Of a stretch of DNA of 64,000 nt, positions 1-64,000 are shown one piece after another; the first letter of the stretch is position 1, and each line of letters opens with the position of its first letter. The translations under genes and the position numbers were made by a program. Where the stretch lies: positions 62,001 to 126,000 of the forward strand of contig JABSOM010000002.1 in the NCBI GenBank assembly GCA_013215945.1, written 5' to 3'. The notes under the pieces are model-generated. The model was not told the DNA's origin and made no database searches. It saw only the letters and a list, made by a program, of their open reading frames with translations. Source of the stretch: Campylobacteraceae bacterium. Its GTDB lineage: Bacteria > Campylobacterota > Campylobacteria > Campylobacterales > Arcobacteraceae.

Positions 1-108
1 AATATTACGAATGAATCAAACTTTCTTATTGATGGCATTAATTATGAAGTCGTATATAAAGAACCAGGTAATGAAATTATGAAAATCTATTTAGGGATTA
101 TCCAATGA
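1..108 (+). CDS. Phage head-tail joining-type protein, 3' end only
   Basis: An open frame enters from the left edge and ends at TGA 106-108, giving the last 35 residues of a protein. The fragment contains FLIDGINYEVVYKEPGNEI, a short beta-rich pattern seen in small head-tail joining or connector proteins placed just before tail-completion genes. The stop overlaps the next start (ATGA), which indicates translational coupling in the prophage late operon. The family assignment rests on position and a short fragment, so it is tentative; that it is the end of a real gene is much safer. Confidence 0.55.
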   Translation, partial: NITNESNFLIDGINYEVVYKEPGNEIMKIYLGIIQ

Positions 109-527
109 TTAGACAAAATTTAGTAGATGCAATTTTAGCAAAAATGAAATTGATTACAAAAGCTAATGGGTTTCGTTCTGATTGTGGACTTAATTGTTTT
201 GAATGGTATGAAAAAAAGTTAGAGCATAAACAATTTCCTGCGATGATTATTAGGGATCCCGAATCTCCATCTTATGAAGAATCAGGAGTCTTTTACCATA
301 GTTTAAAAATCGAAATAGATATTGCTGTTATAGGAAAAGATTCTGTTTTTAATAACAGAGAAATTATAAGTGACATTTTAAAATCATTTAAAGAGTTTAA
401 AGATGAATCTAACCGTGAGTGTAAATATGGTGGGAGTGAAACTTTAATTGAACAAAAAGACTTTATGTATGGTGGTACTAGATTAGTATTTACAGTTGAA
501 TATGAATCACCTCCTTGGGAACAATAA
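105..527 (+). CDS. Phage tail completion/terminator-like protein
   Basis: A 140-residue acidic soluble protein with no membrane segment. It lies between the head-tail joining fragment and the baseplate V gene, where P2-like and related myophages encode the tail terminator or completion protein that caps the tail tube before head attachment. Its size and alternating strand/helix pattern fit that group, but I see no diagnostic motif. It begins with ATGA overlapping the upstream stop and ends with TAATG overlapping the baseplate gene. The role is inferred from gene order. Confidence 0.5.
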   Translation: MIRQNLVDAILAKMKLITKANGFRSDCGLNCFEWYEKKLEHKQFPAMIIRDPESPSYEESGVFYHSLKIEIDIAVIGKDSVFNNREIISDILKSFKEFKDESNRECKYGGSETLIEQKDFMYGGTRLVFTVEYESPPWEQ

Positions 528-1168
528 TGAATGCTGAAGATATTAGATTACTTGGAAATCTTATTCAAATTGGTACGGTAACACAAACTAAAAGTATTCA
601 TGGATTATCTCTTGCAAGAGTTAAGCTTCATGAAAGAGAAACAGATTGGTTTCCAGTAATTGGTCAATCAAATGATTTTAAAAAGCACTTTATTCCTGTA
701 TTAGTTAAAGAGCAAGTGGCTGTATTTTGCCCTTTTGGAATTGCAGATACTGGATTTATTATAAGAGGTATTTTTAATAAATATTGTAAAGAACCAGCAG
801 GGTCCTCTGATACAAAAGAAGTAATGCTTTATAAAGATGGTACGGAAATTAGTTATGACATTGAAGCTAAAGAGCTAAAGGTAAATGCGGTTAATAAGAT
901 AACTATTATTTGTAAAAGTGCAAGTGTTATAGCTGATACTGTAGTAATAACAGCAAAAACTACAAATAATGGGAATGTTTTAATCAATGGTGGGTTAATG
1001 GTTACTGGCGAAATAGTAGGTGAAAATGGATTATCTATTTCAGGTGGATCAGGTGCTTCCTTTGATGGAAATATTAATTCAACTGGAGATATTAATACTG
1101 ATGGTTCTTTCATTGATAAAAATGGGAACTTAACAAGTCACACAAATAATGGTTATGGAAGAGATTAA
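527..1168 (+). CDS. Phage baseplate assembly protein V (spike)
   Basis: A 213-residue protein resembling the gpV/gp45 spike of contractile tails. Residues 1-90 form the OB-like domain (RLLGNLIQIGTVTQ, then a DWFPVIGQ-type stretch and VAVFCPFGIADTGFIIRGI). Residues 125-205 are rich in Gly, Asn and short beta repeats (ITAKTTNNGNVLINGG, GENGLSISGGSGASFDGNI), as expected for the trimeric beta-helix needle. The frame is open from a TTG at 515, but the ATG at 527 overlaps the previous stop as TAATG and gives the usual family N-terminus, so I start there. It is followed 2 bp later by gpW. Confidence 0.88.
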   Translation: MNAEDIRLLGNLIQIGTVTQTKSIHGLSLARVKLHERETDWFPVIGQSNDFKKHFIPVLVKEQVAVFCPFGIADTGFIIRGIFNKYCKEPAGSSDTKEVMLYKDGTEISYDIEAKELKVNAVNKITIICKSASVIADTVVITAKTTNNGNVLINGGLMVTGEIVGENGLSISGGSGASFDGNINSTGDINTDGSFIDKNGNLTSHTNNGYGRD

Positions 1169-1170
1169 AA

Positions 1171-1500
1171 ATGACATATAAAATCACTTTACAAAATAGC
1201 ATTATTGACATCTTAAAAACACCTCTTAAAAGTCGTGTAATGTTTCCAGAATATGGAAGTGAATTATATAAATTAAGAGATAGAACCTTTGATGATAAAG
1301 CAAGAGTACTTGCTACTAAATATACAAAAGAGGCAATAGAAAAGAAATATACAAGAGTTGTTAAGGGTAAAAAAGTCATTAAAAGAGTTGAGCCAAGAGC
1401 AAATTTTGAGAGCATGAGTTTTGATATTAATCCAGTTACTGGAAAAACATCTTTAATAATTAATTTATCAGATGGTAATAGCGTAGGAGTTGAATTATGA
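1171..1500 (+). CDS. Phage baseplate assembly protein W (gp25-like)
   Basis: A 109-residue protein of the GPW/gp25 family, a wedge component of the contractile-tail baseplate. It has the family layout: an N-terminal ITLQNSIIDILKTPLKSRVMFPEYGSEL segment (short helix, then a P-E-[YF]-G-S-x-L motif) and a C-terminal beta hairpin ending DGNSVGVEL. A basic insertion around residues 55-75 (YTRVVKGKKVIKRVEPR) is slightly unusual. The ATG of gpJ overlaps its stop by 4 bp, which fits the fixed V-W-J-I order. Confidence 0.87.
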   Translation: MTYKITLQNSIIDILKTPLKSRVMFPEYGSELYKLRDRTFDDKARVLATKYTKEAIEKKYTRVVKGKKVIKRVEPRANFESMSFDINPVTGKTSLIINLSDGNSVGVEL

Positions 1501-2693
1501 TTGATATAAAAACATTACCTATTCCAGAATTAATAGATACTTTGACTTATGATGAAATATTAGCACAGCTGATTCAAAAAGCAAAAATAGTTTTAAAAGC
1601 TTCTCAAAATATTGATTGGGTACCTGTTGATTCTGATGATTTCACAGTAATTTTACAAGCTTTTGCATACAGAGAATTACATTTAAGAAGTGATATAAAT
1701 GAAAGATTTAAGCAGCTTCTTTTGGCATATACAAGTGGAAATAATTTGGACCACAGAGCATTGGATTATGATATTGAACGATTAGGAGGTTCAAAACCTT
1801 ATAGTGATTATGAATTTAGCCTTAGCACTGCTTTAGAGATTGATACAAATATTGATGCTAATTTAGTTTTAACAGATGAACTCTCACAGTATGAAGCGAT
1901 TCTTTTAAATGATGTGATTATTAAAGCAGGTGAATTATCGGCAATAGGATCAGTTGAATTACAAGATGAAATATCAAGTTTGGATATTAAAACTGAAATT
2001 ATTACAAACTCTTTGCCTTATGTTTTAAAAGCAAAATCTTTAGGGCCTTTTATAAATGGGGATGATATTGAAAAAGATGAAAAATTACTTTATAGAATAT
2101 TATTGTCTTTTGCAGATAAATCAACTGCAGGAAGTGAAGAGAGTTATACCTCTTATGCATTAAAAGCAGATGCAAGAATTGAAGAAATAAAAGTTTTAAG
2201 AGCAATGTTAAATATACAAGATTATGTTCCTCTTTTAATTGGAGCAGATGAATCAAGCATTGTAAATGTCTTAAATAATATGTATGCAGCACTTGGAATG
2301 ATTGAAGTATATTATTACAGTTCTTCAAGTGATGATTTAATGCAAAGCCGAATAGAAGAACAACTCAATGCCCAAAAAACAAGACCTTTAAGTGATACGG
2401 TTCTTGTAAAACCTGCAAGTATTGTTAATTTTCTAATCACAGCAGAATTGAAAATACTTCCAAATCAAGAACGTGTACAAATACAAAGTAATGCAGAAGA
2501 ATCACTTTCCAGAGGTTTGATAGAGTTACGAAAAATAGGTGAAAATATTACCTTAAGTGAAATCAACAAATTTCTAAAAGTAGATGGAGTAAAAGAAGTA
2601 ATCATTAGTGAACCTGGACAAAATATTTTAATTGCAAATAATCAAATAGGAGTAAACAGTGGAAACAATACAATCACTTCTTCCATCATTTAA
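1497..2693 (+). CDS. Phage baseplate J-like protein
   Basis: A 398-residue baseplate wedge protein of the gpJ (gp47-like) family. Recognisable features are the opening LPIPELIDTLTYDEIL, the motif RELHLRSDINERFKQLLLAYTSGNNLDHRA near residues 59-88, and a middle domain with ESYTSYALKADARIEEIKVL. The C-terminal part (LKILPNQERVQIQSNAEESL, then LSEINKFLKVDGVKEVII) is the usual J end. It lies between W and I and overlaps both, so its place in the wedge module is secure. Confidence 0.9.
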   Translation: MIDIKTLPIPELIDTLTYDEILAQLIQKAKIVLKASQNIDWVPVDSDDFTVILQAFAYRELHLRSDINERFKQLLLAYTSGNNLDHRALDYDIERLGGSKPYSDYEFSLSTALEIDTNIDANLVLTDELSQYEAILLNDVIIKAGELSAIGSVELQDEISSLDIKTEIITNSLPYVLKAKSLGPFINGDDIEKDEKLLYRILLSFADKSTAGSEESYTSYALKADARIEEIKVLRAMLNIQDYVPLLIGADESSIVNVLNNMYAALGMIEVYYYSSSSDDLMQSRIEEQLNAQKTRPLSDTVLVKPASIVNFLITAELKILPNQERVQIQSNAEESLSRGLIELRKIGENITLSEINKFLKVDGVKEVIISEPGQNILIANNQIGVNSGNNTITSSII

Positions 2694-3261
2694 ACCTAAG
2701 AAATTACATAACCTTGAAATATTAGGTGCAGGTGTAATTAATAGTTTACTCATTGAAGTAAAACCATTGAAAGATATTTTTGATGCTCAAAAATGTGATG
2801 TTAAATATTTACCTTATTTAGCTCATGCAAATGGTGTTGATATTTGGAATGATTCATTTACAGAAACAAACAAAAGAAACCTTATTTCAATTTCACGAAA
2901 ACTGCATAAATACAAAGGAACACTTTGGGCTATGCATGAGATATTAAAAGCTCTTGATATGTCAAGTGATGAATTACCTGCAATTATAAAAGAAGGCCTG
3001 TGTATTAAGTATGACAATTCTCATAAATATGATGGAACGTACACTTATGGGGACAAATCAAAATGGCGATACTACACAATTAAATTATCCAAAGCAGTGA
3101 CAATAAAAAAAGGTTTAGCAGCAAAAGAGTTGCTAGAAAAATACGCACCTAAAAGAAGTATCTTAAAGCTAATTACATATAGCAAACTAAATGCTTATGA
3201 TGGAACGATCAAATATGATGGTTCTTATACACACGGAACAATAGGAGTAGTTAATGACTAA
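2659..3261 (+). CDS. Phage tail protein I
   Basis: A 200-residue protein of the P2 gpI family, part of the baseplate wedge. The segment VKYLPYLAHANGVDIWND followed by RNLISISRKLHKYKGTLWAMHEILKALD is characteristic (L-P-x-L-A, then K-G-T-x-x-A). The C-terminus holds two related short units, HKYDGTYTYGDKSKW and IKYDGSYTHGT. Translation starts at GTG 2659 with AGGAG about 8 bases upstream, inside the 3' end of gpJ (35-bp overlap). The overlap supports this start, because the next in-frame ATG would delete the conserved N-terminus. Confidence 0.87.
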   Translation: METIQSLLPSFKPKKLHNLEILGAGVINSLLIEVKPLKDIFDAQKCDVKYLPYLAHANGVDIWNDSFTETNKRNLISISRKLHKYKGTLWAMHEILKALDMSSDELPAIIKEGLCIKYDNSHKYDGTYTYGDKSKWRYYTIKLSKAVTIKKGLAAKELLEKYAPKRSILKLITYSKLNAYDGTIKYDGSYTHGTIGVVND

Positions 3262-3922
3262 TTTACCAGTAGTAATCCAATGGGCAGATGACATCTATCA
3301 AATTGAAACAAAAGATAATGTAATTGGAGGAGTTGATGGCATTGCAAATAAACAAGCATTATCTTTATCAAATAGAACACATTGGTTAAAAAGTGAAGTA
3401 GAAAAAAGAGCAAAAATAAATGGAAATGCCACAGAAACTTTTAAAGTAGCACTTGCAGAAGTTGATGATGATGCAGTTAATAAACTGCAGATGGAACAAG
3501 CAATAAGCAATACAAATAGTGATTTTGTTGTTTTGACACCTGAAGTAATAGCAAACAGTCAAAGTTGGGATGGTGTCGTTTATATAGACCCTGATGCAAT
3601 AGGTGCTAACCCTGTGGCTAAAATATATCCTGACGGAACTATAGTTGGGAGTACGGACAATGGTAAATATATTAAATATCCTAATGGAAAAATGGAGTGT
3701 CAAAGACTTATCCCTGCGCCTAGTAGTTTAACCACGATATATTTGCCTGCCACCTACATTGGCGAATATGTAATTAATGGTTCTAGCCAAGACACGATTG
3801 ATAGGAGTCTTACAGCCGATACAGTCACTCCTACTACATTTAGATGTAGGTTTATAAATTCAGCTGGTCAAGAAGTGGGAACAAATAAATATACTTATAT
3901 AACTAATGGATGGTGGAAATAA
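3254..3922 (+). CDS. Phage tail fibre-like protein
   Basis: A 222-residue protein in the gpH position, directly after gpI. The N-terminal third (WADDIYQIETKDNVIGGVDGIANKQALSLSNRTHWLKSEV) resembles the baseplate-attachment part of short tail fibres in Campylobacterota phages. The C-terminal half (residues 120-222) is strand-rich with NGKYIKYPNGKMECQRL, a tail-fibre tip pattern, and ends in GWWK. It is probably the receptor-binding protein, though far shorter than P2 gpH. Its codons include rarer C-ending choices in the tip (for example 3720-3860), consistent with modular exchange of the receptor-binding end. Confidence 0.7.
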   Translation: MTNLPVVIQWADDIYQIETKDNVIGGVDGIANKQALSLSNRTHWLKSEVEKRAKINGNATETFKVALAEVDDDAVNKLQMEQAISNTNSDFVVLTPEVIANSQSWDGVVYIDPDAIGANPVAKIYPDGTIVGSTDNGKYIKYPNGKMECQRLIPAPSSLTTIYLPATYIGEYVINGSSQDTIDRSLTADTVTPTTFRCRFINSAGQEVGTNKYTYITNGWWK

Positions 3923-4467
3923 TGAAAAATCGATATTACAATAAAGATACAAAAACTCAAGCAGTTTTTAAAGGTGAAAATCCACCATCTAATTTAATAA
4001 AAGACATTGATGAAAGGGTCAAAAACTTTTTCGAGCCAACACCTGAAGGTTACATAAAAAAATACGATGAAAATAACCTTCCTTTTAATGAACTCATTCC
4101 TAAAAAAACAATTACTGAACTTTTAAAAGAAGTGAAAGAAAAGAAAATTGCAGAATTCAAAATAATTTATTTAGAAGCTGCTAACAAAGATTTTATTTAT
4201 AAAAGTAATTCATATAAAGGTGGTGAGTCTTCAGCAAGTGCAATTGCAGGAGCAATTAATTTAGCGCAAGCTCTAAGTGAATCGAATTGCAAAATTATTG
4301 ATTCAAATGATGAACCTCATGAATTGACTTTTGAAAGTGCTGCTATTTTATCAGCTTCAATTGCTAAGGAATGGAGAGATACTTTTTATAAGTATAAAGC
4401 TTTAAAAGTAAAAATTAATACATCCGTAAATCAAATAGAATTAAAGTTGATTGTGTGGGCTGAGTAA
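3922..4467 (+). CDS. Putative tail fibre assembly protein (DUF4376-like)
   Basis: A 181-residue protein from the TAATG start overlapping the fibre stop. Its C-terminal ~110 residues follow the DUF4376 pattern: a helical KEKKIAEFKIIYLEAANKDF, a Y-K-G-G turn, SASAIAGAINLAQAL, then ELTFESAAILSASIAKEWRDTFYKYKALKVKI. DUF4376 domains are common in tail fibre assembly chaperones encoded right after the fibre, matching this position. The N-terminal 70 residues, with an FxEPTPEGYIKKYDE motif, presumably contact the fibre. The chaperone role is inferred from family and synteny. Confidence 0.6.
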   Translation: MKNRYYNKDTKTQAVFKGENPPSNLIKDIDERVKNFFEPTPEGYIKKYDENNLPFNELIPKKTITELLKEVKEKKIAEFKIIYLEAANKDFIYKSNSYKGGESSASAIAGAINLAQALSESNCKIIDSNDEPHELTFESAAILSASIAKEWRDTFYKYKALKVKINTSVNQIELKLIVWAE

Positions 4468-4829
4468 TGAATTTCATATTACTCATTTTTGCAGTGATAT
4501 TAATTTTAATACCAGGTGTTATTGTTTTTATTTTTAAACTTATTTTTCATAAGAATAGAAATATTTATGTACATAAAGTTGCCTTGGGTGTGGATAGATT
4601 AGGTGCAGTTATTTTATATAACAAATGGGGATGGACTGTTTCAAGTTTAACTTATTATCGTTATATAAAAAGAGAATTTAAAAAGAATAAAAAAGGTGTT
4701 TATTACTACTTTATGAAGTTTATTAATGGTTTGTTTTTAGACAAGTTTCATTGTGAAAATTCATATAAGTGGGAATTAAATCATAGAAAAAAGAATACTT
4801 CTAACACAACATTAGCAGCATTCAAATAG
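4467..4829 (+). CDS. Phage-encoded membrane protein of unknown function
   Basis: A 120-residue protein starting at the TAATG overlap with the fibre assembly gene. Residues 2-27 are one strongly hydrophobic segment (FILLIFAVILILIPGVIVFIF); the rest is basic and aromatic, with many Tyr, Lys and Asn. No known family is recognised. Its place between fibre chaperone and sheath genes is a usual site for phage accessory (moron) genes, so superinfection exclusion or host-surface modification are possible roles, neither shown by the sequence. Confidence 0.5.
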   Translation: MNFILLIFAVILILIPGVIVFIFKLIFHKNRNIYVHKVALGVDRLGAVILYNKWGWTVSSLTYYRYIKREFKKNKKGVYYYFMKFINGLFLDKFHCENSYKWELNHRKKNTSNTTLAAFK

Positions 4830-4856
4830 TAAATTTATCTTAAAAAAGGGGAAAAT

Positions 4857-5987
4857 ATGGATTTAAATTACGGAATCAATGGAAGTATTTCTGCGGATGC
4901 AGCAAGACCAATAACAATTAATTCTTCAACACCAATAGGAATAGTTGCTACTGTTAATCAAGGCTCAACTGGGCTTATGAAGTTTAATAATGCAACAGAA
5001 GGTTTAGCTTATATAGTTACTAATTCTATCACAGAAGGAACACTTTATGCTGCATTAAAAGGTATTGAATTACAAGGGGTAAATTGTCCTCTTGTTGTAC
5101 AGTTATCAACTAAAGCAGCTACTGAAGCTGAAGATATTACAAATGTTTTAGCAGGTATTGATGAACTTAGATATGCAGATGCAGAAACAGGAATTGATTT
5201 AAAAAATGGATTAATGATTGCACCTGTTCATAGTGCAGATTTAAGTGTAGGTGCTAAATTAGATGCATTATCTACAAAGCTTTGGACTACTGGTTTAACA
5301 GATGATTTTAGTGCAGATGAAGCAGGCTTCAAAGCTTACATGGGGAACTTTGGAAGTAGATACTTATTGCATTGTACAGGTTATTATAATGCAGATGGCA
5401 TCTTAATTCCAAACAGTGCAATTATGGCAGGACTTATTGCTTTATGGGATTCTAAAACTCCTTTTGGATGGGCTAAAAGTCATTCAAATAGAATTGCAAA
5501 AGGAGTATCTGGAAGCCCTCGAAGAATTGAGTATTTAGATGGATCTGATTGTGAAGCAAGAAGACTTAGACAAGATGGTGGATGTATGATTGTTAAAGAT
5601 ATTGGGTGGAGAACTTATGGTTTTGAAACAAGAGATATTGATCCAATTTGGCAATCACTTGCACGAGTAAGAACTTTCCATAGAATGTTAGCTGCTATTT
5701 TAAAAGCTACAAAATGGGCAAGAGATAGAGAAGCAGATGAACTCTTATCTGTAAGAAAATCAATTGATGAATTTTTAAATGAATTAATTGGAAATGGTGT
5801 GGGTATTGGTTTTGAAGTGTATTTTGATGAACTTAAAAACACAAAAGCAACTGTTACTGCAGGTAAATTTTATTTAACAATTAAATTTCAAGATATGCCA
5901 AGTATTAGTGAATTAAATATTGAACTTATTTATTCAGATGCATGGAGTGAAGTTTTAATCAATTACATTAATGGGGAGGCAGCGTAA
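4857..5987 (+). CDS. Phage tail sheath protein FI
   Basis: A 376-residue contractile-tail sheath subunit. Family signatures include the N-terminal PITINSSTPIGIVATV segment and the C-terminal ADELLSVRKSIDEFLNELIGNGVGIGFEVYFDELKNT, followed by a final strand (KFYLTIKFQDMPSISELNIELIYSD) that interlocks neighbouring subunits. A good ribosome binding site (AAGGGG) precedes the ATG. The stop TAATG overlaps the tube gene. The length is close to P2 FI (~396). Confidence 0.93.
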   Translation: MDLNYGINGSISADAARPITINSSTPIGIVATVNQGSTGLMKFNNATEGLAYIVTNSITEGTLYAALKGIELQGVNCPLVVQLSTKAATEAEDITNVLAGIDELRYADAETGIDLKNGLMIAPVHSADLSVGAKLDALSTKLWTTGLTDDFSADEAGFKAYMGNFGSRYLLHCTGYYNADGILIPNSAIMAGLIALWDSKTPFGWAKSHSNRIAKGVSGSPRRIEYLDGSDCEARRLRQDGGCMIVKDIGWRTYGFETRDIDPIWQSLARVRTFHRMLAAILKATKWARDREADELLSVRKSIDEFLNELIGNGVGIGFEVYFDELKNTKATVTAGKFYLTIKFQDMPSISELNIELIYSDAWSEVLINYINGEAA

Positions 5988-6487
5988 TGGCAAATATTGT
6001 TAAGTTACCACAAAAAGTAGTAGATGCATCTGTTTTTATTGAGGGATTAGGTTTTGTAGGAAGAACAGATATGGAAAAAATCAAACTTCCAGATATTGAA
6101 TTAATCCAAGAAACAATAAAAGCAGGTGGTTTTGAAGTAGATATTAATACAGGTGTCTTTAAAAAGATGGAATTTGAAGTGGGGATAAAAGAAGTTAATT
6201 CAGTTATTTACGAATCATACTCAAAGGCTTTGAGTAATGGTGGTGGCATGAATATTTCTATTAAAGCATCTTTGATTCAAGAAGGAAACAAAGTATCAGT
6301 AGTGATTGATTTTAGAGCAATACCAACCATTAGTAATGGCTTAGATGAAATCACATTAAAAGGTACTACAAGTTTGTTTAAATATGTAGTAGGTGGCAAA
6401 GAATTATGTTTACTAGACAGTAAATATATGATTGGAAAAATAATGGGTGTTGATTACCTAGAGGCTCTTAGAAGCCACATAATGTAA
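5987..6487 (+). CDS. Phage major tail tube protein FII
   Basis: A 166-residue tube subunit in the invariant position after the sheath. It shows the FII pattern: IVKLPQKVVDASVFIEGLGFVGRTDMEKIKLPDIELIQETIKAGGFEVDINTGVFKKMEFEVGIKE, with the (A)GG.E.D...G..KKME motif near residues 45-62. The C-terminus contains a GVDYLEALRSHI ending close to the family norm. Hexameric rings of this protein form the inner tail tube. It starts at the TAATG overlap with FI. Confidence 0.92.
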   Translation: MANIVKLPQKVVDASVFIEGLGFVGRTDMEKIKLPDIELIQETIKAGGFEVDINTGVFKKMEFEVGIKEVNSVIYESYSKALSNGGGMNISIKASLIQEGNKVSVVIDFRAIPTISNGLDEITLKGTTSLFKYVVGGKELCLLDSKYMIGKIMGVDYLEALRSHIM

Positions 6488-6497
6488 GGAATAAAAA

Positions 6498-6713
6498 ATG
6501 TCAATAAAAATTAATTTACCTGGTGCAAAAAAAGATGTAGAAATGAGAGAACCAAAAGTTAAAGATATGAGAGCAGTATCAACAGAAGAGAATCAGGAAG
6601 AAAAAGAAATTAAATTAATTAGTAATCTTACTGGAATGTCTATAGTTGAAATTGATGACTTATCTTTAAAAGATTATGCATTATTAGCAAAAGGCTTAAG
6701 TGGTTTTTTGTAA
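6498..6713 (+). CDS. Phage tail assembly chaperone gpE (short form)
   Basis: A 71-residue protein after the tube gene, in the place of P2 gpE, a chaperone that coats the tape measure during tail assembly. It has the usual pattern of a short beta N-terminus (KINLPGAKKDVEMREPKVKDMR) followed by helices ending LSLKDYALLAKGLSGFL. It terminates at TAA 6711-6713 immediately after a T6G slippery run, so this is the zero-frame product. The longer frameshift product is listed separately. Confidence 0.85.
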   Translation: MSIKINLPGAKKDVEMREPKVKDMRAVSTEENQEEKEIKLISNLTGMSIVEIDDLSLKDYALLAKGLSGFL

Positions 6714-6856
6714 TAGATTGGAAAGATGCGAGAAAGGCCATGAGTTTTATTGCTTATGCCTTGCATTTTTCGTATGAGTCAATGTTAGAAATGGATATTA
6801 GTGATTTTATGTTTTTTCATGATGATGCTAAAAACTATATACAAAACTTAGAATAA
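6498..6856 (+). CDS. Tail assembly chaperone gpE+E' (-1 frameshift fusion)
   Basis: Slipping one base back at the heptamer 6704-6710 bypasses the TAA at 6711 and opens a second frame for 48 codons, read from G6710, to TAA 6854-6856. The result is a 119-residue fusion. The E' part reads VIDWKDARKAMSFIAYALHFS, then YESMLEMDISDFMFFHDDA, which matches the gpE' consensus (aromatic helix, then x-M-x-x-x-[DE]-[FL]-M). Overlapping E/E' or G/GT chaperones made by -1 frameshifting are established in P2 and lambda. The E' frame has no plausible start of its own, which supports frameshifting. Confidence 0.85.
6704..6710 (+). promoter_or_regulatory. Programmed -1 ribosomal frameshift site (T TTT TTG)
   Basis: The heptamer T TTT TTG is in the correct X XXY YYZ phase relative to gpE (codons GGT TTT TTG TAA) and lies directly before the zero-frame stop. 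Slipping leads into the conserved E' frame. No strong stem-loop is obvious in the next 40 bases, so the adjacent stop codon may be the main stimulator. Frameshift efficiency cannot be read from the sequence. Confidence 0.85.
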
Positions 6857-6877
6857 AGATAATAGAAAAGGAATAAT

Positions 6878-8692
6878 TTGAAAACATTAGGATTAAGTAT
6901 AGCCCTTGGCGCAGTATTTACTGGTGCTAATGTAATGGGCGGTGTAATTAAATCTACGGATCTTTTAAAACGTAAAGTTTTAGGTTTAAAAAGTCAAAGA
7001 TTGGAGCTTGGTAAAAAGTTTGGTTTCGCTTCAAAAGAAGCTAAAAAACTAAACAAAGATATTCTTAGAATATCAAAAAATGCAAAACGTCTTGATAGAA
7101 TCTTTGCAATGCAAAAAGGCATTAAAAGTTATAGAAAAAATTTCAAAGATGGTTTTATGGACAAAGTAGCTCTTGGTGCTATTGTTTTTGCTCCATTAAA
7201 AGTAGCAATAGATTTTGAAAGTGCTATGGCTGATGTTAAAAAAGTAGTTAACTTTGACAGCAATGCAGAGCTAAAAATCTTCCAAAAAGAAATCACATCC
7301 TTATCAAAGAAAATTCCTTTAAGTGCAAAAGGTTTGGCCCAAATTGTAGCAAGTGGTGGACAGTTAGGAATAGCTAAAAATAAACTTATTGAGTTTACAA
7401 CTACTACAGCAAAAATGAGTACAGCCTTTGACATGATGCCTGAAGAAGCAGGAGAGAGTGTTGCTAAATTAATGAATGTATTTGGTTTAGGACTTAAAGA
7501 AGTTAAGAGTTTAGGTGATGCAATAAATCATTTAAGTGATAATACTGCATCTAAAGCAAAAGATATTGTTAATGTCTTAGCCAGAGTTGGAGGAAGTGCA
7601 AAAGTATTTGGATTTTCTGCCAAACAAACTTCTTCATTAGCAGGTGCTTTATTGTCTTTAGGAAAACCTGCTGAAGTAACTGCAACAGCTATGAACGCAT
7701 TATTCTTAAAACTTGGAACTGCTGATAGACAAGGTGCTAAATTTAAAAAAGCATTAGCAGATATGGGCCTTGATACTCAAACATTAAAAGACAATATCAA
7801 AGAAAATGGAGAAGGAGCAATTGTTGACTTCTTGCAAAGAATCAACGAAATTGATTCTGATGAAAAGATGGGAGTATTAAGTGATCTATTTGGTGCTGAA
7901 TACTCTGATGATATTGCTTTATTAAGTGGTGGAATTGATAACTATACAAAATCAATTAAGCTTTTAGGAAAAGAGCAAAATTACACTGGAAGTATGCAGA
8001 AAGAATTTGAAGCAAGAAGTGCAACAACTGCTAATAATTTAAAACTTTTAGGCAATACCATTAGTGCAATTGCTATTAACTTTGGAAGTGTTTTACTTCC
8101 TGCAATAAATTCTGCTTTAGTACCTCTGCGTGCTTTCTCTTCTTGGGTTGGAAATGTAATTGCTGAATATCCAACTCTTACCAAATATTTTGGTGGTTTT
8201 GTGGCAGGGGCAATTGGCTTGACTTTGGCTTTAAGTGGAATAGGCTTTGTTGGAAGTTTTGTAGTAGGAGGAATATTAAGTATTGCAAAGGCTGCAACTT
8301 TTATGAATCTTGTGTTTGCTGCTAATCCAATAGGATTAGTGATAGTTGGTGTTATGGCTTTAATTGGTTTAGGAATGGTTTTATATGATAAGTTTGAACC
8401 CTTTAAAAACCTAATTGATGGCATTTTAAATTCTGTAGGTAGTGTTATGAGCAGTATTGGTTCTTGGTTTGGACTTGGCGATGACAAAGAGATTACTGCT
8501 ACAAAAAAGATGCAAATACAGCCAATGAAAACTGCAACACTAAAAACACCAAAAGTAAATACAAATACAGGAGATCGAGATATAAGCATACAAACTATGA
8601 ATATTATAAAGCCAAGCTCTACAGCTGATATAGAACTTGGAGTTAAAAGAGGACTGAAACGAACCTCTTCTTTAAGTGATGGAGAACTCTAA
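6878..8692 (+). CDS. Phage tail tape measure protein
   Basis: A 604-residue TP901-type tape measure protein. The N-terminus is helical (LLKRKVLGLKSQRLELGKKFGF, residues 30-51). The core matches TP901: SAMADVKKVVNFDS, EITSLSKKIPLSAKGLAQIVASGGQLGI, MSTAFDMMPEEAGESVAKLMNVFGL and NHLSDNTASKAKDIVNVLARVGGSAKVFGFSAKQTSSLAGALLSLG. Two hydrophobic segments follow (about residues 430-465 and 480-500), typical of the part inserted into the host membrane. Translation starts at TTG 6878 behind AAAGGAA. It is short, predicting a short tail. Confidence 0.92.
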   Translation: MKTLGLSIALGAVFTGANVMGGVIKSTDLLKRKVLGLKSQRLELGKKFGFASKEAKKLNKDILRISKNAKRLDRIFAMQKGIKSYRKNFKDGFMDKVALGAIVFAPLKVAIDFESAMADVKKVVNFDSNAELKIFQKEITSLSKKIPLSAKGLAQIVASGGQLGIAKNKLIEFTTTTAKMSTAFDMMPEEAGESVAKLMNVFGLGLKEVKSLGDAINHLSDNTASKAKDIVNVLARVGGSAKVFGFSAKQTSSLAGALLSLGKPAEVTATAMNALFLKLGTADRQGAKFKKALADMGLDTQTLKDNIKENGEGAIVDFLQRINEIDSDEKMGVLSDLFGAEYSDDIALLSGGIDNYTKSIKLLGKEQNYTGSMQKEFEARSATTANNLKLLGNTISAIAINFGSVLLPAINSALVPLRAFSSWVGNVIAEYPTLTKYFGGFVAGAIGLTLALSGIGFVGSFVVGGILSIAKAATFMNLVFAANPIGLVIVGVMALIGLGMVLYDKFEPFKNLIDGILNSVGSVMSSIGSWFGLGDDKEITATKKMQIQPMKTATLKTPKVNTNTGDRDISIQTMNIIKPSSTADIELGVKRGLKRTSSLSDGEL

Positions 8693-9060
8693 TGTTAGCA
8701 ATGATTGGAGATTTTGAATTTAAAGTTGATGGTACTTCTTTTGATGAATTTAAAAATAAAATTACCTATGGTTTTGTAGAGCATGAAAATATAGGAAGTT
8801 TTAACACTTATCAATCCATTGGGAAACATGAACAAGCAGATGAACTCAAAGGTGTTTTATTTTGTAAAAGTCAAAAACAATTAAAAAACTTTGAAAATAT
8901 GGCAGCTAAAAAAGAAGTTCAGATAATGGCTTTTTCAAATGGTGATGCATACAATATATTGATTTTTACAATTGAAAAAACAAAGAGTAACTTTACACGT
9001 GATGGACAGTATTTAAAACAAGACTATTTAATTCAATTGAAAAGAGTAGGTGAACAATGA
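8692..9060 (+). CDS. Phage tail protein U
   Basis: A 122-residue gpU family protein. It begins MLAMIGDFEFKVDGTSFDEF and contains EHENIGSFNTYQSIGKHEQADELKGVLFC, the conserved region of P2 gpU (Q-x-I-G-x-x-x-E-x-x-x-x-x-G). It sits between tape measure and gpX, the standard order, overlapping both by 1 and 4 bp. gpU is needed to complete the tail; its exact location in the virion is known only by analogy. Confidence 0.88.
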   Translation: MLAMIGDFEFKVDGTSFDEFKNKITYGFVEHENIGSFNTYQSIGKHEQADELKGVLFCKSQKQLKNFENMAAKKEVQIMAFSNGDAYNILIFTIEKTKSNFTRDGQYLKQDYLIQLKRVGEQ

Positions 9061-9260
9061 AAAAAGTTATCGCAACTCAAAATGAAAGATTAGATGAAAT
9101 TGTATATCGTGAATATAAGAGATTACAAGACGTGTTCGAAAAGGTGCTAGATGCAAATAAACATCTTACTGGAAAAGTAACTTTAGACTTGGGAGATATT
9201 GTATATCTTCCTGTTATTACATTAGTAAAAACGCAAGCAAAAGATGATGAACTATGGTAA
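9057..9260 (+). CDS. Phage tail protein X (LysM-like)
   Basis: A 67-residue gpX family protein resembling a single LysM module: ATQNERLDEIVYREYKR at the start, and GDIVYLP at residues 43-49, the conserved G-x-x-[IV]-x-x-P segment. In P2-like phages X is a small tail protein with probable peptidoglycan affinity. It starts within the gpU stop (ATGA-type overlap) and its end overlaps the gpD start by 7 bp. Confidence 0.87.
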   Translation: MKKVIATQNERLDEIVYREYKRLQDVFEKVLDANKHLTGKVTLDLGDIVYLPVITLVKTQAKDDELW

Positions 9261-10204
9261 GAAAACCTAATGTGGTAATAAAAATTAATGGCATTGATAA
9301 AAGTGAAAATATCATGAAACACTTAGATTCTTTGTCAATTGTTGACAATGCAAATAATGAAAGTGATTCCTTAACTATTGTTATAAATGGAAGATTTTCA
9401 AGACCAAATAAAAAAGACCAAATCAAGGTTTATATTGGCTTTGATGATGATCTACATTACTTTGGTTTGTATAGAGTTGAAACAACTTCTAAGAGTTTTA
9501 AAAGCTTAACAATTAATGCAACAGGTGTTAATTTCTCTGCATCTTTTAAAGTTAAAAGAAATATCACGTATGAAAAAGTTTCTGTAAGAGATATTGTAAA
9601 TCAAATTTCAAAACGACATTTGTTAAAAGTCAAATGTGATTTTACAGATATTTTTATTAGCTCACTGGCTCAAACAAATGAAAGCGATATGCACTTCTTA
9701 AATAGAATTGCAAAAGAATACAACGCTTTATTTAATGTAAAAAATGACACTTTGTATTTTGTGAAAAAGATAAAGAAGAATAGGAAAAATGATGAATTGC
9801 CAAGCTATAGAATTGATTTAAATATGTGTGGAAATACTCCTGTTATTGAGTACTCGGAAAAGACATTCTATAACTCTTGTGAAGTCTCATGGCACGATAC
9901 AAAAGAGAATAAAACCTTTGTAAAAAAAGTACCTTTAAATGGTGGAGATCCTATTTTAAAATTTAAAGGGAGTTTTAAAAATGAAGCAGAAGCCATTGAA
10001 AAAGCAAAAGCCAAACTTCAAAGAGCAAATCATGGAATAGTAAAAGGTTCTTTAGAAACAGAAGGCATGAAAATATATGCAGGTGGTCGTTTATCTCTTG
10101 ATAATAATTTTGATGATGATATTGATGAATATCAAATATCAAGAGTTAATCAAGATATAGCAAACGGTGGTGGATGGACCACTGGTGTTGAATTTGAAAA
10201 TTAA
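9254..10204 (+). CDS. Phage late control D / tail hub protein
   Basis: A 316-residue gpD family protein, the hub that connects tube and spike (gp27-like). Characteristic features are VKINGIDKSENI near the start, a DSLTIVI strand, then NITYEKVSVRDIVNQISKRHLLKVKCDF, the AQTNESDMHFLNRIAKEYNALFNVKNDTLYFVKK motif, and a C-terminal ISRVNQDIANGGGWTTGVEFEN matching the family end. Synteny U-X-D is exact. In P2 the same name covers a gene once linked to late control; here only the structural role can be argued. Confidence 0.9.
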   Translation: MVRKPNVVIKINGIDKSENIMKHLDSLSIVDNANNESDSLTIVINGRFSRPNKKDQIKVYIGFDDDLHYFGLYRVETTSKSFKSLTINATGVNFSASFKVKRNITYEKVSVRDIVNQISKRHLLKVKCDFTDIFISSLAQTNESDMHFLNRIAKEYNALFNVKNDTLYFVKKIKKNRKNDELPSYRIDLNMCGNTPVIEYSEKTFYNSCEVSWHDTKENKTFVKKVPLNGGDPILKFKGSFKNEAEAIEKAKAKLQRANHGIVKGSLETEGMKIYAGGRLSLDNNFDDDIDEYQISRVNQDIANGGGWTTGVEFEN

Positions 10205-10215
10205 GGAGAGTTTTA

Positions 10216-10656
10216 ATGTTTGAAAGCAAAGCGTTATTTGCTAATTTAATGTATTTCCCTTTTATGGGATTACTTGTTTACTTAGAATTAGACAAAGAAT
10301 CAATAAAAATTTTGTGTTATTTACTAGTCATAGATTATGTCATTGGAATAATAAAATCAATCCGGTTTAATTTTTTTGATTACCAACGAATGATAAGTGG
10401 AATTGTTGCTAAATCATTAATATTACTTGTTCCCATAACACTTGCTTTTATGTTCAAAGGGATTAAGTTATTTGACCTTTTTGGAGGATATGTTAATACA
10501 GTAATTAGTTTATTAATCATTGCAGAAACAATAAGTATTTTAATAAATATTGCAAGTATTAAAACAGGTGAGAACATAGATAAACCAGACTTTATCAATA
10601 TTATAGTTTTTAAACTTAGAGTTTTTTTAGAAAAGCTTTTTATTATATTTAAATAG
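10216..10656 (+). CDS. Phage holin-type membrane protein
   Basis: A 146-residue protein with four hydrophobic segments (about residues 10-24, 30-46, 68-88 and 92-115) and charged ends. The motif DYVIGIIKSIRF after TM2 fits the toxin-secretion/phage-lysis holin family (typically [LV]-D-Y-[IV]-[TL]-G-[IV]-x-x-[AS]). It opens the lysis cassette, followed by a small membrane protein, a transglycosylase and spanins. It would form the hole that releases or triggers the endolysin. Confidence 0.8.
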   Translation: MFESKALFANLMYFPFMGLLVYLELDKESIKILCYLLVIDYVIGIIKSIRFNFFDYQRMISGIVAKSLILLVPITLAFMFKGIKLFDLFGGYVNTVISLLIIAETISILINIASIKTGENIDKPDFINIIVFKLRVFLEKLFIIFK

Positions 10657-10664
10657 GAGAGAAA

Positions 10665-10880
10665 ATGGATATTTTTTTAGTGTTTGATTTTTTTATCAAA
10701 TTGTTTTACGTAGTTGTTGCATTTGTGATTATGAGATTAGCTTTAAGAGCTTTTGACAAATATACAGGTGTTGATTTTAAAAAATCATTTAAAGGAGTTC
10801 AAGATGATCCAAAAGCTTTTGCCTTGTATATTGGTTGCCGTCTTCTTGCTATCGCAATCCTTATTAGCTCTATCATTTAG
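10665..10880 (+). CDS. Small phage membrane protein in lysis cassette
   Basis: A 71-residue protein with two predicted membrane segments (residues 3-26 and 54-70) joined by a charged loop (DKYTGVDFKKSFKGVQDDP). It has a good ribosome binding site (GGAGAG) and its 3' end overlaps the transglycosylase by 77 bp in another frame. A second small holin or antiholin is the natural guess from position, but no family signature is visible. Confidence 0.6.
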   Translation: MDIFLVFDFFIKLFYVVVAFVIMRLALRAFDKYTGVDFKKSFKGVQDDPKAFALYIGCRLLAIAILISSII

Positions 10881-11364
10881 CAATAAATACGATAGAGATA
10901 TACAAAAGAGTGTAAAGAGATATTGGGCTGATTATCCTATATGGAAGATGTGGAAAGCACAACTTTATCAAGAAAGTAGATTTAAACTAATGGCCCTTAG
11001 TCCTGTAGGAGCAAAGGGTCTGGCTCAATTTATGCCAAAGACCTGGATACAAATATCAAGAGAGTTGAAATATAACAAAATCATAATTCCTTATAGCTCA
11101 TATCATGCAATAAATGCAGGGGCATATTACATGAGAAAACAAAGGAATCAATGGAACTGGAAAAGGCCCCAGGAAGACAAACATAATTTAGCACTTGCAA
11201 GTTATAACGCAGGTTTAGGAAATATTTTAAAGGCTCAAAAGCTTTGTAATAATGCCTTATTATATGAAGATATTATTAAATGCTTACCAAAGATAACCGG
11301 ACATTATTCAAATGAAACAATAACGTATGTAAAAAGGATCAAGAAATGGTACCAACTCTTTTAG
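10804..11364 (+). CDS. Phage lytic transglycosylase (endolysin, SLT fold)
   Basis: A 186-residue protein starting at ATG 10804 behind AAAGGAG; the frame is open further upstream, but this start gives a clean signal or signal-arrest segment (IQKLLPCILVAVFLLSQSLLAL). The SLT domain follows: catalytic Glu57 in QLYQESRF, then GAKGLAQFMPKTW (69-81), YHAINAGAYYM and LALASYNAGLGNI. It cleaves peptidoglycan between MurNAc and GlcNAc. Overlap with the preceding membrane gene and the following spanin gene marks it as the endolysin of the cassette. Confidence 0.9.
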   Translation: MIQKLLPCILVAVFLLSQSLLALSFSNKYDRDIQKSVKRYWADYPIWKMWKAQLYQESRFKLMALSPVGAKGLAQFMPKTWIQISRELKYNKIIIPYSSYHAINAGAYYMRKQRNQWNWKRPQEDKHNLALASYNAGLGNILKAQKLCNNALLYEDIIKCLPKITGHYSNETITYVKRIKKWYQLF

Positions 11365-11759
11365 CTTTTGTTGGTGGTAGAAGTTCTTTACTTAAATATA
11401 TAGGAATAGGGCTAGTGTTAGCTTTCGTAATGGGAACGATTTATTATTACAAAAGTGATAATGAAAAGCTTGTTATTGAAAATGAGAAATACAAAATAGC
11501 ACTTGTTCAAAGTAATATTAATTTAGATGCAGCAGTATTAAAACACAAACAAAACATAGATGTATTTGATAAATACAAACAAGATACAAAGGACCTTTTG
11601 TCTCTTTTAAATACAAGACATAAAAAGGATCTATTCCAAGCAAAACAAATACAAATAATAAAAGAAAGGGTTATTCATGTTGAACCAAAAGACAATGCAC
11701 CTACTGCTGTTATTCTTAAGTCTACTATTTATAGGTTGTGGCAACTCAAAGATAATTGA
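11346..11759 (+). CDS. Inner-membrane spanin subunit (Rz-like)
   Basis: A 137-residue protein with one N-terminal membrane segment (residues 15-34, LKYIGIGLVLAFVMGTIYYY) followed by a long charged helix likely to form a coiled coil (residues 36-105). This is the architecture of i-spanins, which link the inner membrane to an outer-membrane lipoprotein and fuse the membranes at lysis. A lipoprotein gene begins inside it in another frame, the classic Rz/Rz1 arrangement. Sequence similarity to named Rz proteins is weak, so the call rests on topology and context. Confidence 0.75.
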   Translation: MVPTLLAFVGGRSSLLKYIGIGLVLAFVMGTIYYYKSDNEKLVIENEKYKIALVQSNINLDAAVLKHKQNIDVFDKYKQDTKDLLSLLNTRHKKDLFQAKQIQIIKERVIHVEPKDNAPTAVILKSTIYRLWQLKDN

Positions 11760-11952
11760 GGTACCAAAATTAATTACAGAATTAAAAATAGAAAAACAAG
11801 TAATACCAGGTGAATTATTAGAATGTATGCCACTACCAAAAGAAAGAGAAATTAATATGCAAAGTGATGTTGCCACATTGATAATTGAATTAACGGAAAC
11901 TGCAGCTGATTGTAAAAGTAAATTAGAAAGTGTAAAGGAGTTAGTTAATTAG
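11677..11952 (+). CDS. Outer-membrane spanin lipoprotein (Rz1-like), overlapping
   Basis: A 91-residue lipoprotein starting inside the i-spanin gene in a +1 relative frame (83-bp overlap) and extending 193 bp beyond it. The signal peptide LLLLFLSLLFIGC has a lipobox with Cys21, followed by Gly-Asn-Ser. The mature part (about 70 residues) has PKLITELKIEKQVIP, LECMPLP and a C-terminal helix, longer than lambda Rz1. With the i-spanin it should span the periplasm and complete lysis. Confidence 0.78.
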   Translation: MLNQKTMHLLLLFLSLLFIGCGNSKIIEVPKLITELKIEKQVIPGELLECMPLPKEREINMQSDVATLIIELTETAADCKSKLESVKELVN

Positions 11953-12284
11953 GTTTTGAATTATTTGCAGGCAAAAAATAAACTTATAGGAGCTTAATAT
12001 TTCTTAGTTGGATGTATATATACTTAATATATACTTAATGGTGTTACTATTTGTAGCTTTTGTGTATTTATTAAGACTAGATAAGAGGTGTCAACATTAT
12101 CTCTAAGGGTTAGTTGATAATTAATGTAATATACTCATATTAAGACAGGTCATAAATGTGAACAAAGATAACACATAGTTATTTTTATTGACATGCGTGG
12201 TCGCTGTCGAGAAAGAGGATCGCAAGCAAGCCCAAGTGGAAAACCTAAGTGGTGGTTTCATGTTGTCTTGTCCTTTTTCCATTC
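11953..12284. other. Intergenic region with a GC-rich segment (12190-12270)
   Basis: No ORF of note. The left part is AT-rich with a near-direct repeat (tatacttaatatatacttaat, 12021-12039). The segment 12190-12270 is much richer in G and C than its surroundings. It starts near TTGACATGCG and ends near CATGTTGTC, so its ends are partly complementary, and it contains a GAAAACC/GGTTTC hairpin (12239-12259). It may be a structured RNA or a recombination remnant; I cannot assign a family. Confidence 0.35.
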
Positions 12285-12701
12285 TTATTTAGAACTAAAA
12301 AATGAAATTACTAAATCCCCATCCTTTCTTTTTGATAAGATTACAATATAATTATAATCACCTTTCGATTGAGTAAATTTCTTTTTTCCTTTTTCTGTAG
12401 GCAAACTAATATCATTATTTATAACATTACCTATATTTAAAATATCTTTTGCAGTAATTTCTCCAGGACATTCTTCACCATAATGACCTAATAAGAAGTG
12501 CATAAACCCAAAGTCTTCATTACCTACTTTTAACGTTATATTGTAATCTTTAACATTAAAAGATGTTTGTCTTTGTGATTTAATTACAAAATCGTAAATT
12601 GCTTGTTGATGTGATTTAAATTGCCATTTATTCGCTCTTTTTCTATTGATTTCAATAAATTCTTTTTGTAATTTCTCAAGCTTTTTATCATATTCTGTCA
12701 T
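12285..12701 (-). CDS. Prophage accessory protein, PBECR-like nuclease fold (tentative)
   Basis: A 138-residue soluble protein on the strand opposite the phage late genes. The first 45 residues are a charged helix (YDKKLEKLQKEFIEINRKRANKW). The C-terminal ~85 residues carry H68 and H73 (MHFLLGHYGEECPGEITAKDI), then IGNVINN, a Tyr in GDYNYIVIL and a final strand LVISFFSSK. This order recalls the PBECR group (phage-associated Barnase/EndoU/colicin-E5/RelE-like domains). The match is by pattern only. As a reverse-strand gene next to the lysis cassette it looks like a lysogenic-conversion or toxin gene. Confidence 0.45.
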   Translation of the reverse strand: MTEYDKKLEKLQKEFIEINRKRANKWQFKSHQQAIYDFVIKSQRQTSFNVKDYNITLKVGNEDFGFMHFLLGHYGEECPGEITAKDILNIGNVINNDISLPTEKGKKKFTQSKGDYNYIVILSKRKDGDLVISFFSSK

Positions 12702-12707
12702 TAGTTA

Positions 12708-12884
12708 TTATTTAATACCCTTCAATAATTTAATAGCATCTACTCTTTTTTCTAATTCTTCTTTTGTATAGCTCTGTAGTAGTTCGTAGGTTATTTTTCT
12801 CCAATTATCTGTATCTTTTTTTTTCCAATCAGATAATGTTGTTGTTGGTATATTAATTATTCTATTTAATTCTGTATCTTTCAT
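12708..12884 (-). CDS. Small HTH-like prophage regulator, 58 aa
   Basis: A 58-residue ORF read right to left from ATG 12882-12884 to TAA 12708-12710. The N-terminus MKDTELNRIINIPTTTLSDW looks like a helix-turn-helix (helix, turn at IP, recognition helix TTTLSDWKKK), followed by a helical tail ending LLKGIK. The neighbour upstream (66 aa) has a similar STLNNWEK segment, suggesting paralogous regulators. It lies 6 bp from the PBECR-like gene and about 10 bp from the 66-aa gene, so the three reverse-strand genes probably form one transcript. Confidence 0.6.
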   Translation of the reverse strand: MKDTELNRIINIPTTTLSDWKKKDTDNWRKITYELLQSYTKEELEKRVDAIKLLKGIK

Positions 12885-12893
12885 GAGGTAATT

Positions 12894-13094
12894 CTAATCA
12901 TCAGTTAGTAATTGCACTAGTCTTTTTTCAGTTTCTTTCATTTCTTCGTTCTGCGAAATTACTGTTTTTACAAATGAATTAGGAAGTGCAGTTAATGTTA
13001 AAAATAACAAATGCCTTTTAGAATCTGTTTTTTCCCAATTATTTAAAGTGCTTCGATCAAAGCCAAAATGTTCAATTATTTGTTTTTTATTCAT
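12894..13094 (-). CDS. Small HTH regulator (phage repressor candidate), 66 aa
   Basis: A 66-residue protein beginning MNKKQIIEHFGFDRSTLNNWEK, a compact helix-turn-helix (helix QIIEHF, turn GFD, recognition helix RSTLNNWEK). The rest is helical with a Glu/Lys-rich end (SQNEEMKETEKRLVQLL) suited to dimerisation. It is divergent from the antirepressor gene and faces the control region with repeated 15-bp boxes, so it is the best repressor candidate for this prophage. No full-length C1-type repressor is present in the window. Confidence 0.65.
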   Translation of the reverse strand: MNKKQIIEHFGFDRSTLNNWEKTDSKRHLLFLTLTALPNSFVKTVISQNEEMKETEKRLVQLLTDD

Positions 13095-13105
13095 ATTTGA
13101 TTATA

Positions 13106-13170
13106 TAGAATAATTCCTTAAAAAAGTATAATTAATCAAAAATTAAGTAATATTGTAGAATAATTCCTTA
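13106..13170. promoter_or_regulatory. Repeated operator-like boxes TAGAATAATTCCTTA
   Basis: Two identical 15-bp copies of TAGAATAATTCCTTA lie at 13106-13120 and 13156-13170, exactly 50 bp apart, in the gap between the divergent HTH and antirepressor genes. Each contains an interrupted palindrome GAAT-A-ATTC. Identical boxes at about five helical turns suggest a regulator binding both, perhaps with looping. The TATAGAAT at the first copy could also be a -10 element. The 66-aa HTH protein is the likely ligand. Confidence 0.6.
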
Positions 13171-13212
13171 TAGCAGATTAATTCTGTATATTTCTTCGTC
13201 AAAGGACAAAAG

Positions 13213-14004
13213 ATGAACACTGAAAATATAGTAACTGGAATTACTGAATTCCAAGGAGCAAGTTTACTTTCAAAGAAAATTGGAAGTATTGTGTGGGTTG
13301 CATTAAGACCTATAATAAATGCAATGGGATTGGATTTAAATAGTCAATTGGTAAAAATAAAAAAAGATAGCAGATTCAACTGTAGGGTTATCCCTATGGT
13401 TGGAACAGATGGTAAAAACAGGGATATGATGAGTTTGGACGCCTATCAAATCCCTGCGTTTTTATACTCAATAAATCCTAACAAAGTAAGAAAAGATTTA
13501 AGAGAAAGAATTATAACATTTCAAGCTGAAACGTTCAAAGCCATTAATGATTATTGGAACAAAGGAGAAGCCAAAAGAAATCATCATGTTGTAATTGGTT
13601 ATAAATCTCAAATAGTCCAACATAACACGAAAATAAGAAAATTAGAAGATGCAATCGAAGTATTAAAAGGGCAAAAAGCTTTACCTTTTAAAAATAAAGA
13701 TGAAAAACTTGATGTCATATTTAAAAGAACAGATGAACTTTTAAAGCGTGATACGAATTATGGAGAGTTTACAAGTGCCTTGCAATCTCATTTAAGGTTT
13801 TGTCGTGAGTATGTAGATGTAATAAGAATAGGTGGAACAGAATTTGAAAAATTTCAGATTAAAAAAATTGATGATGCTGAAAAGAAAAGAAATACAGCAA
13901 GAGAGAATGAAATAGAATTAGTAGTGAAATATAATGATATGATACAAAAAATAAAAGGTTTTATATCTTCTGCTAACCAATTATCACTTTTAGATGCACA
14001 TTAA
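13213..14004 (+). CDS. Phage antirepressor (P22_AR_N domain)
   Basis: A 263-residue protein with an N-terminal P22_AR_N domain (about residues 5-120): SIVWVALRPIINAMGLDLNSQLVKIKKDSRFNCRVIPMVGTDGKNRDMMSLDAYQIPAFLYSINPNKVRKDLRERIITFQAETFKAINDYW. These contain the conserved P-I-x-x-x-x-G-[LI], Q-x-x-K-[IL], and I-x-x-x-[KR]-[VI]-x motifs. The C-terminal half is helical and coiled-coil-like, with no second known domain. Family members inactivate phage repressors. It has AAAGGA before the ATG and is divergent from a small HTH gene with shared boxes between, a typical immunity switch layout. Confidence 0.85.
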   Translation: MNTENIVTGITEFQGASLLSKKIGSIVWVALRPIINAMGLDLNSQLVKIKKDSRFNCRVIPMVGTDGKNRDMMSLDAYQIPAFLYSINPNKVRKDLRERIITFQAETFKAINDYWNKGEAKRNHHVVIGYKSQIVQHNTKIRKLEDAIEVLKGQKALPFKNKDEKLDVIFKRTDELLKRDTNYGEFTSALQSHLRFCREYVDVIRIGGTEFEKFQIKKIDDAEKKRNTARENEIELVVKYNDMIQKIKGFISSANQLSLLDAH

Positions 14005-14431
14005 ATTAAATCAATGTGAACTTGATCTTTGTAAACTTAGAATGAAAATTAAGATATAAGATGATAAAGTCAAACGTAAGTAACTGTTATTGTGAGCCTA
14101 TAAATTTTTGAGAATAGATATAGATGGATAAAACTATTGTCTAATTCCTAAAAAATAGGCTTAATCAATTCTAAAATAAGGGTACGTTTAGGGGTATGAA
14201 TCAATATTTTTCATTACAAGTGCTATATATTAGTATCCTTAAAATCCCCTACCGTCTGCCATTAGATCCTCAAGTCAAATATCCTTTTATTCCAAACAAA
14301 ATATCCTTTAATAAAATGTAAATTCTTTTAATAACTATTTTTTTATTTAGCTTATATTAAGAAAGTATTAATTATAATAGTTTCCTATTAATATCAAGAA
14401 AATTTCAACTCTATTATTTTAAGGATAAGCG
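14005..14431. other. Intergenic region at the probable prophage edge
   Basis: About 430 bp without a convincing gene. Runs of A and T dominate. At 14243-14262 the sequence AATCCCCTACCGTCTGCCAT resembles the 3' part of a tRNA, and AAAATCCCCTA recurs at 15837-15847, so it may be a short repeated or terminator-derived motif. No integrase or repeat proving an attachment site is visible. GTG 14432 of the next gene has AAGGATAA upstream. Confidence 0.4.
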
Positions 14432-15820
14432 GTGAATATTTCAACGAACACAAATTTAATAGCTCAAGAATTGCTTTCTTTTACCCACAACAATAGACTT
14501 AATAATATATCTAAGTCTTCTGCAACAGAAGAAACAAAAGAAATTAATGCTTTAGAAGAATACAAAGAAGGTGACTATTCTACCTATAGTGTTAAAGAGT
14601 TAAAAGCTTTATCTTATGAAGAATTAAAAGAAAATTATGATGAAATTAAAGACATAATAGCCCAACGCTTAGACGCATTAAAAGATACGTCTGAATATGA
14701 AGACTATACACAATATAAAAATGTTACGAGCAATAAAAGCCTTATTCATACTTACGAATATGTAAGTGCTACGAATGAGCTTGTTACTAAAGTAGAGCTA
14801 AGGAAACTTTCAGAAGGTGAGAAAGAAATAGATGATCTTCATAATCTCGAAAAACAACTTAAAGCAGTAGATTATTTTAAGGATGAAGAGATTAACAAGG
14901 CTGTTTTTTCTATGTATCAAAATAAACATGCTGAAACTCCTTTTGATATAATCACACCTCCTGGTCTAAAAGCAGAGGATTTCTCAAGTACACACTTTTC
15001 AAATAATATTACTTCTAATATGGATATGTTTGATTTAATCAGCCTTGAAATTGAAGCTAGAAAAAAGCTAATAAATCGAGGTGTAGACAAGCAGATGGGA
15101 GATTTAACTCAAATGCAAATAGGCAGGAATGATTTTAATATATATGATATAAAAGTGAGTAAGTATGAACAAAAGCCAAACACAGATGAAGAGATAGATG
15201 AAAATAAAATACAGAATGATAAAGCATTTGTAAGTTCTATAAAAGAAGAAAAAATTGACTATACGACGTATACTTCACAGCAATTACGAGAGCTTCCTTT
15301 TGAAGAAGTCAAAGAAAATTATGAAACCTTAGAAAGCATTTTAAGCAATGCGCTTGTTTCTATGACGGAACTTCTTCAAGATGATGCCGATAATTTAATA
15401 GCGTTCAAAATGCAATTAGAGCAAAGTAAGTATTTGAAAAATGATGAATTAAACGAAGTTCTTTATGATAAGATAAAAGATATCAAAGATCCAAAAGTTG
15501 CGATATGGAGTAGTTTAGCTATTAAGGATAATATAGAAAATTTAATGAACAATACAATTGATTCTTTAATAATAGATAATATACGTCTTGATAAAAGTGA
15601 TATAGAACGTAAAGAGGATGACAAAAATAATCAAAGTGAAAACAAAAGTTTTATTATAGAAAACAAGGGTCCAAATCAAATAAACTTGGATGATATTATA
15701 CGTAGCGTTTCAAAAGCAGCTTCACAAGGTGCTAAAAATGAGTACAATAAAGAACTTATTGCAGAGTTTACTAATTTTATCTCACAATATAATGAGCTTA
15801 AAGATTCTTTATTTAAGTAA
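14432..15820 (+). CDS. Unknown acidic helical protein with duplicated module
   Basis: A 462-residue soluble, acidic, mostly helical protein without signal peptide or membrane segment. Two copies of a 36-residue module are clear: residues 48-83 (DYSTYSVKELKALSYEEL, KENYDEIKDI) and 276-311 (DYTTYTSQQLRELPFEEV, KENYETLESI), sharing DYxTYxxxxLxxLxxEExKENY. It ends in a helical tail rich in Asn and Lys. The start is GTG with AAGGATAA upstream. No family is recognised. A surface, secretion or flagellum-associated role is conceivable but unsupported. It stands alone between the prophage and a sensor kinase. Confidence 0.6.
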   Translation: MNISTNTNLIAQELLSFTHNNRLNNISKSSATEETKEINALEEYKEGDYSTYSVKELKALSYEELKENYDEIKDIIAQRLDALKDTSEYEDYTQYKNVTSNKSLIHTYEYVSATNELVTKVELRKLSEGEKEIDDLHNLEKQLKAVDYFKDEEINKAVFSMYQNKHAETPFDIITPPGLKAEDFSSTHFSNNITSNMDMFDLISLEIEARKKLINRGVDKQMGDLTQMQIGRNDFNIYDIKVSKYEQKPNTDEEIDENKIQNDKAFVSSIKEEKIDYTTYTSQQLRELPFEEVKENYETLESILSNALVSMTELLQDDADNLIAFKMQLEQSKYLKNDELNEVLYDKIKDIKDPKVAIWSSLAIKDNIENLMNNTIDSLIIDNIRLDKSDIERKEDDKNNQSENKSFIIENKGPNQINLDDIIRSVSKAASQGAKNEYNKELIAEFTNFISQYNELKDSLFK

Positions 15821-15830
15821 AACATAAGCA

Positions 15831-15844
15831 GGGATTAAAATCCC
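15831..15844 (+). terminator. Weak stem-loop after the duplicated-module gene
   Basis: GGGATT-AA-AATCCC forms a short stem 11 bp after the stop of the preceding gene, followed by CTAGC rather than a T tract. It could reduce read-through, but the lack of a T tract makes it a weak candidate. The AAAATCCCCTA part also occurs at 14240-14250. Confidence 0.3.
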
Positions 15845-16007
15845 CTAGCATCTATCCTATTACTAATAATCCCCACTTTTCCTTAGTTTAATTAAATCTC
15901 CATTAAATACTTGTAAATTAGTTTTAAATAGCTATAATAATAACATTAATATACATTTAATTTTTGCGTGTGTTAAATAATTCAATCCTAATACAAAAAG
16001 GTTCAAC

Positions 16008-17603
16008 ATGGTTTTTTTTGATAAAAAATCCTCTAAAACTACAGTATTAAAACAAACATATAAAATTTTATTGGTTGATGATGAAAAAGACATTCATTCC
16101 TTAAGTAAACTTGTATTGAATAATTTCACCTATAAAAATAAAAATTTAGAAATTCTTAATGCCTATTCAGGAAAAGAAGCTAAAAAAACATTAGAAGAGA
16201 ATAACGATATCGTGCTTATTTTATTAGATGTAGTGATGGAAACGGATGATGCTGGTTTATTGGTTGTTAAGTATTTAAGAGAAGAGCTTAAAAATGATTT
16301 TACACAAGTTATTTTACGTACAGGCGTTGCTGGTAAATTAACTCAAATGGATGTACTTCATAATTATGGCATTAATGATTATAAAGAAAAAACAAACTTT
16401 AATGCACTTAGTTTGCATACCTCTGTTTTAACGGCAATTAGATCGTATGAAAACTTAAAAGCTTTAGATGAAAAAAACGAAAAAATATCAAAATTAAATT
16501 TACGCTTAGAGAATCTTTTATCAAATTTTGATGAAAATGTACTTTCTTGTCAAATAAATGAAGAAAAAGAAGTTTTTGCGGTAAGTCAATGTTTCTGTAT
16601 TTTGGCTGCTTTGGATGCAAAAGAATTAAAAAAAGATATTTTTCAAATTCTAAAAAAGAAAGATGAAGAAGAAGCTTTTTTAAAAAAAATCAAAACGAAA
16701 AATAAAGATAAAAATACTTTTATTTTTGAGCAAAAAAACATAAGAAAAGATGCCAGTGTTTTTTATATAAAATGGAAAATAAGTGCAAAATTTGATGATA
16801 AAGATGTGTTTTTATATTATCTTTGTCTTTGTGAAGATATTACAAATAAAAAAGAAGTGCAAGTAGCCAATGATGAAATTCATAGAAAAAACATTATCTT
16901 ATCCCAACAATCAAAAAAATCAGCCATGGGTGAAATGATTGGGAATATTGCCCATCAATGGAGACAGCCTTTAAATAACGTATCTTTATTGATTCATTAT
17001 TTAAGAGACAACTGCATTAACTTAAATCATAAAGAAATAGAAGATAATGTAGAAAAATGTAAAGAACAGCTTACGTATATGTCAAAAACCATTGATGATT
17101 TTAGTGATTTTTTAAGACCCACAAAAATGAAAGGTACTTTTTGTTTTAAAGATGTTTTTGAGAAAGTATTTAATATTACTTCTTTTAAATACGATAAAAA
17201 AGATATCACAGTGATTAAAAATATTGATGATATTAGAGTAAATTCGTATGAAAATGAGCTGGTACAAGCTTTGATTAATTTGTTAAACAATGCTATTGAT
17301 GCTTTGCGCGAAATAAAAGGAAAAAGATTAATTTTTGTAGATGTTATAAAAAAAGAAGATGAAATCATAATTACGATTAAAGACAATGCAAAAGGAATTA
17401 AAAAAGAAGTAATAAACAGAGTATTTGAACCCTATTTTACAACAAAAGGTGATAAAGACGGCATTGGAATTGGTTTGTATATGACACAAGAAGTTATTGA
17501 AAATAAATTGCAAGGACATATCAGCGTTAAGAATCAACGTTATACCTATGAGGATAAAAACTACACAGGAGCTTTGTTTACTATTACCCTTCCTCTTTCC
17601 TAA
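16008..17603 (+). CDS. Hybrid response regulator/histidine kinase
   Basis: A 531-residue cytoplasmic protein. Residues 18-145 form a receiver domain with acidic pair D24-D25, phospho-acceptor D74 (ILLDVVM), T at the end of beta 4 and K in NDYKEKTNF. A variable PAS-like linker follows (about 180-285). The kinase core has H~315 in MGEMIGNIAHQWRQPLNNVSL, the N box NELVQALINLLNNAIDAL, then DNAKGI, FEPYFTTK and GIGIGLYMT. The output is phosphotransfer, probably to a separate regulator. No receiver partner is adjacent, so it probably acts in a wider network. The layout is common in Arcobacter relatives. Confidence 0.92.
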   Translation: MVFFDKKSSKTTVLKQTYKILLVDDEKDIHSLSKLVLNNFTYKNKNLEILNAYSGKEAKKTLEENNDIVLILLDVVMETDDAGLLVVKYLREELKNDFTQVILRTGVAGKLTQMDVLHNYGINDYKEKTNFNALSLHTSVLTAIRSYENLKALDEKNEKISKLNLRLENLLSNFDENVLSCQINEEKEVFAVSQCFCILAALDAKELKKDIFQILKKKDEEEAFLKKIKTKNKDKNTFIFEQKNIRKDASVFYIKWKISAKFDDKDVFLYYLCLCEDITNKKEVQVANDEIHRKNIILSQQSKKSAMGEMIGNIAHQWRQPLNNVSLLIHYLRDNCINLNHKEIEDNVEKCKEQLTYMSKTIDDFSDFLRPTKMKGTFCFKDVFEKVFNITSFKYDKKDITVIKNIDDIRVNSYENELVQALINLLNNAIDALREIKGKRLIFVDVIKKEDEIIITIKDNAKGIKKEVINRVFEPYFTTKGDKDGIGIGLYMTQEVIENKLQGHISVKNQRYTYEDKNYTGALFTITLPLS

Positions 17604-17711
17604 AATAAACTATTACCTCTTCTCCTCTTTCTTTAGTGTATATTTTAACGATATACAAAAGCAGCACTAAATAATAAATTTACAAATTAAAAAAGATTAG
17701 TTAATATATTT

Positions 17712-17750
17712 TTGTTGAATTTTCAACAAAAATTATAGAAAATTCAACAA
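17712..17750. promoter_or_regulatory. MarR-type operator palindromes
   Basis: TTGTTGAATTTTCAACAA at 17712-17729 is an 18-bp near-perfect palindrome (TTGTTGAA-NN-TTCAACAA). A second half-site, ATTCAACAA, ends at 17750. It lies about 100 bp upstream of the MarR gene. MarR proteins usually bind such palindromes in their own promoters, so this is a good autoregulatory operator candidate. Confidence 0.6.
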
Positions 17751-17849
17751 AAAATGGCTAGAATATATGCAACGTTCATAGAACATATAAAAAGTCTATT
17801 ATTCTCACATGTTCTTTTGATTGCTGTTATTAAAACAAAGGATGCATAA

Positions 17850-18302
17850 GTGAAAGAAGTTTTAAGAGAAATTGGAATGATTGCAAGATGTTTATCCACC
17901 ATTAGCGATATTGAATTTAAAGATATAAATCTTGCAAAAAGTCAATATTTATATTTAGTTAGAGTTTATGAGAACCCAGGAATCATTCAAGAAAAACTTG
18001 CTTTTTTATTAAAAGTTGATAGAACCACTACTTCAAAAGCAATTAAAAAATTGATTGAAATGGGTTATATTAAAAAAACTAAAAGCGAAGAAAATAAAAA
18101 AGAATTTAAACTTTTTTGTACTAAAAAAACGGAAGAAATTTATTCTTTTTTAAAAAAAGAAGAAGAATATACCAGTTCTATGTCTTTAAAAGAATTAAGT
18201 CAAAAAGACAAAAATCATTTATTATCCATGTTATCTTTAATGAGAAAAAATATAGAAGAAGAATGGCTCGAATTAAAAAAAGGAAAGAGGAGAAATTATT
18301 AA
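17850..18302 (+). CDS. MarR family transcriptional regulator
   Basis: A 150-residue winged-helix regulator. The DNA-binding core is PGIIQEKLAFLLKVDRTTTSKAIKKLIEMGYIKKTKSEENKKEFKLFCTKKTEEI (about residues 47-101), with the MarR pattern of recognition helix TTTSKAIKKLIEMG and a wing containing KKEF. Flanking helices form the dimer domain. GTG start. Its stop abuts directly on the ATG of a GNAT gene, so the two are co-transcribed. An upstream palindrome suggests autoregulation. The ligand is unknown. Confidence 0.9.
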   Translation: MKEVLREIGMIARCLSTISDIEFKDINLAKSQYLYLVRVYENPGIIQEKLAFLLKVDRTTTSKAIKKLIEMGYIKKTKSEENKKEFKLFCTKKTEEIYSFLKKEEEYTSSMSLKELSQKDKNHLLSMLSLMRKNIEEEWLELKKGKRRNY

Positions 18303-18746
18303 ATGAACATTGAAATTAAAGAATTTAATGAATTATCAACGCTTGAATTATATGAAATTTTACAAGTAAGAGAAGAAGTGTTTATTGTGGAACAAAATTG
18401 TATTTACAAGGATTTAGACAATAAAGATTTAACTGCACTTCATCTAATCCTAAAAGAAGATTTAGAAATAATTGCATATTTAAGAATATTAAAAACAAAA
18501 GTAGACAGTAGCGAAATATCTTTTGGAAGAGTTTTAGTCACGCAAAAAGGCAGAGGAAAAGGGTATGCAAAATTAATTGTCAACAATGCAATACAGTATA
18601 TAAAAAAAACGTATAAAAACAAAACAATAACTATTGACGCACAATGTTATCTTAAAAAGTTTTATCAAGGTTTTGGTTTTGTAGAAAGTTCAGATGAATT
18701 TCTTGAAGATGGTATTCCTCATATCTGTATGAGAAAAACCATATAA
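18303..18746 (+). CDS. GNAT N-acetyltransferase, ElaA-like
   Basis: A 147-residue acetyltransferase. It begins IEIKEFNELSTLELYEILQVREEVFIVEQNCIYKDLDNKDLTALHLIL, the ElaA pattern (L-Y-x-[IL]-L-x-[AV]-R-x-x-V-F-[VI]-V-E-Q). The acetyl-CoA loop is RVLVTQKGRGKGYAKLIV (Q/R-x-x-G-x-G/A type, about residues 78-95), and the end has YLKKFYQGFGFVES. It probably acetylates a small amine or peptide. It is coupled to the upstream MarR gene with no gap, suggesting MarR-controlled expression. Confidence 0.88.
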   Translation: MNIEIKEFNELSTLELYEILQVREEVFIVEQNCIYKDLDNKDLTALHLILKEDLEIIAYLRILKTKVDSSEISFGRVLVTQKGRGKGYAKLIVNNAIQYIKKTYKNKTITIDAQCYLKKFYQGFGFVESSDEFLEDGIPHICMRKTI

Positions 18747-18760
18747 AGAGTATGGTGTAT

Positions 18761-19984
18761 CTATCGTATCTCATTTAACTCTATTTTAAACTCTGTTTTT
18801 TTATTTTCAGAACTTGTACAGGAAATTGAACCTGCAAAATCCTTTACAATGATATTTTTAGTAATACTAAGGCCTAACCCAGAACCACCTTCTTTTTTAT
18901 TGGTGCTAAAAAAAGTATCAAAAATTCTTCCTAGGTGTTCTTTTTTAATGCCTGCTCCATTGTCAAAATAAGAAAGCAAAACTTTATCTTCTTCTTTAGA
19001 GCAGTTTATAGTTATTTTGCCATCTTTTTTATTTTTGAATCCATGATTAATAGAATTTATAATTAGGTTGGTAATAATCTGAGAAAACAAACCCGCATTT
19101 GCATACATGTGTAATTTACTCTCGCAGTTTATTTCTACTTCTATTTTCTTTTTTTTGATTTCACTTGACAGGCTTAATACTATTTCTTCTAAATACTTTT
19201 TTAATTTAAAGTCTCTTTTTTCTTCATTGCTTTGATCCAAAGAAATTTGTTTAAAACTTTTCAATAAAACATTTGCTTTTTTTAAATTAGAAAAGATAAG
19301 TTTTCCCAGTTCTTGGCTTGTATTCATAAAACATACAAAGTCTTCTTCACTCATTTCTTCTTTTAAAAACTTCTCATTTAAATTTTGATTGAGCTCTAAA
19401 AAATGACTAATACCTGTGACGCTAATTCCTAAAGGTGTGTTAATCTCGTGGGTTATTCCAGCTACTCTTTTTCCTAAAGAAGCCATTTTTTCTAATTCTA
19501 ATAATTTATCTTCTTTGTATTTGCAGTGTAAATCATCTTCAAGGGTATTTGAAAATTCTTCTAATAAAGAGAGCTGAGCTTGGCTGTATTCTCTTTCTTC
19601 AGAGCTTAGTACACAAATAGTGCCAAAAACTTCGCCATTTCTATCAAAAATTGGATGGCCCAAATAATTAATCATATTTAGATTGGTATCAGGGCTTTCT
19701 TTCCATTTTTTATCTTTTAAAGCATTTTTAACATAAAGGTATTTTTTGCTTAATATTACTTGCCTACAAAATAAGTTAGGGTTTTGTATACCTTCTTCTC
19801 TTCCATTAATATAAGGGTTCTCTTTGTTTTGGCTTTTTATAAAAACATTAAGTTTATTTTTGCTTATTTGCATAATCAAAGCACTTGGCACGTCAAATAA
19901 AGAAACCAGTAAGTTGGTGAATTTCTGCCATTTTTTACGTATATCTTCGTCAATAACGGGGGGTTCTTTTACAGTATCTTTCAT
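18761..19984 (-). CDS. GAF-domain sensor histidine kinase
   Basis: A 407-residue cytoplasmic kinase from ATG 19982-19984. A TTG-initiated extension is possible, but it would run through the AGGGAG ribosome binding site. Residues 20-150 are a GAF domain (DVPSALIMQI, FCRQVILSKKYLYVKNA, MINYLGHPIFDRNGEVFGTICVLS). The H box is H179 in GKRVAGITHEINTPLGI, followed by the N box LFSQIITNLIINSINHGF, DNGAGI, FDTFFSTNK and GGSGLGLSI. Substrate and partner are unknown; the THEINTPLG form differs from the IAHQWRQPL kinases nearby. Confidence 0.9.
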   Translation of the reverse strand: MKDTVKEPPVIDEDIRKKWQKFTNLLVSLFDVPSALIMQISKNKLNVFIKSQNKENPYINGREEGIQNPNLFCRQVILSKKYLYVKNALKDKKWKESPDTNLNMINYLGHPIFDRNGEVFGTICVLSSEEREYSQAQLSLLEEFSNTLEDDLHCKYKEDKLLELEKMASLGKRVAGITHEINTPLGISVTGISHFLELNQNLNEKFLKEEMSEEDFVCFMNTSQELGKLIFSNLKKANVLLKSFKQISLDQSNEEKRDFKLKKYLEEIVLSLSSEIKKKKIEVEINCESKLHMYANAGLFSQIITNLIINSINHGFKNKKDGKITINCSKEEDKVLLSYFDNGAGIKKEHLGRIFDTFFSTNKKEGGSGLGLSITKNIIVKDFAGSISCTSSENKKTEFKIELNEIR

Positions 19985-20191
19985 AGTTACTCCCTGCAAA
20001 ATAAATTCTTCTATTAGTGTAGCTCAATAAACTAAAATATTTATGAAGTTTATAAGATAAATAATTATTATTATCTTTACCATGATTTAAGGAATTGTTT
20101 TGTTTTTGTGCGATTACAAGGAGTTGAAAAGTGCTAAAAATCAAGTTTTTTATTTGTTAGCTAGCTTTGAAAAGTAAGCTATATAATGAAT

Positions 20192-20229
20192 GATTAGAAA
20201 AGAATATCAAGGATTTGATATTCTTTTCT
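20192..20229. terminator. Strong stem-loop terminator (17-bp perfect stem)
   Basis: TTAGAAAAGAATATCAA (20192-20208), loop GGAT, and its exact complement (20213-20229) make a 17-bp perfect hairpin 17 bp beyond the stop of the reverse-strand secreted-protein gene. Read on the minus strand the descending arm is T-rich. It most likely ends that transcript and insulates the kinase gene downstream. Confidence 0.75.
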
Positions 20230-20246
20230 AAAACGAGTAGTAATAA

Positions 20247-21950
20247 TTAATAGGACCAAATCATACTGTTGAAGGTTGAAAGCTCTAATTGTACTAACGC
20301 TCCATGCGTTAAAACACCGTAAGCAATATCGGGATTTTCAGGATCAATCATCATTCCTCCCATATTAATTTTGTTTGCATTTCCAAGGGCACCATTCATA
20401 TTAACACTTCTTCTAACCCCATAAACAGATTTGAAAATAGGGTCATCAAAATCTTTTGTATCAGAAGTTATAGGTTCTCGTCTACCAACTCCTAATTCAA
20501 CTATTGCATGTGCTCCTGCATTATTCCCCGTAGCCATTACAAAACCACGACCATCTTTTTCCATATAAACCATTCTTGTATAACCCATCCCACTATATGT
20601 TCCATTTTCAAAAGTTTCTAAGGAACGAAAACCATCTTCGATTACGAAAGAATACATATCTCCTTTAGATACCCCTAAAATCATAGGTCCATATTCTTCA
20701 TCAACATGATAGAGCATACCTTTGACGGGAAACTGTATAAATTTACCTTTTCCAATATGTTTATATGCGGATGCAGATTTTTGTTTTCCACCAGGATTAT
20801 GCCCTTTAGCATTACCCCAAACAGACAATGGTGTACACGTTTTAGCATCTGCACTTATTTTTAAGATAGCATCACCTGCTCGTATATCATGCATGGAAAG
20901 ATAAAATTCATTTTTTGGCCCCATAGCAAAAGCTAAAGCCATGATTTCTACACTACTTTGTTTTGGATACTTTCCATTGGGTCTGTAACACTGACCATAT
21001 TTTTCATCTGCTTTTGGAGAAAACTTTTTATTTTTTGCTTTCCAAACGAGCGAACGAGCACCTGTATCTGGGTCGATTCTAATTATTTCTGTTCGTTTAC
21101 CTGTAGATTCACCAGAACCCCCTGCTAAAAGGTAAATCATACCATCATTACCCCATTTCATAATAGATGCACCCGTTAGGGGTTGTTTTTTATGATTTTT
21201 TCTTAGTCCATCGGATAAGTATCCTGAACCATATTCTTTCATTCCACGACGCTTATCGGGATAAAGCCCTGAGACCACTCGTCTGTTTTTTGTATCTATA
21301 TTCCATGCAACAATAGTTCCCGTACTTTGATAGTTTGGATTGGTCCATTTAATGACTGAAAAAAATTCACGTGTTTTGGGACGAAAAATTCCACCTGTCC
21401 ATCTTGTTCCACCTTTTTGTTTTTTCCAAGCATCAAATTTAGGTCCTTTCCCATATTTTACAGGCCACCTTGTTTTCATTTGTTTGTTTGGGTTAGAGCA
21501 GTTAATGATTCCTTCTTCTGGATCAACGTTTTTATCCTTAGGATTTAAATACCTATGTCCCGTACCAGTTACTCGACAACGACAATCGACTTCAAGTTTT
21601 GTTTGAAAAAGAATGTGCTCTGTATAGGTACCACAAGCATAGTTGTAATAAGGACTTTTTACATTAGTACTTGAGCGAATACATTGTGCTTTTCCATTAT
21701 CTAATCTTTTATCTTGTCTACAACTTGAACCATATTGACACTGTTCTATGGGAGTTTTAGGATCAGATTTAAGAGCTACATAACTGTTATTATAAAGGGT
21801 AGTTCCCCCTAATGAACCTGGGTAAACACAGCGTGTAGGTTCTGATTTTGGAGAAGAGTTAGCAAGAACATTATTAAAGAAAATGACTTGCAAGATGATT
21901 ATCACAGCTAAGATTTTTAGTACTAAGTTGTTTGTTTGGAGATTATTCAT
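20247..21950 (-). CDS. Large secreted Cys-rich protein, probable beta-propeller
   Basis: A 567-residue protein with an N-terminal signal peptide (residues 9-31, LVLKILAVIIILQVIFFNNVLA). A cysteine-rich section of about 120 residues follows (CVYPG, QCQYGSSC, QCIRSS, YACGTY, DCRCRV, INCSNP). From residue 175 on, Gly/Asn-rich blades such as TGGIFRPKTREFFSVIKW, GTIVAWNIDTKNRRVVSG, GNDGMIYLLAGGSGE, RTEIIRIDPDTGARSLVWK, GPKNEFYLSMHDI and GDAILKISADAKTCTPLSVW suggest a propeller of 6-8 blades. I recognise no family. Codon use is less AT-biased than in neighbours, hinting at acquisition. It is monocistronic, with a strong terminator. It probably acts in the periplasm or outside. Confidence 0.65.
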   Translation of the reverse strand: MNNLQTNNLVLKILAVIIILQVIFFNNVLANSSPKSEPTRCVYPGSLGGTTLYNNSYVALKSDPKTPIEQCQYGSSCRQDKRLDNGKAQCIRSSTNVKSPYYNYACGTYTEHILFQTKLEVDCRCRVTGTGHRYLNPKDKNVDPEEGIINCSNPNKQMKTRWPVKYGKGPKFDAWKKQKGGTRWTGGIFRPKTREFFSVIKWTNPNYQSTGTIVAWNIDTKNRRVVSGLYPDKRRGMKEYGSGYLSDGLRKNHKKQPLTGASIMKWGNDGMIYLLAGGSGESTGKRTEIIRIDPDTGARSLVWKAKNKKFSPKADEKYGQCYRPNGKYPKQSSVEIMALAFAMGPKNEFYLSMHDIRAGDAILKISADAKTCTPLSVWGNAKGHNPGGKQKSASAYKHIGKGKFIQFPVKGMLYHVDEEYGPMILGVSKGDMYSFVIEDGFRSLETFENGTYSGMGYTRMVYMEKDGRGFVMATGNNAGAHAIVELGVGRREPITSDTKDFDDPIFKSVYGVRRSVNMNGALGNANKINMGGMMIDPENPDIAYGVLTHGALVQLELSTFNSMIWSY

Positions 21951-22048
21951 TGTAATCCTTTTTATTGCAAGGACTCTATCCTTTTAATGTAACAAAGATG
22001 TAATATTCTTGTTAGTAAATATTTTTAGATACTAAATTATTTGTAATT

Positions 22049-22613
22049 TAAGAGCTCATACAAAGTGACCTTTGCGCTTTTTTCTTTTTCTTAATTGTCA
22101 GAAAAAGAAACAAAAAGAAGCAACTGACGAGTTGATAAAGCCCTTCGGGTTCCTAAATATTTTTATTTCTTAGCTAGGATATGAAACTCACTACAATGTG
22201 CTAAAGAGCACATTGCTTACGCTCAAACAGTCATATCCTTTTTCCGCTAAAAAATAAAAAGATTTAGCTTTCTCAAAGTCAGGGAAAGAGCCGTTGGGAA
22301 TGTAGTTATTTATTAGATTTATTTCTTTCTTATAGTTTTATATTTCAAGAGAAAACATTATTAGTAAAATGTGGAGCGGAGATTCTGCCTTTGTTGAAAC
22401 AGAGTGTTTGTTTTTTCTTTCGAAACAGCCCGAAACTGTTTGAGTGTGAAGAAATATGCTCTTTAGCATATTTTAACGAGTTTTGCAGGGCAGAAAGAAG
22501 AAAACAATAAGGGAAGGTAGCTTTGCTTTCAACAACGTGGCAGTTGCTTTCTTGTTTCTTCTTTTCAAGAAAAGAAGAAAAAAAACGAATGCGCTAGCTT
22601 TCACGAGCTCTTA
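22049..22613 (+). repeat. Large structured intergenic repeat, copy 1 (565 bp)
   Basis: A noncoding element bounded by TAAGAGCTC (22049-22057) and GAGCTCTTA (22605-22613). Its terminal ~75 bp are imperfect inverted repeats, including GAAGCAACTGAC near 22120 and GGCAGTTGCTT near 22540. Inside are conserved hairpins: AGGATATGA/TCATATCCT (22176/22231), CAATGTGCT/AGCACATTG (22194/22207) and AAATATGCT/AGCATATTT (22452/22465), plus CCCTTCGGG. A second complete copy lies at 34093 and a partial one at 36134. No ORF is conserved. It could be a non-autonomous mobile element or a structured RNA. Confidence 0.85.
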
Positions 22614-22653
22614 TTTTTGACATCTACTTTAAAAAAAGTAGATGCCTATACTT

Positions 22654-23184
22654 TTAATACGGAAGCAAAACGGCTTCAACAACCTTATTTTCTTTATAAG
22701 AAAGTTTCAAAATATTATTGCTGTCATTTGCTTTTTGCGTATCATACGAAGCATCTTCTCCAAAATACTTATAGGCATTATTAGCCGTATCCCAATGTCC
22801 AACAACAAGATGATTTCCACCTCTTTTTAATAAAACTTCCATCAACGCTTGCGTATTCTTTTTATCATATATTAATACTTCTGTATTAATACTAGCTGCC
22901 ATAGGTTGTGCAGTATTATTTGCTCTTAAAGATTGTGTAGCATATACTGCTTCTATTCCTAAGTCTTTTAAATATACAGCAAGTTCTTGCGCTCTTTTAT
23001 TCCCTTCCATAGTTAAGCTTGGGTCATCTCCCCCTTTTTCTTTTTGTGCATGTCGTACAAAATAAATTGTTCCAGATGTTGTTTGTGTCATCACAGATGT
23101 GCTTTGTTTTTCTGAACAACTTACAAAGAATACACTTAAAGCAAATACAGCAATAAGTGAAAATATATTTCTTTTATTTTTCAT
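22654..23184 (-). CDS. Histidine phosphatase family lipoprotein
   Basis: A 176-residue protein with a lipoprotein signal (SLIAVFALSVFFVSC, Cys23). The phosphatase fold follows: catalytic R44-H45 in YFVRHAQK, LTMEGNKRAQELAVYLKDLGIEAVYATQSLRANNTAQP (SixA/phosphoglycerate-mutase-like), and the second catalytic His130 in NHLVVGHWDTAN. It is expected to be tethered in the periplasm and to remove phosphate from an unknown ester. Phage-defence and sugar-phosphate roles are both unsupported. It sits between repeat copy 1 and the SIR2-HerA operon and is read away from the latter. Confidence 0.87.
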   Translation of the reverse strand: MKNKRNIFSLIAVFALSVFFVSCSEKQSTSVMTQTTSGTIYFVRHAQKEKGGDDPSLTMEGNKRAQELAVYLKDLGIEAVYATQSLRANNTAQPMAASINTEVLIYDKKNTQALMEVLLKRGGNHLVVGHWDTANNAYKYFGEDASYDTQKANDSNNILKLSYKENKVVEAVLLPY

Positions 23185-23714
23185 CTTCTAATTCCTTTTT
23201 AATTTTAATAGTTTATTTTATTCCCAAGGATAATAACACAAATAATCTTATAAATGATAACTATTATCAATAATAAAGAAATATTATTAATTTTGAAATT
23301 TACAAAAACTGTGACGCAAACTGTGACACCTTTTTGTTATTATTGTTTATAAAGACGAATAAATACAGATAAATTATTTAATAAAGTGATTTTATTGTTA
23401 TTGAAATGTTATTTTTTAATAGTAATATTGATTTTGGATAAGGGAATAGGGTTTGTGTTTTATTATAATAAAACATGAAAAGATTAGTGAAACTCTTCTA
23501 GTATTAAAAAATATCAATAAATTTTCTTTTTTTGATGTATGTTTGGGAATGATTAGCCTATGTGGTCAAAGAATACTATTTAGTACTTCATAACGCTCAA
23601 GTAAGATGATATGTGTAATTTCATGAAAATTAGAACTTCGCTGCAGGTTAAGGAATTACGAATAGGAGATATCTCAATTTATGTTGAGATAATTAAGAAG
23701 ATATAAGGAGTACT
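23185..23714. other. Intergenic region upstream of the SIR2-HerA operon
   Basis: About 530 bp with no credible gene. It includes the 17-bp motif GTGACGCAAACTGTGAC (23311-23327), also found at 39070, and a small stem ATCTCAATTTATGTTGAGAT (23670-23689) just before the ribosome binding site AAGGAG (23705). The stem is close enough to the SIR2 start to act as a leader or operator, which I cannot distinguish. Confidence 0.4.
23311..23327 (+). repeat. 17-bp motif shared with 39070-39086
   Basis: GTGACGCAAACTGTGAC occurs here and at 39070-39086, same orientation and identical. The motif itself contains two GTGAC units. The two copies enclose the SIR2-HerA, STAND and ADP-ribosylglycohydrolase genes. 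It could be a regulator site or a remnant of a recombinase attachment site. Confidence 0.5.
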
Positions 23715-24890
23715 ATGAACGAAAAAGATTTAACAATAAGTTTTTTCCAAGGAACTGATAATTTAATCCAAGATAATGAATTAGGATTAAAACAAATAAA
23801 ACAAAAAATAGCTGATTTATCTAATATAAAAAATATAAACTTTTTATTTGGTGCTGGTGTAAGTTCAGGTTCTATTCCTACAATGAAAGAAATGGTAAGA
23901 AAGATTGAAAATAATTTAGAAAATGAAATGCTAGTACTTTTTCAAGAATTGAAATCTAATAATGATGAAAACTTAGAAAAAATGCTAGGTGTATTATACT
24001 CTAGAAGAGCAGCGATATTAGGTGTGGGGAAAGATATTACTTTTACTAATTCATTAATTGAAGTTATTGAGAATCAAATATTTAAAGAAATAAATATTGA
24101 TGTTGAATCAAAAAAAAATAATTTCGAATTGTATAAAAGCTTTTATCAAAAAGTAACATTTAGAAATAAAGATTTAAGTAGAGTTAATATTTTTACTACC
24201 AATAACGATTTATTTAATGAAAGGTCATTAGATAATCTTAATATAAATTACAATAATGGTTTTGGTGGAGGATTAAAACGTTTTTTTAATCCTGCGAGGT
24301 TTGGATACACATATTCAAGAAAAATTGAATCAAGTATTGAAAAATTTGAATCATTAGATAACATGATTTATTTATATAAACTTCATGGCTCAATTAATTG
24401 GATTGAAAAAGAAGAAAATTCTCTTTTTAATATACAAGAAATAAATATTGCGAATACAGATAGTCGTCCTAAAGATGGTGTCTTAATATATCCAAATCCT
24501 TTAAAACAGAACATAAGTCTTGGTGCACCATATTCTGATTTAATAAGAGAACTTCAAAAAAAATTATTACTTCCTCATAGCGTTCTATTCATAGTTGGAT
24601 ATAGCTTTAGCGATGAACATTTAAATAATATTATTTATCAAGCATTATCTTCAAATTCATCTATTTCGATTGTAATTTTTGGTGATTATTCTGATAAATC
24701 AATTTGTAAAATAGATGATAAAAGAATATATAAAATCTTTGGAAAAATTGGGAAAGATACAATTCATTACTTTGAATATATTGTAAATCACTTAATTCCA
24801 AATTTAAATGAAGATAAAGAAAAAAATGTTCTAAAAGACTTTATTGATAAATTATCAGAAGTAGAATCTTCTAAAATTAAAGAATCATAA
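23715..24890 (+). CDS. SIR2-family NADase of a SIR2-HerA (Nezha) defence system
   Basis: A 391-residue protein with a SIR2-like Rossmann core: NINFLFGAGVSSGSIPTM (GAG at 46-48), NIFTTNNDLFNE (TTNND, 161-165, the NAD-binding T-x-N-x-D equivalent), YKLHGSINW with catalytic His224, and LFIVGYSFSDEHLNNII (292-307). SIR2-HerA systems protect against phage by degrading NAD+ through a large SIR2-HerA complex; this is established for the family. The stop overlaps the HerA start by 1 bp (TAATG), showing an operon. It has a good AAGGAG site. A small stem just upstream (23670-23689) may influence expression. Confidence 0.9.
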   Translation: MNEKDLTISFFQGTDNLIQDNELGLKQIKQKIADLSNIKNINFLFGAGVSSGSIPTMKEMVRKIENNLENEMLVLFQELKSNNDENLEKMLGVLYSRRAAILGVGKDITFTNSLIEVIENQIFKEINIDVESKKNNFELYKSFYQKVTFRNKDLSRVNIFTTNNDLFNERSLDNLNINYNNGFGGGLKRFFNPARFGYTYSRKIESSIEKFESLDNMIYLYKLHGSINWIEKEENSLFNIQEINIANTDSRPKDGVLIYPNPLKQNISLGAPYSDLIRELQKKLLLPHSVLFIVGYSFSDEHLNNIIYQALSSNSSISIVIFGDYSDKSICKIDDKRIYKIFGKIGKDTIHYFEYIVNHLIPNLNEDKEKNVLKDFIDKLSEVESSKIKES

Positions 24891-26833
24891 TGAAAGTCGG
24901 AAAAATCATATCAATCAATTTCAATCAATTTAAAGTAAAGATATTTTCAGAAATTAGTGGTGGCTCTGTTAATTTAAATGGTGATGTTTACTATTTTGGA
25001 AATATAGGTAGTTACTTAAAAACTATTAATGCAGTAGGTGAAGTTATTATTTGTGAAGTTGTTTCAATATTTGATTCTGATTTGTATAATGAGCACAAAG
25101 CATTTAATGTTGATGGACATAGAGAACTTATGTTAAAACCAATAGGTACAATTAATACGGAAAGTAAATTTTCTTTAGGTGTTGGTATATATCCTAGTTT
25201 ATATAGTGATGTAAATATTGTTAGAAATGATGATATGAAGATTATTTTAAATACTGTTGCTTCTAGTAAGCCAACAAAAATTCATAAAACTTTTTCATTA
25301 GGTACTAGTAAAAATTTAATTAATTATCCAATTGATATTGGAATTGATGCATTTTTTAATATTCATTCTGCAATTTTAGGAAATTCAGGAAGTGGAAAAT
25401 CAAATACTATTGCACATATAATGCAAAGCATATATCATAAAAAAGATAATTCTGCAGTTGGTTCTCGTTTCATTATATTTGATGTTAATGGTGAATATAA
25501 AACAGCATTCCCAAAAGATTTAAATAAAAATCTAACAATAAAATATTATAAGCCAAATATAAAAAAAAGTGAGGAAAATGATTTTGATACTTTTTATATG
25601 CCCCACTTTTTATTATCTCTAGATGAATGGAGTGCTTTTTTATTAGCTACTGATGCAACTCAAAGACCTTTTTGGAGTAAGGTACTGCAGGAATCATACA
25701 GATTTTACAAAATATCAACATCACAAGGAGAAGAGTCTAAAAAATTTATTAATTATTTAAGATACAAGCTTTGTTCATTATTAAATAGTGTTTTATCTCA
25801 AGCTGATACTGATACTTCAAGAATTACAACTGCTGGTGCAGTGATTTCAAATATACAAAATATTATTAATAGTGATTCTAAATTGTTAGAAAAATGTAAA
25901 GAGGAGGGACTACTTAATGATATTAGTATTCTTCAATCAAACTGTACAATTAATTTTGGAAGTAATAATGGACTATTAATTAATGAATTAAAAAAAATAA
26001 CAAAGAAAGTTAATTTTCAAGAAGTTCAGGTTGTTACCAATGAAAGAATTAAAGAAGGAGAATTCTTTGATTATAGATTTTTAAAAATATCTGCAGAAAT
26101 GACCTTACTCGAAGAGGATGCAAGAGGTAATAAGCAAATTAGGGGTTATACCGCAACTATGTTAACAAGGCTTGATTATTTTCTTGAAAATTCAGATTGT
26201 AACTTTATGAGAAATCAACCAGCAGGAGTTATTAATTTAAAAACATATCTAGATAATCTTTGGGGCTTAGATAAAAATATATTTAATACTCAATTAATTA
26301 TTATTGATACAAGTGAATTAGGAATTGATATTTTGGAAACTCTAACGAGTGTTGTTTCTCGACTTATTTTTTCAGAAAGAAAAGAATTAGAAAATGACAA
26401 TAGAAGAAAAAAGCCTATTCATTTAATCTTAGATGAAGCGCATAGGTATATAAAAAAAGATTCTAAATATCTACTAAAAGAAAATATATTTGAAAGAATC
26501 GCAAGAGAAGGGCGTAAATATTCACTTTATTTAATTATTTCATCTCAGAGACCATCTGAACTCTCGGAAACAGTTCTTTCCCAATGTTCTAATTTTATTA
26601 TTCATAGAATACAAAACGAAGTAGATATGCGATATATAAATGCAGTTTTACCATATTTTTCAGAAGATTTTACAAATAAAATTAAGCAATCTCTACCTGG
26701 TGAAGCATTAGTTTTTGGCAACTGTGTATCAATGCCTTTACATATTACAGTACATCCTGCTAACCCCGAACCTAATAGTAAGAATTGTAAGATTGCAAAA
26801 GAATGGTTTTTAAACTCGGATGATGAGTTATGA
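24890..26833 (+). CDS. HerA-like ATPase of the SIR2-HerA (Nezha) system
   Basis: A 647-residue hexameric AAA-type ATPase. Residues 1-130 are an N-terminal beta-barrel-like HAS domain. The Walker A motif is AILGNSGSGKSNT (G164-S171); the Walker B is HLILDEAHRYI (DEAH ~514); then REGRKYSLYLIISSQRPSELSETVLSQCSNFIIHRIQN, the HerA arginine and sensor region. The long insert (residues 195-450) is typical of standalone defence HerA proteins. In known systems HerA assembles with SIR2, and ATP/NAD binding controls the NADase. It overlaps the SIR2 gene by 1 bp and the third gene by 4 bp. Confidence 0.92.
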   Translation: MKVGKIISINFNQFKVKIFSEISGGSVNLNGDVYYFGNIGSYLKTINAVGEVIICEVVSIFDSDLYNEHKAFNVDGHRELMLKPIGTINTESKFSLGVGIYPSLYSDVNIVRNDDMKIILNTVASSKPTKIHKTFSLGTSKNLINYPIDIGIDAFFNIHSAILGNSGSGKSNTIAHIMQSIYHKKDNSAVGSRFIIFDVNGEYKTAFPKDLNKNLTIKYYKPNIKKSEENDFDTFYMPHFLLSLDEWSAFLLATDATQRPFWSKVLQESYRFYKISTSQGEESKKFINYLRYKLCSLLNSVLSQADTDTSRITTAGAVISNIQNIINSDSKLLEKCKEEGLLNDISILQSNCTINFGSNNGLLINELKKITKKVNFQEVQVVTNERIKEGEFFDYRFLKISAEMTLLEEDARGNKQIRGYTATMLTRLDYFLENSDCNFMRNQPAGVINLKTYLDNLWGLDKNIFNTQLIIIDTSELGIDILETLTSVVSRLIFSERKELENDNRRKKPIHLILDEAHRYIKKDSKYLLKENIFERIAREGRKYSLYLIISSQRPSELSETVLSQCSNFIIHRIQNEVDMRYINAVLPYFSEDFTNKIKQSLPGEALVFGNCVSMPLHITVHPANPEPNSKNCKIAKEWFLNSDDEL

Positions 26834-27450
26834 TTAAAAATATTTTTATGTTCGGTTTATTCTTCCTTTCATCATTATTTCTAATACTGTTAATGACTTG
26901 GGGAATCGGACTATTAAACATCGCTTCATTTAATGAAACTCAGTTAAAATCACTTCAAGTTTATTCAAGTTTTTTAATTCCAATTATTACTGCTTTTATT
27001 GGTTATTATATTTTTAAGATGAACAAAAAATTTGAACATACAATCCTGCTAAAAACAAAGGTTATTGATAAAAGAGTGGAGTATTATTCTGAGGTTGCGG
27101 ATGAATTAAATGATATCTACACATATTTAATTAGAGTGGGAAATTGGAAGGTTAAAAGTCCAAAAGATATTATTGATTCTAAAAGAAATGTTAGTAAAAT
27201 CATGCATAAAAGTAAGCCTTTCTGGAGCAAAGAAGTTTTCACAGCATATAGAAACTTTATATTATCGGTGTTTTCAACAAATAATGGAAATAGAGAGGAT
27301 GCAAAAATAAAAGCAGAAATTGAAAAGTATGGAGCCTTGAGAGAAGATGAAAAAAAGAGATTTACTAACATTAAAGTTGAGGAGTCTGAAATAAAGCTAA
27401 AATATTCCATATTGGAAAAAGCATTTTCTGAAGATATGGGTGTTATGTAA
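26830..27450 (+). CDS. Two-TM membrane protein coupled to SIR2-HerA, function unknown
   Basis: A 206-residue protein starting at ATGA overlapping the HerA stop, so co-translation is likely. It has two membrane segments (residues 4-30, 45-65) and then a charged cytosolic helical domain: KVIDKRVEYYSEVADELNDIYTYLIRVGNWKVKSPKDIIDSKRNVSK, then KPFWSKEVFTAYRNFI. The two-TM plus helical domain layout recalls accessory or effector membrane proteins of defence islands. The well described Nezha operons have two genes, so a third one is notable. No enzymatic motif is visible. Membrane anchoring of the complex or a second killing route are guesses. Confidence 0.7.
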   Translation: MIKNIFMFGLFFLSSLFLILLMTWGIGLLNIASFNETQLKSLQVYSSFLIPIITAFIGYYIFKMNKKFEHTILLKTKVIDKRVEYYSEVADELNDIYTYLIRVGNWKVKSPKDIIDSKRNVSKIMHKSKPFWSKEVFTAYRNFILSVFSTNNGNREDAKIKAEIEKYGALREDEKKRFTNIKVEESEIKLKYSILEKAFSEDMGVM

Positions 27451-27466
27451 AAATAGAAAGAATTTG

Positions 27467-27665
27467 AAAAGGTGTCAGGTACTAATTAGTAAGCATTTAG
27501 GGATTTTACCGAATTCCGGGGACACGATACCAAATTATTTGAATAAATGGGGACAGAATAAATGGGGACAGGCACCTTTAATTTAAACTAAGAATAAATG
27601 AAATAAATGGGGACAGGCACCTTTAATTTAAACTAAATAAATGAGGACAGTCACCTTTAATTTAA
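27467..27665 (+). repeat. Tandem GGGGACAGGCACC-type short repeats
   Basis: Within 200 bp there are GGGGACACGATACC (27518), GGGGACAGAATAAA (27549), GGGGACAGGCACCTTTAATTT (27564 and 27609) and a degenerate GAGGACAGTCACCTTTAATTT (27643), joined by AATAAATG linkers. Related copies lie at 34059, 34733, 36114 and 44940. Short repeats of this consensus occur in many genomes and are often linked to REP-associated transposases of the Y1 type; no such transposase gene is in this window. Confidence 0.7.
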
Positions 27666-27677
27666 AATAAGACAAAA

Positions 27678-27710
27678 AAGAGCTCATCCAAAGTACCTTT
27701 TTGATTGTCA
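27678..27710 (+). repeat. Left-end fragment of the large repeat family
   Basis: AAGAGCTCATCCAAAGTACC matches the left terminus of copies 1 and 2 (AAGAGCTCATACAAAGT) and then diverges. It sits in the 5' leader of the 118-aa membrane protein gene. Confidence 0.6.
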
Positions 27711-27745
27711 TAAAAAGTAAAAAAAATATTTATAAGGGAATTAAT

Positions 27746-28102
27746 ATGCAAGATATTTTAAGTAAAACTTTTGGAGGATTATCTAAAAGATATTATTTTA
27801 GGCAATTGTTTTTTAGTCTGGTGTTATTCTCATTGGTGATTTATTTATCATTTAATGGTAATAAAACATTAGACTTTTACACGATTATTTTCTTTGTGGT
27901 TAATGCAATATTATACCCGTACTCTAGATTTGTATATGAAAGTATTATTGAGTTTATTTTAGGAGATAATATCTTCTTCGTTAATGTAATATTTGGAAGT
28001 ATAGTTAAATTACTAACGATGAGTATTTGTTGGTTTTTTGGAATAGCTATTGCTCCTCTAGGTTTAGTATATTTATATTTTTACCACAGTAAAACAAAAT
28101 AG
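27746..28102 (+). CDS. Small integral membrane protein, unknown
   Basis: A 118-residue protein from ATG 27746 behind AAGGGA; the frame is open upstream to TTG or ATT codons, but the chosen start gives the natural N-terminus MQDILSKTFGGLSKRYYFRQ. Three hydrophobic segments are clear (about 21-40, 48-70, 80-115), with a PYSRFVYESIIEFILGD linker. No family is recognised. It is encoded between SIR2-HerA and the STAND gene but separated from both by repeats, so it is probably an independent passenger. Confidence 0.55.
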   Translation: MQDILSKTFGGLSKRYYFRQLFFSLVLFSLVIYLSFNGNKTLDFYTIIFFVVNAILYPYSRFVYESIIEFILGDNIFFVNVIFGSIVKLLTMSICWFFGIAIAPLGLVYLYFYHSKTK

Positions 28103-28123
28103 AAATTTACTTAAGAATTCTAT

Positions 28124-28185
28124 GCACACGATATTAAAGAGCTCAAAGAAAGTAACTTTTGCACTTTTCTCTTCGCAATTTAAAA
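28124..28185 (+). repeat. Degenerate left-end fragment of the large repeat family
   Basis: CACACGATATTAAAGAGCTC followed by AAAGAAAGTAACTTTTGCAC resembles the left end of copy 2 (AGCTCATACAAAGTAACCTTTGCG). It lies about 100 bp upstream of the STAND gene, in its probable promoter region. Confidence 0.55.
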
Positions 28186-28287
28186 ATGGCACTAGTTTTG
28201 TTGAGATTTAGTAAAAAATAGATAAAATATTTAAAAAGTTCCTCTTTTTGTCAATAGTAATTAAAATAAATATATTAAAGGAATTAT

Positions 28288-31200
28288 TTGGGTTTAAATT
28301 CAGCACATGATGGATATACATATCAAGATTTGTTGATAAGTTATTTCATATTAAATGATATTCTAGATGGAAATAGAAAATCAATTTATTCTATTGATAA
28401 AAAACATACTGTTGGACGATATGTGTCAGTAGAAAAAGATAAATCTGGTAAGTTTAAAGAAAAGAGTGTTCCTGATAGGTTCGATGATTTTGTGATATTT
28501 AATGAATCATTCACTAAAAGAATGCAAATAAAATATAGTAATGAAGATAATAATAGAAATTTTATTAAAAGTGATTTTGCTAATGATAAAAAAGGTTTAG
28601 GACTTTATGAGCTTTACCGAACATGGCTAGAATTAAAAAATAATACAGAAGAATTTAGGCTTTGTTTAGCTTGGAATAAGCCTATTGATGTAGATATTAT
28701 ATCTGTTTTAAAATCAACGAGAGAAAAATCTTCTTTTAATAGTTTTATAACTACGAGATATAAAATTGATATTGATAAGCTTTGGGAATTTAATTCTTTA
28801 CCTTCCTCAAATTGGGTTAATCTTAGAAAGTTCATTAATGATTATAATATAAATAGAGAAGATTTTTCTAATTTTTGTGATGATTTAATTATTGAATTAG
28901 AATTTCCTAAAGCTAGTTTAGATTTTGACTATCCAAATAATTTAGAAAAAATATTAATTGAGCAAGCGAACAAGTTAGGAATAGGATTTTATCCAAATGA
29001 GAATAGGACAATTAATGATTTTCTAAATACATTAGCATACACAATAAATAAATTAAAAGGTAATAAAATAAATGTAAATGTTTTATTACAAAAACTTGAG
29101 GTAATAACAGATTTTGGTAGCATTGAACAAAAATTTGAAATAGATGAATCAAAAAATATTAAAAGTAATAATATTTTTAAATCTTTTTATGAAGAATTAG
29201 TATCAAATCGTTCTATGTTACTTATAGGTGATCCTGGAAGTGGTAAATCTTGGTTTTTAACAAATTTTATAAACTATTTAATGACGAATTCTAAATATGT
29301 AATTCGTCATTATTGTCATACTAGTGTTGAAGATGAATTAGCGGATAAAAGAATTGAGTCCGATGTTTTTTTTGGAAATTTAATTAGTGATTTATTAAAT
29401 AGAATACCTTCTTTACAAAAATATAAAAATAATTATATATCAAATTTAGGGGAATTAAATTTTCTACTTTCACATGTTAGAGACGAGTTAATAATTGTTA
29501 TTGATGGATTAGATCATATTGATAGAATACTAAAAAAATCTAAACAACTATCTTTGGAGAAGACGAGAATTATAGATTTTATATCAAGAATAAACTTACC
29601 AAATAATATCTTTATTGTATTGGGAACTCAACGAATTACGGAAATTGAAGTTTTAAAAGAAAGTTATGGCTTTAGTGAATATATAATTCCAAAATGGGAT
29701 AAAGATGATACTGAAAAATTAATGAAAAAATATTCTTTGGAAAATGAGACTGTGAATTCTAAATTATTATCAGAAAAAATACTTGAAAAAAGTGAAGGAA
29801 ATGTACTTTATACAACTTATATTTTAAAAGTACTTTGCAATAAAACTGTTAATTCTTCAATAATTGATGACTTTCCATCTCATAAGTTTAATTTAAGTGG
29901 ATACTACGATTATTTAACGAATCAGATCCAAGATAATAATACATCTGAAGTATTGTCATGTTTAGAATTTAGTGTTAATATACAAGAATTGAAAGAACTC
30001 GTTTATTACAAAGGACATCTAGAAAACAACTTGAAAATTTTATCTCCATTAATCTCTGAAAATAATTCTAGAGGTGGGATACGACTTTATCACGATAGTT
30101 TCCGGCGATTCAATATGGAAAAACTTGAATCTAGTGATCACTTAAATACAATTTATTTAGATATTGCAAAATGGTTAGAAAATAAGGGCTTTTATAAATT
30201 TACCAAGTCTTATCATTATTTATTTAAATATTATATAAAATCTAAGAAATTTAATAAAGTAAAAAAATATGCAAAGATAGATTTTTTATCAAAAAGTTTA
30301 CTTAATGGGTATTCCAAAGAATTGATTAAAAATAATTATGATAAGTTTTCTTATATAGCAAGCCAAACAAAAGATTGGAGTCTATTTATTTTTATAAGTG
30401 AATTAAATAGAACGATTAATTCATCTTTATCTGAAAATTATGATGAGTTTTTGCAAAATTTTAAAAAATATTTTAATTTAATTATATCATTATATGGTAC
30501 GCAAAAAGCATATGATATGCTCTTTTTTGAAGGTAAAAAAGTCTTTAATGATGAAGATACGGCAAAAGCATTTTATTATTTATATAAAAATGGAATGTCT
30601 CTTGATTGGAGAATACTAAAAGTATTTCTAAAAAATAATGCTAGATTAGATACTTATAAATATCGTATCTGTCTACTTCTAAATACCAATAAATTTGATT
30701 CATGGATAAAAGTAAAAAAATATTTTTTAGTACAAGAGAAGCATTTTAATTATTTGAAAATTGTAATTGAAGAGCTTTATTATAAATTTGGTATCAGCAA
30801 AGTCATAGATTTTATTGATTCGGTTGAGGTTAATGATAAAGATGAATTACTTTATAGAATAAACAATATTTTGGAAAATATTGCTTCTACAGAATTACTC
30901 TTAGTACATAAAAAATCTAGTAAAATGAGGTCTAATTTAAATTATAAAATATTTTATGAAGGTAAGTATATAAAAAAACTTAAAAACATCAATTCTTCTA
31001 AATTATTTTTAGTATATAGAAAACCTAGTAAAATGCCGTGCAAATTAAATTATGAAATATTTTATGAAGGTAAGTATATAAATAAAAATGAATTAAATAC
31101 TTTTTTAAATTTATTAGAAGAGCATGCAAATTATAATATAGAAGAATTAAAGAAACTTAGTAATTCTTTGGACACATATGATTTTTCTCTTGCTTGGCTA

Positions 31201-33177
31201 AAATTTACAATAAATGTTTATATTTTGGAGTCTGAACTATCTTTAGGCAATATGCATAAAGATGATGAGTTTGAAGAGCAACTTCTTAATAATTTTAGAA
31301 TGTTAAAATGTTTTACAAATTGTACTAATTTACACCATGAACATAGAAGTATAATTCAAAAATCAATTTTTAGAATGCTTAAATATATTAAAAATAGTTG
31401 GAATGAAGTAATTGAAATAATTAACTTTTTGAAAGATTCATCTTATAAACTAGAGTATTTCTTTTATATTGGAATGTTAAATGATTATGAATCGAATGAG
31501 AATAGAAAATATCTAATTAGAGAATATGAAAGTATATTAGATGAAAATTTGAAAAAAAGTGATGGCTATAGTTTTTTAATTGAATCTTCTTTTAGTTTAG
31601 CATTATTATATAGCCACAATGGAGAGGATAAAAAAGCAAAAAATCTATTTAAGAAAGGAATTTCTTATATAACAGCATATACATTCAGAAAAGATACTAC
31701 TTTATATGAAATAATTAATCCACTTAGTGCTATTTCTGATATAAACAAGATAAAAACAGAAAAATACATAAAAGAACTTTTAGCATTAAATTTAACTATT
31801 GAATCAAATAGTGAAAATGGGAAAGGGATTAGGTGGTTGTATATTGGATGGTTTGATCAACTTTTACTAGTTGATAGAACAAAAGCTATTTGTTTTTTGA
31901 CTAATAAACTGTTAGAAGATGAATATTACTGGAAACATGAGCATATGTTTACAAATTTTGTCACTTCTGTAAAAAATATTAATCCAATAGTTTTACTTTT
32001 TCTTCATAAAGTGTCAAATAAAGAAGCTGATGAAAATTATATTAAAAGTTTTGCTAATTCAATTTATTTAATAAAAGATATTGATAAAGAATTATCCAAA
32101 CAATCTTTAATATATCTTCTTAATATGAACTCATTAATAGAAAATATTAAAATCAAAAATAATCTAAATGTTTTAAAAAATAATTTAAATGTTTCTAAAG
32201 CAATTAATTTTAAAGAAAAAGAAAGAAATTGTTATTCAATTTTTACTAATACACTTATAAATAATATAAATGAGCAATTTAATATTGATGAATTATCTTC
32301 ATGTCTAACAATAGAACAGCTAATTAAATATTTTAATAAAAAAGAAAAAATAACAAATAGAGAATTGCTTTTTTTAAGAATATATATTAATGAAATAAAA
32401 AAAGATGATGTAGAACGTCTTTTAACTTCAATAATTCAAAAAAGACTTGTTGGAGTAAAAAAATATTATGAGAACCTAAGAGAATTAGTATTAGGTTTTA
32501 ACTGTAAAAAGAAAATAAAAGTTTTATTATTAATTAAAATTTTTGTTTATTCCCAAGATGAGTGGTTTGAAAACTTTATTAACAAGCAATCTTTTTGTGA
32601 TGCTATTCGTATAAACAAAGAGCAATCACTAAAGTATTTATCAAAAGAATTACATCAAAAATTTAGTAAAATTTACTATAATAGTCAAAGCACTTCAAAT
32701 CTTATAATAGCATTTAAAGAAGCAAACATTGAGAGCGAACAGATTATGAATATGTATAAGCAAGGTTTTTCTTTTATAAAGTCTAGAGTATTAAATATTA
32801 AGGAAGTTCATAATAAGGTTTTCGAGTGTTCATATCTTCAATATATGAGTATAGATGAGCAGTCAATTGTATTATTATTAGTTAAATTAAAAAACTATTC
32901 TAAGTCAAATCAAGAAGATATTCTATATGCTCTTAATTATTTAATTTCTTATAATAACAACTTACTAATAAAACCATTAAAGTGGTTTTTTAATAATTTA
33001 GAATATTTTTCTCAGTTATCGGTATCAGGTGTTTTAGAAATATTAATTATAAATATAAATATTCATAGTGCTTTTTTAAAGATATTACGTAATGATATAA
33101 TGAATATTAGAGATATAGAAAATATGTATTTGCAGAATAATTTAAATCTTCTACTAAAAGAGTTAGAGAATGTATGA
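28288..33177 (+). CDS. Cap4/DUF4297-like nuclease-STAND NTPase (Avs-like) defence protein
   Basis: A 1629-residue protein. Residues 1-230 look like a Cap4/DUF4297 nuclease: HDGYTYQDLLISYFILNDIL, then D66/D67 in RFDDFVIF and Q80-x-K82 in RMQIKYS (D-QxK active site). The STAND NTPase follows: Walker A GDPGSGKS (314-321), Walker B LIIVIDGLDHID (about 400-411), and FIVLGTQRI. The last ~1000 residues are helical repeats expected to sense a ligand. Antiviral STAND proteins of this architecture bind phage proteins and then cut DNA. It starts at TTG 28288 behind AAAGGA. Residues near 870-940 contain a 36-residue tandem duplication. It overlaps the next gene by 8 bp. Confidence 0.85.
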   Translation: MGLNSAHDGYTYQDLLISYFILNDILDGNRKSIYSIDKKHTVGRYVSVEKDKSGKFKEKSVPDRFDDFVIFNESFTKRMQIKYSNEDNNRNFIKSDFANDKKGLGLYELYRTWLELKNNTEEFRLCLAWNKPIDVDIISVLKSTREKSSFNSFITTRYKIDIDKLWEFNSLPSSNWVNLRKFINDYNINREDFSNFCDDLIIELEFPKASLDFDYPNNLEKILIEQANKLGIGFYPNENRTINDFLNTLAYTINKLKGNKINVNVLLQKLEVITDFGSIEQKFEIDESKNIKSNNIFKSFYEELVSNRSMLLIGDPGSGKSWFLTNFINYLMTNSKYVIRHYCHTSVEDELADKRIESDVFFGNLISDLLNRIPSLQKYKNNYISNLGELNFLLSHVRDELIIVIDGLDHIDRILKKSKQLSLEKTRIIDFISRINLPNNIFIVLGTQRITEIEVLKESYGFSEYIIPKWDKDDTEKLMKKYSLENETVNSKLLSEKILEKSEGNVLYTTYILKVLCNKTVNSSIIDDFPSHKFNLSGYYDYLTNQIQDNNTSEVLSCLEFSVNIQELKELVYYKGHLENNLKILSPLISENNSRGGIRLYHDSFRRFNMEKLESSDHLNTIYLDIAKWLENKGFYKFTKSYHYLFKYYIKSKKFNKVKKYAKIDFLSKSLLNGYSKELIKNNYDKFSYIASQTKDWSLFIFISELNRTINSSLSENYDEFLQNFKKYFNLIISLYGTQKAYDMLFFEGKKVFNDEDTAKAFYYLYKNGMSLDWRILKVFLKNNARLDTYKYRICLLLNTNKFDSWIKVKKYFLVQEKHFNYLKIVIEELYYKFGISKVIDFIDSVEVNDKDELLYRINNILENIASTELLLVHKKSSKMRSNLNYKIFYEGKYIKKLKNINSSKLFLVYRKPSKMPCKLNYEIFYEGKYINKNELNTFLNLLEEHANYNIEELKKLSNSLDTYDFSLAWLKFTINVYILESELSLGNMHKDDEFEEQLLNNFRMLKCFTNCTNLHHEHRSIIQKSIFRMLKYIKNSWNEVIEIINFLKDSSYKLEYFFYIGMLNDYESNENRKYLIREYESILDENLKKSDGYSFLIESSFSLALLYSHNGEDKKAKNLFKKGISYITAYTFRKDTTLYEIINPLSAISDINKIKTEKYIKELLALNLTIESNSENGKGIRWLYIGWFDQLLLVDRTKAICFLTNKLLEDEYYWKHEHMFTNFVTSVKNINPIVLLFLHKVSNKEADENYIKSFANSIYLIKDIDKELSKQSLIYLLNMNSLIENIKIKNNLNVLKNNLNVSKAINFKEKERNCYSIFTNTLINNINEQFNIDELSSCLTIEQLIKYFNKKEKITNRELLFLRIYINEIKKDDVERLLTSIIQKRLVGVKKYYENLRELVLGFNCKKKIKVLLLIKIFVYSQDEWFENFINKQSFCDAIRINKEQSLKYLSKELHQKFSKIYYNSQSTSNLIIAFKEANIESEQIMNMYKQGFSFIKSRVLNIKEVHNKVFECSYLQYMSIDEQSIVLLLVKLKNYSKSNQEDILYALNYLISYNNNLLIKPLKWFFNNLEYFSQLSVSGVLEILIININIHSAFLKILRNDIMNIRDIENMYLQNNLNLLLKELENV
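30897..31088 (+). repeat. In-frame tandem duplication (108-bp period) in the STAND gene
   Basis: Two 108-bp units encode LLLVHKKSSKMRSNLNYKIF... and LFLVYRKPSKMPCKLNYEIF..., both ending in YEGKYI[KN]K. The shared 3' part TATTTTATGAAGGTAAGTAT is identical. The units keep frame (36 residues), so the sensor region was lengthened by one repeat. Confidence 0.85.
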
Positions 33178-34027
33178 TGAAATAATTGATACAAATGATT
33201 ATATTATAAGTTTAGATAATAAAAGTATTGATGTATATGAAATGAAAGAAAATATTCAAAATAAAATTGATGCAAAAAAAGATATATTCAATTTATTTTG
33301 GAATAGAATACATAGTATTAGTTCTCCAAATATTAACTTAGAAAATATAATATTTGAAGAGGCTAATAAATTTATATATTTAAAATATAAAGATCAAATA
33401 GAATTAGACATTATATTAAAACAAGATTTAAAATCTTTAATTGCAACAAAAAATTCACTAATTCAAAGACCTTCTTTTTTACGTCCTAGTAAATTAGGAA
33501 ATAATATAGAAGTTGATTTCACAGAAGTGGGTGAGTATGTTAGAATCGCTAAATTTGAGCATGAATTAGTAGTCAATGATTTTGGAGAAAATAGACAACA
33601 GCACATTGTATTTGAGGGAATAACTCCACTTGAGAAAGAAAACCCATTCTTTGAATATTTACCTTCTTCTTTAATTTGGTTGGATGCTTTTTATTATGGA
33701 ACCGAAAGAAGAATAATTGGATTTTGTAAAAAGTTTAATTCAATTGAAAGCAAATATCTTATTTGGATAGATAGTATTAAATTAGAACATTTAGGTCTTA
33801 TATTGGATAATTATAACAATGGTCTTAGAGCACTAAATAATAGAGGTGAAGTTGTACTAAAATTTGGATATTGGAAAGAAAATTTTTTAAATAATTCAGC
33901 TTCATTTACAAATTTAGATAATAATATTGCTAAATTAGAAGGTTGTGAATTGTTATTAAGACGCGATTATCTTAATTTATTAAAAGCATTAATTCCAAAC
34001 TTAAAATATGTAGTTATGAAATTATAA
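33170..34027 (+). CDS. Unrecognised partner of the nuclease-STAND protein
   Basis: A 285-residue protein overlapping the STAND gene by 8 bp, implying coupled translation. The N-terminal half is helical and acidic (residues 1-115); the C-terminal half is strand-rich with VEVDFTEVGEYVRIAKFEHE-like patterns, QQHIVFEGITPLEKENPFFEYLPSSLIWLDAFYYGTERRIIGF and FGYWKENFLNN. No known domain, signal peptide or membrane segment is seen. It could load or regulate the STAND protein, or be a second effector. Codon use matches its neighbour, so the pair probably travelled together. It ends before repeat copy 2. Confidence 0.7.
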   Translation: MYDEIIDTNDYIISLDNKSIDVYEMKENIQNKIDAKKDIFNLFWNRIHSISSPNINLENIIFEEANKFIYLKYKDQIELDIILKQDLKSLIATKNSLIQRPSFLRPSKLGNNIEVDFTEVGEYVRIAKFEHELVVNDFGENRQQHIVFEGITPLEKENPFFEYLPSSLIWLDAFYYGTERRIIGFCKKFNSIESKYLIWIDSIKLEHLGLILDNYNNGLRALNNRGEVVLKFGYWKENFLNNSASFTNLDNNIAKLEGCELLLRRDYLNLLKALIPNLKYVVMKL

Positions 34028-34058
34028 GAAATAAGGGTTTGACCCTAATTAAAATAAC

Positions 34059-34076
34059 GGGGACATGCACCTTTAC
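34059..34076 (+). repeat. GGGGACATGCACC short repeat
   Basis: GGGGACATGCACCTTTAC belongs to the same short family as 27564. It follows GGGTTTGACCC (34035-34045), a small palindrome also seen in altered form (GGGGTCTGCCCC) at 42946. Confidence 0.6.
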
Positions 34077-34092
34077 TTTGGAATAAGATAAA

Positions 34093-34696
34093 TATGAGCT
34101 CATACAAAGTAACCTTTGCGTTTTTCTTTTGTCTGCAAGCAGAATTTAGTCATTACATTCCGGCATCTTCTTTTCTTGAAAAGAAGAAACAAGAAAGCAA
34201 CTGACACATTGATAAAGCCCTTCGGGTACCTAAATATTTTTATTTGTTAGCTAGGTTCAAAAACTCACTAAAACGTGCTAAAGAGCACATTTCTGACGTT
34301 CAAACAGTTTTCACCTTTTTCCGCTAAAAAATAAAAAGATTTAGCTTTTTCAAAGTCAGGGAAAGAGCCTAATGAAAAATTATTTTACTTTATATTTCAT
34401 CTCTATTCTTTTATATATCTTAAACAGAAAAAATCAATTATTAGTAAAATGTGGAGCGGAGATTCTGCCTTTGTTGAAACAGAGTGTTTGTTTTTTTCTT
34501 TCGAAACAGCTCGAAACTGCTTGAGTGTAAAGAAATATGCTCTTTAGCATATTTTAACGAGTTTTGCAGAGCAGAAAGAAGAAAACAATAAAGGAAGGTA
34601 GCTTTGCTTTCAACAACTTGGCAGTTGCTTCTTTTGTTACGTTTCTTTCAATAAAGAAAAGTAAAGAACGAATGCGCTAGCTTTCATGAGCTCTTA
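34093..34696 (+). repeat. Large structured intergenic repeat, copy 2 (~604 bp)
   Basis: Same orientation as copy 1. It begins TATGAGCTCATACAAAGTAA and ends GAGCTCTTA (34688-34696). Conserved blocks include AAGCCCTTCGGGTACC, GTGCTAAAGAGCAC, TTTTTCCGCTAAAAAATAAA, GTAAAATGTGGAGCGGAG and ATATGCTCTTTAGCATAT. The stem that is AGGATATGA/TCATATCCT in copy 1 is here AGGTTCAAAAACT/AGTTTTCACCT, so both arms changed together. The central A/T-rich part (34380-34440) is not conserved. No gene is inside. Confidence 0.85.
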
Positions 34697-34732
34697 TATT
34701 TCCTTAGCTTTCTCAAATCCAGAGAATAAAAG

Positions 34733-34747
34733 TGGACAGTCACCTTT
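34733..34747 (+). repeat. GTGGACAGTCACC short repeat
   Basis: A single degenerate copy of the GGGGACAGGCACC family, 40 bp right of copy 2 and after a second TTAGCTTTCTCAAA fragment of the large repeat (34703-34716). Confidence 0.55.
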
Positions 34748-34799
34748 ATGTTTGAAAAATTGATATAATTTAAAAAACAAAGTAAAAAAAAGAGTAAAT

Positions 34800-35153
34800 A
34801 TGAATGTAAAAAGTGAAACTTGTTTTTCTAATCATGATAAAAAACCTTTAAGTTTTTTTAGCTTAAAAGAGGAAGCTTTATCTTCAGCAAAATATGCAAA
34901 AAAGCGTTATGGACATAGTTTACTTCCTTATTTATGCGAAAAGTGCAAGATGTGGCATTTATCTCCTAAAAGTAGACATACACTTAGTGTTGAGTGTAGC
35001 TATTGTACAGATAGTAAGGGAGGATTAAAACAGTTATATGTTTCTAACTATAAAGCACAAAAAAGAGCAGATATTTTATTTAAAAGCAGTGGTGTTTTAT
35101 TAAATGTTTATTCTTGCCCTCATCAAAATGGCTTTCATCTTAGTAAAAAATAA
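34800..35153 (+). CDS. Small zinc-ribbon-like protein, unknown
   Basis: A 117-residue protein with two related halves: LPYLCEKCKMWHLSPKS (C-x2-C then W-H-L-S) and LNVYSCPHQNGFHLSKK (C-P then G-F-H-L-S), each preceded by a basic helix (KYAKKRYGH; YKAQKRADILF). A further CSYC pair lies between. The Cys/His spacing suggests metal binding, perhaps to nucleic acid. No characterised family is recognised. It is a stand-alone gene between repeat copies 2 and 3. Confidence 0.6.
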   Translation: MNVKSETCFSNHDKKPLSFFSLKEEALSSAKYAKKRYGHSLLPYLCEKCKMWHLSPKSRHTLSVECSYCTDSKGGLKQLYVSNYKAQKRADILFKSSGVLLNVYSCPHQNGFHLSKK

Positions 35154-35159
35154 AAAGAT

Positions 35160-35942
35160 TTAACGTGTATATTTATCTTGACTATGTATTTTTTTGAACA
35201 AGCCTTCTTTTTTGATTGAATTTAATGCTGACTGTAAAAGTTTAATTGTTTCATCAGGAGTATCTTTATGAAAAGCATAATATAGTTCTGCATCTTTTAA
35301 AGTATAAATGTTTTCATAGTTACTTAAGATAAAATTGTTTTTCTTCATTGCCCATTTTATTACATTTATTTCGTAAGCTAACAAGTCAAATCTGTTTCTT
35401 TGTAACATCAAGATTAGTTTATTACTTGCATCGGATCCTCCAATACTTCGAACATACTTTGGTTGTATATCTAATTTAAAAATGAGCTGCTCTCCAATAT
35501 CTTCTCTTACAACTCCTACAGAATATTTACTTATTTGAGAAATGTTTTTGATTTTGATTTTTTTTGATTTTTTTGCAATTAAGCCAATGCTTGTTTTTGA
35601 AATAGGGCCTACCCATTTGAATAATTTTTCTCTTTCTTTAGTTCTTGTTGTTGAGAATAAAGCATGGTTATTTTTAGTTAATGTATAGTGATATCCTCTT
35701 TGCCAAGGAATTAATACAATATCTTTACGTGTTTGTTTCGCATTCACTTTTTTTAACATTTCAAGTAATAATTCAACTGCAATACCTTCCATCTTATTAT
35801 TGCTTTTAAAGTTATAAGGAGGATAGTTTTCTGTCATAAATAGTATTTTATCAATTTGTTGTGCATATAGAATATTTGATGTAAATAATATAAATATTAC
35901 CAATTTAATATATTTTTTTAGTATCATTATTTCTTTTTTCAA
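35160..35942 (-). CDS. Periplasmic solute-binding protein (SBP_bac_3-like)
   Basis: A 260-residue protein with a signal peptide (IKLVIFILFTSNILYAQ) and a type II periplasmic binding fold: ILFMTENYPPYNFKSNNKMEGIAVELLLEMLKKV at the start, IPWQRGYHYTLTKNNHALFSTTRTKEREKLFKWVGPI in the middle and ALNSIKKEGLFKKI near the end. The YPPYN-F and W-x-R-x-[YW] patterns are those of transporter-independent members (often annotated transporter substrate-binding domain). An internal start at residue 6 (MILKK) is possible. No permease is adjacent, so it may feed a sensor rather than an importer. Confidence 0.82.
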   Translation of the reverse strand: MKKEIMILKKYIKLVIFILFTSNILYAQQIDKILFMTENYPPYNFKSNNKMEGIAVELLLEMLKKVNAKQTRKDIVLIPWQRGYHYTLTKNNHALFSTTRTKEREKLFKWVGPISKTSIGLIAKKSKKIKIKNISQISKYSVGVVREDIGEQLIFKLDIQPKYVRSIGGSDASNKLILMLQRNRFDLLAYEINVIKWAMKKNNFILSNYENIYTLKDAELYYAFHKDTPDETIKLLQSALNSIKKEGLFKKIHSQDKYTR

Positions 35943-36133
35943 GTTATTTCCTAAATTTGATTTATACTAACTGCTTCAGAAAATCTTCTACTATTATAAT
36001 ATCCAACTTTTGTTCTGTAAGTCTACCCCTTCTCAAAATAACATAGGGTTTACTCTATTTGTCTAATTACGTAAGAATACTGTTAAATATTTGAATACTT
36101 TTCAAAGATAAATGTGGACAGGATACTAAATTC
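35943..36133. other. Intergenic region with repeat remnants
   Basis: Part of a 723-bp gene-free stretch. GTGGACAGGATACTAAA at 36114-36130 is a degenerate short repeat that merges into the third large-repeat copy. Nothing else is recognisable here. Confidence 0.4.
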
Positions 36134-36491
36134 TTTAGCTTTCTCAAAGTCAGGGCAAGATCCTTATGAAATAAAATCTAACTCAAAAACTACTTTTTAT
36201 ACTTTTATCCTCTTAATCTACAAAAAAAGAAAAATATGATTAGTAAAACGTGGAGCGTGGTTCTGACTTTGTTGAAGCCGAGCGTTTATTTTTTGTTTCG
36301 AAACAGCCTGAAACTGTTTGAATGTTAAGAAAGGTGCTTTAATGCACGTTTTAATGAGTTTTGCAAGGCAGAAACACAAAATAATAAGAGAGGGAAGCTG
36401 AAAGCCTTCAACAACCGTCAGTTGCTTCTTTGTTTCTTTCTTGCAATCAAGAAAGAAAAAGAACGAATGCGCGAGCTTTCAGGAGCTCTTA
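36134..36491 (+). repeat. Large structured intergenic repeat, copy 3 (right part only)
   Basis: It starts with TTTAGCTTTCTCAAAGTCAG, the middle of copies 1 and 2, and runs to GAGCTCTTA (36483-36491). The left ~220 bp are absent. It is more diverged: ACGTGGAGCGTGG for ATGTGGAGCGGAG, and the hairpin AAATATGCT/AGCATATTT becomes an AA-GGTGC/GCAC-TT hairpin. The right terminal part with GTCAGTTGCTTCTTTGTTTC is kept. Confidence 0.8.
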
Positions 36492-36665
36492 TATTTTTGT
36501 ATAGTAGGGGAAGCAGTAGGTTAGTATTATCAGTTTAGGGGGTCTTATTCCAATTAGTTAAAAGTTTTATAGGTATAAGATTCTATAACTGCCAAAAAAA
36601 CTAATATAAACTACATAATAACCCCATCTTAAAATGTAATTTACAATTGGGGTTATTTTTTAATC

Positions 36666-36875
36666 CTATTGTTCTGCCGAGTATTCAATTATATCTCCAG
36701 GCTGACAATCAAGATGTTTACATATTGCGTCTAATGTAGTTAAACGCAAAGCTTTAGCTTTTTGGTTTTTTAAAATAGACAAGTTTTGCTCAGTTATTCC
36801 AATGAGTTTAGCCAACTCAATGGATTTCATTTTTCTTTTTGCCAACATCACGTCTAAGTTTATTATTATTGCCAT
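36666..36875 (-). CDS. Small XRE/Cro-type HTH regulator (YozG-like)
   Basis: A 69-residue protein starting at ATG 36873-36875, since the longer reading would include the GGAG ribosome binding site. It is almost entirely an XRE domain: INLDVMLAKRKMKSIELAKLIGITEQNLSILKNQKAKALRLTTLDAICKHLDCQPGDIIEYS. Such short regulators (MAIIxNLDxMLAxRK...) are consistently paired with DUF2975 membrane proteins, as here, with an 11-bp gap. The pair probably autoregulates; the 16-bp palindrome upstream of the operon is a candidate operator. Confidence 0.88.
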   Translation of the reverse strand: MAIIINLDVMLAKRKMKSIELAKLIGITEQNLSILKNQKAKALRLTTLDAICKHLDCQPGDIIEYSAEQ

Positions 36876-36886
36876 ATTATCTCCAA

Positions 36887-37429
36887 TCAAACAGTCAATT
36901 TATTTTCTTCAGTGATAGTTCTACCCTCATCCATAATCCACGAAATGACCAAAAAAAGAACACTCATAGCAATTATTCCGATTTCAAAAGAACCAAATGT
37001 AATATCAACATGTCTGCTTCCAATTGCATTGTTCCATGAGAATACGACACTTTTTACTGATTCATGTATTACTGAAAATAAAACCCAGAAAGCGAAAGCT
37101 TTTGCAATTTTTTTAAAAAGTGTAACATGTTCATTTGAGAAAATATTTCCAAGTATATACAGCGAAAATATTTTCTTTGTATTATATAAACCGTAAAGAA
37201 GAGCACCCAAAGGAAGTAAACTTGATACAAATCCTATTATTTGCAGTGTTAGGGATAAAGGTGCATCCATTATTGATATTGGAATTGAATTATCAAGTAA
37301 GAAGGATTGAGAAAAAGAATTTATATACAGCCAGTAGAAACTAAAATATATTGGCATAACGACAATAAGCCCAGTTATTAATATTTCAAATAACTTGCTA
37401 ACCTTTTTTATTTTTGAAATGTTGTTCAT
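36887..37429 (-). CDS. DUF2975 membrane protein
   Basis: A 180-residue protein with four membrane segments (about residues 14-36, 60-82, 108-128, 146-166). The region SLLPLGALLYGLYNTKKIFSLYILGNIFSNEHVTLFKKIAKAFAFWVLF matches the DUF2975 core (L-x-x-L-F-x-x-Y-x-x-G-x-[IV]-F-[ST]-x-[EK]-x-[VA]). It is first in an operon with the YozG-like HTH gene. Members are thought to modulate the partner regulator in the membrane, but the signal is unknown. Confidence 0.85.
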   Translation of the reverse strand: MNNISKIKKVSKLFEILITGLIVVMPIYFSFYWLYINSFSQSFLLDNSIPISIMDAPLSLTLQIIGFVSSLLPLGALLYGLYNTKKIFSLYILGNIFSNEHVTLFKKIAKAFAFWVLFSVIHESVKSVVFSWNNAIGSRHVDITFGSFEIGIIAMSVLFLVISWIMDEGRTITEENKLTV

Positions 37430-37485
37430 AAAATGCTCCTAAGAAATAAATATAAATGCATTCTACATAATTTATTATCATTTGT

Positions 37486-37522
37486 CAATATTAACTTATC
37501 GTTTTGCGATAAGTTAATATTG
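37486..37522. promoter_or_regulatory. Perfect 16-bp inverted repeat upstream of DUF2975 operon
   Basis: CAATATTAACTTATCG (37486-37501), loop TTTTG, and CGATAAGTTAATATTG (37507-37522) are exact complements. It lies 57 bp upstream of the DUF2975 start and is not followed by a T tract in either direction, so an operator is more likely than a terminator. Confidence 0.6.
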
Positions 37523-37766
37523 AATATCAATAATTCATGATTTTTATTTTAATTGGAAATTCATAGAACTGTATATCTATTTACTCACTTAATTAAGTAA
37601 GTATACTAACGCTGGTTTTCCACAGGGGTATCAAAATATTAGTACAATGAAACTTATAAGGAGTATTATAATGATACGTTTTAAACTATTAATACTAAGA
37701 CTAATTTAAGAGAAACTCTTTTGTATTAAGTATTTTGATTATTCACAAAATAATAAAGGAAATATT

Positions 37767-39002
37767 ATGTCTTTAGATAAACAACGATTAAAAAATGCAC
37801 TTTGGGGAATTTTTATTTCTGATGCTATGTCTATGCCAGCACACTGGTATTATAAAAGAGAGTATATTAAAGAAGGTTTTGATGGAGCTATCACGGGTTA
37901 TAATGATGCGCCCCATCCTCATCCTGAATCTTTTATGGTGGGAGGAGGCTATTTCCCAAATATCACAAAAGCCAAAGAACTTGGGCGTCCTTATGACATT
38001 CTTCATCAACATCTTCGTTTTTATAATACCAACTACAATCATGCAGATATAAAACTACGTGTTCATTCAGGGGAACATGCCAATGCAATGCCTAACTTAG
38101 AGGAAAGGTATCATTACCATCATGGTTTAAAAAAAGGCGATAATACCCTTGGCGCAAATCTTATGCGTGTACTTATGCGCTCCGTAATTAAAACCAAAGA
38201 ATACAATCAAGAACATTTTATAAATGAATTCACAAAGTATATGACTACGCCTGCTCTTAATAAAGATCCGTATTCAGAAATCTATATCAGATCTTGGTTT
38301 CATAACTATACAAATGGTGTACCTGCTCATGCTTGTGCCCAAGAACAAAGAAATGTTTGGTCTATAGGTTCAAGCGGGGGTGCCATTCGTCCGCTTTTAC
38401 TTTCCCTTACTTCCACGTCTGTTTTTCAAGCTTTAGGAGTAGCGTTGCAACATCAACAAATTACCCATAGGTCTGATAATGTAAGTTCTGCTTTAGGCTA
38501 TCTTGTACCTTTATTTCACGCACTTTTACAGAAAAAAGACCCAATGCTTACTTTAAAAGAGCATGCCTCTAAGGTTCAACTTATCAAAATAAAAGGTGCT
38601 GCTCTTTCAAAAACGTATGCAAAACATATGGGACCAGGAAATATTCCACAGGATGAAATGTGGAAAATCCATACAGAGTTTTCTGATGATACTCTTGATT
38701 TAGACTTTTTACTTGCTACGTATAGCGAAGATGAGATTTTAGGAAAAGTGTTTACTACGGGCTGTTATACAGAACACTCTCTTCCTGTTTTGTCTTATCT
38801 TTTGTATAAAAATAAATTTGATTTTAGAGCGTGTATTTTAGCCAATGCTAATGCTGGTGGGGATAATGTGCATAGAGGTATCTTATTAGGTATGTTAGTA
38901 GGTGCTGCAAACGATGAAATACCTCAAGATTTAAAAGAAGGACTTAGTTCTTATGAGACTATAAAGAGTGAAATAAATGATTTTGTAAATACTATTAAAT
39001 AA
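37767..39002 (+). CDS. ADP-ribosylglycohydrolase family protein
   Basis: A 411-residue protein with the ARH fold: the start LKNALWGIFISDAMSMPAHWYY (G-x-x-x-x-D-A-[ML]-x-x-P), the middle FSDDTLDLDFLLATY-type segment and the end ILANANAGGDNVHRGILLGMLVGAA, the equivalent of the metal-binding G-G-D-x-D-x motif. Here N replaces the usual second D (GGDNVH). The family removes ADP-ribose from arginine, nucleic acid or other acceptors. It lies at the right margin of the defence region next to an NADase system, which is suggestive but not proof of a link. Monocistronic, with AAAGGAAA upstream. Confidence 0.85.
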   Translation: MSLDKQRLKNALWGIFISDAMSMPAHWYYKREYIKEGFDGAITGYNDAPHPHPESFMVGGGYFPNITKAKELGRPYDILHQHLRFYNTNYNHADIKLRVHSGEHANAMPNLEERYHYHHGLKKGDNTLGANLMRVLMRSVIKTKEYNQEHFINEFTKYMTTPALNKDPYSEIYIRSWFHNYTNGVPAHACAQEQRNVWSIGSSGGAIRPLLLSLTSTSVFQALGVALQHQQITHRSDNVSSALGYLVPLFHALLQKKDPMLTLKEHASKVQLIKIKGAALSKTYAKHMGPGNIPQDEMWKIHTEFSDDTLDLDFLLATYSEDEILGKVFTTGCYTEHSLPVLSYLLYKNKFDFRACILANANAGGDNVHRGILLGMLVGAANDEIPQDLKEGLSSYETIKSEINDFVNTIK

Positions 39003-39069
39003 AAAGGATAACTCTTAATTAAAATAAATAATCTTCTTTTCATTAGAAATTGTAAATACTTTTGTTTTT

Positions 39070-39086
39070 GTGACGCAAACTGTGAC
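39070..39086 (+). repeat. 17-bp motif shared with 23311-23327
   Basis: GTGACGCAAACTGTGAC, followed by a further GC, identical to the copy upstream of the SIR2 gene. It lies in the short gap between the ARH and DUF2779 genes. Confidence 0.5.
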
Positions 39087-39187
39087 GCAGATTAGTTAAA
39101 ATAAATAATAAGACCTTAGGGGAATGGTGTTTTACTTAAATAAGTAGCGCGAAGATAATACAAATTATAGTAAAGGAAAATTTATAA

Positions 39188-40663
39188 ATGAAATTATCTA
39201 AATCCCTATATACTAAAGGAATACAATGTGTAAAAGCACTTTGGTTAAAGAAGTATAAAAAAGAAATATTAACACCTCCTTTGGAAGCTTCGCTTGCTAT
39301 ATTTGAGAGAGGGAATGAAGTAGGAGAATTAGCCTGCAAACTTTTTCCTAAGGGAAAAAAAGTTGTTTATTCTAAAGACTTCTCATCTATGGTAAATACA
39401 ACAAAAGAGTATATAGAACAAGGTGTGCGCAATATCTATGAAGCTACTTTCGTTTATGAGGGTATTTTAGTATTAGTAGATATTCTTGTAGTTAAAGAAG
39501 AGGGCGTTCATATATATGAAGTTAAAAGTTCAAGTCATATAAAAGACATTTATATTCATGATACTTCTATTCAAACTTATGTCTTAAAGAAACTTGGTTT
39601 TAATGTTCTAAGCTCAAACCTAGTACATATTAATAGTTCTTATATAAGAGGTGATTATTTAGATTTGTATAAATTTTTTACTGTGGTTAATATTAGTAAA
39701 GAAGTAGAAGATTTACAAAAAGATATTCCAGCTGTTTTAATAAACTTCAAGTTGTACTTAGATGATAAAATAAACGAACCCAATATTGATATAGGAAAAC
39801 ACTGTAAAAATCCATATCCTTGTGATGCCACAGAGTATTGTTGGACAAAACAAAGGCAAATACCTGTGTATTCAATTTTTAATATCTTTAATCTAGGAAG
39901 TAAAAAACAAATAGAGTTATATGATGAGGGCATTATAAACGTAGAAGATATCCCAGAAGACTTTGATATGACTTCTGCTCAAAAACAAGCCGTACAAAAC
40001 TATAAAACAAAAGAAACCTATATAAACAAAGAAAAAATACAAGAGTTTTTAAATACGCTTACGTATCCAATCTATCATCTTGATTTTGAGACCTTTCAAC
40101 AAGCCATTCCTCAATGGCAAGGTATATCTGCTTTTATGCAAATACCTTTTCAATACTCACTTCATATAGAACAAGAAGATGGAAGTATTGAGCATAAAGA
40201 ATTTTTAGCTCTTGATGGAATTGATCCAAGAAAAGAACTAAGCAAAAAGCTGTGTAAAGACATTCCTTCTGATGTAACAGTGCTTGCCTATAATATGAGT
40301 TTTGAGCAAGGTGTAATAAAAAAACTAGCTTCAAACTTTCCAAAGAAAAGTTCCCACCTTTTAGCAATCAATGAAAACATGAAAGACCTAATGTTCCCTT
40401 TTTTAAAAAAATATTACGTAAAACCAGAAATGAAAGGTTCTTACTCAATAAAGTATGTTCTTCCCGCTCTTGATAAAAAAATGCAAGAATCTTATAAAAA
40501 ACTCGAGGGTGTACAAAATGGAAGTCAAGCCATGAATGTTTATGCAAATTTATCTAAACAAGCTGAGGTAGATAAAAAAAGAATAAGAAAGAATCTTTTA
40601 AAGTATTGTGAATTAGATACTTTGGCAATGGTAAAGATACTTAATAAATTAAAGAAAATTTAA
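39188..40663 (+). CDS. DUF2779 protein: Cas4/RecB-like nuclease plus DEDD domain
   Basis: A 491-residue cytoplasmic protein. It begins LSKSLYTKGIQCVKALWLKKYK (Cys14 is the first cysteine of an Fe-S-type set). The PD-(D/E)xK core has D98 in VLVDILVV and E111-x-K113 in IYEVKSSSHIKD, then a cysteine group HCKNPYPCDATEYCW (about residues 205-219). The C-terminal DUF2779 part has YHLDFETFQQ (~297), LAYNMSFEQGVIKKLA and a late YCELDTLAMV, the D-E-D-D pattern of RNase H-fold exonucleases. DNA or RNA processing is likely; the substrate is unknown. It is a stand-alone gene. Confidence 0.85.
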   Translation: MKLSKSLYTKGIQCVKALWLKKYKKEILTPPLEASLAIFERGNEVGELACKLFPKGKKVVYSKDFSSMVNTTKEYIEQGVRNIYEATFVYEGILVLVDILVVKEEGVHIYEVKSSSHIKDIYIHDTSIQTYVLKKLGFNVLSSNLVHINSSYIRGDYLDLYKFFTVVNISKEVEDLQKDIPAVLINFKLYLDDKINEPNIDIGKHCKNPYPCDATEYCWTKQRQIPVYSIFNIFNLGSKKQIELYDEGIINVEDIPEDFDMTSAQKQAVQNYKTKETYINKEKIQEFLNTLTYPIYHLDFETFQQAIPQWQGISAFMQIPFQYSLHIEQEDGSIEHKEFLALDGIDPRKELSKKLCKDIPSDVTVLAYNMSFEQGVIKKLASNFPKKSSHLLAINENMKDLMFPFLKKYYVKPEMKGSYSIKYVLPALDKKMQESYKKLEGVQNGSQAMNVYANLSKQAEVDKKRIRKNLLKYCELDTLAMVKILNKLKKI

Positions 40664-40763
40664 TAGGAAAAATAGTTTGGATCTTATTTTTTAGAGTGAA
40701 TATGAATTAGGAGAAAAAAGAGCAGTAAAAATTAAATAATACATGCTTATATAATTGCGAAAT

Positions 40764-40781
40764 TGTCTTTTTTTTCCAATT
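40764..40781 (+). promoter_or_regulatory. Shared regulatory box TGTCT-T7-CCAATT, copy A
   Basis: The 18-bp sequence TGTCTTTTTTTTCCAATT is identical to 42256-42273. This copy lies 44 bp before the ATT start of the flavodoxin-fold gene, and the other 50 bp before the DoxX gene. The AraC gene lies between them, so it is the likely regulator of both. Confidence 0.6.
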
Positions 40782-40825
40782 TATTTTTTTTCATTTTATA
40801 TATACTTCTAAAAAAAGGATATATC

Positions 40826-41362
40826 ATTTCACACACAACACTTGTCATTATGGCTCACCCAAATATAGAAGGTTCAACATTTAATAAATATATAAAAGAA
40901 GAGTTAGAGGGGGCTAAGAATGTAATATACAAAGATTTAAGTTCTTTATATCCTAATTTTAAAATAGATGTTAAAAAAGAACAAGAAGATCTAATGAAAG
41001 CATCACGAATAGTTTTTCAGTTTCCTATGCAGTGGTACTCAAGTCCTGCTATTTTAAAACAGTATGTGGATTTAGTATTTGATTATGATTTTGCATATAA
41101 GATTGAAGATGGTACTTTTCAAGCCTTGCATTTAAAAGAAAAAGAATTTCGCTTATTAGTGACTATTGGCTCAAAAGAAGAGTCTTTTAGTGGAAAAGAC
41201 AGACTAAGTGTAAAAGAGTGTTTAAATGCCTATTCTTATACAGCAAAGATGTTAGGAATGAAAGAACTTGATCCTTGTTTGATTTATGGGACTGTTTATG
41301 AAAAATTTGGAAAAAAAGATTTTAGACAAATTACTAACTTACTAAAAGAATATATAGTATAA
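40826..41362 (+). CDS. Flavodoxin-fold NAD(P)H oxidoreductase with ATT start
   Basis: A 178-residue protein of the NAD(P)H dehydrogenase (quinone)/KefF-like family: TTLVIMAHPNIEGSTFNKYI (FMN-binding beta 1 loop), then ASRIVFQFPMQWYSSPAILKQYVDLVFDYDFAY (Q-F-P-x-x-W-x-x-x-P-A-x-L-K) and a GIGS-like VTIGSKEESF. No ATG precedes beta 1; an ATG at 40850 would delete the first strand. ATT 40826 has AAGGATAT at the same 3-bp spacing as the ATG of DoxX, whose leader is similar, so ATT is my start. It probably reduces quinones or other electrophiles under AraC control. Confidence 0.85.
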   Translation: MSHTTLVIMAHPNIEGSTFNKYIKEELEGAKNVIYKDLSSLYPNFKIDVKKEQEDLMKASRIVFQFPMQWYSSPAILKQYVDLVFDYDFAYKIEDGTFQALHLKEKEFRLLVTIGSKEESFSGKDRLSVKECLNAYSYTAKMLGMKELDPCLIYGTVYEKFGKKDFRQITNLLKEYIV

Positions 41363-41393
41363 TTCTTTTAGTATAAGAGCAGTTAAGGCAAAA

Positions 41394-42254
41394 ATGAATT
41401 ATTATAACAGTGATTTAGCAGATATTGGTTTTAAACTGATTCTCCCATGTAAAGAGCTCGAACCCTATATTTATAACTATTGGATTGTTAGAAAAGACAA
41501 ACTACACAAAACTATTTCAAATAAGATATTAAGTGATGGCAATTCTGGAATAGTAATAAATTTTTCATCTTCTTCTTTTTTAACAAAAATTAATGAAAAA
41601 AATTTTATATGTAAAAATAACTTCACGTATTGTGGTCCTACAAAATACCCTTTATTTATGGAGTTTGAAAATAAAATAGATGCTATTGGTATTAGGTTTA
41701 AAGCAGGGGGTGCATATCGATTTTTTAATGAAGATATCTCTTCTTTTAAAGATATAGTAGTTGAAATGCAAAATAGTACTGTCTTGAAAATAGATGCTTT
41801 ATATGAAAAATTGATAAGTACTAACGATGTTGAGAATAAAATTTCTATTATAGAAAATTTTTTAATAAAAAAAATACAGAGTTCTTCTAAAAATAATTCT
41901 GTATGGATATTTGATTTTATAAATTATATTCTTAAAAATAAAGGGTATGTAAATATTGAAGCGCTTTGCAAAGAATTTGATATAAGTCCAAGACTATGTG
42001 CCAGACGTTTTAATCAAGAAGTTGGTTTAAGTGCGAAACTATTTGCAAGGCTTGCTCGAATAGTTAATACTAAAGAAACGTTAAGTTCTCTAAAGGTAGA
42101 TTCTTTAACCAGTGTAGCTTATGATAATGGTTTTTTTGATCAAGCTCATTTTTCAAATGAATTCAAAGCTTTTATGTCTGAAACCCCTAAAGAATATTTT
42201 TCAAAAAAATACAATATGGCAAAACAATTAAACTTCAAAAAATATTCTAAATAA
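41394..42254 (+). CDS. AraC family transcriptional regulator
   Basis: A 286-residue regulator. Residues 1-140 form an AraC N-terminal cupin-like region beginning PCKELEPYIYNYWIVRKD (DUF6597-type) with GIRFKAGGAYRFF. The C-terminal pair of HTH motifs spans 170-275: GYVNIEALCKEFDISPRLCARRFNQEVGLSAKLFARLARIVN and DSLTSVAYDNGFFDQAHFSNEFKAFMSETPKEYF. The inducer is unknown. It is flanked by an oxidoreductase and a DoxX gene that share an upstream box, suggesting it controls both. Confidence 0.9.
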   Translation: MNYYNSDLADIGFKLILPCKELEPYIYNYWIVRKDKLHKTISNKILSDGNSGIVINFSSSSFLTKINEKNFICKNNFTYCGPTKYPLFMEFENKIDAIGIRFKAGGAYRFFNEDISSFKDIVVEMQNSTVLKIDALYEKLISTNDVENKISIIENFLIKKIQSSSKNNSVWIFDFINYILKNKGYVNIEALCKEFDISPRLCARRFNQEVGLSAKLFARLARIVNTKETLSSLKVDSLTSVAYDNGFFDQAHFSNEFKAFMSETPKEYFSKKYNMAKQLNFKKYSK

Positions 42255-42255
42255 A

Positions 42256-42273
42256 TGTCTTTTTTTTCCAATT
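42256..42273 (+). promoter_or_regulatory. Shared regulatory box TGTCT-T7-CCAATT, copy B
   Basis: Identical to 40764-40781. It begins 1 bp after the AraC stop, and the leader continues to AAGGATAT-AGA-ATG of the DoxX gene. Confidence 0.6.
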
Positions 42274-42323
42274 AATATATTTTTTCTTATTGTATTATTC
42301 TTAAAATTTTTTAAGGATATAGA

Positions 42324-42794
42324 ATGAATACAAGTACGTTTGATGAAAAAAGATATATAATTCTTTTTGTACGTCTGGCTATTGGAATAGCTTTTTTATC
42401 TGCTGTTTTTGATAGAGTTGGATTATGGGGAAACCCTGGAGATATTAATGTTGCTTGGGGAAGTTTTAAACTTTTTGAAGATTATGTAGCTTATCTAAAT
42501 CCCTTTTTATCAATTGCTTTAGTTACGATTGTTGCTTATTTTGTAACTGTATTAGAAGTAGTATTAGGAATAATGTTAATACTTGGCTTTAGATTAAAAC
42601 TAGTAGCTTTATTAAGTGCTACTTTGCTTTTGATTTTTGCTTTAAGCATGACTGTTATTATGGGAATTAAAGCACCTTTAGATTATTCCGTTTTTAGTGT
42701 TAGTGCAGCATCTTTTTTACTTTATTTGTTTATTAAAGAAAAAGAAAAAGCAGATGAATTATGGAATGCAAAAGAAAAAGCATTAAATGTTTGA
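42324..42794 (+). CDS. DoxX family membrane protein
   Basis: A 156-residue protein with four membrane segments (about 12-30, 58-82, 88-110, 114-134). The pattern LFVRLAIGIAFLSAVFDRVGLWG and the later LEVVLGIMLILGFRLKLVAL (E-[VI]-x-x-G-x-x-L-[IL]-x-G) are typical DoxX features. DoxX proteins are linked to redox stress and membrane quinone chemistry. It shares a regulatory box with the oxidoreductase two genes upstream and probably belongs to the same AraC regulon. Confidence 0.88.
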   Translation: MNTSTFDEKRYIILFVRLAIGIAFLSAVFDRVGLWGNPGDINVAWGSFKLFEDYVAYLNPFLSIALVTIVAYFVTVLEVVLGIMLILGFRLKLVALLSATLLLIFALSMTVIMGIKAPLDYSVFSVSAASFLLYLFIKEKEKADELWNAKEKALNV

Positions 42795-42801
42795 TTATTT
42801 A

Positions 42802-43050
42802 AAGAGCTTATCCAAAGTAACTTTTTCGTTTTTTTTTACTTAAGAAAATATAGACACTGGCTTATATTATGATTAGTTAGTGTTTAAGTACACGAAGAAT
42901 AAGTTAAGAATACTGCAAAATATTCAAAATCCATGTTCTAAAAATGGGGGTCTGCCCCTAATTAATAACTTTTGATACTAAAACTTAAAATAATAAGGAG
43001 AATACTGGATTTTAAGAGCTCATACAAAGTACCTTTTATCACAGGTATGA
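42802..43050 (+). repeat. Two degenerate fragments of the large repeat family
   Basis: AAGAGCTTATCCAAAGTAAC at 42803 and AAGAGCTCATACAAAGTACC at 43013 match the left terminus of the 22049 element. The first is followed by AATATAGACACTGGCTTATATT, also present at 45006 in altered form. Between them is GGGGGTCTGCCCC (42945-42957), a small palindrome. The rest of this 425-bp gene-free stretch shows nothing recognisable. Confidence 0.55.
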
Positions 43051-43219
43051 GCCTTTTTGAAGGTAGTTTTTTTTTGACTTTACAATGTCTTAACATACTC
43101 ATACTATACTACTTATCTTCTTTATTTTAATGCTATAAAATCAGCAATGATTTTTAATTATTTTTGCTATACTGCTGTATTATTTGAAAGATATATTTGA
43201 TATTTAAAAGGACCTCTTT

Positions 43220-43600
43220 ATGGGTGAGATAAAACTAGAAAAAGATACATTAATCGTTTCAGAAACCAATGACAAGGGAATTATTATTTATGCCAATGAA
43301 GAATTCTGTAAAATTTCAGGATATAGCAAAGATGAATTAATTGGACAAGATAACAATATAGTAAGGCATCCTGATATGCCAAAAGAAACCTCCCTAGAAC
43401 TGTGGAATGCAATTCAAGCAGGAGAAATCTGGAATGGTATTGTGAAAAATAAAACAAAAAATGGTGATTATTATTGGTTAAATGCTACGGCTTATTCTTC
43501 TTTAGATGCTAAAGGAAACAAACGTTATATTTCAATACGAATCAAACCGACCCAAAAAGAAATTAAAAATGCTATTTTGTTATATGGCTTAAGTGAATAA
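43220..43600 (+). CDS. PAS-domain (Aer-like) sensor protein
   Basis: A 126-residue protein consisting of one PAS domain of the Aer type: [81 protein letters not shown]. This includes N-x-x-F-x-x-x-S-G-Y and the VRHPDMP and W-x-G-x-x-K-N motifs used for FAD binding. It ends without any output domain, 8 bp before a cytoplasmic chemoreceptor gene. The two probably form a split energy-taxis receptor. Confidence 0.9.
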
Positions 43601-43608
43601 GGATTAAT

Positions 43609-44868
43609 ATGTTTTTAAATGCGAAAAAAGACAAACAAACTATTTTAGAAAACTTGGACTTATTAGAACAATATATTATTGAAGACATTAATAAAATTGA
43701 AAATACTTCAACATGTAGTTCTTCTAAATATAATGAGATTGAAAAGAAACTCTCATCAATAACGTCATTGATGCAAAAACGAAATCAAAAAAACCTTACG
43801 GTTTATGGTGAAATCATGTTAGCTTGTGAAAAACTATCAGATGGTTTCATTGATGATAAAGTTACCTCCAAATCTGATGATATTAAAATAAACTATATTG
43901 CTAAAAGTATGAATACTATGTTTGATAAACTAAATATGGGAATCAATGATGCTTTAGAAGTGTTGGATCAATATTCCAATCAAAACTATTTGAATAAAAT
44001 TGATGCAGAAATTTTTAGAGGTGGGGCTTTTAAAGTATTGTTTGAAGGAATTAATGCTTTAAATGAAAAAATCGTTGAACAAGTTTCATCTACTTATCAA
44101 CAAGGTTTAAGTTTGGAAAAAGAATCAAGTGAACTTACAAAAAAAGCCAAAACACTTTCTGATTCAACACAACATCAAGCAAGCGCCATTGAAGAAACAG
44201 CAGCTGCTATTGTTGAAATATCATCGATATTCACAAGTAATTCAAAACACATTACTTCGATTATTGAAGTAGGAAACGATGTTGAGCAGTCTTCTATTAA
44301 AGGCCTTGCTTTAGCTAAAGATACAGACAATGCAATGGATGATATTTATGGTTTTACAAATAAAACTTTTGATGCCATTTCTCAAATATCGCAAATTGCT
44401 TTTCAAACGAATATTCTTTCTTTAAATGCAGCGGTTGAAGCAGCAACAGCAGGTGAGGCTGGAAAAGGTTTCGCAGTAGTTGCTCAAGAAGTAAGAAATC
44501 TTGCAAATAGAAGTGCTAGTGTTGCAAAAGAAATAGAAGATTTAATGGGTGTTTTACGTACAAAAGTAGAAAGTGGGAAAAAAATCGCCACAGTTATGAC
44601 TTTAGATTATGAAGAAATGATTGAAAATATTAAAAAAACAGTTGCTTTAATTGATACCATTTCAAGTTCTTCTAAAGAACAAGAATTAGGGGTTGAACAA
44701 ATTAACAGAGCTATTAATAGTATTGATCAAGCAACACAAGAAAATACAGTAATAGCACATGATGTAAGCAGTATTTCTCTTAAAAATTATAATGTTGCTA
44801 AAGAAATGGTAGAAGCAAGTGAAAATATAAAGTTTAATGGCAAAGAAAATATTCAAGCCTCGATCTAG
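43609..44868 (+). CDS. Cytoplasmic methyl-accepting chemotaxis protein
   Basis: A 419-residue receptor without membrane segments. Residues 1-170 are helical (HAMP-like linker around 70-160); residues 175-400 are the signalling domain with tip [42 protein letters not shown]. No CheR-binding pentapeptide is at the end. It lies 8 bp after a stand-alone PAS sensor, which probably provides its input. Homologues with PAS and signalling regions fused are common in this group, so the present pair is a split version. Confidence 0.92.
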
Positions 44869-44939
44869 GTTTTTACCTAAGGCTTCTTGGGTGAATTTAT
44901 TACATGATATTGTGTCTAATAGAAGTTTCTGGAACTTCA

Positions 44940-45045
44940 AAGGACACGATACTAAATTATTAGAAATTTAAGATTTTATACAAAATAATACTACGCTTTT
45001 TTCTCACCTAAGAGAATTTAGACACTTGCTTGTATTGATTTATTG
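44940..45045 (+). repeat. Degenerate repeat fragment (large-repeat family)
   Basis: AGGACACGATACTAAATTATT (44940) precedes AAGATTTTATACAAAATAATAC (44970), a decayed form of the left end, and AATTTAGACACTTGCTTGTATT (45013) parallels 42850. The remainder of the 360-bp gap before the ABC importer genes has no clear feature. Confidence 0.45.
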
Positions 45046-45229
45046 TTCAAATTACAGAAACTTATATTTTAATACTATTAAATATTCAAAAGCCATGTTT
45101 AAGTCTTTTCTTTAGGATAAGATACTTTTATTATTACAAAAGTGTTGAATCCCAAGTAATTTCCTAAGGATTATTTAAGTTTTACTTAATACATAAAGTA
45201 GTAATATCCCCAAAATATAAAGGATTTTT

Positions 45230-46006
45230 ATGAAAAAACTATCAATAATTTTACTGGTATTAATAGCAACACTTTTTACAGGGTGTTTTGATACAGAAGA
45301 GAAAAAAGTTGAAGAAAAACAAACTATTAGAATTGGTACATCGGGAGGATATTATCCTTTTACATTCTTTGAAAAAGACAAACTTCAAGGTTTTGAAATT
45401 GATGTATGGAATGCGATTGCAGAAAAATTAGATGTGAATGTTGAATTTAAAACAGCAAAATTTTCTGGTTTATTTGGAATGTTAGAAACAAATAAAATAG
45501 ATACTATCTCTAATCAAATTACAATGACGCAAAAAAGACTTGAAAAGTATGATTTTGCACAAGCCTATGTTTTTGATGGAGCACAACTGGTTGTTCATCA
45601 AGATAGAAACGATATTTCATCTTTAGAAGATTTAAAAGGTAAAAAAGTAGGTGTTTCTTTAGGTACTAATTATGTAAATATTGTAAAAGAATTTGATACT
45701 GAAAATGAAATAGAAGTAATATCGTATGATGGAAATGGTTTTGAGCAAGATGTTGTTTTAAAAAGAATTGATGCTTTTGTACAAGATCGAGTTTCTTCTG
45801 TGGAATTAATCAAAAAAGCGAACTTACCTTTAAAACTGGTGGGTTCTCCTATTGTTGTAATTAAAAACTCTTTTCCTTTTGTAAGAAATGAGAAAAATAA
45901 AATTTTAATTAATCAAGTTAACTCGGCACTAAGTTCTTTAAGAGAAGATGGTACATTAAACAGCATTTCTATGAAATGGTTTAATACGGATATTACCAAA
46001 AAATAA
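45230..46006 (+). CDS. Polar amino acid ABC transporter substrate-binding lipoprotein
   Basis: A 258-residue lipoprotein (lipobox LFTGC, Cys19) of the SBP_bac_3 family: IRIGTSGGYYPFTFFEKDKLQGFEIDVWNAIAEKLDVNVEFKTAKFSGLFGMLETNKIDTISNQITMTQKRLEKYDFAQAYVFDG. The G-x-Y-x-P-F and G-F-[ED]-[IV]-D signature is that of polar amino acid or cystine binders (FliY/TcyA-like). It binds substrate in the periplasm and delivers it to the adjacent permease. The exact amino acid cannot be told. Confidence 0.9.
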   Translation: MKKLSIILLVLIATLFTGCFDTEEKKVEEKQTIRIGTSGGYYPFTFFEKDKLQGFEIDVWNAIAEKLDVNVEFKTAKFSGLFGMLETNKIDTISNQITMTQKRLEKYDFAQAYVFDGAQLVVHQDRNDISSLEDLKGKKVGVSLGTNYVNIVKEFDTENEIEVISYDGNGFEQDVVLKRIDAFVQDRVSSVELIKKANLPLKLVGSPIVVIKNSFPFVRNEKNKILINQVNSALSSLREDGTLNSISMKWFNTDITKK

Positions 46007-46675
46007 ATGTTTACTTTTGATGTAGATTATACTTTAGGGCTTTTCCCTATTTTATTAAAATATATAAATATTACTCTTAGCTTGGCTGTTATCTCAACAG
46101 TCATTGCTTTAATAATTGCTATTATAATTGCTATTATTAAAACCAATAATATTAAAGTACTTTCTCAAATATGCGATGTGTATGTATCTTTTTTAAGAGG
46201 AACTCCTCTTTTGGTACAGCTGTTTTTATTTTATTATGGCCTGCCTCAGGTTTTCCCTATTTTTGCGGCAATGGATGCGTATTGGGCAAGTATTCTTGGT
46301 TTATCTTTGCATTTTTCTGCTTATATGGCAGAATCTATAAGAGGTGCTATTAAATCGGTTGAAAAAGGCCAGTTTGAAGCAGCTTATTCTTTGGGTATGA
46401 ATAAAACACAAACTTTTTTTTATATCATTTTGCCTCAAGCAATAAGAGTAGCAGTACCTAGTTTAATGAATAATTTTATTGATTTATTAAAAAGTACTTC
46501 TTTAGCTTTCACTTTGGGTGTTCCTGAAATTATGGCAAAAGCACAATTGGAAGCTGCGAGTTCATTTAAATACTTTGAGTCCTTCTTAGCTGTTGCTTTG
46601 GTATATTGGGCCATTGTACTCATCTTTACGTATTTACAAAAAAGATTTGAAAAAAGACTAAATAGAGCCTATTAA
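46007..46675 (+). CDS. Polar amino acid ABC transporter permease
   Basis: A 222-residue permease directly after the binding protein (stop and start adjacent). Five membrane segments, and the His/Glu/Gln/Arg/opine-type signature: FLRGTPLLVQLFLFYYGLPQVFP and the EAA loop GQFEAAYSLGMNKTQTFFYIILPQAIRVAVPSLMNNFIDLLKSTSL. It forms the channel with an ATPase not encoded here, so the ATP-binding subunit must come from elsewhere. The substrate is as for the binding protein, probably cystine or another polar amino acid. Confidence 0.92.
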   Translation: MFTFDVDYTLGLFPILLKYINITLSLAVISTVIALIIAIIIAIIKTNNIKVLSQICDVYVSFLRGTPLLVQLFLFYYGLPQVFPIFAAMDAYWASILGLSLHFSAYMAESIRGAIKSVEKGQFEAAYSLGMNKTQTFFYIILPQAIRVAVPSLMNNFIDLLKSTSLAFTLGVPEIMAKAQLEAASSFKYFESFLAVALVYWAIVLIFTYLQKRFEKRLNRAY

Positions 46676-46699
46676 CATTAAGTTAAAACTTAATGTTAA
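46672..46699. terminator. Stem-loop at the end of the ABC permease gene
   Basis: TTAACATTAAGTT and its complement AACTTAATGTTAA (46672-46684, 46687-46699) make a 12-13 bp stem that contains the permease stop codon. No clear T tract follows, so termination may be weak; mRNA stabilisation is an alternative. Confidence 0.5.
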
Positions 46700-47068
46700 T
46701 TCCTATCAAAAATTCCAGAAATATTCTAAGAGAATTCGAGTGACAGAATAGACATTCTACTGCTTAGTTTATTCCACTGCTTTATTATCAATACAAATCA
46801 TATAATAAGTTAAAAAATAATTACCTCATTCCTTTAAAATGCTAAACAAAGACTTCCTTATTTTGCTTGATTATATTAAATTATTTTTCATTCTAATCTC
46901 TAAGTAAAGTTATTCTTAAATTATTATTTATTTTTAAATAAATACTAAAGCATTGTTTTTTTGCTACATATTGAAACTTATTTTGAGATAAATCAAAAAT
47001 TTAAAAAATATATCATTAATTATATTATTTATGTTGTTATACTATTGCAATAAAATAAGGAAATAATA
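46700..47068. other. AT-rich intergenic stretch
   Basis: About 370 bp with no gene or repeat that I can support. It should hold the promoter of the chemoreceptor gene at 47069; TATATTATTTATGTTGTTATACT (47020-47042) looks like a -10-rich region. Confidence 0.4.
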
Positions 47069-49435
47069 ATGAAAGATATATCAATAAAAAAAAGACTATT
47101 AATAGCATTTACGTTAATTGCACTGTTTGTTGCTATTTTAGCTGGATATAGTAATTACGGTGTCTCAAAATCTGCAGCTGGTTTTACTAACTATAGAGAA
47201 ATGGCAAAAGACAGTGTATTAGCAGGAAGAGTACAAGCAAACATGTTAATGGTTAGAATGAATGTAAAAGATTATTTGAAAAATCCCATTCAAAAAGAGA
47301 TTGATGAATTTAATGCCTATTATAAAAAAACGACTGCTTTTGTAAATGAAGCTTTAAAAGAAATACAAAAACCAACGCGTGCCCCAATGGTAAAAACAAT
47401 ATCAGAAGATTTAAAAGTATATCACGAAAGTTTTTTTAAAGTCATTGAGTATATGAATAATAGAAACGATGTTGTTAATCATAACTTGAATGTAAATGGT
47501 AAAAATATAGAACATTTAATGACTTCTGTTATGGAGAGTGCTTATAAAGATGGTGATATTGAGGCTTCTTTAGAAACGGCAAAAGGAATTAGAATACTTC
47601 TTTTAGCACGTCTTTATACCGTAAAGTTTTTAGCTTCAAATTTAGACAGTGATTCAAACAGAGTATTTAAAGAGTTTAAAGATTTAAAAAATGAACTTCT
47701 ACTAATTAGCGATAGTGTGCAAGATTTAAAGAGAAAATCTCAGCTAAAAGAAGCAATGGATCTAATTACTGTTTATCAAAAAGGAGTAGTAGCTATTATT
47801 GATATTATTAAAAAAAGAAATGAAATAATCAATAATAAACTAAATAAAATTGGTCCTAAAATTGCAAAACTTTCTGAAGATGTAAAATTATCAATTAAAA
47901 AAGATCAAGATACTATTGGTCCTTATGTTGCCCAACTTAATGAAAATATATTATTAATTAGTACTATCATCGCAATAATTGTACTCCTTCTTGTGATTAT
48001 TTTTGCAGTAGTGATTCCAAAAGCTATTGCCAAACAAATAGAAGAATTTCAAACTGGGCTTTTAGGCTTTTTTAGCTTTTTAAACAAAGAAGTTTCAAGT
48101 GTATCTTTAATTAATATTCACTCTAAAGATGAAATTGGCTTAATGGCAAAAGTTGTTAATGATAATATTTCTAAAAGTAAACGTTTAATAGAACAAGATA
48201 TCGCAGTTATTGAAGATGTTAAAAGAGTGGTATCTCTTGTAAATGAGGGGCATATAAACCAAACTATTAAAGCATCAACAAACAATGAAGGTTTAGAAGA
48301 ATTAAAAAAACTTTTTAATGAAATGTTAGAAACAATAGCAAGAAATGTATCTGATGATACAAATAAATTACAAGAATCTTTAAACTTATATCAAAAATTA
48401 GACTTTCGACATAGAATTGAAAATCCAAGTGGGAATGTAGCTATCGGATTAAATTCATTAGCAGAAATCATTAATGAAATGTTAGTTGAAAATAAATCGA
48501 ATGGTTTAACCCTAGGAAATAGTTCAAATATACTTCTGTCAAATGTAAATATATTAAATAGAAATTCAAATCAAGCAGCAGCTGCATTAGAAGAAACATC
48601 GGCCGCACTTGAAGAAGTGACATCAAATATTACTAGTACTACAAGGAATGTTGAACAAATGTCAAATCATGCAAGTGCTTTAACAAAATCAGCTAAAACG
48701 GGACAAGAATTAGCAGCAGAAACAACAAAAGCAATGGATGATATAAATGAAGAAGTAAGCTCAATTAGTGAAGCCATTAAAGTTATTGATCAAATATCGT
48801 TTCAAACCAATATTCTTTCATTAAATGCAGCGGTTGAAGCAGCAACGGCAGGAGAAGCTGGTAAAGGTTTCGCAGTAGTTGCTCAAGAGGTACGAAGTCT
48901 TGCTGCAAGTAGTGCAGCAGCTGCAAATGAAATAAAAACAATAGTTTCTAATGCATCGCAAAAAGCAGATGAGGGTAAAAAAATAGCAAATAAGATGATA
49001 GAAGGTTATGCTTCCTTAAATGAATCTATATCTCAAACAATTAATTTAATATCAGATGTTGAATCAGCTTCTAAAGAACAACAATTAGGAATTGTACAAA
49101 TAAATGATTCTATAAATTCTTTAGATAAACAAACACAAGAAAATGCAAATATCGCTTCGCAAACACATGAAATTGCGGTTCAAACGGACACTATTGCTAA
49201 GTTAGTTGTGGAGAATGCAGATCAAAAAGAGTTTATAGGTAAGGGCTCTGTATTAGCCAAAACAAATGAAGAAGTTAAATTTATTGAAAAACGAAATCCT
49301 AATAATAAAATCAAGTATACAGGAATAGAAAAGAGAAACGTTTCCAAAAGAGAAACTTCATTAAAAGTTGTTCAAAAAACAACAATTATTAATCCTATTG
49401 TTTCTAATAATGACAATGAATGGGAAAGTTTCTAG
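47069..49435 (+). CDS. Methyl-accepting chemotaxis protein with helical sensor
   Basis: A 788-residue receptor. TM1 is at residues 10-28; the periplasmic part (about 30-290) is entirely helical with two bundles, consistent with a HBM-type ligand domain; TM2 lies near 300-325. HAMP-like segments follow to ~470, then the signalling domain with [41 protein letters not shown]. The last five residues EWESF resemble the CheR-docking pentapeptide NWETF, so this receptor may recruit the methyltransferase for its array. A stem-loop with complementary arms follows at 49483. Confidence 0.93.
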
Positions 49436-49482
49436 TATAAAATGAAGATACAAAAGCCTTAAGAACTTGAAAATTTTTATTA

Positions 49483-49510
49483 AAACAAGAGTAGATAACT
49501 GCTCTTGTTT
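49483..49510 (+). terminator. Stem-loop terminator after the chemoreceptor gene
   Basis: AAACAAGAG (49483-49491), a 10-nt loop and CTCTTGTTT (49502-49510) form a 9-bp stem, followed by a T-rich CTCACTGTTTTTG. It lies 48 bp after the stop. Confidence 0.6.
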
Positions 49511-49717
49511 CTCACTGTTTTTGTTCATACGAGAGCACAGTCCTAAGATCTTTTCCTCCTTTTTTAATTGTTAGCAAAAGAAGCATAATAAAGCAAGTAG
49601 GACTTTATTACGTATATCTTTAATATACATTTTAACTTAGAATAGGCATATTATCTTTAATAAATAAGGATACAAGCTCCTTCTTGTTTCGTAATTTTTA
49701 TAAAAAAAGGAAAAACA

Positions 49718-50113
49718 GTGCATAAATTACAAGTTCGTAAATTCTATGAGGTACTTTGGGATGCTCATAATAAAGAAGAAATAGCTTCTGTTTTACATGA
49801 AGATTTTACTTTTAGAGGTTCTTTGGGACAAGAAAAAAAAGGGCATAAAGGTTTTAGTGGATATGTAGACATGCTTCATAATGCTTTAGGAGATTACAAA
49901 TGTATTATAGAAGAATTAGTAGAAGAAGAGAATAAAGTTTTTGCAAAAATGAGTTTTACAGGAATTCATAAAGCCAAATTCTTGAATTATGAGCCTTCAC
50001 AAAAACGTGTGACATGGAAAGGCTGTGCTCTCTTTACATTCAAGGGAGAGAAAATATCAGATGTATGGGTACTTGGAGATTTGAAAAATCTGGAAAATCA
50101 ATTAAATACTTAA
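49718..50113 (+). CDS. SnoaL-like (NTF2-fold) protein
   Basis: A 131-residue protein of the SnoaL/ester-cyclase type: VRKFYEVLWDAHNKEEIASVLHEDFTFRGSLGQEKKGHKGFSGYVDMLHNALGDYKCIIEELVEEENKVFAKMSFTGIHKA. This keeps the F-Y-x-x-x-W and H-x-x-F-x-F-R-x-[SP] pattern and the G-x-x-x-F-x-x-[FY] segment. A GTG start behind AAAGGAAAA. The fold accommodates many reactions or none, so the substrate cannot be stated. It stands alone between two chemoreceptor genes. Confidence 0.82.
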   Translation: MHKLQVRKFYEVLWDAHNKEEIASVLHEDFTFRGSLGQEKKGHKGFSGYVDMLHNALGDYKCIIEELVEEENKVFAKMSFTGIHKAKFLNYEPSQKRVTWKGCALFTFKGEKISDVWVLGDLKNLENQLNT

Positions 50114-50293
50114 GTAATTATTTGATATTAAAGACCTTCTAGGTGAGTGAATTTGTCTTTTGAAAAAATTAACATTGTATTTAACTTCAAGAATTTTTTT
50201 TAAAAATAACTTTTATTATAATTTAAGATGTATGAGTATAGAATAAAATCTAGTATTATTTCATTAAATATATAAATTAATAAGGATTTTATC

Positions 50294-52561
50294 ATGACAA
50301 AAAAATCAAGTTTCGGAAATAAATTATTGTTTCAAGTCTTAAGTATAACAATATTAGCATTGGGACTTAGCATATTTTTTGTAACCAAGTACTCTTATGC
50401 CGAAGCTGAAAAAGATGCACATAAGTATGTGAAAGAACTTGCTAAAAACCAGGCAACTAAAATTGAGCGAGATTTAAATAAAGCCATAATGGCACCTAAA
50501 CTTTTAGTCATGAAATTTGAAGGGGCGCTTCGAAATAAGATAAAACTTGATGAAAAAGAAGTGATTGATTATTTAAAACACATTATAAAACAAGATGAAT
50601 ATATTCTTGGTATTTGGTTTGCTATTGCTGATAAAGAAATGTTTTTCAAAGAAAATATGGACAGTATTGGAAAGAACGGATACAATGCTGAGGGGCAATT
50701 TGCACCTTATGTTGTTCGTTCAAAAGATGAAATTATTGTTCAATCTGGTTCTGCGTACAATGAATCAAAACCGTGGGTAGCAGGGCCTAAAAAAGCCGCT
50801 AAAATGTTTATAACGCAACAATACTATTATCCAGTTGGTGGCGTAAAAACCTTAATGACAACGGTTGCTTTTCCTTTATATGATGAGGGTAAATTTATAG
50901 GTTCCCTAGGAATGGAAATCAATCTGGACTCTTTTTCAAAACTAGCCAAAGAAACAAAATTATATGAAAATGGTTATTCTTTTACACTGGATCATTACGG
51001 AACGATTCTTGGTCATCCTACAAAAGAGTTTCAATCAAAACCTTTAAGTGAAGTGACTAAAAATGACAGTGATTTTTTAAAGGTTCTTGTTAATTCAAAA
51101 AATGGTAAATTTACAGAATTTTATAAAACATCCAGTAAAAATGGTTTAGACTCTCTCTTTTATGCTCAACCCATAGAACTTTTTTACAGTGGAACATACT
51201 GGACTATAATAATCTCAGCACCCAAAGAAGAATATCTATCTAATGCGAATTTTATTCGTAATTTTTCTATTTTTGCGGGTTTATTAGCTCTTTTAGTTAT
51301 TGCTCTTATCATTATCTTCTCTGTTAAAAAATTAAACAATAATCTTAAATCTATTTCGACTGGTTTGGATGAGTTTTTTGAATATCTAAATACAAAAGCG
51401 GGAAATCCCAAACAAATAGAAATAAAAAAGCAAGATGAATTTGGATTAATTGCCAATAGTATTAATGAGAATGTGAAACATATTCAAAAAACAATAGAAG
51501 AAGACAATGCTTTAATAGATGATGTGAAAACAGTAGCAAATAATGTAAGCAAGGGTTTTTTAAATAAAAAAATAGAAAAAAAGACTTCCAGTTCTTCTTT
51601 AAATGAATTAAAAAATATTTTAAATACAATGTTAGACAATTTAGAAGGTTTAGTGGGACAAGATGTTAACAAAATCAGTTATGTTTTGGAAGCGTATACT
51701 AAAAGAGATTTTACATTAAAATTACACTCAGCAACATCAGGTAAAATTGGTAGTGAAATTATTGAAATGAATACCATGATTACAGAGATGTTAATTGGTA
51801 ATCAAAGAGATGGACTTGCTTTACAAGAAGGTTCTACTGAACTAAGTTCTAGTACAAGTACTTTAAATAACAATGCAACCAAACAAGCTGCTTCTTTAGA
51901 AGAAACAGCTGCTTCTATTGATGAAATAACCAGTAATATCGAACAAACAAGTCAAAAAGCACAAGAAATGTTAAAAATTTCGCAAGAAACCAAGGGCAGC
52001 GCAAATGAAGGTAAAAAACTTGCCAATGAAACGGCTGCTGCTATGGAAGATATCAATGATACGGTTAATACCATTAATGATTCTATTTCAATTATTGACC
52101 AAATTGCTTTTCAAACCAATATTCTAAGCTTGAATGCAGCCGTTGAAGCAGCAACAGCTGGGGAAGCGGGGAAAGGTTTTGCTGTCGTTGCTCAAGAAGT
52201 AAGAAATCTTGCTTCACGATCAGCAGAAGCTGCAAAAGTGATTAAACAACTGGTTGAAAATGCTACTATTAAAGCAAATGTAGGAAAAGAAATCAGTAGT
52301 AAAATGATTGAAGGTTTTGGAGAGTTGGAGCAAAAAATTACAGATACCAGTGAGTTAATTAGTGATGTAACCAATGCAGCAAAAGAACAAACCATTGGAA
52401 TGTCACAGATTTCTGATGCGGTAAATCAATTGGATAAATTTACCCAAGAAAATGCAGCAGTTGCTGATCTTACCAATAATATTTCTCAAGAAACCAAACA
52501 AATTGCACAAAGAGTTGTGGATGATGTAAATAAAAATAAATTTGATGGTAAAAAAGCTTAA
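50294..52561 (+). CDS. Methyl-accepting chemotaxis protein with dCache sensor
   Basis: A 755-residue receptor. TM1 is at 10-30; a periplasmic dCache domain spans about 35-320 ([72 protein letters not shown]). The Y-x-x-x-x-G-x-x-x-T-x-x-x-P stretch fits amino-acid or other small-ligand Cache binders. TM2 is near 325-345, then HAMP-like helices and the signalling domain with [44 protein letters not shown]. It ends without a CheR-binding peptide. Confidence 0.93.
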
Positions 52562-52585
52562 ACTATAAACTAACAACCTTGAAAA

Positions 52586-52609
52586 GGAATCCTAATTCTT
52601 AAGGATTCC
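52586..52609 (+). terminator. Stem-loop after the dCache chemoreceptor gene
   Basis: GGAATCCT (52586-52593), loop AATTCTTA and AGGATTCC (52602-52609) form an 8-bp perfect stem 24 bp after the stop. A T tract follows only 27 bp later (52637), so it is a moderate candidate. Confidence 0.5.
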
Positions 52610-52760
52610 AGGAAAAAATAGTAAATACTTAAACTCCTTTTTTTTAATTTTCACTCTATATAACAAAACTAATAAATCTTTTATGATAAAATTACAAGAA
52701 TAAGGGTATTGCTTATACGTAAATAATTACGTTTACAAACCTTGATTTTAAGGAAGATAT

Positions 52761-54482
52761 ATGAAAGAAATAAAACAAAACGCTGCTCTTGTAAAAACAC
52801 TTGATGATCTGGCACAGTTAGTAGATTATTCGTTAATGAACACACTAAATGAAGATCCTGATGCTAAAGAAAATGGCCTTGATTATGAAGCTAGACAGGT
52901 TTTTTCAGGTCACTATGTTCGCGTTAAACCAACAGCAATAAAAGATCCTATTTATGTATCACACAGTAAAAATTTATTTGAAGAATTGGGTTTTTCCGAT
53001 AGTCTTGCTACTTCAGCTGATTTTGTTAGTATGTTTTCTGGGGATATGAGCTCTGTCCCAGAACCTATGACAAAATTAGGCTGGGCAAGTGGTTATGCGC
53101 TTTCTATTTATGGCAGAGAATATTATGCTCAGTGCCCTTTCCAAACAGGGAATGGATATGGGGATGGCAGAGCTCTTTCTGTATTTGAGGGCGTAATTAA
53201 TGATAAACGTTGGGAAATGCAGTTAAAAGGAGGCGGAAGAACACCTTATTGTCGTGGGGCAGATGGTAGAGCCGTTTTACGATCCAGTGTTAGGGAATTT
53301 TTAGCGCAAGAACATATGCATGCTTTAGGAATTCCTACCTCACGTTCTTTGTCTTTATACACTTCAAACACGGAAAAAGTACAAAGACCATGGTTTTCTC
53401 ATGGTTCTTATTCCAAAGATCCAGACAGAATGATTAATGAAGCCGTTGCAATTTCTACGCGTGTATCTTCCTCTTTTCTTCGTGTTGGACAAATAGAACT
53501 TTTTGCCAGACGTGCTAGAAAAAATGAACACGCATCTGCAAAAGAAGAGCTTGAAAAAATTGTTTTGCATTTGATTGAGCGAGAGTATAGTGAGGTAATT
53601 GATAAAAATTTAAGCACAGAAAAAAAAGTATTATTGTTAGCAAAAACATTTCTTACTCGTTTGAGTGCTCTTATAGTAAACTGGGTTCGTATTGGATATT
53701 GTCAAGGAAATTTTAACAGCGATAACTGTGCAGCTGGTGGTTTCACACTGGATTATGGACCTTTTGGCTTTTGTGATGTATTTGATCCGTATTATCAGCC
53801 TTGGACAGGTGGAGGAGAACACTTCTCTTTTTTTAATCAAGCCGCAGCAGCAGAACAAAATTTTCATGTGTTTTGCAGCGCTTTACAACCCTTGTTACAA
53901 ACATCTAAAAAAGATTTGGTTTTATTAGAAGAAATTAGAAGTACTTTTTCTTCTGTAATACAAGAAAAAATGCAAAAAATGTGGGCTTCTAAACTTGGAC
54001 TTAAAAGTTTTAATGCCCATTTGTATACTGAGCTAGAATTGCTTATGCTTCAAACATCTGTAGATTACACTATCTTTTTTCGTGAGCTCTCAGAACTGCC
54101 TTCTGATATGGAACCTTTGAAAAAAAGTTTTTATAATGATGTGACAAATAATGCAGAGATACAAGAACGTTGGTTACAGTGGTTTAAAAAATGGCAAGCT
54201 CTCATTTCTAGTGAAGAAAATACAAAATCTGAAAAAGAGCGCGAAGCGCTTTCATCTTTAATGAAAAGTATTAATCCCAAATACACCTTACGAGAGTGGT
54301 TTCTTGTGCCTGCATATGAGAGCGCAAATGAGGGTGAGTATTCACTCCTTAGAGAACTTCAAGAAGTTATGATTAATCCCTATTCAGAGCTCTCAAAAGA
54401 GATGGAAGAAAAGTATTATAGACTTAAACCCTCACACTTCTTTGATCTCGCTGGAATATCTCATGTTAGCTGTTCCTCCTAA
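52761..54482 (+). CDS. selO: Protein adenylyltransferase SelO
   Basis: A 573-residue SelO (YdiU/UPF0061) pseudokinase that transfers AMP to Ser/Thr/Tyr of protein targets. Diagnostic stretches are [15 protein letters not shown] (about residue 130), [45 protein letters not shown] (about 153-198), NFNSDN (~320) and LDYGPFGF (~331) with the metal-binding Asp/Asn pairs. The C-terminus reads SHVSCSS; Cys-Ser-Ser is where animal SELENOO has selenocysteine and where bacterial enzymes have a Cys. It is about 90 residues longer than E. coli SelO, with extra helical sequence between 390 and 540. Confidence 0.95.
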
Positions 54483-54693
54483 GAATTACTAAAAGAGGGA
54501 CTTGGGAAGGAAAATCATTTTATATATTTTGATCTTTTTTATAAAAAAAAGAGGAATAAAACTAACTTAAAAATATGAATTACTTTTTAAACATATTTAC
54601 TTAATAATTATTAAGCATATAATTAAGATAGATTTATTGTCATTTAGTATTTAGAATTGTTTTATATAATTATTATTAAGTATAAGGATTGTA

Positions 54694-55842
54694 ATGAAAT
54701 ATCTCATTATTTTATGCTTCTCACTTGTTATGCTTTGTTCTTATGAAATAAATGTTGGTATGAGTACTGCTCTTAGTGGACCTACCAAAGCGCTGGGTCA
54801 AAATATGTATTTAGGCCTTAATTTAGCATTTCAACATGAAAATGATTTACAAAAAAAATTTCACTATAAAATTACAGTCTTAGATGATAAATATGAACCA
54901 GACTTAAGTGCTAAAAATATGAGAATATTAACAGAAGATAAAAAAATTCTAGCAATACTTGGAAATGTTGGTACTCCTACTGCGAATGTTTCTGTTCCTA
55001 TTGCAAATGAAAAGAAAATTCTCTTCTTTGGTGCTTTTACAGGAGCAGGCATTTTGCGAAAAATACCTCCTGATAAATATATTATAAATTACAGAGCATC
55101 CTATCGACAAGAAACTTCTTATATGATTGATATGCTTTTAAATAATGGTATTAAAGCAGAAGAAATTGCATTCTTTACACAAAATGATGCGTATGGAGAT
55201 GCTGGATATTATGGTGCTGTTTCTGCTCTTGAAAAAAGAGGGTTTAACAAAATAAACACTTTAGCTCATGGCAGATATAGAAGAAATACCTTAAATGTAG
55301 AAGATGGTTTAATTAGTATTTTAGATGCACAAATTGATCCAAAAGCAATAATCATAGTAGGCGCTTATGCTCCTGTTGCTAAATTTATTCATTTAGCAAA
55401 AGAAGATTTTCCCTCTGCTTTATTTTTAAATGTATCTTTTGTTGGTAGTAATGCTTTAAAAAAAGCATTAAACAAAAATATATCCAATGTTCTTGTAACG
55501 CAGGTAGTTCCCCATTTTACATCAAAATTACGAATAGTAAAAGAATATTTATCTGTTTTATCACACTATGAAAAAAATGAGATTTTTTCTTTTGTATCCT
55601 TAGAAGGATATATTGTTGGAAGATTATTTATAGAAGCACTTAAAAATATACCAGAAAAAAATATTAACAAAGAGAATATTATTAAAGCCTTTGAAAACAT
55701 AAAAGACTTTGATATTGGTCTTGGTTTTACGTCAGGTTTTTCTAAAAATAACCATCAATTTTCTAATAAAATTTGGCTTACTTTATTAAAAAACAATCAA
55801 TATATTGAGTTTAAATGGGATTTATTGAATAAAGAAGATTAG
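54694..55842 (+). CDS. Branched-chain-type ABC substrate-binding protein (sensor input?)
   Basis: A 382-residue periplasmic protein with signal sequence (LIILCFSLVMLCSY) and the Peripla_BP_6/LivJ fold: INVGMSTALSGPTKALGQNMYLGLNLAFQHEND, AILGNVGTPTANVSVPIANEKKILFFGAFTGAG, AFFTQNDAYGDAGYYGAVSALEKRGF. No LivHMGF transporter genes follow; instead an HD-GYP sensor is 22 bp downstream. This suggests the protein passes ligand information to that membrane enzyme rather than importing substrate. Family use of such proteins in signalling is known; this pairing is inference. Confidence 0.9.
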   Translation: MKYLIILCFSLVMLCSYEINVGMSTALSGPTKALGQNMYLGLNLAFQHENDLQKKFHYKITVLDDKYEPDLSAKNMRILTEDKKILAILGNVGTPTANVSVPIANEKKILFFGAFTGAGILRKIPPDKYIINYRASYRQETSYMIDMLLNNGIKAEEIAFFTQNDAYGDAGYYGAVSALEKRGFNKINTLAHGRYRRNTLNVEDGLISILDAQIDPKAIIIVGAYAPVAKFIHLAKEDFPSALFLNVSFVGSNALKKALNKNISNVLVTQVVPHFTSKLRIVKEYLSVLSHYEKNEIFSFVSLEGYIVGRLFIEALKNIPEKNINKENIIKAFENIKDFDIGLGFTSGFSKNNHQFSNKIWLTLLKNNQYIEFKWDLLNKED

Positions 55843-55864
55843 TCTTTTATAAAAGGAATAAATA

Positions 55865-57769
55865 ATGATTGATTTCTTAAATAAACTTAGCAAGTATTTA
55901 TCAATAAAAGCAATCGTTTTTTCTGGGGTTTTTGTAATGACTTTGGTTATTCTTGCTTTTGCTTCAACAATGATTTATTTATCTAATACAATAAAATATG
56001 ATCAAATTAGTCTAAAAAAAATCCTTTTAGTAGAAAGCCAAAACAAAGATATTATTAATGTTATAAAAGAAATTAATTATTTGGATACTGAAATCTTACT
56101 TGCAAAAAACAGTGAAGAATTAGAAAAAATAGAAGATTTATTATTAGAAGAAATGATAAATGAAAAAACTCTGGATTTTAAAAGAAATTTACACTTAGAA
56201 AAAAAATACAATAGCAGTATTAAAACAATTAACAAACTTATCAATGAAGAAATAAACTTACAACATGATTTTTACGATAAAGCCAGTCTCATTTTGTTTT
56301 ATCAAAGTGAATTAAATGATTATTTAATTAGCATTAATAAAAAAATTGAAAGTATGATTAATACAAGTAATAGTATTTCCAGTTCTATTTTATTAAAGAG
56401 AAAAAGATTGCATAGAAGAATACAAAAAGACATTAAAAATAATAAAGACATATCCTCATCTTTGAAAATTATTTTTACTAAAGACTATGAACGAATAAAC
56501 AGTATTACTAAAAAACTAGATCTTTCCATTTTAGCTATGCAAAAACATATTAATAGCATTATTTATGAAAAAGATAAAGATTTATTAAATGATATTATAA
56601 GTAATAAATTATTACAAAGTAAAATGCTGCTTGACAACAGTTTAGAAAAACTTGATAAGATGGAAGCTTTAGATAAAGAAAAAATATTAGCCATAAGAAT
56701 GAATTTTATGAATATCAAAGAAATTATTTCTTATATTACAAATGCAAAAAATCAAATGCTTTTACAAATAATTGCTTTAAATATATTAAAAGATGACAAA
56801 GATATTTTAAATAAAACCCTTTTTAAAATCATTAATGACGTAAGTACTTATTCTAATACTATTAAAATTGATATTTTAAATAATTCAGATAATATTGCAA
56901 AAAGATCTACCCTTATAGTAATCATTGTTGGTTTAGTATTGTTGCTTTTAATTATTTTTTCCGCTTTTACTTTAATTTCAAGAATAAATATACCCTTGGC
57001 TGGAATAATAGATTTTATTAAAAAAATTTCTTCACATAAGATAAGTTTATTAAAAAACATACCCATTGAAGTAGAAGATGAATTTGGGCAACTTTCAAAT
57101 ACTTTTAATAAAATGACCTCTAGTTTGCATAACAATATGAATGAAATCAAAGAATTAAATATAGAAATAGAAGATACTCAAAAAGAAGTAATATTTACTA
57201 TGGGTGCTATTGGGGAGAGTAGAAGTAAAGAAACAAGTAATCACGTAAGAAGAGTTGCCGCATATTCGGAGCTTTTAGCAAAAAAATATCCTTTAGATGA
57301 ACATACAGTAAAAATTTTAAAAGAAGCTTCTCCTATGCATGATATAGGAAAAGTTGGAATTCCTGATTCTATTTTAAAAAAACCTGCTTTATTAGATGCC
57401 CAAGAATGGAAAATTATGAAAACACATGCGCAATTGGGTTATGAAATGTTAAAATACTCAAAAAGAGAGATATTAAAAACAGCGTCAATTGTTGCATATG
57501 AGCACCATGAAAAATGGGATGGATCAGGTTATCCAAGAGGATTAAAAGAAGAAGAAATACATATCTTTGGTCGTATAACAGCCCTTGCTGATGTTTTTGA
57601 TGCTTTAGGAAGTAACAGATGTTATAAACGAGCTTGGCCTTTGGATAAATTATTAAAACTGTTTAAAGAAGAAAGAGGAAAACATTTTGAACCAAAACTG
57701 GTAGATATCTTATTTGAAAACCTGGATGATTTTTTAGCAATTCAAAAAAAATATAAAGATAATAATTAA
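55865..57769 (+). CDS. Membrane HD-GYP cyclic-di-GMP phosphodiesterase
   Basis: A 634-residue protein. TM1 is at 16-40, a helical periplasmic region at 40-345, TM2 at about 348-370, a HAMP domain at 372-425 (INIPLAGIIDFIKKISS and EVEDEFGQLSNTFNKMTSSL), a short coiled coil, and HD-GYP at 445-625. Catalytic elements include HVRRVAAYSELLA, MHDIGKVGIPD (H492-D493) and YEHHEKWDGSGYPRG with the GYP triad, then ALADVFDALGSNRCYK. It hydrolyses c-di-GMP to lower its level. It is encoded with a periplasmic binding protein, its likely input. Confidence 0.93.
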   Translation: MIDFLNKLSKYLSIKAIVFSGVFVMTLVILAFASTMIYLSNTIKYDQISLKKILLVESQNKDIINVIKEINYLDTEILLAKNSEELEKIEDLLLEEMINEKTLDFKRNLHLEKKYNSSIKTINKLINEEINLQHDFYDKASLILFYQSELNDYLISINKKIESMINTSNSISSSILLKRKRLHRRIQKDIKNNKDISSSLKIIFTKDYERINSITKKLDLSILAMQKHINSIIYEKDKDLLNDIISNKLLQSKMLLDNSLEKLDKMEALDKEKILAIRMNFMNIKEIISYITNAKNQMLLQIIALNILKDDKDILNKTLFKIINDVSTYSNTIKIDILNNSDNIAKRSTLIVIIVGLVLLLLIIFSAFTLISRINIPLAGIIDFIKKISSHKISLLKNIPIEVEDEFGQLSNTFNKMTSSLHNNMNEIKELNIEIEDTQKEVIFTMGAIGESRSKETSNHVRRVAAYSELLAKKYPLDEHTVKILKEASPMHDIGKVGIPDSILKKPALLDAQEWKIMKTHAQLGYEMLKYSKREILKTASIVAYEHHEKWDGSGYPRGLKEEEIHIFGRITALADVFDALGSNRCYKRAWPLDKLLKLFKEERGKHFEPKLVDILFENLDDFLAIQKKYKDNN

Positions 57770-57796
57770 TTATAAATACTATAGCAAGGAGCTGTT

Positions 57797-58594
57797 ATGA
57801 ATCTTGATACCTTATTTATTAGCTTATGGAAAGAATATATTAAACTAACACCTCAAGCAAAAACAATACATGAACTGTTTCAAGAACAAGAAAATCATAT
57901 TATTACAAATGATCATATAGCATTTAGAACACTTTCTTTAAAAGAATGTAATATTGATGTTTTATCTAAAGTTTTTCTTGATTTAAACTACGAAAGAAAA
58001 GAACATTATACTTTTAAAGAAAAAAAACTATCTGCCTATTATTTTATGCATAAAAATCCCACTTATCCGAAAATATTTATAAGTGAACTGCAACTTTTAT
58101 CTTTTGATAAAAGAATACAAAATATATTTAACGAAATTATAAAAAATATTCCTCTTAATATTCTTAAAAGCAGCGAGCTTATTTATTCAGGCAAACACTG
58201 GGACATATCATATAAAACCTATGAAGATATATATAAAATCAGTGAATATGCTGCGTGGTTTTATGTTTATGGTTTTTGTGCAAATCATTTTACTGTTTAT
58301 ATTAATGATTTAAAAAACTTCACTAATATAAAAGATGTCAATACTTTTATAAAAAAATCCGGATTTAAATTAAATACAAGTGGAGGGGAAATTAAGGGAA
58401 GTGCAAAAGAATTATTAGAACAAAGCTCCACTTTAGCTCAAGTTATTCCTATAAAATTTAAAGAAGGAATTTATAATATACCTTCTTGTTATTATGAATT
58501 TGCAAAACGCTATAAAAATAAAAACAATCATTTATTTCAAGGTTTTGTAATACAATCCGCAGACAAAATATTTGAAAGCACAAATCAACATTAA
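57797..58594 (+). CDS. DUF1338 protein, HglS-like 2-oxoadipate dioxygenase/decarboxylase
   Basis: A 265-residue DUF1338 family member. Metal ligand candidates are H40 (NDHIAFRT), H164 (ANHFTVYIND) and E234 (CYYEFAKRY), the H-H-E set of the family. Other marks are GFKLNTSGGEIKGSAKELLEQSSTLAQVIPIKF and PSCYYEFAKRY at the end. HglS enzymes convert 2-oxoadipate to D-2-hydroxyglutarate in lysine catabolism with Fe(II) and O2; substrate use here is by family only. It follows the HD-GYP gene by 27 bp, with its own AAGGAG, and ends in a strong terminator. Confidence 0.85.
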   Translation: MNLDTLFISLWKEYIKLTPQAKTIHELFQEQENHIITNDHIAFRTLSLKECNIDVLSKVFLDLNYERKEHYTFKEKKLSAYYFMHKNPTYPKIFISELQLLSFDKRIQNIFNEIIKNIPLNILKSSELIYSGKHWDISYKTYEDIYKISEYAAWFYVYGFCANHFTVYINDLKNFTNIKDVNTFIKKSGFKLNTSGGEIKGSAKELLEQSSTLAQVIPIKFKEGIYNIPSCYYEFAKRYKNKNNHLFQGFVIQSADKIFESTNQH

Positions 58595-58609
58595 TAATTA
58601 TCTGCTTTT

Positions 58610-58643
58610 AGCTCTTTTTCCTAAGAATTACGGAAAAAGAGCT
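58610..58643. terminator. Bidirectional terminator between convergent genes
   Basis: AGCTCTTTTTCC (58610-58621), a 10-nt loop and GGAAAAAGAGCT (58632-58643) form a 12-bp stem followed by TTAATTT, between the DUF1338 gene and the reverse-strand DUF1330-like gene. Confidence 0.8.
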
Positions 58644-58689
58644 TTAATTTAAAGATGATAAAGGTTTTTTAATAAGAGAAGACAAACAG

Positions 58690-59001
58690 TTAGCTGTTTT
58701 CTTCTTTAGTATAACTTGAAATAATACTTGTACTAGCAACCGCTTTGTTAAAGTATTTTTCTTTTATTGTTAAATAATCTGGGTTTAAAAAGAACGCATT
58801 CATTTTATCTTCATTTTCAAAACATATTGTAAAGACACGATTGATTTTATCTTTTGTCTGCGATTTTAATACTTCTGATACTTTAAAATCATAAAGAATA
58901 CTGCCACCGTATTTTACTGCTAGGGGGAGTATAAGCTGTCTGTATTTTTGGTAGTTTATTTCATCAATAATATCTAACCCTACGAGCATTTCATATGCCA
59001 T
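58690..59001 (-). CDS. DUF1330-like small protein
   Basis: A 103-residue protein with a ferredoxin-like dimeric alpha/beta pattern: MAYEMLVGLDIIDEINYQKYRQLILPLAVKYGGSILYDFKVSEVL, then RVFTICFENEDKMNAFFLNPDYLTIKEKYF. Y-x-x-[YF] and the G-G-x-x-[LI] turn and F-x-x-x-[ED]-x-A-x-x-[WF] end fit the DUF1330/EthD-like group. It is the second gene of a reverse-strand operon after the flavodoxin-fold oxidoreductase (9-bp gap). Enzymatic role unknown. Confidence 0.75.
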   Translation of the reverse strand: MAYEMLVGLDIIDEINYQKYRQLILPLAVKYGGSILYDFKVSEVLKSQTKDKINRVFTICFENEDKMNAFFLNPDYLTIKEKYFNKAVASTSIISSYTKEENS

Positions 59002-59010
59002 TTAAAATCC

Positions 59011-59550
59011 TTAATTTATAGCTACAAAAGATTGACTAAACGTGCTAATCTTTTGTAAATATTTATCTAAATTATAACTAGAATCACCACTTGTTGCATT
59101 ACTATCAAAAGGACAGGCACAATGCAACATACCTTTATAATTCATTCCTAAATACGCAAAAGTATGCTTGAATATATCTTCAAAACAACTTTCAGGGTTT
59201 TTTGCATCACTTGTTGATATTACTGCTGTGTTTTTACCTTTTAATTGTTTGCCTAAGTCTTTTTCAACGGTAATTAAATCAGTGAGTCTGTCTAAGAACA
59301 ATTTCATTTGAACACTGGGACTAAACCAATATACAGGGCTTGATAAAATAATATTGTCATAAGTCAAAATCTCTTTGATTAAGTTTATAAAATCATCATG
59401 TTTATTTTTATGTTCATAATCAAAGGGCAAAATATTGTATTTACTAATATCAAAGATAACTGCATTTGTTTTTTGTGCAACTATATTTGTTAAGTTTGCT
59501 GTATTTCCATTGGCTCGTGATGTACCTAAAATTATTGCTGTTTTTTTCAT
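59011..59550 (-). CDS. Flavodoxin-fold NAD(P)H-dependent oxidoreductase
   Basis: A 179-residue FMN reductase-like protein from ATG 59548-59550, behind AAGGATAAAA. The frame extends 59 codons upstream, but that part would encode an unlikely hydrophobic leader and overlap the divergent AraC promoter. The core has AIILGTSRANGNTANLTNIV (phosphate-binding loop), YDNIILSSPVYWFSPSVQMKLFLDRLTDL (P-V-Y-W-x-x-x-x-x-x-K-x-x-x-D-R) and Cys at AYLGMNYKGMLHCACPFDS. It is divergent from an AraC gene that probably controls it. Confidence 0.88.
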   Translation of the reverse strand: MKKTAIILGTSRANGNTANLTNIVAQKTNAVIFDISKYNILPFDYEHKNKHDDFINLIKEILTYDNIILSSPVYWFSPSVQMKLFLDRLTDLITVEKDLGKQLKGKNTAVISTSDAKNPESCFEDIFKHTFAYLGMNYKGMLHCACPFDSNATSGDSSYNLDKYLQKISTFSQSFVAIN

Positions 59551-59585
59551 TTTTATCCTTTTATTTATTAATTGCATGTATAATA

Positions 59586-59650
59586 ACACATACAAATGCG
59601 TATTTCCAGACACAAAAGCGCAAATTTCATGCACAAAAGCACAAAAGATA
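59586..59650. promoter_or_regulatory. Repeated operator-like elements between AraC and oxidoreductase
   Basis: ACAAATGCGTATTT (59592), CACAAAAGCGCAAATTT (59611) and CACAAAAGCACAAAAG (59632) are three imperfect copies of a CAAAAGCNCAAA element, spaced about 20 bp (two helical turns). Spacing and position suit an AraC-type activator controlling the divergent genes. The last copy reaches close to the AraC start. Confidence 0.55.
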
Positions 59651-59654
59651 AAAA

Positions 59655-60551
59655 ATGACAAATGAAATAATAAAATTAAAACAACTGTGTGAATTATTTT
59701 CTTTAAATGAAAAAGATGGTTTTTCAAATACGTATATTGATGACATCAAATTATTCAAAGTATCAAGCAATGATCAATTAAGTCCTTTATTTTATAATAA
59801 GGGATTTAGTTTTGTAGGTCAAGGTAGGAAAATTGGATATAAAAATAATGCAAAATTTGAACATGGTTCTAGTGATTATCTTGTAATTTGTTCTCCTGAA
59901 GCCATTCAATGTGAAACATATATACTAGGAGATGAACCCTTAATTGGTATTTATATAAACCTTGATATGAACAGACTTCATAGAGTTGTAAGAAAGTATT
60001 CTAAGTTTAAGCATGAGAATAAAAAAAACAAAGAACTGTCTTTTTCAATTACGTGTAATATTAGAACTGAAATAATTCAAGAAATTTATATGAAATTATT
60101 AAATATACTTAACAGTGAAATTGATTCAAATATCTTAGCAGATGGTTTGTTGGATGAACTTTATTATAGAATACTTCAAAGTACTAATGGCCCTATGTTA
60201 GAACTAATGTGTGAACAAAACAGTGATGTGTCAAAAATATCAAGAGCTGTTGAATATATTATTGAAAATATTGATAAAAAAATAAGCTTGGATGAGATGG
60301 CCAGATTAACAGATATGAGTATAAATAACTTTCATAAACTTTTTAAACAAGCATTAAATGATACTCCAGTGCAATACATGAAAAAAATCAGATTGTATAA
60401 AGCAAGACAATTGATTATATACAATAACCTAAGAACAGTTGATGCGGCACAAGTAGTTGGATATGACAGTACCAGTCAGTTTAGCAGAGAATTTAAGAGA
60501 TATTTTGGAGTCTCCCCTAGTAAAATTAAAGAAACAGAAGCAGAGGCATAA
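59655..60551 (+). CDS. AraC family transcriptional regulator (AraC_N domain)
   Basis: A 298-residue regulator. The N-terminal 150 residues match the AraC_N sensor (LFYNKGFSFVGQGRKIGYKNNAKFEHGSSDYLVICSPEAIQCETYIL, P-L-I-G-I-Y-I). The C-terminal HTH pair is KISLDEMARLTDMSINNFHKLFKQALNDTPVQYMKKIRLYKARQLI and RTVDAAQVVGYDSTSQFSREFKRYFGVSPSK. It is divergent from the NAD(P)H oxidoreductase with repeats between. Start ATG 59655; the DNA just upstream contains the operator-like copies. Confidence 0.93.
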   Translation: MTNEIIKLKQLCELFSLNEKDGFSNTYIDDIKLFKVSSNDQLSPLFYNKGFSFVGQGRKIGYKNNAKFEHGSSDYLVICSPEAIQCETYILGDEPLIGIYINLDMNRLHRVVRKYSKFKHENKKNKELSFSITCNIRTEIIQEIYMKLLNILNSEIDSNILADGLLDELYYRILQSTNGPMLELMCEQNSDVSKISRAVEYIIENIDKKISLDEMARLTDMSINNFHKLFKQALNDTPVQYMKKIRLYKARQLIIYNNLRTVDAAQVVGYDSTSQFSREFKRYFGVSPSKIKETEAEA

Positions 60552-60598
60552 AAAAGGCCTATTTTTTTATTAAAAACAGAAGAAAGAATGGCTTTTTT
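60551..60598. terminator. Stem-loop between convergent AraC and kinase genes
   Basis: AAAAAAGGCC at 60551 pairs with GGCTTTTTT (60590-60598) across a 30-nt loop, with one bulge. The position between convergent genes suits a bidirectional terminator, though the loop is long. Confidence 0.4.
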
Positions 60599-60600
60599 GT

Positions 60601-61953
60601 TTAAATTTTATGCGGTAAAATGATTTTAAATTCAGCACCTTTATAATCTGTGTTGTTATACGTAAATTTTTTATTTGACACGGTTATTTCTCCCTTAAGA
60701 TTTTTTGTAATAATCATATTTGACATATACAAGCCAATACCTGTTCCATTTTGTTTTGATTTGGTCGTAAAATGTTGTTTAAAAATTTTATGAAGTAACT
60801 TAGTTGGAATGCCTTGTGCATTATCTTTTATACTTATTTCTACGTTCTCTTTAACTTTTATATCTATGAATATATATTTCTCTTTTATTTCTTTTTCAAG
60901 TAATTGGTCTTTTGCATTGTTTAAAATATTAATAAGTACTTGAATTAACTCATATTCATAACTAATAATACATACCTCTTGTGTATTTTCTATAATATTT
61001 ATATTGGAGTTTGCAAACTCAGAAGAAAGAAGTTTAAAAACTTTTTTGATACTGTCTTTTAGACAAAATGTATTTTTTTCTTTTTTGAGACTAAAAAACT
61101 TTCTGAAGTCATCAATTGTATGTGATAAGTATTGCGTATGATTATTTATACACTCCATTGTATTCACTATTTCTTCTTTATTTAGTGTTGAGATTTCGCT
61201 TTTAAGTATTAATCCTGTTGCTGATGTAGAAATAACAGAGAGTGGTTGTCTCCACTGATGGGCAATGTTTTCAATCATTTCACCCATTGCTGCCATTTTA
61301 GATTGATGAAAAATGATTTGCTGTTTTATTTTATTTTCATTTATTTCTTCTTTTATTCTTTTCTCTAAATTCTTATTGATTTTCTCTATCTCGATTTTTG
61401 CTTTTTTTAATTCCAATGTTCTTTGATCTACTTTATGCTGTAAACTTTCATCTATGTGATGTTGGGTAATTTCAGCACTTGCTCTTAAAGCAAGAAACTC
61501 TACAATTGAAACAAAAAAATCTTTGTTTTCCATTGTTTTATCATCTAAAAGAACTAAAATACTGGATACTCCTGTTTTTGTACGAGATACAACAGGTGCT
61601 CCTATATATGCTTCAATACCCATATCTTGTAAGAGTTTATCATCAGGAAAGTCTTTAATAACATTTTTGTCATGTATGCATACACGCTCACCTGTAAGTA
61701 CCAATTCACAGGGTGTATCTTTTAGATTATAGACAAAATTATCTGCAAAATCATTTACTGCCCAGACAACATCTGTTTTTAATTCACTTAAAGAATCCCC
61801 TGTAGGGTGACCGATTAAAGCATACTTAACATCCAAATTAAGGGCAATGTTTTTTATAAATTCTTTTAAATAATCTATTCCCGTAAGTCTTTGGTCTATG
61901 TCTAAGATAGATGAAATAATTTTTAAAATATCTTTCTTATTTACCTGTGGCAT
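60601..61953 (-). CDS. GAF-domain sensor histidine kinase
   Basis: A 450-residue cytoplasmic kinase. GAF region about residues 15-165 (LDVKYALIGHPTGDSLSELKTDVVWAVNDFADN, GERVCIHDKNVIKDFPDDKLLQDMGIEAYIGAPV), a coiled coil 165-220, then the H box with H232 in AAMGEMIENIAHQWRQPLSVIS. The ATPase part has YELIQVLINILNNAKDQL, DNAQGIP, FKQHFTTK and GTGIGLYMS. It resembles the 16008 kinase in H-box type but lacks a receiver. No response regulator is adjacent. Confidence 0.93.
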   Translation of the reverse strand: MPQVNKKDILKIISSILDIDQRLTGIDYLKEFIKNIALNLDVKYALIGHPTGDSLSELKTDVVWAVNDFADNFVYNLKDTPCELVLTGERVCIHDKNVIKDFPDDKLLQDMGIEAYIGAPVVSRTKTGVSSILVLLDDKTMENKDFFVSIVEFLALRASAEITQHHIDESLQHKVDQRTLELKKAKIEIEKINKNLEKRIKEEINENKIKQQIIFHQSKMAAMGEMIENIAHQWRQPLSVISTSATGLILKSEISTLNKEEIVNTMECINNHTQYLSHTIDDFRKFFSLKKEKNTFCLKDSIKKVFKLLSSEFANSNINIIENTQEVCIISYEYELIQVLINILNNAKDQLLEKEIKEKYIFIDIKVKENVEISIKDNAQGIPTKLLHKIFKQHFTTKSKQNGTGIGLYMSNMIITKNLKGEITVSNKKFTYNNTDYKGAEFKIILPHKI

Positions 61954-62150
61954 ATTGAAGTCCTATATAAAAATAATTTAATTTTATTATACTTATATTA
62001 ACATGATTTTTATAAATTAGAAAAACTAAATGTTCTTTAATACTAAAATACACAGCATGAATTTAGACTTTTTAAAAAACTATGAGAGGTGATTACTACA
62101 AATAAAACTCAAGTATTGTATACTCCTTTTCTAAAAGAATAAGGAAATAA

Positions 62151-62441
62151 ATGGAAAACATAATTAAAATAGCAATTGAAAATAAACAAGTCTTGCGATT
62201 TACTTATAAAAATAAAAACAGACTGGTTGAACCTTATACCTTTGGAGAATCAGCCACAGGCAAAGATACTCTAAGTGCTTTTCAACTTGAAGGTGGAAGT
62301 GATGCTTCAGGTGATATGACGTGGAGACAATTTGCTTTGCGTGAAATCAGAGATTTAGAATTATTAGATACAAACTTTGAGTTAAGAGAGGATTATCATC
62401 CTTCTAATGCAAGAATGAATTTTATTTACTGGACGGTATAA
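62151..62441 (+). CDS. Small WYL-domain-like protein
   Basis: A 96-residue protein that appears to be an isolated WYL-type domain: IIKIAIENKQVLRFTYKNKNRLVEPYTFGESATGKDTLSAFQLEGGSD, then WRQFALREIRDLELLDTNF. The I-x-x-x-x-V-x-F-x-Y-x-x-x-x-R-x-V-E-P pattern and the final F-x-L-x-x-[IM]-x-x-[LM] match. WYL domains bind nucleotides or nucleic acid ends in regulators; here there is no HTH, so it may be a sensor partner. It has AAGGAAATAA upstream. Confidence 0.8.
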   Translation: MENIIKIAIENKQVLRFTYKNKNRLVEPYTFGESATGKDTLSAFQLEGGSDASGDMTWRQFALREIRDLELLDTNFELREDYHPSNARMNFIYWTV

Positions 62442-62538
62442 GTATTTTTCATTAAATCAAGTACTTGCAAGAAGGATTCTTCACTGTGTTCTTTTTTCTA
62501 TTAAAAAAACAAGTGAAGATAAGAATAAAAGCTTTTAT

Positions 62539-63021
62539 TTATAAAACAACATACTTACAATTGTAAAAATCATCTCTTAGTATTTTAATAGCTGACTTAT
62601 GTAAAACATCACTGTAGGCAACTACATACCTAAATTGGGCATCTTTTTTTTCTATATCATTTGTTTTCAGATATTGAAGTGCATTTTTATAAAATGTTTT
62701 TATGTCATCTTCTGTAATTGATTTTGTTTTTGAATCATTTTTACATTGAATTAGGAGTATTTTATTATCTCTTTTACAAACAAGATCTATTTCTTCTGTA
62801 TTCTCTTGTTTTTTTTGGTACTTTACTTCATAACCTAAATTTTCATAGTTCTTTTGAGTACGTACTTCTAGCGTAAGACCATTTTTTTCATTTTCATCAT
62901 TTTTATTTATTCTACTTTTTTTGTCTTTATTATTAACAAATTTTTTTAACAATATAATAAAAATAATCAGTGGTATTAAGTGCCATATCTTTAAAAATGA
63001 AGCAATAATCATTTCAAGCAT
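62539..63021 (-). CDS. Membrane-anchored Mrr-like restriction endonuclease domain protein
   Basis: A 160-residue protein with an N-terminal membrane segment (residues 4-28, MIIASFLKIWHLIPLIIFIILLKKF), a Lys/Asp-rich linker, and a PD-(D/E)xK domain: YENLGYEVKYQKKQENTEEIDLVCKRDNKILLIQCKND (D in EIDLV, Q-x-K in IQCKN), then ITEDDIKTFYKNALQYL. This is the Mrr_cat or restriction_endonuclease-like pattern. Such proteins may attack incoming DNA at the membrane. No modification enzyme is adjacent. Confidence 0.83.
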   Translation of the reverse strand: MLEMIIASFLKIWHLIPLIIFIILLKKFVNNKDKKSRINKNDENEKNGLTLEVRTQKNYENLGYEVKYQKKQENTEEIDLVCKRDNKILLIQCKNDSKTKSITEDDIKTFYKNALQYLKTNDIEKKDAQFRYVVAYSDVLHKSAIKILRDDFYNCKYVVL

Positions 63022-63161
63022 TGTAATTTCTCATTCTATTCCTTGTTTTTATGGTTTCGTATTTTTTTATGGAATCATTATACTTAAAAGTACAAAATCT
63101 AAAGCTTTTGCATAAAATTTTATTTATTATTAAATCGTATTAAGCTTAGAAATACACTATT

Positions 63162-63641
63162 TTATGTTTTGTCTTTTTGTTTTAATATAAAAGTATCTAA
63201 GCCACTTTTATTAATGAAAATCTCTTTTTTAAACTTTACAATATCTTCTTTTATAGCCATGCCTCCTGTTTTATTTTGCATTAATTCTATAATGAAAAGA
63301 TCTTCTGTTATTGAGAATTTTACATAATTATAATAGCTGGAAGACTCTTTATTTATTTTGCTTAAATTTATTGTGTCTTCTCTTAAACTTGTATAATCCA
63401 GTTTTCCATTTTTTCCTAGAAGTGTAAAAAAAGAGTAGGGCAGAATATTTTGATTTATTAAAAGAGTTGAATTTTTTGCAAAGATATCTTTTATTGTTTT
63501 TATAAAATACGCTTTGTTTATTATGGCTGTATTTTTTAATACTTCTTTATTGATATATTCGTATATTAAGTATGTATTTTTTTCTATAAATTCTTTTAAT
63601 TCATTGGGTTTTAAAGGACTTAATTTTTCTTGTTTTTGCAT
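63162..63641 (-). CDS. Conserved-looking hypothetical protein
   Basis: A 159-residue soluble, basic protein. The N-terminal half is helical (PNELKEFIEKNTYLIYEYINKEVLK, INKAYFIKTIKDIFAKN); the C-terminal half alternates strands and turns (YYNYVKFSITEDLFIIELMQNKTGGMAIKED). No family or motif is recognised. It is on the same strand as the Mrr-like gene, but a 140-bp gap argues against tight coupling. Confidence 0.5.
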   Translation of the reverse strand: MQKQEKLSPLKPNELKEFIEKNTYLIYEYINKEVLKNTAIINKAYFIKTIKDIFAKNSTLLINQNILPYSFFTLLGKNGKLDYTSLREDTINLSKINKESSSYYNYVKFSITEDLFIIELMQNKTGGMAIKEDIVKFKKEIFINKSGLDTFILKQKDKT

Positions 63642-63896
63642 CTTTATCTTCTTCTTTTTTATTTTGATTCATCATAACCAAGTGTTTATTAAATAAGTAG
63701 AAATAAGAATGTATGTTTGTTTTTTTGGATTAATATAGTACTTGTTTTTTCTCTTATTTGAGAATAAGTATTAGACTATTAATTATTTTATTTCAATTAT
63801 TGGTCTATAAGTGCCATATAACAGTCTAGTATTTAAATTATTTATCATATATTTGTCATATCTTTCATGTAAAGTATTTTTTTTAAAGGAGATTTG

Positions 63897-64000
63897 GTGT
63901 TTAAAAACCTAAGTATAAAGATAAAAATTTTAGCAATCACACTTTTAGGATTGTTTTTAATAGCAGGTGCAGTTGGTTTTATTTCTGTAAATAAAGCAAG
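63897..64000 (+). CDS. Sensor protein N-terminus, truncated by window end (probable chemoreceptor)
   Basis: From GTG 63897, behind AAAGGAGA, an open frame runs to the window end and encodes MFKNLSIKIKILAITLLGLF then LIAGAVGFISVNKA. A short basic cytosolic start followed by one membrane segment is the typical beginning of chemoreceptors and histidine kinases in this genome, including the 47069 gene ([20 protein letters not shown]). The rest is outside. Confidence 0.65.
   Translation, partial: MFKNLSIKIKILAITLLGLFLIAGAVGFISVNKA

Follow-up and report, generated by a model that had tools for sequence, protein, structure and literature searches.

A probable ATT start codon in an Arcobacteraceae oxidoreductase gene and candidate AUH starts recurring in the family

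The oxidoreductase cassette

The window (the whole 64-kb stretch of DNA analysed here) belongs to a genome of 3.24 Mb in 28 contigs whose nearest named relative is Arcobacter sp. NORP36, which is metagenome-assembled. It contains a three-gene cassette in which an oxidoreductase gene is followed by the gene for an AraC-family regulator and then by doxX. The genes and the elements discussed below are as follows.

40764..40781, + strand: 18-bp box TGTCTTTTTTTTCCAATT, of format TGTC-N2-T4-N3-CAATT, putative operator of the AraC/DUF6597 protein
40801..40806, + strand: predicted -10 element TATACT within TATATACTTCT, the latter conserved across loci
40815..40819, + strand: Shine-Dalgarno sequence AAGGA, 6 nt ahead of ATT
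40826..40828, + strand: ATT start codon, the same in the sister species (L031/L002), with ATG of homologues at or near this column
40826..41362, + strand: oxidoreductase gene, a KefF-like Flavodoxin_2 NAD(P)H oxidoreductase of 178 aa
41394..42254, + strand: AraC-family regulator with a DUF6597 domain (PF20240 and PF12833)
42256..42273, + strand: second copy of the box, 5' of doxX, identical to the first at 18 of 18 positions
42313..42317, + strand: doxX Shine-Dalgarno sequence AAGGA, 6 nt ahead of the ATG at 42324
42324..42794, + strand: DoxX-family membrane protein with an ATG start (PF07681)

The oxidoreductase is a member of the Flavodoxin_2 family (PF02525, E 3.4e-36; 125.3 bits against a gathering score of 27), and it shares the fold family and the N-terminal beta strand with the KefF-type enzymes (NF002044, PDB 5lva, 3eyw). 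Although the KefF type is the closest in sequence, the score of 132.3 bits against the KefF equivalog NF002044 lies below the curated cut-off of 210 and, in contrast to KefF, the protein is accompanied by AraC and DoxX. The AraC gene begins 31 bases 3' of the oxidoreductase gene, on the same presumed message, and has its own Shine-Dalgarno sequence and ATG.

An ATT start behind a well-placed Shine-Dalgarno sequence

The first-pass annotation had proposed that the oxidoreductase reading frame offers no ATG, GTG or TTG upstream of its first beta strand other than one distant TTG, and that initiation at ATT would yield an N-terminus normal for the family. Both statements are borne out. The only in-frame standard codon 5' of the ATT, a TTG at 40763, overlaps the 18-bp box, and the next one 3' is the ATG at 40850, which already falls within beta strand 1 (LVIMAHP). 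In the alignment with the solved relative 5lva (E 1.5e-25), query residue 5 pairs with residue 3 of the solved chain, where the match begins, and nearly all homologues read have their ATG either in the column of the ATT or at the next codon. Across 1.66 Mb of this genome the spacing between AAGGA and ATG peaks at 5-6 bases; the ATT, at a spacing of 6, is therefore correctly placed, and the ATC just before it, which could in principle serve as a start at 3 nt, is not. Little structure is predicted in the leader. Judged from these letters, the gene lacks a usable ordinary start codon and almost certainly begins at ATT, and the best explanation is that the ATT is decoded by initiator tRNA to give the N-terminus (M)SHTTLVIMAHPN.

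Comparison with relatives points the same way. The oxidoreductase of the sister species has 93% amino-acid identity, and its gene shares both the ATT and the AAGGA-N6 ahead of it; the alignment of the two species from box to ATT is ungapped, the stretch AAAAAAGGATATATCATTTCACA, with its ATT, is identical, and ATT plus AAGGATATATCATTTCACA is shared while the sequences differ elsewhere. In the paralogue cassettes of the same genome (G000) and of G001, ATG occupies the very column of the ATT; in the orthologues of G036, G101, G105 and G122 the ATG lies one codon 3'. A dN/dS of about 0.27 between the sister species indicates purifying selection and argues that the gene is still in use. The ATT is carried by these two species only. 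As no more than 5 of the 51 fourfold sites in the gene differ between them, the shared ATT argues only weakly for selection on that codon itself. The sister species, the homologue alignment, the spacing and the independent AUH-start genes of Arcobacteraceae described below together give the ATT start strong support at the level of sequence.

Promoter architecture and the 18-bp box

The leaders of the oxidoreductase and doxX genes had been described as a duplication. The box and AAGGA-N6 are indeed common to both, while the stretch between them is merely T-rich in each; duplication was rejected, as the boxes vary between genera yet agree within a cassette. In G036, which holds the complete three-gene cassette, both boxes read TGTCGTTTTTTTACAATT, as against TGTCTTTTTTTTCCAATT for both boxes of the window, and the box of the paralogue cassette, which encodes an AraC of its own, is TGTCGCTTTTGTACAATT. 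Such matching within and difference between cassettes suggests sites of one regulator rather than a copied leader. When up to three mismatches are allowed, the window has one further match, a 3-mismatch site.

Relatives in other genera share the same promoter plan, in which TGTC-N9-CAATT is followed in turn by a spacer rich in T, by TATATACTTCT or a sequence close to it, and by AAGGA and ATG. TATATACTTCT recurs exactly or nearly so, and at nearly equal distance, in L002, L003, L029, L030 and L032-L034; a generic sigma-70 scan gave no match here. With TATACT as the -10 element, the transcript would start at about 40810-40814, 3' of the TTG. Those Arcobacteraceae boxes that are backed by a -10-like element and AAGGA adjoin AraC/DUF6597-like genes; of the exact matches to the loose box pattern across the family, most have no connection with the cassette and appear fortuitous. 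Matching sites thus occur at promoters flanking the regulator gene and are kept across genera, as for AraC operators, and the AraC protein whose gene lies between the two copies of the 18-bp box probably uses the box as its operator, to judge by sequence and position.

A further copy of the AraC box, at L055:1502-1570 (G000:C7:175859), is an orphan; it is accompanied by a TATATACTTC element and by AAAAAAGGAGG, and an AraC-like C-terminal segment lies upstream. The ATA-headed frame behind this copy was considered as an AUH gene and rejected, being only 21 codons long.

Other AUH starts in this genome and in Arcobacteraceae

About half of this one genome (1.66 Mb) was scanned for open frames preceded at the right distance by AAGGA or AGGAG and lacking a standard start both upstream and over the next eight codons. 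Four further genes starting with AUH (ATT, ATC or ATA) were upheld after comparison with relatives.

G000:C7:11712-12857 (L212): HI0933/YhiN-like flavoprotein, ATA start, from the scan and relatives
G000:C1:341215-342093, - strand: DUF234 protein, ATC start, with ATC/ATT in relatives of other genera
G000:C1:86895-88043 (relatives L200-L211): histidine kinase, ATA start, overlapping a response-regulator gene
G000:C3:43562-44104, - strand: 180-aa protein, ATT start, with ATC in the copy of the sister species

Those hits with codons other than AUH that were inspected, by eye, resembled antisense frames or genes with a good ATG or GTG a little way downstream; in a looser scan, which admitted weak Shine-Dalgarno cores and internal positions, matches inside genes predominated.

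The HI0933-like gene is the strongest AUH case on sequence grounds. It appears to start with AUH in 68 of 76 Arcobacteraceae genomes (ATC 36, ATA 20, ATT 12), exactly six bases after AAGGA in 67 of the 68, the codon nearer to a spacing of 6 having been taken where two AUH codons were possible. Seven of the other eight genomes have ATG, GTG or TTG, and one was left unclassed by the rule. In most genomes an in-frame stop lies only 2-6 codons 5' of the conserved IGAGASG motif, so close that a standard start is impossible. The third base of the start varies by lineage, and a start that stays AUH while this base drifts is hard to reconcile with error or decay. Elsewhere in the order, families other than Arcobacteraceae mostly have ATG, GTG or TTG at the start of the gene.

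For the DUF234 protein, only ATC, ATT or ATA is available at the start in eight of nine readable relatives and ATG is found in one, with row L191 left out as misregistered at a contig edge. Relatives of the histidine kinase also start with ATC, ATT or ATA, but here the start is constrained by the response-regulator frame that it overlaps, and its Shine-Dalgarno sequence is supplied by the region encoding RGVGY at the end of the response-regulator gene. The 180-aa protein has no Pfam match. The infC gene of this genome (G000:C16:56898, L061) seems to start at TTG, unlike the AUU/AUA of E. coli or S. aureus.

Precedents for AUU and AUA initiation

Natural AUU starts are already known from infC and pcnB of E. 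coli and from cvfC1 of S. aureus, and the oxidoreductase adds another case. The two E. coli genes resemble it in the initiation of a protein-coding gene at AUU, and they are different genes; the autoregulation by IF3 at infC is specific to infC. Translation of pcnB is limited by its inefficient start codon, to go by the title of a paper cited in PMC13009471. In S. aureus, cvfC1 starts at AUU and ccpN and citZ at AUA; in poor medium AUU or AUA combined with a strong Shine-Dalgarno sequence gave about 10% of AUG expression, and for one of these starts the figure was about 30% when the medium was rich (PMC13009471). The cvfC1 gene is the closer parallel in that AUU heads a first gene behind a strong, conserved Shine-Dalgarno sequence and in that a non-AUG start is, there too, retained between species (PMC13009471). 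S. aureus differs in being a member of the Firmicutes with extended Shine-Dalgarno pairing, and its starts were shown by ribosome profiling and reporters (PMC13009471), whereas that of the oxidoreductase is predicted from sequence. The oxidoreductase combines the absence of a usable standard start with Shine-Dalgarno spacing, the position of homologue starts, and retention between species (two close ones). A literature search of incomplete coverage found no paper on non-canonical starts in Arcobacter, and the recurrent use of AUH in Arcobacteraceae may be new.

Alternative readings

Translation might instead begin at one of the two flanking standard codons. The TTG at 40763 is the sole one upstream and would add 21 residues (MSFFSNLFFFILYILLKKGYI). 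However, it has no Shine-Dalgarno sequence, overlaps the conserved box and lies 5' of the conserved -10-like element, so that a transcript beginning just ahead of AAGGA would exclude it from the message; moreover, in the sister species the matching codon is followed in frame, five codons on, by TAA, so the extension is not a shared feature, and homologues lack it. Initiation there is highly improbable. The ATG at 40850 (MAHPN...), although it is the first ATG of the frame, is very unlikely to be the start, given that it would delete most of a beta strand present in homologues and in 5lva and that it too has no Shine-Dalgarno sequence, while a perfect one stands ahead of the ATT.

The ATT could also be an artefact or a relic. 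It is a single base away from ATG, as an error of sequencing (a possibility raised in the first-pass annotation) or of assembly might produce; the assembly of a second, diverged species carries the same letter, so that the error would have to have occurred twice, which is scarcely credible. A loss of the start codon by mutation in the genus ancestor, leaving a gene now barely expressed or decaying, would fit the confinement of ATT to two close species and the roughly 10% of AUG expression obtained from non-AUG starts in S. aureus (PMC13009471). Against it, the reading frame is intact in both species under the dN/dS given above, the box and the Shine-Dalgarno sequence are retained, and another AUH-start gene has been retained across Arcobacteraceae; we consider such decay unlikely. 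The joint best explanation, to which we assign a probability of about 0.88, is that the oxidoreductase starts at ATT, that the boxes are bound by AraC, that AUU damps output of the enzyme, and that the gene belongs with a recurrent set of AUH starts in Arcobacteraceae.

Proposed mechanism and implications

Under the preferred reading, initiation at ATT, the AraC protein of the cassette would bind the 18-bp boxes and control doxX as well as the oxidoreductase-araC operon. Transcription would begin just ahead of AAGGA, and the ribosome would be recruited through the strong Shine-Dalgarno sequence and the open leader. The AUU would be accepted inefficiently, being discriminated against by IF3, and output of the enzyme would fall far below that expected of ATG; with AraC provided with its own Shine-Dalgarno sequence and ATG, the weak ATT would presumably shift the balance from enzyme towards regulator. 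The AUU may also let enzyme output follow the state of the initiation machinery, and the damping is possibly IF3-dependent. By analogy with the precedents (PMC13009471), a regulatory role of the ATT start is plausible.

A broader proposal, which we hold at somewhat better than even odds, is that Arcobacteraceae selectively and routinely use AUH starts in a set of conserved genes, holding translation low or IF3-sensitive lineage-wide, with the HI0933-like start non-AUG in most of the genera examined and the oxidoreductase ATT a recent addition. Should ribosome data bear it out, the use of AUH across the family would be more surprising than the single ATT start. For annotation, gene finders restricted to ATG, GTG and TTG misplace the starts of AUH genes or trim the first strand of their products. 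For the biology of the family, an AUH start that persists across it with a changing third base suggests selection on the weak start itself, and the role of non-AUG starts, an old question, becomes testable by one base change in cultured Arcobacteraceae.
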